A stretch of DNA of 35,782 nt from Candidatus Peregrinibacteria bacterium. Its GTDB lineage: Bacteria; Patescibacteriota; Gracilibacteria; CAIRYL01. The stretch lies in the NCBI GenBank assembly GCA_016220175.1, contig JACRHZ010000063.1:1-35782 (forward strand). Reading direction: 5' to 3'. Of the stretch, positions 1-35,782 are shown piece after piece. Position 1 is the stretch's first letter. Each line of letters begins with the position of its first letter. The translations under genes and the position numbers were made by a program. Under the pieces are notes generated by a model, which saw only the letters and a program-made list of their open reading frames with translations, was not told the DNA's origin and did no database searches.

Positions 1-145
1 CCCTATTGTACTCTTTCCAATTTGCGATACGATATCTCTGTCTAAGTGAGGATTTCTTTTTCATTTTGAAAGAGGTTATTGTTCCTCCTCATCTTAGACA
101 TACTCCTATTCCCGTACAATTTATTTGTGCAACAAAGCCTAATCC

Positions 146-215
146 AATTACGAATTATACGATTAATTCAATTCATATACTCTTGTATGAGAAATAACAT
201 TCGTAATTCGTGATT
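146..215. repeat. Inverted and heptamer-like repeat upstream of tRNA-Arg
   Basis: AATTACGAAT at 146-155 is the exact reverse complement of ATTCGTAATT at 199-208. The right arm runs on as ATTCGTA then ATTCGTG, a 7-nt period like the heptamer arrays elsewhere in the window. I see no convincing gene in 1-221; a 63-codon frame there starts at TTG, lacks a ribosome binding site and resembles no family I know. The hairpin could end transcription entering from the left or be a repeat remnant. Confidence 0.4.
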
Positions 216-221
216 GACTCT

Positions 222-296
222 GCTCCCGTAGTTCAACGGATAGAATAAGACACTCCTAACGTCTTGATACAGGTTCAATTCCTGTCGGGGGCACCA
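222..296 (+). tRNA. tRNA-Arg (anticodon CCT)
   Basis: A cloverleaf can be drawn. The acceptor arm GCTCCCG pairs with CGGGGGC with one G-U. The D stem is GTTC/GAAT. The anticodon stem is AGACA/CGTCT with a weak A-C closing pair, around loop CTCCTAA, so the anticodon is CCT and it reads AGG (Arg). The T arm is ACAGG-TTCAATT-CCTGT. Discriminator A293 is followed by an encoded CCA at 294-296. The 3' end abuts the stop codon of typA on the other strand (297), so the two converge with no spacer. The variable loop is only 4 nt. Confidence 0.9.
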
Positions 297-2096
297 TTAT
301 TTCTCCCTATTCCTTTTCCGTTCTATTTCTGTAAGCCATTTTTTTCGAAGTCGGATATTTTTTGGCGTCACCTCCACGTATTCATCTTCTTTGATATATT
401 CCATAGCTTTTTCTAATGTCATTTCTATTGGTGGTGTTAACACAATGGCTTCGTCTGTACCAGAAGCTCGAACGTTCGTCAATTTTTTCCCCTTAATCGC
501 ATTCACGGTGAGATCATTTCCCTGGTTATGTTCACCAAGAATCATTCCTTCATATATTTTTGTTGTTGGATGAATAAAAATTGCGCCTCGTTCCTGTAAA
601 TTCCAGAGAGCATACGCTGTGGCATTGCCAGTTTCTGCCGAAATAAGAGATCCCACTTGGCGTTTTTGAATTGGGCCAACATGTGGAGCAAAATGTGAAA
701 ATGAACTGTAAAGAGTTCCCTCTCCCCTGGTGAGAATAATGAAATTTGAACGAATACCGAGTATTCCACGTGCAGGAATTAAAAATTCAAGAGTGGTGAG
801 CCCATTCTCTGTCTGAAGGTTGACCATTTCGCCCTTTCGTTGGGACATGAGTTCAATTATTTTTCCTCCAATTTCTTCAGGAACGTTAATAACAACGTTT
901 TCCATAGGTTCGAGTATTTGACCATTTTTTTCCTGAAATACCACTTCCGGCTGAGACACTTGTAATTCAAAGCCTTCTCGTCGCATGCACTCAATAAGGA
1001 CAGAAAGATGCATTTCGCCTCTCCCGAGAACTTTTACGTGATCGGCATTTTCAGAAAATTCAATTTTGAGTCCCACATTCGTTTCCAATTCTTTTTCAAG
1101 TCGGGCACGAATTTGGCGGCTGGTCACAAACTTTCCCTCAGTGCCGGCAAACGGCGAATCGTTCACCATGAAATACATCGCGAGTGAAGGCGGATCAACA
1201 CGAATAGCAGGAAGCGGTTTTATGGTATCGTTTCCAGCAATAGTTTCTCCCACATAAATATCAGCAATTCCGGCAATCGCCACAACATCTCCTGCTGAAA
1301 CTTCAGATACTTCAATTCTTTTAAGCCCCTGGAATGTAAATATCTTTGTTGCACGTCCATTTCGTTTTTTCCCGTCAGGGGAAAGCACTACTACGGCTTG
1401 GTTTGTAGAGAGCATTCCTTCGTGGACACGTCCGATAGCAAGTCGTCCCAAAAAATTATCATACGCAAGTGTTGCTGGTTGCATGCGAAAAACCGCATTT
1501 ATGTTTTGCGGAGCAGCAGGAACATGTTCGAGAATGAATTCGAGAAGTGGCGTAATATCTTTCCTTTCATCAAGAAGATCCAGAATGGCAATTCCTTCTC
1601 GCGCAATTGCATACATGTAGGGAAAATCAAGTTGCTCTGGGCTTGCGCCAAGTTTCACAAAGAGATCAAATACCTGATCAATCACCCAATTTGGCCTCGC
1701 GCTTGATTTATCGATTTTATTCACCACTACCAAAACCTTTTTTTTGAGTGCAAGGGATTTTTGCAATACAAACTTTGTCTGAGGCATGGGTCCCTCAAAA
1801 GCGTCAACCACGAGAATAGTGGCATCTACAGTACTCAGAATACGTTCCACCTCACTTCCAAAATCAGCATGTCCAGGCGTATCAACAATATTTATTTTTG
1901 TATCTTTATATGTAATAGCAGCATTTTTCGAATAAATCGTAATACCTCTTTCTTTTTCGAGTTCGTTACTGTCCATAACACATTTTTCTACATGTTCATA
2001 GGCAGCGAATGCTCCGCCAGCTTTGAGGAGCGCATCCACAAGCGTGGTTTTTCCATGATCTACGTGCGCGATGATAGCGATATTTCGAATATCCAT
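297..2096 (-). CDS. typA: Ribosome-associated GTPase TypA/BipA
   Basis: A translational GTPase related to EF-G that binds the ribosome and supports late 50S assembly and stress or cold growth. The G motifs are all present: G1 AHVDHGKTT (residues 10-18), switch I ERGITI (49-54), G3 DTPGHAD (72-78) and G4 NKID (126-129). The EF-G-like beta-barrel, domain III and domain V follow, then the BipA-specific C-terminus. The length of 599 aa is normal. The frame is open upstream to 2159, but the Met at 2096 begins the conserved [17 protein letters not shown] block and has a Shine-Dalgarno-like GAGGAC a few bases upstream, one of the few clear ones in the window. A strong promoter lies at 2122-2150. Confidence 0.95.
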
Positions 2097-2121
2097 TTTT
2101 GTCCTCAAAGTAAGCTGACAG

Positions 2122-2150
2122 TTTATACCGAATTTAAACGGGAAAGTCAA
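2122..2150 (-). promoter_or_regulatory. Sigma70-type promoter of typA
   Basis: Read on the minus strand, TTGACT (2150-2145) is followed after 17 nt by TATAAA (2127-2122), placing the start of transcription near 2115, about 20 nt before the typA ATG. It is divergent from the promoter of the ATP-grasp gene. Confidence 0.75.
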
Positions 2151-2185
2151 AAGAAGCACGTCATAAAGGTTGCCAAAAGAATCTA

Positions 2186-2213
2186 TTTACTTTTTTTCTA
2201 TTTGGAATATAAA
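2186..2213 (+). promoter_or_regulatory. Probable promoter of the ATP-grasp gene
   Basis: TTTACT (2186-2191), 16 nt, then TATAAA (2208-2213), about 30 nt before the ATG at 2242. The -35 is weak but the -10 is good, and a promoter is required here because the upstream gene is divergent. Confidence 0.45.
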
Positions 2214-2241
2214 TTGGACGTATATTTTTTCCCCCAAAAAA

Positions 2242-3546
2242 ATGCCTCCCGGTGCCATCTCTCCCAAGAATTTTTTATTTATTTCTTATGGAGGGCTTGC
2301 AGGAGATTTGGCGTGGCAGATTATCAAAGAAGGTCATAACGTGAAATCGTACATACGAGATAAAGAAGAAAGGGAAGTTGCGAACGGTTTTGTTCCAAAA
2401 GTATCAGAGTGGCGTTCGGAAATTCCTTGGGCGGATGTTATTATTTTTGATGATGTTTTGGGACTTGGAAAAGTAGCCGACAAATTGAGGAAACAGGGAA
2501 AATATGTTGTTGGTGGGACTCAATATACTGATGAACTTGAGGATAACAGAACATTTGGACAGGAAGAACTAAAAAAATATGGGATTCCTATTATTCCGTA
2601 TCAGGATTTCTCCTCGTTTGATGATGCGATTCTATTTGTGAGAAAACATCCCGCAAAATATGTTATTAAACCAAGTGGAGAAGTCGCAAAAGGCTTTCTT
2701 TTTGTTGGAGAAGAAGAAGATGGGCGTGATGTGCTTCAAGTTTTAAACGACTATAAAAATGCATGGGGAAAAAAAGGTCCCAGATTTCAGCTTCAAAAAA
2801 GAATAAATGGCGTTGAAATTGCCATTGGTGCGTTTTTTAACGGAAAAGAATTTATCTATCCGATTAATGTAAATTTTGAGCATAAAAAACTTTTTCCGGG
2901 AAATCTCGGTCCTTCTACTGGTGAAATGGGAACTACTATGTTTTGGTCTGGTCCCAACAAAATTTTTAATCTCACTCTCAAAAAAATCGAAGGAAAACTT
3001 GCGGAAGTAGGGTATGTTGGATATATCGATATAAACTGTATGGTGAATGGACAGGGAATTTATCCGCTTGAGTGGACATCGCGTTTTGGGTATCCCACGA
3101 TTAGTATTCAGCAGGAAGGAATGATAACACCAATTGGGCAGTTCTTATTCGAACTTGCTTCTGGGAAAGAACCAGTTTTAAAAACAAAAATCGGATTTCA
3201 AATTGGTGTACGCATTGTTGTCCCTCCTTTTCCATTTCGTGCCGAACAAACTTTTCAAGTGATGTCAAAAGATTCGATTGTGTATTTTAAAAAACCAACA
3301 GTGACCGATGGGATTCATATTGAGGATGTAAAACTCGTGAATGGGGAATGGGTAGTGACTGGTTCTTCAGGAGTTGTGCTCATCGTTTGCGGCACGGGAC
3401 AAACCATGAAACAGGCCCAAGAACAAGCATATTCTCGAATAAAAAGTATCAGTATTCCGCACATGTATTATCGAAAAGATATCGGTGACAGATGGTATGA
3501 GGATTCTGATAGGCTTCACGCATGGGGATATCTCAGGGAAATGTAA
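2242..3546 (+). CDS. ATP-grasp ligase related to PurD (GAR synthetase)
   Basis: 434 aa. It starts with a Rossmann-like segment (FISYGGLAGDLAWQI, residues 13-27) like the N-terminal domain of phosphoribosylamine-glycine ligase. A central ATP-grasp follows, with the ATP-binding KYVIKPSGEVAKG stretch and a metal-binding block FEHKKLFPGNLGPSTGEMG that parallels the DHKR...GPNTGGMG block of PurD. Family knowledge: these enzymes couple a carboxylate to an amine through an acyl phosphate. The substrate cannot be told. No other purine gene is nearby, and departures from the canonical PurD motif suggest a paralogue. The frame is open 24 codons upstream, but the Met at 2242 fits the conserved start and leaves room for the promoter. 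No Shine-Dalgarno is visible. Confidence 0.7.
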   Translation: MPPGAISPKNFLFISYGGLAGDLAWQIIKEGHNVKSYIRDKEEREVANGFVPKVSEWRSEIPWADVIIFDDVLGLGKVADKLRKQGKYVVGGTQYTDELEDNRTFGQEELKKYGIPIIPYQDFSSFDDAILFVRKHPAKYVIKPSGEVAKGFLFVGEEEDGRDVLQVLNDYKNAWGKKGPRFQLQKRINGVEIAIGAFFNGKEFIYPINVNFEHKKLFPGNLGPSTGEMGTTMFWSGPNKIFNLTLKKIEGKLAEVGYVGYIDINCMVNGQGIYPLEWTSRFGYPTISIQQEGMITPIGQFLFELASGKEPVLKTKIGFQIGVRIVVPPFPFRAEQTFQVMSKDSIVYFKKPTVTDGIHIEDVKLVNGEWVVTGSSGVVLIVCGTGQTMKQAQEQAYSRIKSISIPHMYYRKDIGDRWYEDSDRLHAWGYLREM

Positions 3547-3594
3547 TATTAGCGCTCATTTTCGCGAAAAAGGGTGGATTTTTTTTTGGTGAAT

Positions 3595-3602
3595 GCTACA
3601 CT
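3595..3602 (+). promoter_or_regulatory. Extended -10 promoter of the DUF378 gene
   Basis: TGCTACACT (TG-C-TACACT) ends at 3602, 30 nt before the ATG at 3633. No good -35 is seen. A similar TGCTACTCT lies at 29090-29098 upstream of the lipoprotein gene, and CGCTACAAT at 7857-7865 upstream of thrS. Confidence 0.4.
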
Positions 3603-3632
3603 GTCTTCACTTTCTATCTTTCTCTTTTTTCT

Positions 3633-3911
3633 ATGAAATGCAAAAAATGTCCATTGTGTTGTACATTAGCGACTATCGTTATTATTGGTGGTCTCAATTG
3701 GGGGCTGGTAGCGCTTGGATATTTCCTGGGAACGAACGCAAATATTGTAAATCTTGTTTTTGCAAACTCACCGCTCGTTGAAAATATAGTCTATGCAGTT
3801 GTTGGAGTTGCTGCAATCATGAAAGTTATTACCTATTTTTTCTGTCCGTGCAGCAAATGTTGCCAAGATGGAAAAGAAGGAGAAGAGGGCGGAAGCTGCT
3901 GCCGAAAATAA
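3633..3911 (+). CDS. DUF378 (YuzA-like) small membrane protein, cysteine-rich
   Basis: 92 aa. Residues 12-34 (IVIIGGLNWGLVALGYFLG) are the signature first membrane helix of DUF378, and a second helix covers about 49-70. The function of the family is unknown. The odd feature is the cysteine content: Cys3, 6, 9 and 10 before the first helix, and Cys71, 73, 76, 77, 89 and 90 after the second, ten in all, likely on the same side of the membrane. This could bind metal or form disulphides. The frame is open upstream, but the Met at 3633 directly precedes the conserved part and follows the promoter. It converges on gpmA across a shared terminator. Confidence 0.8.
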   Translation: MKCKKCPLCCTLATIVIIGGLNWGLVALGYFLGTNANIVNLVFANSPLVENIVYAVVGVAAIMKVITYFFCPCSKCCQDGKEGEEGGSCCRK

Positions 3912-3934
3912 ATGCTGGATCATAGTTCGTCACT

Positions 3935-3974
3935 CACAAAAAAGGGTCGCACAATGTGTCGGCTCTTTTTTGTG
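3935..3974. terminator. Bidirectional intrinsic terminator between the DUF378 gene and gpmA
   Basis: CACAAAAAAG (3935-3944) pairs with CTTTTTTGTG (3965-3974). The stem continues through GG.TCG against CGGCT with G-U pairs and a small bulge. A-runs and T-runs at both ends let it work on either strand, as expected between convergent genes. Confidence 0.75.
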
Positions 3975-4008
3975 ATGCAAAAACAGAAATATGTTTACGT
4001 GAAGGTAC

Positions 4009-4036
4009 GTAGAGACGTAGCATGCTACGTCTCTAC
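4009..4036. repeat. GTAGAGAC palindromic repeat, copy 1
   Basis: A perfect 28-nt palindrome with arms GTAGAGAC/GTCTCTAC and core GTAGCATGCTAC. Its last base is the first base of the gpmA stop codon on the complementary strand (stop at 4036-4038), so the element abuts the 3' end of that gene. Confidence 0.95.
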
Positions 4037-4731
4037 TACGATTCAATATAAAATTTTTCGAGAACCTTCAGATTTTCATCAAGTTTATAAATCAAAGGAA
4101 CACCGGTGGGAATTTCTACTTTTGGAATTTCTTCATCGGAAATATGTTCAAGATATTTCACGAGTGCTCTCAAACTGTTGCCATGCGCTGCGACAATAAT
4201 CTTTTTTCCACCGGTAATGCTGGGAATGAGAACATCTTCAATAAATGGCATCATGCGCAAAACCGTGTCTTTGAGGCTCTCTGTCGCAGGGAGATCCTTC
4301 GGCGAAAGGTCCTTGTATTTTGGATCAAATTTTGGATGGCGAGGATCATTTTCATCAAGTGCTGGAGGTCGTATATCATAACTTCTGCGCCAAATTTGCA
4401 CTTGTTCTTCTCCATATTTTTTTCGCATTTCATCTTTATTGATCCCCTGCAGAGCTCCATAGTGTCTTTCATTGAGTCTCCAGTGTTTTTCGATTGGAAG
4501 TGAAATCTTCATCTTGTTGAGAATGATTTCAAGCGTATCGTTTGCCCGTTTCAAAACTGAAGTATAGCCGAGATCGAATTCATATCTGTGTTTTTTCAGG
4601 AATTCACCAGCTTTTTCTGCTTCCTTTTTTCCTTGTTCGCTGAGACCGATGTCAGTCCATCCTGTAAACCGGTTTTCTTTATTCCATTCACTTTGACCGT
4701 GGCGGAGGAGAACAAGGTAGTAAGTTTTCAT
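4036..4731 (-). CDS. gpmA: 2,3-bisphosphoglycerate-dependent phosphoglycerate mutase
   Basis: Interconverts 3- and 2-phosphoglycerate in glycolysis in the cytosol. 231 aa. The phosphohistidine motif LVLLRHGQSEWN gives His11 as the catalytic residue. Arg and Glu of the active site are in FTGWTDIGLSEQG and LNERHYGALQG, and the second catalytic His is in VAAHGNSLRAL. The length is slightly under the 247-250 aa usual for dPGM. The frame is open to 4755, but MKTYYLVLLRHG is the natural start. The gene ends against palindromic repeat copy 1 and converges on the DUF378 gene. Confidence 0.95.
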   Translation of the reverse strand: MKTYYLVLLRHGQSEWNKENRFTGWTDIGLSEQGKKEAEKAGEFLKKHRYEFDLGYTSVLKRANDTLEIILNKMKISLPIEKHWRLNERHYGALQGINKDEMRKKYGEEQVQIWRRSYDIRPPALDENDPRHPKFDPKYKDLSPKDLPATESLKDTVLRMMPFIEDVLIPSITGGKKIIVAAHGNSLRALVKYLEHISDEEIPKVEIPTGVPLIYKLDENLKVLEKFYIES

Positions 4732-4804
4732 GAAAACAGCATTAATGTCGATCAATTTCGATTATAAATAAAGTATAGGAATTTTGCACCCATAAAAATT
4801 CTTC

Positions 4805-4841
4805 TTGAATATATATAATATGTACGCTAAAATGTACATAT
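4805..4841 (+). promoter_or_regulatory. Promoter with overlapping operator of the toxin-antitoxin operon
   Basis: TTGAAT (4805-4810), 17 nt, TAAAAT (4828-4833) form a good sigma70 promoter. The -10 box sits in the 8-nt spacer between ATATGTAC (4818-4825) and GTACATAT (4834-4841), a perfect inverted repeat. An antitoxin or toxin-antitoxin complex bound there would block RNA polymerase, the usual autoregulation of type II systems. Confidence 0.7.
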
Positions 4842-4858
4842 ATAATCTTTCTTTATAT

Positions 4859-5125
4859 ATGCATACCACTATTCCCGCAACAGATGCTCGAAAAATATTT
4901 TTTCAAATTATCAAAAAAAGTTCTAAACTTGGTTCACCGGTGACCATCACCGTTGATGGAGAGCCGAAGGTAGTAATGATTTCTGCCGAAGAATTTGAGG
5001 GATGGAAGGAAACTCTCGAAATACTCGCGGATAAAAAACTCATGAAAGGTATTGAAGAAGGACTCAGAGATTTGCAAGCAAAAAAGACATACACTCATGA
5101 AGAAGTGAAAAATATGTTTTTATAA
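4859..5125 (+). CDS. Antitoxin of Phd/YefM family
   Basis: 88 aa. The N-terminal part TTIPATDARKIFFQIIKK, then PVTITVDGEPKVVMISAEEFEGWKE, is the classic Phd/YefM fold: a DNA-binding dimer whose C-terminal tail (about 60-88) wraps the toxin. It precedes the toxin gene by 5 nt. The ATG at 4859 is chosen because the conserved domain begins there; an upstream extension would start inside the promoter. It probably represses its own promoter through the 4818-4841 inverted repeat. Confidence 0.85.
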   Translation: MHTTIPATDARKIFFQIIKKSSKLGSPVTITVDGEPKVVMISAEEFEGWKETLEILADKKLMKGIEEGLRDLQAKKTYTHEEVKNMFL

Positions 5126-5130
5126 GAGGC

Positions 5131-5385
5131 ATGAAATATTCAATTCTCTATTCTGCAAAAGCAGTACGAAGCTTGAAAAAAATTCCAAAAAACTGGCGAG
5201 AGAGAATTCTCGAAGCCATAGAAGAACTTTCTGAAAGTCCTTTTCTTGGAAAGAAGCTCAAAGGACCTCTTTCGGCAATGTATTCCCTTCGCCTGTGGCC
5301 GTACAGAATTCTCTACGTGATTCGGAAAAAAGAAGTCCAAATCGAAATTGTTGATGTGGACCATCGACAAAAGATATATGGATAA
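5131..5385 (+). CDS. RelE/ParE-family toxin
   Basis: 84 aa. The RelE/ParE fold is recognisable: YSILYSAKAVRSLKKIPKN (helix hairpin), then SPFLGKKLKGPLSAMYSLRLWPYRILYVI, and the basic end VDVDHRQKIYG, the typical RelE C-terminus with Arg, His and Tyr. Family members cleave mRNA on the ribosome or, for ParE, poison gyrase; RelE-type mRNA cleavage is more likely from the DHR..IY tail. It is co-transcribed with the antitoxin; AGAGG just before the ATG may be a weak ribosome binding site. Confidence 0.85.
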   Translation: MKYSILYSAKAVRSLKKIPKNWRERILEAIEELSESPFLGKKLKGPLSAMYSLRLWPYRILYVIRKKEVQIEIVDVDHRQKIYG

Positions 5386-5415
5386 ATTTCTCCACGCCTT
5401 ATAAGTACACCATTA

Positions 5416-5443
5416 TTGACTTTTGTCAAGAAACGTCTAAGAT
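5416..5443 (+). promoter_or_regulatory. Promoter of the Thr leader operon
   Basis: TTGACT (5416-5421), 16 nt, TAAGAT (5438-5443), start near 5450. An overlapping alternative is TTGTCA (5423-5428), 17 nt, CAATAT (5446-5451), start near 5458. Either gives a short 5' end ahead of the leader ORF at 5469. Confidence 0.65.
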
Positions 5444-5468
5444 GCCAATATCGTAATGCAAAAAAATA

Positions 5469-5549
5469 ATGTTCAGTTCCGAAAAATTTCTCAAGGCAAT
5501 ATCTTTAGTTTCTACAACTACGACCACAACACGAAAAGTGTGGAGGTAG
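5469..5549 (+). CDS. Threonine-rich leader peptide (26 aa) of an attenuator
   Basis: ATG at 5469, TAG at 5547-5549. Residues 16-21 are six consecutive threonines (codons 5514-5531, ACA ACT ACG ACC ACA ACA), resembling the enterobacterial thrL leader in logic. The six codons keep AC and use all four third bases, as expected if Thr itself is selected. A competing frame (5456-5560, 34 codons) would read the same stretch as six NAC codons in an AT-rich genome, which is less likely. The peptide ends just past the strand AGTGTGGAG (5537-5545) that can pair with the terminator. No Shine-Dalgarno is visible. Interpretation is by analogy; translation is not shown. Confidence 0.6.
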   Translation: MFSSEKFLKAISLVSTTTTTTRKVWR

Positions 5550-5609
5550 CGCGTATGTAAATTTTAAAAACAAGCGAACTCCACACTCATCTTAAGGTGG
5601 AGTTTTTTT
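5529..5609 (+). terminator. Transcription attenuator: competing hairpins plus intrinsic terminator
   Basis: The terminator stem AACTCCAC (5577-5584) / GTGGAGTT (5597-5604) has 8 bp and a 12-nt loop, and T residues run to 5609. The upstream AGTGTGGAG (5537-5545) is exactly complementary to CTCCACACT (5579-5587), giving a 9-bp antiterminator that excludes the terminator. ACAC (5529-5532), inside the last Thr codons, can pair with GTGT (5538-5541) over a GAAAA loop. So segments 1:2, 2:3 and 3:4 are arranged as in amino-acid attenuators: a ribosome stalled early in the Thr codons frees segment 2 and permits read-through. Confidence 0.7.
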
Positions 5610-5630
5610 ATATGTTTCAATTTTTTCACA

Positions 5631-5936
5631 ATGAATGAATACATGAGCATCAGAGGCCAATTCTGTCCGAATAAAAAATGTAAATTTTATCAGATTTCAT
5701 CGAATCGAAATGTCGTTATTCATTCTCAAAAAGAACACCGATTCCAATGTTCGAAATGTCAAAAAACTTGGGTCGCGCATAAAGATCAAATTTATTTTCG
5801 TCTCCGAAGTCCAAAAGAAAAAATTGATCTGGCTCTCATGCTTTTCGAATCTGGGAAAAGTGTGAGAGAAATTGCGAGAGAAGTGAAAGTGAGTCCGAGT
5901 ACGGTACAGAGGTGGAAATGCATTTCTTGTTCTTAA
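5631..5936 (+). CDS. Zinc-ribbon/HTH protein, like the N-terminal part of an IS1-type transposase
   Basis: 101 aa. Residues 12-43 form a zinc ribbon (CPNKKC ... CSKCQKTW), and residues 60-95 an HTH (KIDLALMLFESGKSVREIAREVKVSPSTVQRW). This order matches the DNA-binding half of IS1-like (InsA-type) transposases, but the DDE catalytic part is absent and the next gene starts 15 nt later. It could be a transposase remnant or a domesticated regulator. Its place, first behind the attenuator and 21 nt after the T-run, favours co-transcription with the next two genes. ATG at 5643 is a possible alternative start; neither has a clear ribosome binding site. Confidence 0.6.
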   Translation: MNEYMSIRGQFCPNKKCKFYQISSNRNVVIHSQKEHRFQCSKCQKTWVAHKDQIYFRLRSPKEKIDLALMLFESGKSVREIAREVKVSPSTVQRWKCISCS

Positions 5937-5951
5937 TATTTTTGTGTTTAT

Positions 5952-7091
5952 ATGCATTTAAAAATAGATTCATCTTTGGTTATAGACAATCTTCAAAGTG
6001 CTCGAGAACGCAAGGATTTACGAAAATTATTTTCTTCTCTTCCGAAAAACATTGGGCGTGTTGGAAATACAAATATTCCCTTGGAAGAATGGATGCATTG
6101 CAATACTGAAGATACCGAACAGGGAGATAAAAGATCGGGGGCGATATTAAAAGCAATATTAGCACCTGATGTTGAAAAGCCTGTGATTCAGGGAGAAAAT
6201 CAGCCTCTCATCTTTGGTGCCAGATCAATTCATGGATTGCTTAAAAATGCTCTCACGGAGCGCATCTGCATGAATGTGGGAATGAGCGCAGGAAGTCAAA
6301 TTTCTCCAATGCTTCCCGCATATTTAGAATTAGGCATACAAAGATTGAAGGAGTTGAAAGCTATTGTGCAAGACGTACATCTCAGATTTTTCAGTACGGC
6401 TTCACTTTCACCACATTTAAATGGAGCTGATCCTGAACAAGTAGCGAGAATTCAACGTGCACAGCATTCTTTGATTGGAGCGTATCTTGAACATTTTCAT
6501 TCTGAGCTTTTTCCATATATTAACTATTCTGATATTCAACAAGGAGTTCCTTTATTGTCCAAATCAGCACTTCAGGATCGCATTGATGCAATACGGAAAG
6601 ATGTTTCTGGAGAAATCCTGAAAAAATTAGAATCATGTGGTAACCATCATGGTGATGAGGTAGGGCAGAAAAATGCCTTGGCATATGCCGCGTATCATCC
6701 TCAACCCAGCTTATTTGCTGATGAGTCTAATGGGAGAAATATTATTTCCGTTGGTGGTCCAGGGGAAGCCCTGTTTAACGAAGTACGCTTTCTTCCTCAA
6801 TTTCAGAGGGCAGATCCAAATGTTGCGATTGTCGTTCCTCCAGGACTTATTAGCAGAACGCCTCCATATTTAGAGATACCAAATGGTCTATCTATGTCTG
6901 AATTTTTGGAGGGAAGTGATCGAGTTTTTGCCCTTCTCAAATCTCCAAAGGAAAATAAGCATCTTTTCCAAATTCCTGGAGCTCGTGATCTCCTTCATAT
7001 CGCTAAGTGTCTTTCTGGACGACAAGATCTCATAAGAGGACTAGAAATGCTCAGGTCTTTTTATGAAGAAACTTTTTCTCATATCCCATGA
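5952..7091 (+). CDS. Unrecognised 379-aa protein; possible divergent cyclodipeptide-synthase-like enzyme
   Basis: No family is certain. The middle resembles, from memory, cyclodipeptide synthases (CDPSs), which take aminoacyl groups from tRNAs. VGMSAGS (109-115) matches the nucleophile loop IGISAGN of AlbC, with Ser112 in place of the catalytic Ser37. IQR at 129-131 and DVH at 141-143 fall at nearly the same spacing as QR and DTH in AlbC. SLFADES (253-259) matches its PLFADSP. Against it: the acidic residue before that motif is not clearly kept (Tyr245/His249 are the candidates), Tyr202 seems to be Phe275, and there are about 75 extra N-terminal and 80 extra C-terminal residues. The stop overlaps the racemase start by 4 nt (ATGA). 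Codon use is richer in TTA and ATA than in thrS, hinting at transfer. Confidence 0.35.
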   Translation: MHLKIDSSLVIDNLQSARERKDLRKLFSSLPKNIGRVGNTNIPLEEWMHCNTEDTEQGDKRSGAILKAILAPDVEKPVIQGENQPLIFGARSIHGLLKNALTERICMNVGMSAGSQISPMLPAYLELGIQRLKELKAIVQDVHLRFFSTASLSPHLNGADPEQVARIQRAQHSLIGAYLEHFHSELFPYINYSDIQQGVPLLSKSALQDRIDAIRKDVSGEILKKLESCGNHHGDEVGQKNALAYAAYHPQPSLFADESNGRNIISVGGPGEALFNEVRFLPQFQRADPNVAIVVPPGLISRTPPYLEIPNGLSMSEFLEGSDRVFALLKSPKENKHLFQIPGARDLLHIAKCLSGRQDLIRGLEMLRSFYEETFSHIP

Positions 7092-7777
7092 AAAAAATTG
7101 GATTAATTGGAGGTGTTGGATGGCCTTCCACAATTGATTATTATCGAATAATTAATCAAGAGGCGAATAAAAAATTTGGGAATCTTTGTTCTCCAGAAAT
7201 TTTGATTTACAGTCTCAATTTTGAACCATTAATGCGTCTTCAATATCAAGGCAAATGGGAAGAAAGTGCCCAAGTATTAATACAAGCGGCACAAAGTCTT
7301 GAAAAAGCGGGAGCAGATTGTGTATTAATTTGCTCAGTCACCACAAATATACCTTCAAAACGGGTTCAAGAAAAAATTTCTATTCCACTTTTGAGCATTA
7401 TCACCCCATGCGCAAGAATTATTCAAAAAATGGGATTAAAAACAGTTGGTTTACTCGGAACAAAAGCAACAATGGGACATAGTTTTTTTCGAGATGGTCT
7501 CTCCAAGTTTGGAATTTCTGTAATAACTCCTGATGAATCTGAGAGAAATGTAATTCATAAAGTTATCTATAATGAACTTTGCAAGAATGAGATAAAAAGT
7601 GAATCAAGAGAAAAATATCTTAAGATAATTAATGCCTTAGTCTCGGTTGGTGCTGAAGGAGTTATTTTAGGCTGTACAGAGATCCCGTTACTTATATCCT
7701 CAGCTGACGTGAATATTCCTAGTTTTGATATCACTCATCTTCATGCGCTTGAAGCTTTCAATTTCGCTATAGAATAA
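7088..7777 (+). CDS. Aspartate/glutamate/hydantoin racemase family protein
   Basis: 229 aa. KKIGLIGGVGWPSTIDYYRIIN at the N-terminus is the standard aspartate-racemase opening (GGMGP..T..Y). The two catalytic cysteines of cofactor-independent racemases fit Cys in VLICSVTTNI (near 81) and in VILGCTEIPLL (near 198). Family members interconvert L- and D-Asp or Glu, or related acids. The first Cys motif usually reads CNTAH or CNTMH and here is CSVTTN, so the substrate may differ. It is translationally coupled to the 379-aa gene (4-nt overlap). Codon use is AT-rich (TTA, ATA, AAT), unlike thrS downstream. Confidence 0.75.
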   Translation: MKKIGLIGGVGWPSTIDYYRIINQEANKKFGNLCSPEILIYSLNFEPLMRLQYQGKWEESAQVLIQAAQSLEKAGADCVLICSVTTNIPSKRVQEKISIPLLSIITPCARIIQKMGLKTVGLLGTKATMGHSFFRDGLSKFGISVITPDESERNVIHKVIYNELCKNEIKSESREKYLKIINALVSVGAEGVILGCTEIPLLISSADVNIPSFDITHLHALEAFNFAIE

Positions 7778-7793
7778 TCTTAAAGCCTTGAAA

Positions 7794-7823
7794 AATAAGG
7801 GCTGAAAATTTTCAGCCCTTATT
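7794..7823. terminator. 30-nt perfect palindrome after the racemase gene, probable terminator
   Basis: AATAAGGGCTGAAAA is followed directly by its exact reverse complement. It can form a GC-clamped hairpin ending in TTATT, a weak T-tract, 17 nt after the racemase stop. It separates the leader operon from thrS. Its sequence is unrelated to the GTAGAGAC family. Confidence 0.55.
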
Positions 7824-7856
7824 CCCAAAATCCCAATTTCTATTTTCCTCTGAACT

Positions 7857-7865
7857 CGCTACAAT
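7857..7865 (+). promoter_or_regulatory. Possible -10 of thrS
   Basis: CGCTACAAT contains TACAAT (7860-7865), 24 nt before the thrS ATG. The -35 region is poor (TTTCTA at about 17 nt). It is placed by position and by likeness to TGCTACACT at 3594-3602. Confidence 0.3.
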
Positions 7866-7889
7866 CTTTCCGAATTTAATTCACCAATC

Positions 7890-9638
7890 ATGTCCGCAAA
7901 CGATCTCGAAATTCGCCGAAAACATTCCGCATCGCACATTATGACCGCGGCAGTGAAAATGATCTATCCCAACGTAAAGCTTGGCGTTGGACCGTGGACC
8001 GATGAGGGATTTTATCAAGATTTTGATCTCGGAGACGTCAAAATTTCCGAAGCAGATTTTAAAGAAATTGAGAAAAAAATGCGCTGGATTGTGAATAAAA
8101 ATTTCCCGATTGTTCGCCATGAAACTGATTTTGAAACTGCACAGAAAATTTTTGAGGATGACCCGTATAAACAAGAACTCATGAAAGATCTCAAAGAAAA
8201 AGGCGAAACTGTCTATTCTTTTTATAATTTTGAAACGAATGCGGAAAAACCATTTTATATCGATTTTTGTGCTGGTCCGCACTTGAATTCCACGGGAGAA
8301 CTCGGAGTATTTAAACTCATGAGTGTTGCTGGTTCGTACTGGCGAGGAGATGAAAAAAGACCGATGCTCACGAGAATTTATGGAATCGCCTTTGCGACCA
8401 AAGAAGAGTTAGAAAAATATGAAAAAATGATCGAAGAAGCGAAAAAACGAGATCATCGAAAGCTCGGGAAAGAGCTCGAACTTTTTGCTTTTGATGATGA
8501 AATTGGTCCGGGCCTTCCGCTCTGGCTTCCGAATGGAGCGATCATTGTGGAAGAACTCGAAATTCTCGCGAAAGAAATGGAAGAAAAGTATGGATACAAA
8601 CGCGTTCGAACTCCGCATATCGCGAAAGAAGCTTTGTATCTCCGCTCAGGACATCTTCCGTATTACGCGGCATCCATGTTCCCGCCGATGGAAATGGATG
8701 AAGAAAAATATTATCTCAAGGCGATGAATTGCCCGCACCATCATAAAATTTACGCGGCGACATCAAAAAGTTATCGAGATCTTCCGCTCAGACTCGCGGA
8801 ATATGGACATTGCTATCGCTACGAAGATTCCGGAGCGCTCTTTGGACTCATGCGAGTTCGTTCGCTCTGTATGAATGATGCCCATCTCTATTGTACCGAA
8901 GAACAGTTTGAAGAAGAATTCACCAAAGTTATTGAAATGTATTTGTATTACTTCAAATTGTTTGGAATTGAAAAATATGAAATGCAGCTTTCAAAACATT
9001 CCAAAGAAGGACTGGGAAAAAAATATGTTGATGAGCCAGAACTCTGGATAAAAACAGAAGATCTCGTTCGAAAAGCTCTGACAAATGCAAAAGTGCCTTT
9101 TGTGGAAGCCGAGGATGAAGCAGCATTCTACGGTCCAAAAATTGACGTCCAGATTTGGTCAGTGATCGGTCGAGAATTTACCCTCGCCACGAATCAGCTC
9201 GATTTCGCCGTTCCAAAAAGATTCAATCTCACGTATATCGATCGAGATGGGTCTGAAAAAACTCCGATTTGCATCCATCGCGCACCACTCAGCACTCACG
9301 AACGCATGATCGGATTTCTCATTGAACATTATGCTGGGGCTTTTCCTGCCTGGCTTGCTCCTGTGCAATGCGCGATTTTGCCAATTGCGGAAGCACATGA
9401 AAAATACGCGAAAGAAATTTATGAAAAAATTCGTGAATTTGGCGGAAGAGTTGAAATTTATGAATCCAGTGAAAGTCTCGGAAAACGTATTCGAGAGGCT
9501 CAGACGCAAAAGATTCCGTTTACGCTCGTTTTGGGAGATAAGGAAAAGGAAGAAGGAATGGTGACAGTTCGAAAATATGGAGAGGAAAAACAGGAAAAAA
9601 TGAAGGTTGAAGAATTATTGCCCCTTTTGAAACGGTGA
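7890..9638 (+). CDS. thrS: Threonyl-tRNA synthetase lacking the TGS domain
   Basis: Charges tRNA-Thr. 582 aa, against about 640 in E. coli, because the N-terminal TGS domain is missing; the protein opens directly with the editing domain, HSASH (12-16) and CAGPH (127-131), which supply its four metal or catalytic residues. In the class II core, motif 2 is around RYEDSGALFGLMRVR (310-324) and motif 3 is HRAPLSTHERMIGFLIEH (463-480). The zinc ligands are Cys281, His332 and His463. The anticodon-binding domain follows from about 485. Loss of TGS is a feature I associate with reduced CPR genomes. It lies beside, but outside, the operon with the six-Thr leader. Confidence 0.96.
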   Translation: MSANDLEIRRKHSASHIMTAAVKMIYPNVKLGVGPWTDEGFYQDFDLGDVKISEADFKEIEKKMRWIVNKNFPIVRHETDFETAQKIFEDDPYKQELMKDLKEKGETVYSFYNFETNAEKPFYIDFCAGPHLNSTGELGVFKLMSVAGSYWRGDEKRPMLTRIYGIAFATKEELEKYEKMIEEAKKRDHRKLGKELELFAFDDEIGPGLPLWLPNGAIIVEELEILAKEMEEKYGYKRVRTPHIAKEALYLRSGHLPYYAASMFPPMEMDEEKYYLKAMNCPHHHKIYAATSKSYRDLPLRLAEYGHCYRYEDSGALFGLMRVRSLCMNDAHLYCTEEQFEEEFTKVIEMYLYYFKLFGIEKYEMQLSKHSKEGLGKKYVDEPELWIKTEDLVRKALTNAKVPFVEAEDEAAFYGPKIDVQIWSVIGREFTLATNQLDFAVPKRFNLTYIDRDGSEKTPICIHRAPLSTHERMIGFLIEHYAGAFPAWLAPVQCAILPIAEAHEKYAKEIYEKIREFGGRVEIYESSESLGKRIREAQTQKIPFTLVLGDKEKEEGMVTVRKYGEEKQEKMKVEELLPLLKR

Positions 9639-9646
9639 ATCAATTC

Positions 9647-9674
9647 GTAGAGACGCGATTAATCGCGTCTCTAC
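9647..9674. repeat. GTAGAGAC palindromic repeat, copy 2
   Basis: A perfect 28-nt palindrome with arms GTAGAGAC/GTCTCTAC and core GCGATTAATCGC, starting 8 nt after the thrS stop and ending 17 nt before the next ATG. Confidence 0.95.
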
Positions 9675-9691
9675 ATTATCGTAATTTTCCC

Positions 9692-10138
9692 ATGACCGAA
9701 AAAATTCCACAGATTCCTCCAAAAAAATCAGGAAAAATTCGTGTCCTCGCATTTGGAGCCTTCGATATTATTCATCCGGGGCATATTGATTTTTTGAAAA
9801 ATGCAAAAAAACTCGGAGATGAACTTTTTATCATTGTCGGAAAAGATGTCACGATCGAAAAACATAAAGGAAAAAAACCATCGTTTTCGGAAGAAGAACG
9901 AAGAGCGCAAGTTCAGAGTTTACATATCGCCGATGGAGTTTTTGTCGGCTTTGAAGACGATTATCTCAAACTTCCGCTCATGATTTCTCCGGATATCATT
10001 GCCTTAGGATATGATCAAAATGCGCCCATGAAACTTTTGGCAGAATATTTTCCTACAGCAAAAATCACTCGACTTTCTCCCCATTTTCCAGAACAATTTA
10101 AATCGTCAAAATTCAGGAGTATATTTCCAAGCAGTTAA
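9692..10138 (+). CDS. Cytidylyltransferase-like nucleotidyltransferase (RibL/TagD type, possible FAD synthetase)
   Basis: 148 aa. FGAFDIIHPGHIDFLKNAKKLGDEL (from residue 21) has the HxGH signature (His28, His31) of the nucleotidyltransferase superfamily. The later FSEEERRAQVQSL and SPDIIALGYDQN blocks are most like archaeal RibL FAD synthetases, and less like glycerol-3-phosphate cytidylyltransferase. Likely reaction: transfer of AMP or CMP from the triphosphate to a phosphorylated acceptor (FMN if RibL). The frame extends upstream to 9635 through the palindrome, but MTEKIPQIPPKK at 9692 is the sensible start. Confidence 0.75.
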   Translation: MTEKIPQIPPKKSGKIRVLAFGAFDIIHPGHIDFLKNAKKLGDELFIIVGKDVTIEKHKGKKPSFSEEERRAQVQSLHIADGVFVGFEDDYLKLPLMISPDIIALGYDQNAPMKLLAEYFPTAKITRLSPHFPEQFKSSKFRSIFPSS

Positions 10139-10169
10139 TTTCATAATGAATAAAAAGAACTCCTTATCG

Positions 10170-10240
10170 AATTCAAAATTCAGCCATTCGGCTCTGAGGA
10201 GCCTCAGACTCTCGAAGAGAATTTAAAATTCAAAATTTTC
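10170..10240. repeat. Intergenic heptamers around a small palindrome
   Basis: Two 7-nt units AATTCAA and AATTCAG (10170-10183) and three units AATTTAA, AATTCAA and AATTTTC (10220-10240) flank a hairpin TCTGAGG (10193-10199) / CCTCAGA (10202-10208). The units match those inside the FemAB gene (24363-24390). The stretch fills the gap between the nucleotidyltransferase gene and ftsX; no promoter is obvious. Confidence 0.6.
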
Positions 10241-10241
10241 T

Positions 10242-11204
10242 ATGAACTCCCTTCTTCTCAAACGATCACTTTTGGAATTTACAAAAACTCTTTGGAGAAA
10301 TCGATGGATCACCATGGGAACTGTTATTTCTATGGCGTTGGTCTTTTTTCTGACGTGGATGGTGCTCTCGCTTGGCGATTCTTCTCAGCGGATTGTTGAC
10401 CGTGTGGAGAAAAAAGTAGACATAGGAGTTTTTTTCCAGCAGGATGTTCCCTCTTTTCAAATTGAAGGATTTCTTACAGAACTTGAGCGAATGAAAGAAG
10501 ATGGAAAAATACAAAAATATGAGTTTTTCTCCAAGGAACGGGCGCTGGAACAGATGAAAGAAAAATATCCGGAAAAAGTACGATTTCTTGAGCGGTATAA
10601 ATTTAAAAATCCGCTTCAGGACTCTGTTGAAATTGTTCCCGGAAGTATGGGATCAGATGAGATTTTTGCATTTTTGGAGGACGATCGATTTAAAACCGTA
10701 GTAGACTATGAATTTTTCGATACCTATCAGCAAAAAAAAGAAGAAGTAAATCGTATTCTTCATCTTCTTTCTTTCTCTCGAAGCGGAGGAGTTTTCCTCG
10801 TCTTTGTGTTTTCGGGCATTCTTATTTTTCTCATTGCTTATTTTGTGACCTCCATTTTAAGTCAAAAGAAAAAAGAAATTTTTATTATGCGCCTTGTTGG
10901 TGCATCGCACGCATTCATTCGTCTCCCATTCATCTTAGAAGGCATTACGCTCTCACTTCTGGCGTTCCTCATAAGTTATGTGATGTTTGATGTTTTCATA
11001 AATCTTGTTGCTCCGACTGCCATTCATTTCTTCCCTTCTTCTTCCGACCAAATTTTCATGGGAACACTTATTTTCGAAACACAGGATTATTTTCATGGGA
11101 TGTTTTTCATCGCCCTACTTTCGCTTTTTATCACCTCTGGGATTATCGCTTTTATAAGGGTAGAAAGATTCATCAGTAAGAGGCATCTCCTCGCATCTGA
11201 TTGA
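10242..11204 (+). CDS. ftsX: Cell division protein FtsX
   Basis: Membrane partner of the ATPase FtsE; the pair couples division to activation of peptidoglycan hydrolases. 320 aa. The N-terminal cytoplasmic helix FTKTLWRNRWITMGTVISMAL leads into TM1 (about 22-45). An extracellular domain of about 130 residues carries the FtsX-type fragment VDIGVFFQQDV. Three TMs follow at about 183-207, 228-255 and 283-305, with the FtsX/MacB-type cytoplasmic loop KKEIFIMRLVGASHAFIRLPF. ftsE, usually immediately upstream, is absent here. No Shine-Dalgarno is seen before the ATG. Confidence 0.9.
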   Translation: MNSLLLKRSLLEFTKTLWRNRWITMGTVISMALVFFLTWMVLSLGDSSQRIVDRVEKKVDIGVFFQQDVPSFQIEGFLTELERMKEDGKIQKYEFFSKERALEQMKEKYPEKVRFLERYKFKNPLQDSVEIVPGSMGSDEIFAFLEDDRFKTVVDYEFFDTYQQKKEEVNRILHLLSFSRSGGVFLVFVFSGILIFLIAYFVTSILSQKKKEIFIMRLVGASHAFIRLPFILEGITLSLLAFLISYVMFDVFINLVAPTAIHFFPSSSDQIFMGTLIFETQDYFHGMFFIALLSLFITSGIIAFIRVERFISKRHLLASD

Positions 11205-11231
11205 TATAGAAAAAGGTGCATCTTTTCTTTT

Positions 11232-11360
11232 TTATACCACTTCGCTTTAGGAATATCACTTTTCAATACTCCGAAGTTTTCGAAACTATGCCCCAGTGGA
11301 CACAAAGCTTCGTGGTATAATACTCAGAGTTAAGTGTTTTTTCGAAAACGAAGGAGTATT
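11232..11360 (+). promoter_or_regulatory. recO promoter region nested in two inverted repeats
   Basis: An extended -10, TGGTATAAT, lies at 11313-11321, with no good -35. Inverted repeat A is AATACTCC-GAA-GTTTTCGAAA (11265-11285) against TTTCGAAAAC-GAA-GGAGTATT (11340-11360), 18 of 21 positions paired, and it encloses the -10. Inverted repeat B is TTATACCAC (11232-11240) against GTGGTATAA (11312-11320), which overlaps the -10 itself. They may be operators or an RNA structure, or the region may be a mobile remnant. Confidence 0.5.
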
Positions 11361-11377
11361 ACTTTCTCTCATTCTGT

Positions 11378-12130
11378 ATGCGAGAAATTTCTCATCGGGG
11401 AATTGTTTGGTCGCTAAAACCGTATAAAGAAAAGGATGCGCTCATCACAATTCTTACTGAAGAAGAGGGGAAAATACGCCTTATTGCTAAGGGATTACGC
11501 GGAGCAAAAAGCACAAGGAAAGGCGCTATTCAGCTCTTTAGTTGTATTCGTTTTACGAGAACCACCCCAAAAGGACATCAGGGAATTTCAACTCTTCTTC
11601 GGTCGGAATTGGAGTTCTCACTCAAAAATTCAGATCCGGTTGTTTTGACAGAGCTCGTGCTTCTCGGAGAAATTTGCGGAAGATTTCTGGTTGATGGGCT
11701 CGTAATTCCGGGAGTTTTTTCGTTATGGAGGGATCTTTTGGAGATTCAATTTCAAAAACCGCGCGAAGAGATTTGCGGATTTCTCGTTCAATTTTTTACA
11801 AAGCTCGGGTTTTTTCCTGAATTTCAAAAATGTTCTCGGTGTTCCCAAAAATTCTCTGAAGAGAAACAGATTGTATGGGTGAACAAAGAGGGGATTTTCT
11901 GTTGCCCCCATGATCCACATGAAATGCACAATTCTCTCCAAAAAAAGATGACATTCGCGCAGCTTAAAAGTTTGTATTTTTTTCAAAATACAATTCCGAG
12001 AAATTTTTCTCTTTTACATCCATCGCTTACAGAATCTAAGGCTCTCCTTCGTCTCATTTTTTCCGAAATTTCAGCTTTTTCAGACAAACCCTTTGCATCG
12101 AAGAAGGTTTTGGAGGAAGTGATAGATTAG
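11378..12130 (+). CDS. recO: DNA repair protein RecO
   Basis: Recombination mediator of the RecFOR pathway; loads RecA on SSB-coated DNA. 250 aa, the usual length. The N-terminal OB fold begins HRGIVWSLKPYKEKDALITILTEEEGKIRLIAKGLRGAKS. The helical C-terminal part contains a zinc-finger-like CSRCSQKF (about 157-164) and a later FCCPHD pair. Start ATG at 11378, about 57 nt after the TATAAT. No Shine-Dalgarno is close (GGAG lies over 20 nt upstream). Confidence 0.9.
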   Translation: MREISHRGIVWSLKPYKEKDALITILTEEEGKIRLIAKGLRGAKSTRKGAIQLFSCIRFTRTTPKGHQGISTLLRSELEFSLKNSDPVVLTELVLLGEICGRFLVDGLVIPGVFSLWRDLLEIQFQKPREEICGFLVQFFTKLGFFPEFQKCSRCSQKFSEEKQIVWVNKEGIFCCPHDPHEMHNSLQKKMTFAQLKSLYFFQNTIPRNFSLLHPSLTESKALLRLIFSEISAFSDKPFASKKVLEEVID

Positions 12131-12167
12131 GGAAAAAACCCTTGGGTTGCTTTAAACTCCTTTTTCC

Positions 12168-12196
12168 TTGCATTTCCCGCGGTAATTCCGTAGAAT
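12168..12196 (+). promoter_or_regulatory. Promoter of rpsA
   Basis: TTGCAT (12168-12173), 17 nt, TAGAAT (12191-12196). The start near 12203 leaves an 84-nt untranslated leader. Confidence 0.7.
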
Positions 12197-12222
12197 CTGC
12201 ACACTTTTCTGGGACTCATCTA

Positions 12223-12273
12223 GCTGCGAGGGTGAGCGGATCCAAAAAAGGTATTTCTTCTTTTTTCCGCAGC
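12223..12273 (+). promoter_or_regulatory. Structured 5' leader of rpsA
   Basis: GCTGCG (12223-12228) can pair with CGCAGC (12268-12273). Inside, GCGG (12236-12239) and AAAAAAG (12244-12250) can pair with CCGC (12267-12270) and CTTTTTT (12260-12266). The two outer pairings share bases 12268-12270 and so compete. S1 often represses its own mRNA, so an autoregulatory site is plausible but unproven. Confidence 0.35.
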
Positions 12274-12286
12274 GACCCCAATTTTT

Positions 12287-13570
12287 ATGTCTGATGACAC
12301 TACATTTTCCATGGAGGAACTTCTCAAAAATTCTCCTTCATTTGTTTCTGTTGACCCTGGAAGCGTTATTTCTGGACGAGTAATTGGAAAAGAACACGGT
12401 CGAATCCTTGTGGATATCGGCGGTGTTGTGACGGGAATTGTTTCAGGAAGAGAGCTTACCGATACTTTCTCCACTGCGAAAAAGGTAAAAGTAGGCGACG
12501 AAATTTCAGTATTTGTGCTTGAAGATGAAGGACCGGATGGAATGGTCGTTTTGTCCTTGAGGAAAGCTTCTCAAATGAAGGCGTGGGAATACTTCCAAAA
12601 GATTAAAGACGAAGGAGGCGTGGTTGAGGTGATTGCGAAAGAGGCGAATAAAGGAGGACTTATGGTGGAAGTCAGTGGAGTGACTGCTTTTCTCCCAGTT
12701 TCCCAGCTCGCGCCACACAATTATCCACGTGTTGACGGAGCAAATGCACAGGAAATCCTCACGAAACTTGAAAAGCTCGTAGGGAAGAAATTCACTACAA
12801 AAATTATTTTGATCGATCCAGAAATTCGCAAACTCGTTGTTTCCGAAAGGGTTGCTTCATCTGAAATTCGCCAGAAAGAACTTGTCGATTTAAAGGTAGG
12901 AGATGTTATTACTGGAGAGGTCAATGGTCTTGTAAAATTCGGAATTTTCGTCACTTTTGGCAACCTTGAAGGACTCGTGCACATTTCAGAACTCACGTGG
13001 GCCCACGTCAAAACTCCTACGGAGCTCTTTCGAATGGGCGACCAAGTGAAGGCACAAGTGATCGGAGTAGAAGGCGAAAAAATATCGCTCTCCATTAAAC
13101 GACTTTTGCCAGATCCTTGGGTGGGGAAAATTACGGCCTACTCTGTTGGGTCCATTCATGATGGAGTTATCAATAAGGTGACAAATTTCGGAGTATTTGT
13201 GACGCTTGAAGAAGATGTCAATGGACTCGTCCATACTTCCGAATTTGTGGAAGAAAACGCCGATCCGGAAAAACTGTACAAAGAAGGAAATGAAGTGACG
13301 GTAAAAGTTTTGGAAATTTTGAATGATGATCATTCTTTGAGACTGAGCTTTAAAGGCGTGGAAAGCGGAGGAAAGAGAAAAGCCGCCGAGGAACCTGTTC
13401 AAAAGGAGGAAGAAAAAACTCCAAAAGTAGAAGCGTCTGGAGATGAAAAAAAAGAAGAAGGCAAGGAGAAAAAAGTCACAAAGAAAAAAGCGGCTCCCAA
13501 AAAAGAGAAAGCTTCTGAAGAAAAGCCAAAAAAGCCTTCGAAAAAAGCGTCGTCAAAAAAAGATGAATAG
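12287..13570 (+). CDS. rpsA: 30S ribosomal protein S1 with four S1 domains
   Basis: Binds mRNA and helps place it on the 30S subunit. 427 aa. Four S1 (OB) domains lie at about 20-92, 105-190, 203-270 and 286-360; domains 3 and 4 carry the strongest signatures (NGLVKFGIFVTFGNLEGLVH and NKVTNFGVFVTLEEDVNGLVH). The E. coli protein has six domains; four is usual in many other bacteria. The last 65 residues are a Lys/Glu/Ala-rich tail, probably disordered and RNA-binding. A good promoter and structured leader precede it. No Shine-Dalgarno is seen, which fits a gene population that depends little on it. Confidence 0.93.
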   Translation: MSDDTTFSMEELLKNSPSFVSVDPGSVISGRVIGKEHGRILVDIGGVVTGIVSGRELTDTFSTAKKVKVGDEISVFVLEDEGPDGMVVLSLRKASQMKAWEYFQKIKDEGGVVEVIAKEANKGGLMVEVSGVTAFLPVSQLAPHNYPRVDGANAQEILTKLEKLVGKKFTTKIILIDPEIRKLVVSERVASSEIRQKELVDLKVGDVITGEVNGLVKFGIFVTFGNLEGLVHISELTWAHVKTPTELFRMGDQVKAQVIGVEGEKISLSIKRLLPDPWVGKITAYSVGSIHDGVINKVTNFGVFVTLEEDVNGLVHTSEFVEENADPEKLYKEGNEVTVKVLEILNDDHSLRLSFKGVESGGKRKAAEEPVQKEEEKTPKVEASGDEKKEEGKEKKVTKKKAAPKKEKASEEKPKKPSKKASSKKDE

Positions 13571-13615
13571 TTAGTATCCAGCCTGTTCTCAAAAATCCGC
13601 ATTATTTTTCAGAGC

Positions 13616-13894
13616 ATGAGTAAGAAGAGAAACATTGAGCGAATGTGCATTATCACGAGGAAAATTCTTCCAAAAGATCAGCTTTTTCGTATTGCGGCGA
13701 CAAAAGACGGAAAAATCCTTTTAGATGAAGATGGGAAAACACTTGGGAGGGGAATGTATGTCCAAAAAAATCTAGAAATTATAAAAAATCTCTTCTCTGA
13801 AAAAAAACGGGGACTCTGGAACTGGGCGCTAAAGCGTGAACCTTCGGCTGAAGAGAGAGAAGAGATTTTGAGAAAAATTCTTCGCTCAGCTTAA
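13616..13894 (+). CDS. ylxR: YlxR/DUF448 RNA-binding protein
   Basis: 92 aa. MCIITRKILPKDQLFRIAATKDGKILLDEDGKTLGRGMYV is the YlxR pattern (R.C...R...K..L.R...GRG.Y). Known members bind RNA and may act in RNase P or translation regulation. It usually sits between nusA and infB; here it follows rpsA by 45 nt and is probably co-transcribed. Its last 9 nt overlap the convergent toxin-like gene. Confidence 0.85.
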   Translation: MSKKRNIERMCIITRKILPKDQLFRIAATKDGKILLDEDGKTLGRGMYVQKNLEIIKNLFSEKKRGLWNWALKREPSAEEREEILRKILRSA

Positions 13895-14260
13895 AAATTC
13901 TTGATATTCTTTCTTCTCTATATCCCTGAGGATAAAATCTATATTTTTCCGAAGTTCGCGAACGACTTCAGGATTATTCAGCGACATATTCATTCCAAAA
14001 ATTTTATCTTTTTTGAGTCGAATGAGAACAGGGACCACTTTTTTATTTTCTGTCACGAGAAAGACTATCATTCGACCTTTTGCTTTTCTTCCAATCCGTA
14101 CTTTAAAAAATCGGTAGCCCTCTAATTTTACAGGATTTCTTATTGGAGTTGCCAAATTTTTGAGAACTTTTCTTGCCCCTTCAAGAATATCATCAAGAGT
14201 AAACTGCCGTAATAACGGCTCGAGCTCATGCTTCGCAGTGTATTTTGTGAGAATGAGCAT
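13886..14260 (-). CDS. Probable toxin of a second type II toxin-antitoxin pair
   Basis: 124 aa, basic. YRFFKVRIGRKAKGRMIVFLVTENKKVVPVLIRLKKDKIFGMN suggests a RelE-like beta-sheet core (YR..KVRIG..GRMIV), followed by a helix-rich tail. It lies 3 nt behind a small antitoxin-like gene, the standard arrangement. It is longer than most RelE toxins (80-100 aa), and I cannot place it in a named family. No activity can be assigned beyond likely RNA cleavage by family analogy. Confidence 0.6.
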   Translation of the reverse strand: MLILTKYTAKHELEPLLRQFTLDDILEGARKVLKNLATPIRNPVKLEGYRFFKVRIGRKAKGRMIVFLVTENKKVVPVLIRLKKDKIFGMNMSLNNPEVVRELRKNIDFILRDIEKKEYQEFLS

Positions 14261-14263
14261 TGT

Positions 14264-14503
14264 TTATGACAAAAGCTTTGTTAATTTTTTTGCTTTTTCA
14301 TTGAGCTGCATATCATCAAAAATAATTTCTTCAACCTCTGGTTCTTCTGTTGTCGAAATAAGGTGAAGTGTGATTTCGCCCTCCACAAAGCTCCTCATCG
14401 AATACACCAGAAGTGTTTTAAGCGTAATACCTTCTTTTTTCGCTTTTTCCATGGCTTTATTTTTGAGTTCTTCATCGGCAGTGAAAGAGATTTGAGTAAT
14501 CAT
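14264..14503 (-). CDS. Probable RelB/DinJ-like antitoxin
   Basis: 79 aa. The N-terminal MITQISFTADEELKNKAMEKAKKEGITLKTLLVYSMRSFV looks like a ribbon-helix-helix DNA-binding domain (beta strand TQISFTAD, two helices). The acidic C-terminus, with EEPEVEEIIFDD, would bind the toxin. Its promoter carries overlapping short palindromes, consistent with self-repression. Confidence 0.65.
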   Translation of the reverse strand: MITQISFTADEELKNKAMEKAKKEGITLKTLLVYSMRSFVEGEITLHLISTTEEPEVEEIIFDDMQLNEKAKKLTKLLS

Positions 14504-14517
14504 AGTGTGTAGTTAAA

Positions 14518-14556
14518 AACTATTTATAGTATAGTTGGAAAATATGTAATAATCAA
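14518..14556 (-). promoter_or_regulatory. Promoter and operator of the second toxin-antitoxin operon
   Basis: On the minus strand, TTGATT (14556-14551), 17 nt, TATACT (14533-14528). AACTAT (14518-14523) and ATAGTT (14531-14536) form an inverted repeat overlapping the -10, and ACTAT-TT-ATAGT (14519-14530) is a second one inside it. Confidence 0.7.
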
Positions 14557-14586
14557 GAGCATTAAATCTATTTTCTCCGATAATTC

Positions 14587-14623
14587 TGGTGGAGCTTCAT
14601 TGACGAGACTTGAACTGCGATCC
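14587..14623 (-). pseudogene. Decayed tRNA 3' end
   Basis: On the minus strand this reads GTTCAAGTCTC followed later by GCTCCACCA, identical in those blocks to the T loop and acceptor/CCA end of the tRNA-Ala gene 75 nt away. The T stem no longer pairs and no 5' half is found. It may be a dead tandem copy or a tRNA-derived integration scar. Confidence 0.5.
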
Positions 14624-14625
14624 AA

Positions 14626-14666
14626 ATGGTGCGACACCATGAGCGAGCGAAGCGAGTCGAATGGTG
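14626..14666. repeat. ATGGTG/CACCAT inverted repeats next to tRNA-Ala
   Basis: ATGGTG (14626-14631), CGA, CACCAT (14635-14640) make a perfect hairpin. A third copy, ATGGTG (14661-14666), includes the complement of the tRNA CCA end. The 20 nt between, rich in GAGCGAGCGAAGCGAG, look like an inserted low-complexity element. Confidence 0.5.
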
Positions 14667-14738
14667 GAGCATAGGAGACTTGAACTCCTGACCTCTTCCA
14701 TGCCATGGAAGCGCTCTAGCCAACTGAGCTAATGCCCC
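14662..14738 (-). tRNA. tRNA-Ala (anticodon GGC)
   Basis: The acceptor GGGGCAT pairs with ATGCTCC (one G-U). The D arm is GCTC-AGTTGGCTA-GAGC. The anticodon stem CTTCC/GGAAG encloses loop ATGGCAT, anticodon GGC (Ala, GCC codons). The variable loop is AGGTC, the T arm AGGAG-TTCAAGT-CTCCT. Discriminator A and CCA are encoded (14665-14662). 77 nt in all. Confidence 0.95.
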
Positions 14739-14825
14739 CTATTTCACCGTCACTTCACCGTAACGCTTTTTGCCCTTCGACTGGGCTCAGGGCAAAAAGT
14801 ATCACTTCACAGTGACACTTTTTGC
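14739..14825 (-). repeat. Three-fold repeat of the glmS 3' end, split by a REP-like hairpin
   Basis: The last codons of glmS (14825-14802) encode AKSVTVK and stop. The stretch 14773-14750 again encodes AKSVTVK and stop, differing by three synonymous third-base changes. 14753-14739 encodes VTVK and TAG in another frame. Between copies 1 and 2 lies a hairpin CTTTTTGCCCT (14766-14776) / AGGGCAAAAAG (14789-14799) with loop TCGACTGGGCTC, of the CCCTTCGAC...CTCAGGG type often seen as a REP-like element. Confidence 0.75.
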
Positions 14826-16586
14826 CAAATTCCTCGGCATATCTGGATCAAGTCCTTTCGCGACTGCAAGAGAATAGGCAAAAAGCTGAATAGGAATAAG
14901 ATTTACAATTGGGGAAGCAACACCACTTTCTGGAACTCGGAACCATTCATCAAACACCTCTTCGTTTTTTGGGCTGACCCCAATAATTTTTGCGCCTCGT
15001 GCTCGAAGCTCCATAGCATTCGAGAGAATTTCTTTTCGTGATTCATCATCTCCTACAAGTACCACACACGGTGTTCCTTTTTGAATAAGTGCAATTGGTC
15101 CATGTTTTAATTCCCCGCCAGCGAATCCCTCAGCGTGAATGTAAGACACTTCTTGAATCTTAATAGCTGCTTCAAGCGCTAATGGGAAATTCGCCCCTCG
15201 CCCGATAATGAAAATATCAGGGGAATTTTTATATCTTTTGGCGGTCTTGGCGATATGTTTTAAATACCGTGGATTCAGAAGATCGTTTATTTTTGAAGCG
15301 GTTTCTCCCAAGAGTTTTTGCCCCTCCTCTGTTTTTCCGACCGCAGCATACGCGAGGAGGAGAAGAAGGCTCATTTGGCTTGTTGCAGCCTTTGTAGAGG
15401 CTACTGCCTTCTCCACCCCAGCACGAATAAGGAGTGAGGAATCACACATGCGATGAATCGTAGATCCCTGGACATTCACGAGAGCGGAAAGTGTTGATCC
15501 TGATTTTCTGCCGACATCAAGCGCTTCAATAACATCAGCAGTTTCTCCGCTTTGAGAGATTGCCATAATAAGGGTCTCTGGTTTCAGAAAATGATGAAAT
15601 AATCGAAATTCGCTCGCAGGAGTGAAATTAATATGCCTTTTTGCGACACTTGCGAAGAAATATGTTCCAATTTGTGCTATTTTTCCTGCAGTTCCACATC
15701 CGATAAAAAATACACCCTTTGCTTTTTGAATGAGTTGCGAAAGAGCTTGAATCTCGGGAAGGTCTTGCTGAACTGCTCGGAGGATGGTCTCCTTCTGCTC
15801 GAATATTTCTTTCAGCATATAATGCTCAAAATCTCCTTTTACAGCATCTTCCATCTTCCATTCGATAGTAATGAGCCTTTTTTTAATACTTTTTCCGGTT
15901 ATGATTGAAAAAAACGACACTTTCTTTTGAGTTATTTCTACCATTTCTCCATCATCAAGGTAATTGACGGTATTGGTAAATGGAAGAAATGCGGGAATAT
16001 CCGATGCAATAAATGTGGCATCTCGAGAAATTCCAATAATCAGCGGCGCCCCCGATCTCACCGCGATAATGCGGTCTGAATCAATCCCGAAGAGCACAAA
16101 TGCAAATCGCCCCTCAAATCGCGCAGCAGCTTTTTGAGCAGCTTTTTTGAGGTCCATCCCTAATTTTACATATTCTCCAATAAGCTGAACTGCAACCTCT
16201 GTATCCGTTTCTGTAATAAATTGCACCCCTTTTTTTATGAGTTCTTTTTTAATTTCTGTGTAGTTTTCAAGAATTCCATTGTGAATTAATGCAATCTTTT
16301 TTGCAGTGTCCCAATGCGGGTGTGCGTTCAAGTTCGTTACCTCTCCGTGAGTTGCCCATCTCGAATGACCGATTGCAAGCGTACTTTTCCCAAAATTCTT
16401 GAGATGCGTAACATCGGAAATTTTTCCCGTTTTTTTCTGAACAGCGAGAACATTTCCTTTTTTTGACCGCTTCAATGTTGCTATTCCCCAAGAATCATAG
16501 CCGCGATATTCCAGCCTTTTGAGTCCCTCGAGCACAATTTTTGCTGCATCTACTTCTTTGCCGAGATATCCAAAAATTCCGCACAT
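14802..16586 (-). CDS. glmS: Glutamine-fructose-6-phosphate aminotransferase (isomerising)
   Basis: Makes glucosamine-6-phosphate from fructose-6-phosphate and glutamine, the first step to UDP-GlcNAc and peptidoglycan. 594 aa, near the usual 600-610. Cys2 in MCGIFGYLG is the N-terminal nucleophile of the glutaminase domain (1-230), with the RWATHG and NGILENY motifs. Two SIS sugar-isomerase domains follow (about 275-410 and 445-580) with FFIGCGTAGK, SQSGETADV and ELKHGPIALI. The C-terminus NLAKSVTVK closes the active site as in E. coli (NLAKSVTVE). It follows rpsT by 57 nt. The downstream sequence repeats its own 3' end. Confidence 0.96.
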   Translation of the reverse strand: MCGIFGYLGKEVDAAKIVLEGLKRLEYRGYDSWGIATLKRSKKGNVLAVQKKTGKISDVTHLKNFGKSTLAIGHSRWATHGEVTNLNAHPHWDTAKKIALIHNGILENYTEIKKELIKKGVQFITETDTEVAVQLIGEYVKLGMDLKKAAQKAAARFEGRFAFVLFGIDSDRIIAVRSGAPLIIGISRDATFIASDIPAFLPFTNTVNYLDDGEMVEITQKKVSFFSIITGKSIKKRLITIEWKMEDAVKGDFEHYMLKEIFEQKETILRAVQQDLPEIQALSQLIQKAKGVFFIGCGTAGKIAQIGTYFFASVAKRHINFTPASEFRLFHHFLKPETLIMAISQSGETADVIEALDVGRKSGSTLSALVNVQGSTIHRMCDSSLLIRAGVEKAVASTKAATSQMSLLLLLAYAAVGKTEEGQKLLGETASKINDLLNPRYLKHIAKTAKRYKNSPDIFIIGRGANFPLALEAAIKIQEVSYIHAEGFAGGELKHGPIALIQKGTPCVVLVGDDESRKEILSNAMELRARGAKIIGVSPKNEEVFDEWFRVPESGVASPIVNLIPIQLFAYSLAVAKGLDPDMPRNLAKSVTVK

Positions 16587-16643
16587 AAAAAAGAAGAAAG
16601 CGTTCTCAGTATGGGGAAAATAAATGCGATTGGGAAGAAGAAA

Positions 16644-16940
16644 CTAAGCTTTGAGAGCCTCTTCATCTTTTTTCTTCACCCCACTTTCATTAACGGCTCG
16701 AGACACAAGAGATTTTTTTCGAGAAGCGTTATTTTTGTGAATAAGATTCTTTTTTTCCGCCATATCTATTGCTTTTAGTGTCTCAGGAAGAAGGGCAGAT
16801 GCTTTTTTTGTTTCTCCGCTTTTTGCCAAATTCAAAATGTTTTTCATAAACGAGCGCATTCGCGAAAGAAACTGATGATTCCTCTCTGTTTTCTTCTTTG
16901 CTTGTCTTACTCTTTTCATGGCAGATACTATTATCGGCAT
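16644..16940 (-). CDS. rpsT: 30S ribosomal protein S20
   Basis: 98 aa, basic and helical; binds the body of 16S rRNA early in assembly. MPIIVSAMKRVRQAKKKTERN parallels the standard MPNIKSAKKRVRQ opening, which fixes the start at 16940 rather than 16970. Three helices follow, with KNNASRKKSLVSRAVN at the end. A textbook promoter lies 36-64 nt upstream. No Shine-Dalgarno is seen. Confidence 0.93.
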   Translation of the reverse strand: MPIIVSAMKRVRQAKKKTERNHQFLSRMRSFMKNILNLAKSGETKKASALLPETLKAIDMAEKKNLIHKNNASRKKSLVSRAVNESGVKKKDEEALKA

Positions 16941-16975
16941 GTGGGGAAGTGGTGAGAAAATAAAAAGCAAGGGAT

Positions 16976-17004
16976 AGTCTAGGGATTCAGCCCCTTTTTG
17001 TCAA
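16976..17004 (-). promoter_or_regulatory. Strong promoter of rpsT (and glmS)
   Basis: On the minus strand, TTGACA (17004-16999), 17 nt, TAGACT (16981-16976). It has the best -35 in the window, as expected for a ribosomal protein gene. glmS may be read from it too. Confidence 0.8.
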
Positions 17005-17030
17005 AGTCTTTTCGAAGATTTCTCAAGGAT

Positions 17031-17276
17031 TTAGGCTCTTCGGGCTTTGCTTATCTCCTTTCCTGCCTTATAGAGTCCGGTTGTGGTGAGTCCGATAATA
17101 AGACCGGACAATATAGCGTCCACCATATCTGTCCCTCCACGATATGCAGAAAAAAGAGAAAAAGCTACCGCAATGGCAATAGCAAATACGGGCGCCCATT
17201 TATGGGGAACACCAAAGCTTTTCAGGATTTCAGTAAGACCGGCGGTGATAGCTCCAATTTCTGTAGCAGTGAGCAT
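17031..17276 (-). CDS. Small two-TM membrane protein, holin-like
   Basis: 81 aa. An N-terminal amphipathic part (MLTATEIGAITAGLTEILKSFG) is followed by a membrane helix WAPVFAIAIAVAFSLFSAY (about 27-45), a short loop RGGTDM, a second helix VDAILSGLIIGLTTTGLY (about 52-69) and a basic tail KAGKEISKARRA. Size, topology and charged tail resemble phage-type holins, but no phage genes are near. It follows the alpha-2-macroglobulin gene by 27 nt on the same strand, so it is probably co-transcribed. The holin label is a shape-based guess. Confidence 0.55.
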   Translation of the reverse strand: MLTATEIGAITAGLTEILKSFGVPHKWAPVFAIAIAVAFSLFSAYRGGTDMVDAILSGLIIGLTTTGLYKAGKEISKARRA

Positions 17277-17303
17277 GGGAGAGGGAGAAAAAAAATAAAA
17301 AGG

Positions 17304-20300
17304 TTACTTATGTGAAGGGAGGACGGAAAATACCTCTCCCTGCGTTCGCCCAAAGACCTCGGGATGATACATTTCTTCAGCTTTTGCCGGAAGATGCTCA
17401 AAACTTCCTTCTGTTACCGCCTCGACGTAAAAATTGTATTCATACACTCCTGAAGGGAGAGTTTCTGCGAAGAGTAAAACGGCGTCATCTCGAATTTCTG
17501 TATGTTCGAAATAAGAAAGATTATTCCACCAGTACCACGTATCTCCTGATTTGAGCGTGTTTTCATCATTTAAGAGCAGAGATTTGTCGGCCGTTTCGAG
17601 GTTAAAATTCACGGCTTCAAGTCCTGCGGGGAGGGCTTCCCGAACAGAGACGAGATATCTTGTCTCTGGTACAAGAAGAGTAAGTTTTCCTCTGAGTCTC
17701 TCTCCTTTTTCTGCTGAAAAGACAGGATGTTCCATTTTTGTATCATCTAATTTATAATAATTTCTCATGAGACCAATTCCCTCATTTTTTTCACGTATTT
17801 CTTCTGTCGGGAGATAATACTGGAGCAGAATATCATAGAAAAGCTCTCCAATTCCCTTTTTTGAGAAAGTGAGCTCATTCAGTTGAGGATCACGAAGTAA
17901 AGAAGGGAAGTCAATATCCGAGAGTATTTTTTCGTCGAAAACATTTTCTTCAGTAAAGCTCTTCTCGAGGAGAGAACTCCCGTTTATCTCCACATTTGCT
18001 GCGAAATTTGGATGCAGCACATTCGCTTTTTCGAGATATTCCAGATAGCTGAAGACGGCCCATATTGTATCTTGAGTACTCTCCCAACTTCCCGTACTTC
18101 CTCCTCTCGCTTTTGTGAGGAATGATAATATTTTCGGGATAAGCACGTTATTTGTGTCCTCCCTCGCGAAGGTCATAAGTGCGAGCGCGGTGGTTTTTAT
18201 GGTCGAATCCATGCTCCACGGAGAAGTCTCCCCAGCATCAAATTGAACACCTCGCGGCGTATGTCTTGCTGCTGCTTCGATCTCAAACCGAAGAACTGCT
18301 TTTTCTCCATCGGTTTCTTCTAAATTTTGGAGGGCAAGAGAAAGAAGGATTTTTGCAGGAAGAGAAAGGATGCTCCTCTGTTCATACAGAAGATTCTTTG
18401 TGGAAATAATATTCTTTTCTCCTGCTTCCGAAAGAACATAGAGAACAAAAGCTTTCGTCTCGGAATCCATCTCAAAAATATCTTGACGCTGTTCCTCATT
18501 AAAACTACTGAAGAGTAAAGAACCCATCAAATAATTTTTCAAATTTTCCATACTTTGTGGATCAACATGGACATCTATTTTCCCGAGTTGTTCAAATCCA
18601 AAGAGGATATATGCCGAAAGGTAAGGATAGCTTTGAAGAGAACCCTCAAAATATCCGAATCCTCCATCGGAGCGCTGGAGTTTGTATGTCTCTTGAAGTT
18701 CTTGCCCTAATATTTTAGTAAAATTTTCTGAGATTTCAGAAGAGGCGCCTGCAGATTTCTTTCCGATCATATTTTCTGCTCGAATAAGAAGCGCTCTAGC
18801 GAGTACTCTGCTCATAATTTGTTCTGCTGAGTCGTAAGGATATGCAAGAAGACTTTCTGCTCCGCGAAGAAACATCTGGATGCGACTTGAAGCGAGTGTT
18901 ACGGTGAGTTTTCCCAAATTTGGAAGCGCTTTTTGTGGAATGCGAAGATATTCTGTAGCGCGATCCAGAGCTATTCCACTTGTTGCCAAATTTTCTCCCA
19001 AAATAGGAGCCGTCACCGGAATAAACGTCTCGACTTCATCACGAAGAGATTTATCTTCATTTTGTACAAGGAGAGTGAATTTCATGGGAGGAAAGGTCGC
19101 ATTCTGCTTTTCATTGGAACCCATGATAGTTCCTGGAAATTCGATGAGTTCTGTGCTGTTCCTTTTTATCGTGAGAGGAAATGTTGTTACCCCCTTCAAA
19201 GAAAATCCTTCGGTGTCCAGAAAAACATTTATTTTTTGATCAGTATCACTTTGGTTATAAATCAAGAATGCTGCGGTAAATGTATCCCCTGGAATTCCGA
19301 AACGTGGCAATGCCGAAGTGATCATCAGCTGTTTTCGAGAAATAAACGACTTTTTTTCCATACCAAAAGCATTGTCCTTCGTATGCGCTATGACCAAAAC
19401 TTCCCAGGTAGTGAGGTTGTCTGGAAGACGAAATTCTACCTCTAAAAGTCCATTTTCATCGGTGTGGAGATCGGCTTTCCAAAAAGCGGTATCTCTGAAT
19501 TCGCCGCGTTTTCTTTTGCTCAGATCTTCTCCAAGGGCGCCTCCTCCACCACCTTTTGCTCCGCCTTGAGCCTTAATATCAAGACGTTCGATAAGATAAA
19601 TAAGTGTTTGAGCTGTTCTGACTCCCAGAGGACGATTTCCCCAAAAGAAATCAAGAATATCTTCGAGATTTCTCGATTTGAGTGCGAGAAGAGATTTGTC
19701 CACGACGGCAATAGAAACATCAGCACTCGTTACATCGCGATTTGTCTTTCGAGTCTCAATAAGAAGCCGCACAGTATCTCCGGGCAAATACGACTCTTTC
19801 TCTGTTAGGACGGATATTTTGAGTTCCTTATCTTGGATATTTACAGAAATGGGAACCATACCTATTTTCATTTCGGGACGAGGAAGCGTATTCAAATTGT
19901 AAACTCCTCGTCGTACTTCAGGTTCTGTCATGTCCTCATCATCTTTTTGAGGAGGTGTGAAATTTTTGAGATCGTCCGCCAGTTTTTGCTCTTCCGAAGC
20001 TGCTTCTTTTTGTTCTTCCTCAGAAAGGTTTGGAAGAAGCTTTTGAATTTCTTTTTCTCTTTCCTCCACTTCGTCTTTTGTCATATTTAGCTTCTCCTCA
20101 GTATTTTTCAAATTCTCCTGAGATATTTTCTTTCTCGTTTCAGCTTTTCTGACATCAAGATCAGAAGAGGCTTCCGTGAGAGCTGCAAGTTCCCCTGTGT
20201 TTTTTAGAACTTTTGAAGTGAGTTCTGGAATGCGGAATTCCAATTCTTTTTGTAAGATTTTTTTCTCCGAAATTTCAGAGAAAAGTTTCTGAAAAACGGC

Positions 20301-23300
20301 AAAAAATCCTTTTCCCTTCACAAGAGTGATGCCAATATATGCGTTTGGAAGCATCTCTTCTGTAACAGGAATTTCGAGAAGTTCTCCGCTCTTTACCTCA
20401 ACAACTTCTGCAGAAAGAATATTTTTCCTCTCAACGGTAAGAAGTGCTTTTACGGGTTTTACAAAAGGAGATTCTACAAGGAGCTTTGCAGTATCTCCTA
20501 CTTCATAGCTTTTTTTATCAAGAGTAAGCTTAATTCGGTCGTTATTTGATCTTTGCCATGGAATGTAATCATCTGAAGACCGAAAGAGAGTCGCAGCAGA
20601 TCTTGTTTCTCGCTGAGACGAGTCTTTCCAAGTGGCGATAGCTTTTATGGTTCCGGAATATCGATCATCTCCCTGAGGAATATCAAACGTAATGCCGCCT
20701 CTTCCATCTTTTCCAGTTTCAGCATTTTTTTCCTGAAGAAGTATTTTTTCTTCGGTACTATCCCAATAAAAATTTCCATCAATTCCCTCCTTCTGCACAG
20801 AATTCCAGATGCTCTGATAGATTTTCACATCAACTTCTTCATTTGGTCGCGGATTTCCCTCGACATCAAGAGTGAAAAGATCAAAAGAGAGATTCATATC
20901 CGTAGTGCTGAGGAAGGAATTCTCTGGACGGATACCGACAAAACCATCTGCTTCGAGGAGCATGAAAGTTTCTGCCTTTGAAACATTTCTTTCAGAAGCA
21001 TCTCTCAGCGTCGCGTATACAGTAACAAGCTGAGCGTCGGTAATATCCCCATTTTCCGCATTGAGATGATCTGGAATCGAAAAAGAAAATTTTCCGTGAG
21101 CATCAAGCTTCCCTGTTCCATCAAGAACAACTGTTTCTTCCGGAGAACAAGACCAGTAACAGCCATATTCGTCTGTGGAAAAGGAATACCATTCTCCTTC
21201 CTCTGGACCGTAATAAAAATATGGCTCTCGTACAACCAAATACGAAACATCAGCGTTTGGAAGACTTCCGCCAAAAAAGTATTCTGCCGAAATCGTTATC
21301 GGAAGTTCTGTGCCGAGGAATGGATGGGCAAGAGAAGTCTTCACTTCCACCTTATACTCTGGCTTTCGATACTCTTCTACGGAAAATGTTCGTGTAAACC
21401 ATCCCTTATCGCCTAGAGAAGCATTCAGGACATACGTTCCAAGAGAAGCTCCATCTGCAAGGAGAAGTTCTCCGGAAAAAGTCCCCATGTCACTCAGCGT
21501 CACATCTTGAGAAAAAATTTCTTTTCCTTCAGGGTCTTCTCCTTGAAGATGTACTACCGTATTTTGAGCGGGAATTTGGAGATTCGCATCATTATCGGAT
21601 CTTAAAATTCCTTTATAATACACCGTTTGTCCCGGGCGATATATTGGTCTATCAGTATACATATATCCTCTGAAAAACGGATGAATTTGCCAATCCTCAG
21701 GAATACCGAACTCCCACGGTGAAATTCCTTCCGACCAATTATTCCCAACAAGAGAGAAGAAGTCTTTTCCCTTTCGTGCAATGATGAAATATTGGCGATA
21801 GAGATCATCGGCTGGGAGTTTTCCTTCCCAAATTCCTTGAGCATTCGTGTATCCCGTGTTTATTCTCGTAACGGGATTGTCGTAGCTCCCGCTCAATACT
21901 TCGATGGACATATTCTCCACAGGTTTCCCTTCCAAAAAATCAGTAGCCCACACGAGAATTTTTTCATCGGTCCATTTTGCGGTGATTCCAGAATTTACGA
22001 GAAGAGCAGTACCGGTGAAAACGTGAGGAGCCTTTTCCCAAGAGTACTGAAACTCTGGGGAAAAGAATTCATATCCGTAGATTCCGCCCGAAAACTCGAT
22101 CTCATCAGAAATTGAAATTTCATCGACTCGAGTGATATTTTTTTCTCCAGAAATTTCCTTTGTCCACGACCTTGGATTTTTCCCATAGGTATCGCAAAAT
22201 CCATTTTCAAGTGGCAAAAACTTCAGTTGCATATCGAGAAATTCTTTTTCCGGGATCTCACAAACCGTAACAAATATTTTGGAAATATTCCGGTGTTGCA
22301 CAAAAAGAGAAACGGGGTCATCTCTTTCAAAAACAGAAGGACCCGAAGTGCGAGCCATATACGAAAGCTGTGATTTATAATCAGTTGTTCGAAATGTTCC
22401 CGTCACCTCAGTTGGCAGGAGAGATTCTTTCTCGAGTTCTTGATATTCCTTATCAGAAACGGCATCCAAAATCCCACTTTTGACATCCTCTTTATATGCA
22501 GCAATTCTTGCATCTTTTAGCTGAGCATTAAGTGTCCATGCGTACGCCGTCTCTGCCAAAAATGGACCAGAAATTTCGTATTCAAGGATATTCTGTTTAA
22601 GAGGAGATACAGGCTTTTGCTCATCTACCAGTGGAACAGAATCATATACTTGGGATACATATAATTTTTTTGGATCAATTTCTGGAGAGAAAGAGATGTG
22701 TTTAAGGATTTCATCCGTATCTGTTGGGGTTCTCAGTTGAATACGAAGGCTTTCATGAGGAGCGATACTTCCGCCATTTTGTGGAGAATATGTAACGACT
22801 CCGGGGTCTTCCATAGTACGGAATGTGCTCTTTGTGGCTTCTGTACTCATTTTTGTCCCATTAAGACTTTTCACTCCCACATCCACCACAAGAGAAATAG
22901 TTTCATTTTTTGCAAAATTTGGTTCAAAACTCACCATCATGGCATTTGGATCGCGCTCGTGATCCCATGTAATTTTAAGTTTTCGCTTCTCGCCACTCGG
23001 AAGATCAGGAGAAATAGTGAGATGATCGAAAAATGAATTTTCATTTACTGACTGATTCCAGAGAATACGGACTTTTGTTTTCGGTGAAATAAATGTTGCC
23101 GTATCACTCGGTGTGATCGATACTATTTTTGGCTCCTCCGTTTCAAAATGCCACTCTGCCTCATGAATCAGACGTCCTCCATCTGCAGTTGGCGCTTCCT
23201 TTTTGAGATGTGCGCGAAAAATATTCCCCAAGGGAAATGTATTTTCATCCGGAATAAATTCTATTGCCGAAGTTCCCAGCCAATGAAACTTGCCCTGAAT

Positions 23301-23954
23301 TTCTGGCTCAAACGTCAAATAGTCAGAAAATCGAGAAAGGGAATCACTCAGATTTTCTTCAGGAGTTTCGAGTGGACGAATCGGGCGATCAAACATGAGG
23401 ACAATACGTTGGTCCTTTTGAAAGATAGGAAGTTCTTTGGGAAGCTCTTCATCTTTTTTCTGTTCAGCCTCAGAAACCTCTTCAAAAAGTCGATCTCCGC
23501 GCTGAGTCTCCTTAATCTGATTCCATTCGTACGGAGAAATTGGCGAAATAAAAGTAATTTGGGGCGGTCCGACAATGAGAAATGTTTGGAAATATGATTT
23601 CCCCATTACTTTCCCGAGCCAGCTTTCAGCGCTTCCATCAATGGTTACAGAAATTTGCTCCCCGATTTCAAATGGCTTAGATGGTTCAAAAAAGAGAGTT
23701 TTTTGGTTCTCCCAAAAGAATCTCCCCTGCATTTCAGGAGCGAGAGAAAATGCACTCTCTACGCTTTTTGCATTCATCCTTTCTGTGAATTCAAAGCGGA
23801 GAAGCGCATTAAAAGAGATTTCCTTGATGCGAGTTTCTTCTTCTCCGCCAAGCACACGAGGAGTGCCGGCAGTGCTCCACAAAAGGACTCCTCCTCCGGT
23901 AAGGAGAAGGAGAACTCCAAAAAATCCCCAAAACTTTTTCCCAAAAAATTTCAT
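17304..23954 (-). CDS. Giant alpha-2-macroglobulin family protein without thioester cysteine
   Basis: 2216 aa against about 1500-1650 in enterobacterial homologues. An N-terminal hydrophobic segment (residues 8-28, no lipobox) is a signal peptide or anchor, so it acts outside the cytoplasm. SbsA/MG-like Ig domains fill the first half. The MG2 region has DRPIYRPGQTVYYKG. The A2M domain has VLVIAHTKDNAFGMEKK, then the helical toroid. The thioester site, usually YPYGCAEQ, reads YPYDSAEQ with Ser1709 instead of Cys, so no thioester can form. A charged coiled-coil-like insert lies at about 1221-1340. A Gly-rich bait-like loop is near GGAKGGGGGALGE. Bacterial A2Ms trap proteases and usually pair with pbpC; none is here. 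Confidence 0.9.
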   Translation of the reverse strand: MKFFGKKFWGFFGVLLLLTGGGVLLWSTAGTPRVLGGEEETRIKEISFNALLRFEFTERMNAKSVESAFSLAPEMQGRFFWENQKTLFFEPSKPFEIGEQISVTIDGSAESWLGKVMGKSYFQTFLIVGPPQITFISPISPYEWNQIKETQRGDRLFEEVSEAEQKKDEELPKELPIFQKDQRIVLMFDRPIRPLETPEENLSDSLSRFSDYLTFEPEIQGKFHWLGTSAIEFIPDENTFPLGNIFRAHLKKEAPTADGGRLIHEAEWHFETEEPKIVSITPSDTATFISPKTKVRILWNQSVNENSFFDHLTISPDLPSGEKRKLKITWDHERDPNAMMVSFEPNFAKNETISLVVDVGVKSLNGTKMSTEATKSTFRTMEDPGVVTYSPQNGGSIAPHESLRIQLRTPTDTDEILKHISFSPEIDPKKLYVSQVYDSVPLVDEQKPVSPLKQNILEYEISGPFLAETAYAWTLNAQLKDARIAAYKEDVKSGILDAVSDKEYQELEKESLLPTEVTGTFRTTDYKSQLSYMARTSGPSVFERDDPVSLFVQHRNISKIFVTVCEIPEKEFLDMQLKFLPLENGFCDTYGKNPRSWTKEISGEKNITRVDEISISDEIEFSGGIYGYEFFSPEFQYSWEKAPHVFTGTALLVNSGITAKWTDEKILVWATDFLEGKPVENMSIEVLSGSYDNPVTRINTGYTNAQGIWEGKLPADDLYRQYFIIARKGKDFFSLVGNNWSEGISPWEFGIPEDWQIHPFFRGYMYTDRPIYRPGQTVYYKGILRSDNDANLQIPAQNTVVHLQGEDPEGKEIFSQDVTLSDMGTFSGELLLADGASLGTYVLNASLGDKGWFTRTFSVEEYRKPEYKVEVKTSLAHPFLGTELPITISAEYFFGGSLPNADVSYLVVREPYFYYGPEEGEWYSFSTDEYGCYWSCSPEETVVLDGTGKLDAHGKFSFSIPDHLNAENGDITDAQLVTVYATLRDASERNVSKAETFMLLEADGFVGIRPENSFLSTTDMNLSFDLFTLDVEGNPRPNEEVDVKIYQSIWNSVQKEGIDGNFYWDSTEEKILLQEKNAETGKDGRGGITFDIPQGDDRYSGTIKAIATWKDSSQRETRSAATLFRSSDDYIPWQRSNNDRIKLTLDKKSYEVGDTAKLLVESPFVKPVKALLTVERKNILSAEVVEVKSGELLEIPVTEEMLPNAYIGITLVKGKGFFAVFQKLFSEISEKKILQKELEFRIPELTSKVLKNTGELAALTEASSDLDVRKAETRKKISQENLKNTEEKLNMTKDEVEEREKEIQKLLPNLSEEEQKEAASEEQKLADDLKNFTPPQKDDEDMTEPEVRRGVYNLNTLPRPEMKIGMVPISVNIQDKELKISVLTEKESYLPGDTVRLLIETRKTNRDVTSADVSIAVVDKSLLALKSRNLEDILDFFWGNRPLGVRTAQTLIYLIERLDIKAQGGAKGGGGGALGEDLSKRKRGEFRDTAFWKADLHTDENGLLEVEFRLPDNLTTWEVLVIAHTKDNAFGMEKKSFISRKQLMITSALPRFGIPGDTFTAAFLIYNQSDTDQKINVFLDTEGFSLKGVTTFPLTIKRNSTELIEFPGTIMGSNEKQNATFPPMKFTLLVQNEDKSLRDEVETFIPVTAPILGENLATSGIALDRATEYLRIPQKALPNLGKLTVTLASSRIQMFLRGAESLLAYPYDSAEQIMSRVLARALLIRAENMIGKKSAGASSEISENFTKILGQELQETYKLQRSDGGFGYFEGSLQSYPYLSAYILFGFEQLGKIDVHVDPQSMENLKNYLMGSLLFSSFNEEQRQDIFEMDSETKAFVLYVLSEAGEKNIISTKNLLYEQRSILSLPAKILLSLALQNLEETDGEKAVLRFEIEAAARHTPRGVQFDAGETSPWSMDSTIKTTALALMTFAREDTNNVLIPKILSFLTKARGGSTGSWESTQDTIWAVFSYLEYLEKANVLHPNFAANVEINGSSLLEKSFTEENVFDEKILSDIDFPSLLRDPQLNELTFSKKGIGELFYDILLQYYLPTEEIREKNEGIGLMRNYYKLDDTKMEHPVFSAEKGERLRGKLTLLVPETRYLVSVREALPAGLEAVNFNLETADKSLLLNDENTLKSGDTWYWWNNLSYFEHTEIRDDAVLLFAETLPSGVYEYNFYVEAVTEGSFEHLPAKAEEMYHPEVFGRTQGEVFSVLPSHK

Positions 23955-24045
23955 TACCGTTTCGCAAAAAATCGCTGATAGGTACTCTTACCGTATACTT
24001 TTTCTCTCGAAAAAAAAAGGAAATTCTGTCAAAATGGGGAAGAAA

Positions 24046-24066
24046 TTTTGAATTTTGAATTTTGAA
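24046..24066 (+). repeat. Heptamer array TTTTGAA x3 at the FemAB start
   Basis: Three exact tandem units TTTTGAA. The TTG start codon (24062-24064) of the FemAB gene is in the third unit and an in-frame TGA (24056-24058) in the second, so the array limits how far upstream the gene can reach. Confidence 0.9.
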
Positions 24067-25063
24067 TTCTAAACTATTTAAGAATCAGCTCTGGCAAAGT
24101 GATGAGTGGGAGAAATTTCAGCAGCAGTGCGGGAATGAAACTTTTCGTGTTCATAATGTTTTGGTGATTGTACGAAAAACTGCTTTCCAAAAAGTGTTTT
24201 TTGAGATTCCACGGGCATGTGGGGAATGGGGAATGGGGAATGGGGAATGGGAGGAGCTTTGGAATGAGCTTGAGACAAAAGCTCGGGAAAAAGGAGCGGT
24301 GTTTACGAGAATATTTCCAGGAACAAGCAGTCAGCAGTCAGCAGTCAGCAGTCAGCAGAAACAATTCATAATTCAGAATTCAGAATTCAAAATTAATACT
24401 GAGGTTCCCGAAATCTTCCCTGAACACACGCTCATTATCGATCTCCGAAAATCGGAAGAAGAAATTTTGGCAGATATGAAGCAAAAGGGAAGATATAATA
24501 TTGGGATTGCAAAGAAGAAAGGCGTGGAAGTTTTTCGAAGTGAAGACGTCGCGAGTTTTTATAAAATTCTTTCCGAAACTCTAGTGCGTGATGAATTTTC
24601 AGGACATCCGCAAAAAGTCTATGAAAATATGCTCACGAGTTTTGGTGAAAATGGAGATTTGTTTCTCGCGAGATACGAAGAGAAAATTATCGCTGGGGGA
24701 ATTTTTCTCATTTCAGATGATGTGATGACGTATTATTACGGCGCATCAGCAAATGAATATCGGAATGTTATGGCTCCATATCTTCTCCAATGGAGAGCAA
24801 TACAGGAAGCGAAAAAACGCGGATGCACATTTTTCGATTTTCTCGGAATTGCACCAAATACCGTAGAGACGACCAAATTGGGCGTCTCTCTCACGCATAA
24901 TCATCGAAAGAACCATCGCCTTGCGGGCGTTTCAGAATTTAAAGAAAAATTTGGAGGAATTCGAATAGAGTATTCTCCGGCATTTGAAATTATCCATCGT
25001 CTGATGTGGGATAGGGGAATACGAATTCTGAAAAATCTCAGGAGGATACTTTCTGGGAGATAA
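24062..25063 (+). CDS. FemAB-family peptidoglycan interpeptide transferase, TTG start
   Basis: 333 aa. The N-terminal LWQSDEWEKFQQQCGNETFRV and the second GNAT-like half (LADMKQKGRYNIGIAKKKGVEVFRS, YYYGASANEYRNVMAPYLLQWRAIQEAKKRGCTFFDFLGIAP, HRLAGVSEFKEKFGG) are typical of FemX/FemAB-type enzymes. These add amino acids from aminoacyl-tRNA to lipid II or peptidoglycan stems. An in-frame TGA at 24056 leaves TTG 24062 as the practical start; no Shine-Dalgarno is seen. Residues about 53-115 contain three heptamer arrays read through as protein (GEWGMGNGEW, SSQQSAVSSQQ, IIQNSEFKINTE). A palindromic repeat is translated after GIAPNT. The gene may be phase-variable or drifting. Confidence 0.8.
   Translation: MNSKLFKNQLWQSDEWEKFQQQCGNETFRVHNVLVIVRKTAFQKVFFEIPRACGEWGMGNGEWEELWNELETKAREKGAVFTRIFPGTSSQQSAVSSQQKQFIIQNSEFKINTEVPEIFPEHTLIIDLRKSEEEILADMKQKGRYNIGIAKKKGVEVFRSEDVASFYKILSETLVRDEFSGHPQKVYENMLTSFGENGDLFLARYEEKIIAGGIFLISDDVMTYYYGASANEYRNVMAPYLLQWRAIQEAKKRGCTFFDFLGIAPNTVETTKLGVSLTHNHRKNHRLAGVSEFKEKFGGIRIEYSPAFEIIHRLMWDRGIRILKNLRRILSGR
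24220..24247 (+). repeat. Heptamer array TGGGGAA x4 in the FemAB gene
   Basis: Four exact tandem units. Three units equal seven codons, giving the peptide GEWGMGNGEW. Gain or loss of one unit would shift the frame. Confidence 0.95.
24326..24358 (+). repeat. Heptamer array AGCAGTC x4.7 in the FemAB gene
   Basis: Four exact units (24326-24353) plus AGCAG. It encodes SSQQSAVSSQQ. Confidence 0.95.
24363..24390 (+). repeat. Heptamer array AATTCAN x4 in the FemAB gene
   Basis: Units AATTCAT, AATTCAG, AATTCAG and AATTCAA, directly after the AGCAGTC array. The same units occur between genes at 10170-10183 and 10220-10240. Confidence 0.9.
24863..24891. repeat. GTAGAGAC palindromic repeat, copy 3, inside a coding region
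   Basis: GTAGAGACG, A, CCAA, A, TTGG, G, CGTCTCTCT: a 29-nt imperfect palindrome with one interior A/G mismatch and a degraded right end. It is read in frame in the FemAB gene, adding roughly VETTKLGVSLT between GIAPNT and the conserved HRLAGVSEFKEKFGG. Confidence 0.85.
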
Positions 25064-25076
25064 TATTTTTTTGTTT

Positions 25077-25104
25077 GTAGAGACAAGGCATGCCTTGTCT
25101 CTAC
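25077..25104. repeat. GTAGAGAC palindromic repeat, copy 4
   Basis: A perfect 28-nt palindrome with core AAGGCATGCCTT, in the 44-nt gap between the convergent FemAB gene and the 144-aa gene. Confidence 0.95.
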
Positions 25105-25107
25105 GGT

Positions 25108-25542
25108 TTATGAATTTTCATCTTTTTTCGGCTGTTTCAAAGATTCGCGGATGGAGTCAATGGCGGAGCCTTCGGCTTTGGTGTGAATAATGTTTTCGAC
25201 CTCAACCTCAGCCTCTTTTTCGATCTTTTTCACTTCCGCAATAAAATTATTCACAAGGGAAATAATTTCCTTTACTCTCTTCTGAACTTCTTCAGGAGAA
25301 AGATTCAGTCCAGATGCTTCATCAATTTTCCTATCAATTTCTTCACATTCATCAATAAGGGCAGCTTCATTCAGATTTTCATATATTGCTACGAGCCCGA
25401 TAAATTCTCCGATCGCATTCACAAATTCTGGAGAATATGGTTCTCCTTTTTCAATCTCAGAAACAAGCAATGAACGCTGTTCCTCTGTGAGAAGAGGAGA
25501 ATTTTTGACCGCCTGCATGAGAATATCAAGTTCTTCTGGCAT
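25108..25542 (-). CDS. Hypothetical acidic helical protein
   Basis: 144 aa, not recognised. It is predicted almost wholly helical and acidic, with heptad-like stretches at EEVQKRVKEIISLVNNFIAEVKKIEKEAEVEVENII. There is no signal peptide, TM segment or cysteine pair. It lies 7 nt behind the 625-aa gene, so the two are very probably one operon and may form a complex. No function is proposed. Confidence 0.7.
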   Translation of the reverse strand: MPEELDILMQAVKNSPLLTEEQRSLLVSEIEKGEPYSPEFVNAIGEFIGLVAIYENLNEAALIDECEEIDRKIDEASGLNLSPEEVQKRVKEIISLVNNFIAEVKKIEKEAEVEVENIIHTKAEGSAIDSIRESLKQPKKDENS

Positions 25543-25549
25543 AAACGTG

Positions 25550-27427
25550 TTATGAAATAGTCAATTTTTCAATATGTCTGACATCCAACTTATTTCCTTT
25601 ACAAACTAAACTTCCATTCTTAAAATCGAGCTTAATAGATTTTTTTTGACCAGATACGTTTATGGAAAAAATAGCGTTGTCTTTATTGAAAGATTGAAGT
25701 TCCAGAGAAAAGCTTGTATCAGTTTCCGAACTTCCTATTGCTTCTAAAAATTTCTTCTTATCTTTCTTGCCTGTACTTGAATTTATTGTAAAATCGACAT
25801 TTATTCTTTTAGTCGATATTGCTGAAGTTGTAATTTTATCAAAAAACTTATCTCTAAACCTCCTTGCGGCTTCTTTATTTTGTAATGCTTCTTCTCCTTT
25901 TTTCCCCATCCCTACAGGTTCTGGATTTCCTTTGAGAATGCTAAGAGGGAATGTTTTGCCATCATATTCAAAAATTCCATCTCTAGTGTTGATTGTCACC
26001 TTCTTTTCCGGAATCCCCAAAGTTTTAAATACAATTTGATTATTTTTTTGATCTAGGAAGGTTACTTCCATTCTTTGAAAATCAGAGATGTTCGCTCCAG
26101 TGTCACTCTTGAATTTAGTACGAAGATTCTCACCAAATTCAAAGAAAAATTCTTTTCCAACTTGCAAAGAACCAGGTGTTGTTTTTAGAGAGGCATCAAG
26201 CTCACTTTGTAGATGGGCTGCAATCTCTGTCGAACGTTTTGTATAATCATTTCCTTTGTTTTTCGCATTCATATTTGTTTCCACTTCTTTTGCTCGAAAT
26301 CCAACCTTTCCTCTTTCGATTCCTAGCTTCTCTCTAAGCCATCGAACGCCAAAACTGCCCACAAGAGTATTTTTAAGAATTTCTTCCACTTCTTCTGGCT
26401 GAGGAAGATCTGGCTTACCTGTTAGGTATGTTTTAAATTCATTAGAAAGGGATTTGTGGTCTATAACGTGCTTGAGGTATTTCTGAGCTGTTTCTGGTGG
26501 CAATTTATAATTATCTGTCAACAAACTAAACGCAACATTGTATTTTCCGGTTGATGCTCTGTTTTCAAATATACTTTTCTCCCTTCTTACACGATTTTTT
26601 AAAATATGGATTGCGCCTTCAAGCGCCTGTGCTTGACGTTTATAGAGATATGGTCCTGTGCTTTTCCTTTTTTTATCTGCATTTAAACCAATAATGTCCT
26701 TTTTGTCCCATACTGCTTTTCCATGAGCAACAAGTGCATACCATGGTCTTTGTCCCAACATGTTCAGTTTTTCTGCTTCTCCCATTTTATTAATATCCTC
26801 CTGTTTAAGAGGCTTTCCTCTCTGTGGAGGGTCCTTCGGATCTTTCGGCTTATAATCCCATGAATACTCTTTTTTTCTTCCATCGTTTGTAGCACTTGTA
26901 CTTGAGCTCCGTTCCTTCCTGGTAACGTCATACCTGTTTTCTAGAATTTTCAATATTTTTGCTCTTTGTTCTTCAAGAACAGAAAGTGCTGTTTCATGAA
27001 TTTCCCATGAATCTGCAGTTTTCTCAAATGCCCTCCTTGCAATATTTTCACGAACAAGCCGCGTTAACCCTTCAATCTGATGTCTTTTTTTCCTTAATGT
27101 AATCGCTACGTCCTCTGTAACACCTTTCACAATTCGTCCAGGAAGTGTTGCAGGAAGATGTCCCTCCAAAAAATGAGAGCCAATCCCCCTTCCTAAAGCC
27201 TTTTCTGATTCTTCTTTAACTGTTTTGAGAGCTCTTATGCCAATAGCGTGAAGTTGAGTTCCCTTATCGAATTGAGCAATTGATTCTTTTTCTTCCTTAT
27301 CGTTCTTTTCAAGATACTCTTTTTGATTTTCATTTGGACTTGGTGCTGCAAAAAACACACGTCTGTTTTCATGGCAAAAAACATGTTCTTGAAGCCGAAA
27401 AAAGTGGAAATGATATTGTTCTCGCAT
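25550..27427 (-). CDS. Hypothetical 625-aa protein, unrecognised
   Basis: No family recognised. Residues 1-30 are rich in His, Phe and Arg, followed by FAAPSPNENQKEYLEKNDKEE. Helical, basic segments cover about 60-180. A Lys/Pro-rich linker follows (KPKDPKDPPQRGKPLKQ, about 195-212). The C-terminal third has beta-rich repeats of similar pattern (MEVTFLDQKNNQIVFKTLG..., FSLELQSFNKDNAIFSINVSG..., each followed by a strand and DG or NG turn). That looks like two related beta domains, near 460-515 and 570-625. Codon use is less CTC-rich than thrS. The start at 27427 is the only reasonable Met; its upstream region is shared with divergent tig. Confidence 0.7.
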   Translation of the reverse strand: MREQYHFHFFRLQEHVFCHENRRVFFAAPSPNENQKEYLEKNDKEEKESIAQFDKGTQLHAIGIRALKTVKEESEKALGRGIGSHFLEGHLPATLPGRIVKGVTEDVAITLRKKRHQIEGLTRLVRENIARRAFEKTADSWEIHETALSVLEEQRAKILKILENRYDVTRKERSSSTSATNDGRKKEYSWDYKPKDPKDPPQRGKPLKQEDINKMGEAEKLNMLGQRPWYALVAHGKAVWDKKDIIGLNADKKRKSTGPYLYKRQAQALEGAIHILKNRVRREKSIFENRASTGKYNVAFSLLTDNYKLPPETAQKYLKHVIDHKSLSNEFKTYLTGKPDLPQPEEVEEILKNTLVGSFGVRWLREKLGIERGKVGFRAKEVETNMNAKNKGNDYTKRSTEIAAHLQSELDASLKTTPGSLQVGKEFFFEFGENLRTKFKSDTGANISDFQRMEVTFLDQKNNQIVFKTLGIPEKKVTINTRDGIFEYDGKTFPLSILKGNPEPVGMGKKGEEALQNKEAARRFRDKFFDKITTSAISTKRINVDFTINSSTGKKDKKKFLEAIGSSETDTSFSLELQSFNKDNAIFSINVSGQKKSIKLDFKNGSLVCKGNKLDVRHIEKLTIS

Positions 27428-27493
27428 TTAATATTTGTATTTATCTCAAAAAACTCAAAATCATCTGACCATTCTACCAAAAAACATGAAAAA

Positions 27494-27522
27494 TTGCAAT
27501 ATCATGGCGTTTCTGAGAGAAT
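27494..27522 (+). promoter_or_regulatory. Possible tig promoter
   Basis: TTGCAA (27494-27499), 17 nt, GAGAAT (27517-27522), about 22 nt before the ATG. The -10 is weak. Confidence 0.35.
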
Positions 27523-27544
27523 TTTTTGGCTTTTTCCCCAAATC

Positions 27545-28831
27545 ATGAAAACGAAGGCCAAAAAACTTCCGAAATCTCAAGTTCTCCTCACGATTGAGCT
27601 CGAAGAAGCAGAATGGAAAAAATATCGAGATCAAGCCACTCGTAAGCTTTCTCATGAAGTAAAAATAGATGGATTTCGTGCTGGACACGTTCCCGAAAAT
27701 ATCCTTCTCGAAAAATTTGGAGAAGGACCGATTATTGCAGAAACGATTGATCTTGCCGTTCCACAAGCATATATGGACGCTATTCGAGAAGAAAAAGTTC
27801 AACCCATTGCTCGTCCGGATGTAAAAATTACTTCAGAAAAGCCATTTGTATTTGAAGCAATAGTTGCTGTTTACCCGGAAATTACAATCAAACCCATCAC
27901 GAAATTAAAAGTGGAAAAAGAGAAAATCGAAGTGACAGAGAAGGAGATTGATGAGATGGTGAAATATTTTCAGGAACAAATTGCAGAACGAAAAGAAGTT
28001 GATCGTGCGGCAAAAAAAGGAGATATCGTCATTACTGATTTTGCCGGATTTGACATAGATGGCGTCAAACTTGATGGAACGGAAAGCAAACAGCATCCGA
28101 TTGAAATCGGCTCAGGAACGATGATTCCCGGATTTGAAGATGAAATTCTTGGTCTCAAAAAAGGCGATTCAAAAACGTTTGAGATCACATTTCCCAAAAA
28201 ATATCATTCGGAAAAATTCGCGGGAAAAAAGGTGAAATTTGAAGTTCATATTCATCACGTCCAGGAAAAAATTCTTCCGGAAATGAGTGAAGCTTTTGTC
28301 AAAAACATTACGGGACAGGAAAAGCCAGTGGAAGAATTTCGAAAGGAAATTGAAGAAAGCCTGAAAGAACGCAAAAAAACGGAAGAACAGAAAAAACACG
28401 AAGAAGCGCTCCTCGAGGCAGTGGTAGATGTTACGAACGTTGATCTTCCAGAAATTCTCATCCATGAAGAAGTTGATTACCTTCTTGATAACGTGAAATT
28501 CCAAGTTCTCCAGCGCGGAATGACGTGGGAAGCACATCTCATGCATCTTAAAAAATCTGAGGACGAAATTCGAAAAGAGCTTCATTCCCAAGCGGAGAAA
28601 CAAGTGAAGGCTCGTATGGGAATTCAGGAATTCTTAGAACGTGATGGAGTGAAAATTGATGAAAAAGAAATTGAAGAAGAAGTCATGAAAGTTTTTTCTC
28701 GAATGAGCGAATCGGACAGAGCGCAAAAAGCAGAACATTTTCAAAAAGGAGCGAGAGGATGGAAAGAGGCGGAAAATAAACTGAGAATTACAAAGTGGGT
28801 GGATGGAAAGTTGGCGGAGCTCATCAAGTGA
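27545..28831 (+). CDS. tig: Trigger factor (ribosome-associated chaperone and prolyl isomerase)
   Basis: Binds near the ribosome exit tunnel and helps nascent chains fold. 428 aa, the usual length. The N-terminal ribosome-binding domain has the signature GFRAGHVPENIL. The FKBP-type PPIase domain runs from about 158 to 245 (GDIVITDFAGFDIDG, IEIGSGTMIPGFEDEILGLKKGD). The C-terminal helical cradle follows, rich in Glu and Lys. The frame is open 74 codons upstream, but that part overlaps the divergent gene and does not resemble trigger factor; MKTKAKKLPKSQVLLTIELEE is the natural start. Confidence 0.94.
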   Translation: MKTKAKKLPKSQVLLTIELEEAEWKKYRDQATRKLSHEVKIDGFRAGHVPENILLEKFGEGPIIAETIDLAVPQAYMDAIREEKVQPIARPDVKITSEKPFVFEAIVAVYPEITIKPITKLKVEKEKIEVTEKEIDEMVKYFQEQIAERKEVDRAAKKGDIVITDFAGFDIDGVKLDGTESKQHPIEIGSGTMIPGFEDEILGLKKGDSKTFEITFPKKYHSEKFAGKKVKFEVHIHHVQEKILPEMSEAFVKNITGQEKPVEEFRKEIEESLKERKKTEEQKKHEEALLEAVVDVTNVDLPEILIHEEVDYLLDNVKFQVLQRGMTWEAHLMHLKKSEDEIRKELHSQAEKQVKARMGIQEFLERDGVKIDEKEIEEEVMKVFSRMSESDRAQKAEHFQKGARGWKEAENKLRITKWVDGKLAELIK

Positions 28832-28871
28832 AAAATGCGGAAATACGTTACAACAATGATATAGACGGAAA

Positions 28872-29020
28872 GATTTTTAATTTTGAAATTTTAAATTTCT
28901 AAATAATTTCTAAATTATAATGTTTAAACAACAAACATGAATTCAGATATAGAATTTTAAGATTAAAAATTAGAAATTAAGATTTATTTAGAGATTTTAA
29001 AATTATAAAATTAAAAATTA
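28872..29020. repeat. Long AT-rich imperfect inverted repeat
   Basis: The 291-nt gap between tig and the lipoprotein gene holds no gene. A left arm at about 28872-28920 and a right arm at about 28961-29020 are roughly 80% complementary by eye over about 45 nt, sharing TTTTTAATTTT and TCTAAATAA blocks. AATTTTG/AATTTTA-like 7-nt periods run through both. It could be a terminator, a small non-coding mobile remnant or low-complexity sequence. Confidence 0.5.
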
Positions 29021-29089
29021 CTTCCCCAAATTCTTAATATTCTCCTACCAATACCGAAGAGTTAATATTTTCTTTCTCCATGGACCTGT

Positions 29090-29098
29090 GCTACTCTA
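29090..29098 (+). promoter_or_regulatory. Extended -10 promoter of the lipoprotein gene
   Basis: TGCTACTCT (TG-C-TACTCT) 24 nt before the ATG, with no clear -35; the same form as at 3594-3602. Confidence 0.4.
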
Positions 29099-29122
29099 GC
29101 GCAAGATTTTTTCCAAAATCAG

Positions 29123-29914
29123 ATGAATAAGCCATTCTCGTACGGAGTACTCCTTTTCCCCCTTCTCCTTCTTTCAGCATGCGGCGGTATTGATCTCCCG
29201 TCAGAAGAGAAAAAAGGTGATACAACTCTCATTTCAGAAGCTCCATCTGGAACTTCTCCTGAAACAGAAAATAAGGCTGAAGGAGACAAAACAACTTCTC
29301 TGAAGGCGAATGAAGACGGGGCAACAGGCATTCTCCAATGTTTGACAGAGAAGGAGCGTATTTCAGAAGCACTCGATATTAATACCAAAGAACTTGAAAA
29401 ATGTCTTGAGGACAAAAAAGGTGTTTCGAGACGAATTGAAGCGCTTACTTCTCGTGAAACCGAAACAGAAAAATTTCAAAAATTTGTAAAATATTATTTG
29501 GAAAATACAAAGCCATCAGAATATCCATTTCCAAAATGCGGACAGCCTCAACTTTTTAAAGGAGAATCATGGTACGTAGATTTTGAAGCTGCCCTTCATA
29601 ATGCGGCAATTCCATTTGGACGTGAAACTATTTCTGTCGAGAACCTTACCGGTGGATGTTATTCTTCGGACGGGAAGATGGCATTTTTTCTCGGAGCACA
29701 GGATGGGCAGGGCACTTATGACTTTCATCTTCTCAAATATAATCTTGAAGGAAAAACTCTCGAAGAAGCATTCCTCGTAGATGGAAAATGTGATATATGT
29801 CCCACAAAACTCGGGAAACGGAATGGACCATTTTTGAGTTTGCAGGGACAGGAAGGAGCGAACCAAGTCGAGTACGAGTACTATTATGCAGATAATATTT
29901 TACAGAAAAAATAA
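29123..29914 (+). CDS. Hypothetical lipoprotein
   Basis: 263 aa. A signal peptide MNKPFSYGVLLFPLLLLSAC has a lipobox LSAC with Cys20 as lipidation site, followed by GG, so it is membrane-anchored and faces outward. Residues 30-75 are Glu/Ser/Thr-rich and probably disordered. A short helical part (STRETETEKF-like, about 110-130) precedes a C-terminal domain with four cysteines (near 140, 180, 220 and 223) that may pair. The fold is not recognised. A 76-aa two-TM protein follows after 21 nt, likely in the same operon. Confidence 0.75.
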   Translation: MNKPFSYGVLLFPLLLLSACGGIDLPSEEKKGDTTLISEAPSGTSPETENKAEGDKTTSLKANEDGATGILQCLTEKERISEALDINTKELEKCLEDKKGVSRRIEALTSRETETEKFQKFVKYYLENTKPSEYPFPKCGQPQLFKGESWYVDFEAALHNAAIPFGRETISVENLTGGCYSSDGKMAFFLGAQDGQGTYDFHLLKYNLEGKTLEEAFLVDGKCDICPTKLGKRNGPFLSLQGQEGANQVEYEYYYADNILQKK

Positions 29915-29935
29915 GGAGCTCTTTTTTAGGCGTAT

Positions 29936-30166
29936 ATGCATATCGCTATCGGGATTCTGGGGATAATCATTTCCTTCCTCATGATCAAATATCGGCATCA
30001 TATTTATCGATTTAGCGGACCGTGGGGAATCGTGGAGAGGTATTTGGGAATGGGATCAACCCCGACATTCATCGTTCTTCTCGCAGTTGTCGTATTTTTT
30101 GTTTCAATTACTGTTTTTACTGGATATGCAACAAATCTCACGAGTGGAATTGCGAGGTTCTTTTAG
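29936..30166 (+). CDS. Hypothetical two-TM membrane protein
   Basis: 76 aa. TM1 is IAIGILGIIISFLMIKY (about 3-19), a basic loop RHHIYRFSGPWGIVERYLGMG follows, and TM2 is FIVLLAVVVFFVSITVFTGY (about 45-64). It resembles small membrane proteins annotated only as hypothetical in CPR genomes. It is probably translated from the lipoprotein transcript. Confidence 0.7.
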   Translation: MHIAIGILGIIISFLMIKYRHHIYRFSGPWGIVERYLGMGSTPTFIVLLAVVVFFVSITVFTGYATNLTSGIARFF

Positions 30167-30225
30167 ATCGAGAAAACGAAAACTTCAAAGACCAAAAATC
30201 TTTAATAAATGGGAGAAAATAATTT

Positions 30226-30531
30226 TCACCCCCACCAAGAAGGTCGATGTCCTCGATCCATCAATGCAGTCTTCACTGCTTTTCCATATGGCGTCAATGT
30301 TATAAAACCATCCGTATCGTTACAAAGTTGATATCGTAAAGCCCACTGGACTAACTCATAACGCCAAAAACCCGTATTATTGGGAAATGGGCTTCCTTCC
30401 ATGCTCACAAAAGCATCAGCCCATTGCGAAGCGATAAGATCATCAGCAATAGCCAGCTTCGCTACTTCTGGAATAGATGAAGGCTCCTCGACTGGAGGAG
30501 ATATACTATTTTTGAATTCTAGGCTTTTCAT
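30226..30531 (-). CDS. Hypothetical protein downstream of ftsZ
   Basis: 101 aa, not recognised. The C-terminal part FWRYELVQWALRYQLCNDTDGFITLTPYGKAVKTALMDRG could be a small winged helix (helix, strand, TPYG turn, helix). It begins 26 nt after the ftsZ stop on the same strand, so it is probably the last gene of the ftsA-ftsZ transcript. It converges on the 76-aa gene with a 59-nt gap and no clear terminator. Confidence 0.6.
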   Translation of the reverse strand: MKSLEFKNSISPPVEEPSSIPEVAKLAIADDLIASQWADAFVSMEGSPFPNNTGFWRYELVQWALRYQLCNDTDGFITLTPYGKAVKTALMDRGHRPSWWG

Positions 30532-30557
30532 AAGAAGAATTATTTTTTAAAGGATTT

Positions 30558-31745
30558 TTATCTCTTCAGCGTCTTCCTCAAAAAAGCAGGAACTTCGAGA
30601 TCATCTTCCGACTTTGGTCCGACTTTCCCAACAATTCCAGAAGTGCTTCCTCCAAGTCTCTGAACAGATCCACTCCATGCTGTTCCTGCATTTTCATGCT
30701 TCGCTTTCTGTTTCTCTTCATCAAATCCGGTTGCAATTACGGTTACCTTTATTTCTCCGGTATGAGAATCGTCCACCACTGCTCCAAAAATAATCGTTGC
30801 ATCCGGATCAGCAGCAGCAGTTATTACGCGCGCTGCTTCATCAACTTCAAACATAGAAAGATCGGCTCCTCCCGTGATATTGAGAAGAATTCCTTTTGCG
30901 CCCTCGATCGAAACTTCTAGGAGTGGTGAATTTATTGCAGCTTTTGCCGCCTGCTCAGCTCGATTTTCTCCAGTCGCATAGCCGATTCCCATAAGTGCTG
31001 GCCCCGAATTTTTCATTATCGATTTTACATCGGCAAAGTCAACGTTGATAAGTCCATGAACCGTGATGAGATCAGATATTCCCTGAACACCTTGATGAAG
31101 AACATCATCCACAACACTGAACGATTCAGTGAGGGGCATTTTTTTATCAATAAGAGCAAGGAGTCGGTCATTTGGAATAAGAATAATGCTATCTACTTTT
31201 CCCTTCAGGCTTTCCAGTCCTTCCATTGCCTGATTTCTCCTTTTCGCTCCTTCGAAAGAAAACGGTTTTGTAACTACTGCAACAGTAAGCGCTCCGAGTT
31301 CTCTCGCAATTTCTGCGACCACCGGAGCTCCGCCTGTTCCCGTTCCTCCTCCGAGTCCGCAGGTAATAAACACCATATCTGCTCCTTCAAGAGCTGTTCG
31401 AATCTCCTCACTCGATTCTTCCGCTGACTTTTCTCCCACCATTGGATCTGACCCAGCGCCAAGACCTTTGGTGGATCCTTTTCCAATGTTAATTTTTCGC
31501 GGAGCTTCGTTGTAATAAAGTGCCTGCGCATCTGTGTTGAGCGTAATGAATTCCACACCATCAATGTGTGTCTTTACCATCCTATTAATCGCATTCCCTC
31601 CGCCTCCGCCAATTCCTACCACCTTAATAACCGCAGATGGAGACATCGCGGGAAGAACCTCCGAAGAAGAGGAGCTTTTATGTGCTTTTACTTGAGTCGT
31701 AATTGGATTGGCTCCAAAAAGTGATTTCAGTCTGTTATCGGACAT
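30558..31745 (-). CDS. ftsZ: Cell division GTPase FtsZ
   Basis: Tubulin-like protein that forms the Z ring. 395 aa. It has [13 protein letters not shown] (44-56), the tubulin signature GGGTGTG (132-138) and the T7-loop [11 protein letters not shown]. The C-terminal linker is short, ending in the conserved peptide [15 protein letters not shown] that binds FtsA. The frame is open 15 codons upstream, but [11 protein letters not shown] at 31745 is chosen; it leaves 47 nt after ftsA. No Shine-Dalgarno is seen. Confidence 0.96.
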
Positions 31746-31792
31746 GGTGAGAAGAGAAAAATGATAAAGAGAAAAAAACAATAATAACAAAT

Positions 31793-33019
31793 TTATGGAA
31801 GGAGTTTTCGAAAGAATTTTTTTACTCCATCAAACATTCGAGAAAAATTGATGCCCACGGAATATCCCCCGCTCGATTCGTACCTCGTTCCCCAGAGAAG
31901 AAGTCCAACTGCTGTCACAAATGAAGGATCATCAATTTTATCGACCACACCAGAAACTTCTTGAGGGAATCCGATCTGAACAGGAAGTCCAAGAACCTCT
32001 CTAGCGAGATTGAGGACTCCCGGCATTTTCATAGCAGCTCCAGTTAATATCGCTCCTGCAGGGAGCATTCCATCCCTGTTAATCGTTCTCAGTTCATCTT
32101 TAATCATTACGAAAATTTCGTGGTATCTTGCCTGAATAATTTCAGAGAGATGTTTTTTAGAAACCTTCTGATTGTCGATTTTGGAAATCAAACTGAGATC
32201 AATAGTTTCACGATCACTCACATCACCAGGTTCAGTGCTTCCATATTCGATTTTAATTTTCTCGGCAGTATCAATAGAAGTTCGCATTCCAATGGCAACA
32301 TCGTTCGTAACCGCTGATCCACCAATAGGAATAACTGAAGAGTGAAGAACACTTCCTTCTTCATACACCACTATAGAAGTGGAGTCGCAACCAATATCGA
32401 TGGCAACTACGCCGAGCTCTTTCTGTCTGCGAGAGAGAACTGCTTCTGCTGCGGCGAGTGAAGTCGGAACAATATCGTCGATATCTACTCCTGCCTGATG
32501 GACACATTTTTCAATATTTTGCACAACCTGTGATTGTCCCGTAATGATATGTGCCTCAACCTCGAGACGAATTCCGCTCATTCCCGCTGGAGTTTTTATT
32601 CCTTTTTGTTCATCAACGGAGAACGATTTGGGAATAATTCTCAAAATTCTTCGGTTTGGAGGGAGAGAGAGCGCTTGCGCTGCTTCGAGAACTCGATTGA
32701 TTTCTTCTTCCCCAATCTCTTTTCCCCCAATGGCAATAACACCTTTTGATGTTACCGCTTGGATATGAGCTCCTCCAATCCCAACATAGACATGATGAAT
32801 AGGAATTCCGCTCATGCGTTCAGCATCTTCCAAAGCGGCTGCGATATTATTGATGAGTTCTTCCACGTCGATTACCGCGCCTTTTCTGAGTCCCTGAGAT
32901 GGGGAAAGTCCGAGTCCAATGATATGTGGCTCTTTTTTTTCTGGGGTGACGACTCCGATAACAATCCGAATTTTTGAATTGCCGATATCAAGAGCGACAA
33001 TTACATTTTCTCGAGCCAT
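31793..33019 (-). CDS. ftsA: Cell division protein FtsA
   Basis: Actin-like ATPase that tethers FtsZ to the membrane. 408 aa. The phosphate-1 motif is [17 protein letters not shown] (6-22), the phosphate-2 motif [19 protein letters not shown], and [13 protein letters not shown] is the adenosine motif. The 1C subdomain follows the first motif. The C-terminus [15 protein letters not shown] is a short amphipathic helix, the membrane-targeting sequence. Start [11 protein letters not shown] at 33019; the further-upstream Met lies in the promoter region. Confidence 0.95.
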
Positions 33020-33066
33020 GGAATATAAGGAAAGAATAAAAAAAGTGTTCAATAGGAAGGAGGGAG

Positions 33067-33112
33067 AAACCGTGAACGGTTTTCAGAACTCCTCACTTTT
33101 TCAAGTGGAGAT
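33067..33112. repeat. Two hairpins upstream of ftsA
   Basis: AAACCGT-GA-ACGGTTT (33067-33082) is a perfect palindrome with a 2-nt spacer, and CACTT-TTTC-AAGTG lies at about 33095-33108. They sit between the ybeY stop (33199) and the ftsA start (33019). They could be an operator and a weak terminator; no clean promoter was found in this 179-nt gap. Confidence 0.45.
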
Positions 33113-33198
33113 TGTGTCAAAAAAAATGAAAGGGAGCAAATCTTTTTTTGTTTTTCTGAGCACTTAAATAGCACTCGTTTGAAAAATTTGTTCATGTA

Positions 33199-33669
33199 TT
33201 ATGCGCATCCTAATAACGTTTTTCCCGATTTTAAAACTTGTTTTTCAGCAGCATTCATTTTGAAGAAATCTTGTGTATTTTTATGATCAAACCCCAAAAG
33301 GTGAAGAAGTCCATGAGTAAATAAAGTATTCAGCTCCCCTTGGAGAGAGTATTTTTTGTGTTCAGCTTGGATTTTGGCTTTTTGAAGCGATATATAGAGA
33401 TCTCCGAGAGGGCGAATTTGCTCTGGAGAAGTGGCATCATAGAGAAGAAAAGAGAGAACATCAGTCGCAACATTCTTTTTTCGATATTTTTTGTTCAGTT
33501 CTTGGATTTTTTTATTATTCACAAAAATAAGAGAAAGAGAGGTGTCTTTCTCAGGAAATCTTTCTGGGAAGAGATATTGAGTTCGAAGAAGAAGCTCCTC
33601 AAAACATTCAAAATTTACCGAAGATTTTCCCCGAGAGACGCTGCCTGAGTGAATTTCGAGATGGACCAT
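33199..33669 (-). CDS. ybeY: Endoribonuclease YbeY
   Basis: Metal-dependent RNase for 16S rRNA 3'-end maturation and ribosome quality control. 156 aa, normal. The zinc motif HGLLHLLGFDH gives His119, His123 and His129; the upstream block NVATDVLSFLL and PLGDLYISL are also conserved. The frame is open to 33903, but that extension overlaps the 3' end of the transketolase gene, and MVHLEIHSG at 33669 is the natural start, 37 nt after that gene. Confidence 0.92.
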   Translation of the reverse strand: MVHLEIHSGSVSRGKSSVNFECFEELLLRTQYLFPERFPEKDTSLSLIFVNNKKIQELNKKYRKKNVATDVLSFLLYDATSPEQIRPLGDLYISLQKAKIQAEHKKYSLQGELNTLFTHGLLHLLGFDHKNTQDFFKMNAAEKQVLKSGKTLLGCA

Positions 33670-33706
33670 GGCATTCAAAAAAATATCCGGGAATTCGTAT
33701 CTTCTC

Positions 33707-35623
33707 TTACCCAAGCATATCCATACATTTCCCCACAATAAATTCTGCAGAAATCTTTGCGGATTCGTAGAGTTTTTCAGATGTTCCAGAAAGCTGGTAT
33801 TCAGATACTCCCATGGTTGCAAACTTTTTGGGATGAACATTTTTCTGAAAAAGATATCTCGCGACCTGACCTCCAAATCCGGAAAGGCAATTATGATCTT
33901 CAATTACGAGGAGATTCTTTGTCTTTTTCACCGATTCTGCGATGGTATCATCGAATTCCTTTGGAGAACTCATCACGATAAGTTCCACAGAAACTCCTCC
34001 CTGTTGGAGTTGGTCACGCGCATGAAGTACTTCAGCTACCATGGGACCACTTGCAGCAATGGTGATATTCATCCCCAGCCTCAAAAGATCGCACTTTCCA
34101 TAGATGTATTCGTATTTCGCATCATAGAAAACTTCTCCATTTTCTTTCGTAAGAACAGGAACTTTCTGACGTCCCATTCGGACATAAAAATTTCCATAAT
34201 GCGAAGCAATATACCTGATAATTCGATCACAATGATTCGGATCTGCTGGCTCAATTACGTGAGTATGGAACATTCCGAGAAAAGATCCCATGTCGTCAAT
34301 GGCTTGATGAGTCGGTCCATCTTCTCCCACCGAAAGTCCGCAATGAGTGGCTACCATTTTTACATTTGTACGATTAATATCATTTACACGCGCCTGATCC
34401 TTTGCCCTGCTCGACATAAATGCTCCGAATGTTGAGGCAAAGGGAACAAATCCCACAAGAGAAAGCCCACCCGCGATGGAAATCATATTTTGTTCCGCGA
34501 TGCCAACTTCAATATGTCTTTCGGGAAATACTTCCGCGAGCATATCTGTTTTTACAGACCCTCTGAGATCAGCGGTGAGCGCGAGAATACTCTCGTTCAG
34601 CTTTGCGAGGTCAAGAAGTGCTGCACCGTATGCGGAGCGACAGTCCGTAAGAGTTTTTTCGGAGTACGCTATTGGGGAACCGACATTAAATTGGACAGGA
34701 GCAAGGTCATCAATAAAAAGTGGCTGTGGTGATTTTATTGGCACTCCACTTCTGAAATTCTTTAGAAGCGTTTCTTCTTGTTCTGAAATACGGAGGGATT
34801 CAAGAATTTTATCTGCCTCTTCCGGTTTGGGAGCCTTTCCGTGCCATGTGGACCTCAAAGCTGTTCCTTCGTGTTCCATAAGCTCAACGCCTTTTCCCAT
34901 AACAGTATATCCCACAATCACCACTGGTTTTTCTGAAACTTTATGTGCCTCTAAAATTGCTTTCCACATGTCCTCAAAATTGTGACCATCGACCTCAAGA
35001 ACCTGCCATCCTCCGGCGGAAAAGAGAGAAGGAATATCGATGGGCATGATTTCCTCAAGGCTTCCTGAAAGTTGAACTCTGTTGAAATCGACGAAGAGAA
35101 TCAAATTATCGAGTTTATATTTGCTCGCAAAATATATCATTTCGTGAACCTGGCCTTCCTGTACTTCTCCATCTCCCATAAGTGCGTAGACTTTCTCTTT
35201 TTTCCCCTGAAGTTTTTCTGAGAATGCAAATCCGGCAGCGACAGAAACTCCAATTCCTAACGGACCGGTTCCATACCAAACTCCCGGAACGTGTCTCGAA
35301 ATATGTCCTTCGTACGGACTTCCCACTTTTCGGAATCGCTGAATAACTTCTTTCTGAGGAATCCATCCCATTTCGGCAAGTACGGCGTATACCGCAGGAG
35401 AAATATGTCCATTGGAAACAACCACTTTTTCTCCTGTTTGCGCAATGATGGCAGTATAGAGAAGTGAGAGATAATCGATTGAGGAAAGAGATCCTCCGGG
35501 ATGACCACTTTGTGAATTTTTGAGCATGCTAATAATACTTCGCCGACAGGATTTACTAAAAATTTCTAAGAAAGAAATATATTCTTCAGAAAGATCGGTG
35601 CTTAATTGCGGAGCGGGAAGCAT
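33707..35623 (-). CDS. tkt: Transketolase
   Basis: Transfers two-carbon units between sugar phosphates in the pentose phosphate pathway, with thiamine diphosphate. 638 aa. The N-terminal half has SGHPGGSLSS (39-48) and the TPP-binding motif GDGEVQEGQ (150-158) ending at VDFNRVQLSG. The second half has EVGIAEQNM with the catalytic Glu, and the C-terminal domain is complete, so both halves are fused in one chain. In E. coli the family is about 660 aa. It heads the tkt-ybeY-ftsA-ftsZ run. No Shine-Dalgarno is seen. The transketolase/DXPS distinction rests on the GHPGGSLS start and size. Confidence 0.92.
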   Translation of the reverse strand: MLPAPQLSTDLSEEYISFLEIFSKSCRRSIISMLKNSQSGHPGGSLSSIDYLSLLYTAIIAQTGEKVVVSNGHISPAVYAVLAEMGWIPQKEVIQRFRKVGSPYEGHISRHVPGVWYGTGPLGIGVSVAAGFAFSEKLQGKKEKVYALMGDGEVQEGQVHEMIYFASKYKLDNLILFVDFNRVQLSGSLEEIMPIDIPSLFSAGGWQVLEVDGHNFEDMWKAILEAHKVSEKPVVIVGYTVMGKGVELMEHEGTALRSTWHGKAPKPEEADKILESLRISEQEETLLKNFRSGVPIKSPQPLFIDDLAPVQFNVGSPIAYSEKTLTDCRSAYGAALLDLAKLNESILALTADLRGSVKTDMLAEVFPERHIEVGIAEQNMISIAGGLSLVGFVPFASTFGAFMSSRAKDQARVNDINRTNVKMVATHCGLSVGEDGPTHQAIDDMGSFLGMFHTHVIEPADPNHCDRIIRYIASHYGNFYVRMGRQKVPVLTKENGEVFYDAKYEYIYGKCDLLRLGMNITIAASGPMVAEVLHARDQLQQGGVSVELIVMSSPKEFDDTIAESVKKTKNLLVIEDHNCLSGFGGQVARYLFQKNVHPKKFATMGVSEYQLSGTSEKLYESAKISAEFIVGKCMDMLG

Positions 35624-35628
35624 AAAGA

Positions 35629-35746
35629 AATTTTAAATTTTAAATCAGTAGTGGGCGGTTAAGAAAAGGTTAATAGCTTAAAGTGATTGTTTTAGACTGT
35701 GGTTTTGAGATTTTTAACATTTTTCGATTTCAGGGAAATTCAGGGA
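35629..35746. repeat. Direct repeats upstream of transketolase
   Basis: Two units AATTTTA (35629-35642) lie just before the start codon. GGTTAA occurs at 35657-35662 and 35668-35673 (11-nt step), and TTCAGGGA at 35729-35736 and 35739-35746 (10-nt step). Steps of about one helical turn could be a protein-binding site. No other gene is seen in 35624-35782. Confidence 0.45.
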
Positions 35747-35782
35747 TAATTGGCATATTTTTTGCTGGTTTCCTATGAATAC

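Follow-up and report, generated by a model that had tools for sequence, protein, structure and literature searches.

The window (the whole stretch of 35,782 nucleotides that was analysed) contains a short leader region, followed by a zinc-ribbon protein gene, an orphan gene, a racemase gene and the gene of a threonyl-tRNA synthetase (ThrRS), thrS; the coordinates of these genes and of the elements of the leader are collected in Table 1. Directly 5' of the leader, at 4853-5385, is a Phd/YefM antitoxin and ParE-type toxin pair. The leader ORF has 26 codons and the translation MFSSEKFLKAISLVSTTTTTTRKVWR*, and the six consecutive Thr codons that it contains (ACA ACT ACG ACC ACA ACA) make use of all four third bases, as an earlier sequence-only reading of this DNA had claimed. 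The assignment of thrS is based on a TIGR00418 score of 657 bits (cut-off 384) and on the Pfam domains tRNA-synt_2b, HGTP_anticodon and tRNA_SAD. For the 379-residue orphan protein, no relatives have been found in 60 genomes of the class, in phages, plasmids and viral contigs or in the PDB, and its single-sequence structure model (pLDDT 34.5) is unusable.

Table 1. Features of the leader region and of the genes that follow it in the window.
Feature	Position	Strand	Basis or remark
Candidate promoter TTGACT-N16-TAAGAT, 25 nt 5' of the leader ATG	5416..5443	+	consensus match 9/12
Leader peptide ORF, MFSSEKFLKAISLVSTTTTTTRKVWR*	5469..5549	+	translation; frame with close stop in 33/33 leaders tested; no Shine-Dalgarno
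Thr-codon run (putative sensor)	5514..5531	+	Thr runs precede thrS in relatives
1:2 (pause/protector) hairpin	5518..5549	+	-10.4 kcal/mol, z -3.6, window only
Antiterminator 2:3, arms 5537-5545 and 5579-5587	5537..5587	+	z -3.5; duplex p=0.003
Intrinsic terminator 3:4, arms 5576-5587 and 5595-5605, T7 5603-5609	5576..5609	+	-12.4 kcal/mol, z -4.0
Small zinc-ribbon and HTH protein, IS1 InsA-like N-part, first gene after the attenuator	5631..5936	+	weak family matches
Orphan 379-aa protein	5952..7091	+	no family matches or relatives
Asp/Glu-type amino acid racemase	7088..7777	+	TIGR00035, 198 bits
Perfect 15-bp inverted repeat in the racemase/thrS gap; possible weak terminator	7794..7823	+	-18.9 kcal/mol
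Threonyl-tRNA synthetase gene thrS, fourth after the attenuator and its presumed (ancestral) target	7890..9638	+	Pfam and TIGR00418

The folding of the leader was compared with that of 200 dinucleotide shuffles. The antiterminator, formed by segment 2 (AGTGTGGAG) and segment 3 (CTCCACACT), reaches -20.7 kcal/mol within 5505-5592, a value that none of the 200 shuffles equals, and in a separate duplex test it scores -20.4 against -8.0 for the shuffles, its p value being the smallest attainable there. The terminator is likewise equalled by none of the 200 shuffles; it had escaped a simple scan solely through its loop of more than 8 nt. Segment 3 is common to both structures, i.e. the antiterminator and the terminator are mutually exclusive, so that the 9-bp antiterminator, the terminator that it excludes and the T-run that follows, all of them proposed by the sequence-only reading, have been confirmed. 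A third hairpin (1:2), with arms at 5518-5530 and 5538-5549, passes through the Thr codons. The fold of the whole 186-nt leader is ordinary (z -0.35), as is expected for helices that are mutually exclusive. What had been taken for a good promoter is retained as a candidate only, given that sites with such a score are no commoner in the window than in shuffles (13 found, 13.6 expected); across the leaders described below, promoter scores are modestly above those of shuffles, with scores of at least 9 in 43% against 21%.

The nearest named relatives of the window ThrRS belong to the Gracilibacteria/Peregrinibacteria, which supports the earlier attribution of this Thr leader-peptide attenuator to a bacterium of the CPR. 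A DNA similarity search with the window leader in 60 relatives has not found homologous leaders; because the leaders are too diverged for such a search, the DNA upstream of thrS was read instead, in 55 genomes of the class and at 79 named loci. In 14 of the 55 genomes, 5 or more Thr in 8 codons occur in a short ORF at most 320 bp from thrS; for other amino acids the corresponding number of genomes is 0-3, and of 572 control blocks taken at the same loci just 1 has such a Thr run. Examples are MKSTTTTTTTTTE (L047), MMHLGTTTTTTTSQ (L084), MYICLTTTTTTTTTTI (L149) and MKFFATTTTTTTVTPEQV (L095); at the locus of the closest relative (L091, 71% ThrRS identity), the leader is located directly 5' of thrS.

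A pattern search that was blind to thrS (five Thr codons, 47-77 nt, then TTTTT; 353 genomes of the class) gave, among the 50 loci examined, 16 matches with thrS at +98 to +179 nt, all of them with an in-frame stop 21-39 nt past the start of the match, while the remaining matches are mostly inside longer coding or repetitive stretches. Two clear leader-like matches have no adjacent thrS: the window and locus L326 (genome G246), where an intact Thr leader (MNRLSFVTTTTTTTTSLRNRG*) and a terminator at about 1750-1960 are followed by 4 kb in which no thrS was found. Outside the class, one further thrS leader (L348) was found among 380 genomes sampled across the phylum. In another class (genome G617, locus L390, about 330-1225; also L350), a Thr leader (MNKIFLTTTTTTIFFSY*) with a terminator directly precedes a SerB-like HAD phosphatase gene. 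In six loci of Chloroflexota (Anaerolineae; L156, L159, L160, L162, L164 and L168), a conserved short ORF, MTxDxTxITxxRLGG, is located 55-160 nt before thrS, with no T-run terminator evident; it is possibly another Thr-rich thrS leader, acting at a different step.

The distribution of the leader, mapped on a 58-row ThrRS tree, needs 12 changes, against a mean of 17 for shuffled distributions, and 9 changes are forced by well-supported branches; the distribution is clustered but patchy, with only some thrS genes carrying a leader. The window ThrRS groups with those of L091 and L097 and apart from those of its own GTDB family, and its position outside the clade of that family indicates that thrS has been exchanged.

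The operon after the leader had been thought to lack an obvious threonine biosynthesis gene; it is not without a threonine gene, however, as thrS is the fourth gene downstream in the window and is located directly 3' of the leader in relatives. We consider it likely that the window attenuator controls thrS itself, with read-through that would have to cross about 2.3-2.4 kb, i.e. three genes and the hairpin at 7794-7823. The best-surviving alternative, which is possible if somewhat doubtful, is that a genuine attenuator has lost its coupling to thrS and now serves the HTH, orphan and racemase genes, with thrS starting on its own past this hairpin. The hairpin is strong and separates the racemase gene from thrS; the leader is away from thrS in L326 too, and a Thr leader precedes the SerB-like gene in the other class; moreover, the clade of the window ThrRS differs from that of its own family, and the neighbourhood has therefore been rearranged. 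Against uncoupling, the four genes are on one strand with short gaps, no consensus promoter has been found in 7779-7890, and the tail that follows the GGGCTG/CAGCCC core of the repeat (TTATTCCC) is poor in T and ill-suited to termination on the + strand; the signals of the leader are intact, so that it is not a decayed relic. A search for flanking inverted repeats, such as would delimit a mobile element carrying the three intervening genes, found none.

Leaders before other synthetase genes were sought with a strand-aware scan of 10-15 genomes, in which some loci lacked upstream sequence. Besides those of thrS, cognate leaders were found only before valS (G057) and hisS (G024); within the same scope, none is evident for the phe, trp, tyr, ile, leu, ser and pro synthetase genes. 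Among 18 valS genes from the family of G057, 7 have a run of 4 or more Val in 8 codons before them, and 9 a Val leader (at least 3 Val) with a G+C-rich hairpin and a T-run, e.g. MKLSVVVVVNPT, MNQPVVVVVTPN and MKNASRPSFSQVVVVVD*; two of the terminators had been overlooked by the automatic finder. Before hisS, a His leader occurs in G024 (MIQKLSHHHSHFIHLI*) and probably also in G029 (MKYFSNISIHHHLF*). The antiterminator test of the Val and His leaders is individually weak, with a combined p value of 0.0009. Of the comparative arguments for the sensing of charged tRNA, the strongest is that the codon of the leader changes with the target gene.

The same change of codons with the target gene bears on a second alternative, according to which the region is a tRNA-binding leader of the T-box type, or a ThrRS-binding operator like that of E. 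coli, and the Thr ORF is incidental. Both are known controls of thrS, and the likeness to the T-box thrS leaders of Firmicutes and to the autoregulation of E. coli ThrRS is that the same gene is regulated by the level of Thr-tRNA or of ThrRS. The T-box senses through the binding of uncharged tRNA and E. coli thrS through the binding of ThrRS, neither of them through ribosome stalling. Neither the Rfam families T-box and Thr_leader nor any other Rfam family is matched in 20 leader loci or in the leader of the window, which as a whole gives two tRNA genes only. Taken with the Val and His versions, this makes the second alternative very unlikely.

The reading frame of the leaders was compared in 33 of them, a test that is partly circular, as many leaders had been chosen through their own Thr ORF. 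The Thr frame has a start codon in 32 of the 33 (ATG in 30) and a stop at most 30 nt from the run in all 33, whereas in the two remaining frames an ATG is present in 1 and 6 leaders and the stop position is not fixed. At least three kinds of Thr codon occur in 28 of the 33 runs and no run consists of a single codon; this mixing of synonymous codons indicates that it is the peptide, not a DNA repeat, that is under selection. The overlapping frame 5456-5560, with its Tyr, Asn and His codons, had been noted as a weak point and does exist in the window, where it is open, starts closer to the candidate -10 element and ends just past segment 2; it is not kept in relatives, however, and shifted ACN runs yield Tyr, Asn and His codons automatically. 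Since it is thrS that is located downstream, and leaders of this kind are absent from all the Tyr and Trp synthetase genes sampled, we find it extremely improbable that this frame encodes the relevant peptide. The lack of a Shine-Dalgarno site, the other weak point that had been raised, is genuine, but a Shine-Dalgarno-like site is lacking in all 35 leaders inspected, so that its absence is a feature of the group and not a defect of the window leader. In some leaders, a strong TTGACA/TATAAT-like pair ends 6-10 nt 5' of the start codon, a spacing which suggests that they may be translated in a leaderless or nearly leaderless manner.

The exclusive pairing was also compared across relatives, in the 30 leaders with an automatically found terminator. 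Segment 3 pairs around the stop codon better than dinucleotide shuffles at p<0.05 in 25 of the 30 (Fisher combination 4e-29, with the leaders treated as independent and their relatedness ignored). Segment 2 is found between about -26 and +20 nt relative to the stop codon, at or beside it, i.e. at a position that a terminating ribosome would cover. The paired sequences differ between leaders (AGTGTGGAG in the window, CGGAGGTTC in L054, TGGTAGGAG in L300 and its kin, TGCAGAGGGTA in L060, TTAGAGGGATTTTGTAA in L083), which means that complementarity has been kept despite sequence change; the comparison of relatives that had been proposed as a check on the ACN run and on both pairings has thus shown the Thr codons, their frame and both pairings to persist. 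An ordinary terminator beside a chance Thr-rich ORF, although terminator-like sites are not rarer in shuffles and the whole-leader folding energy is unremarkable, is scarcely credible next to the 1/572 rate of Thr-run ORFs in control blocks, the retention of the leader before thrS in relatives, the exclusive pairing and the mixing of codons.

We conclude, with a probability of about 0.87, that transcription is attenuated at the leader by a ribosome-mediated mechanism which responds to charged tRNA-Thr, and that attenuators of this type precede thrS in Gracilibacteria and related Patescibacteria. The leader, its codons, the exclusive pairings, the terminator, their conservation and the neighbouring thrS of relatives are seen in the DNA, and the hallmarks of a classical attenuator are found together: the codon run, the shared segment 3, the placement of the stop, the 1:2 hairpin (in the window only) and a cognate target gene. 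Judging from this anatomy and from established attenuation, the leader would be translated and would terminate transcription in response to Thr-tRNA. With ample Thr-tRNA, the ribosome would translate all six Thr codons, reach the TAG at 5547-5549 and cover segment 2; segment 3 would then pair with segment 4, and RNA polymerase would stop near 5609. With scarce Thr-tRNA, the ribosome would stall on the Thr codons, allowing the 2:3 pairing, so that the terminator would not form and transcription would continue; the read-through would raise ThrRS, a homeostatic response.

Among known systems, the thrABC leader of Proteobacteria (Rfam Thr_leader) resembles the leaders described here in its Thr-codon peptide and alternative hairpins; it controls biosynthesis and mixes Thr and Ile codons. 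The classical attenuators before synthetase genes are those of pheST in gamma-proteobacteria and of trpS and leuS in Streptomyces (PMC1262725), which share with ours a leader peptide of cognate codons, an antiterminator and a terminator before the gene of an aminoacyl-tRNA synthetase; here, in contrast, the genes are thrS, valS and hisS, the phylum is Patescibacteria and the leaders have no Shine-Dalgarno site, the likeness meant here being one of layout. In Bacilli, a His leader peptide precedes the hisS paralogs hisS*/hisZ, and the 2010 survey that added the Bacilli states that such leader systems were previously known only from Proteobacteria and Actinobacteria; ThrRS autoregulation is mentioned there as well (PMC2965389). 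The Bacilli systems are similar in having His codons and a terminator before a gene of a synthetase family, whereas in the phylum studied here the His leaders are rare and the Thr leaders dominant. The literature searched, with few subscription papers and no preprints, describes neither leader peptides for thrS or valS nor any attenuator from Patescibacteria; the attenuation mechanism itself is known, and what is new here is the targets thrS and valS and the phylum.

More broadly, we lean, with moderate confidence, towards the view that Patescibacteria, chiefly Gracilibacteria, balance thrS, valS and hisS by cognate attenuators that are read without a Shine-Dalgarno site, have been repeatedly gained and lost and have sometimes moved to other genes. 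Leader-peptide attenuation would thereby extend to Patescibacteria, and to thrS and valS; if true, this would add a level of regulation not yet described to a phylum for which very few regulators are known, implying coupled transcription and translation and control by tRNA charging in largely uncultivated, often host-dependent cells. The leaders would be ready reporters of amino-acid starvation, readable from metatranscriptomes, and their patchiness, along with their recurrence on different synthetase genes, would make them suitable for testing how frequently switches of this kind originate afresh or are relocated.
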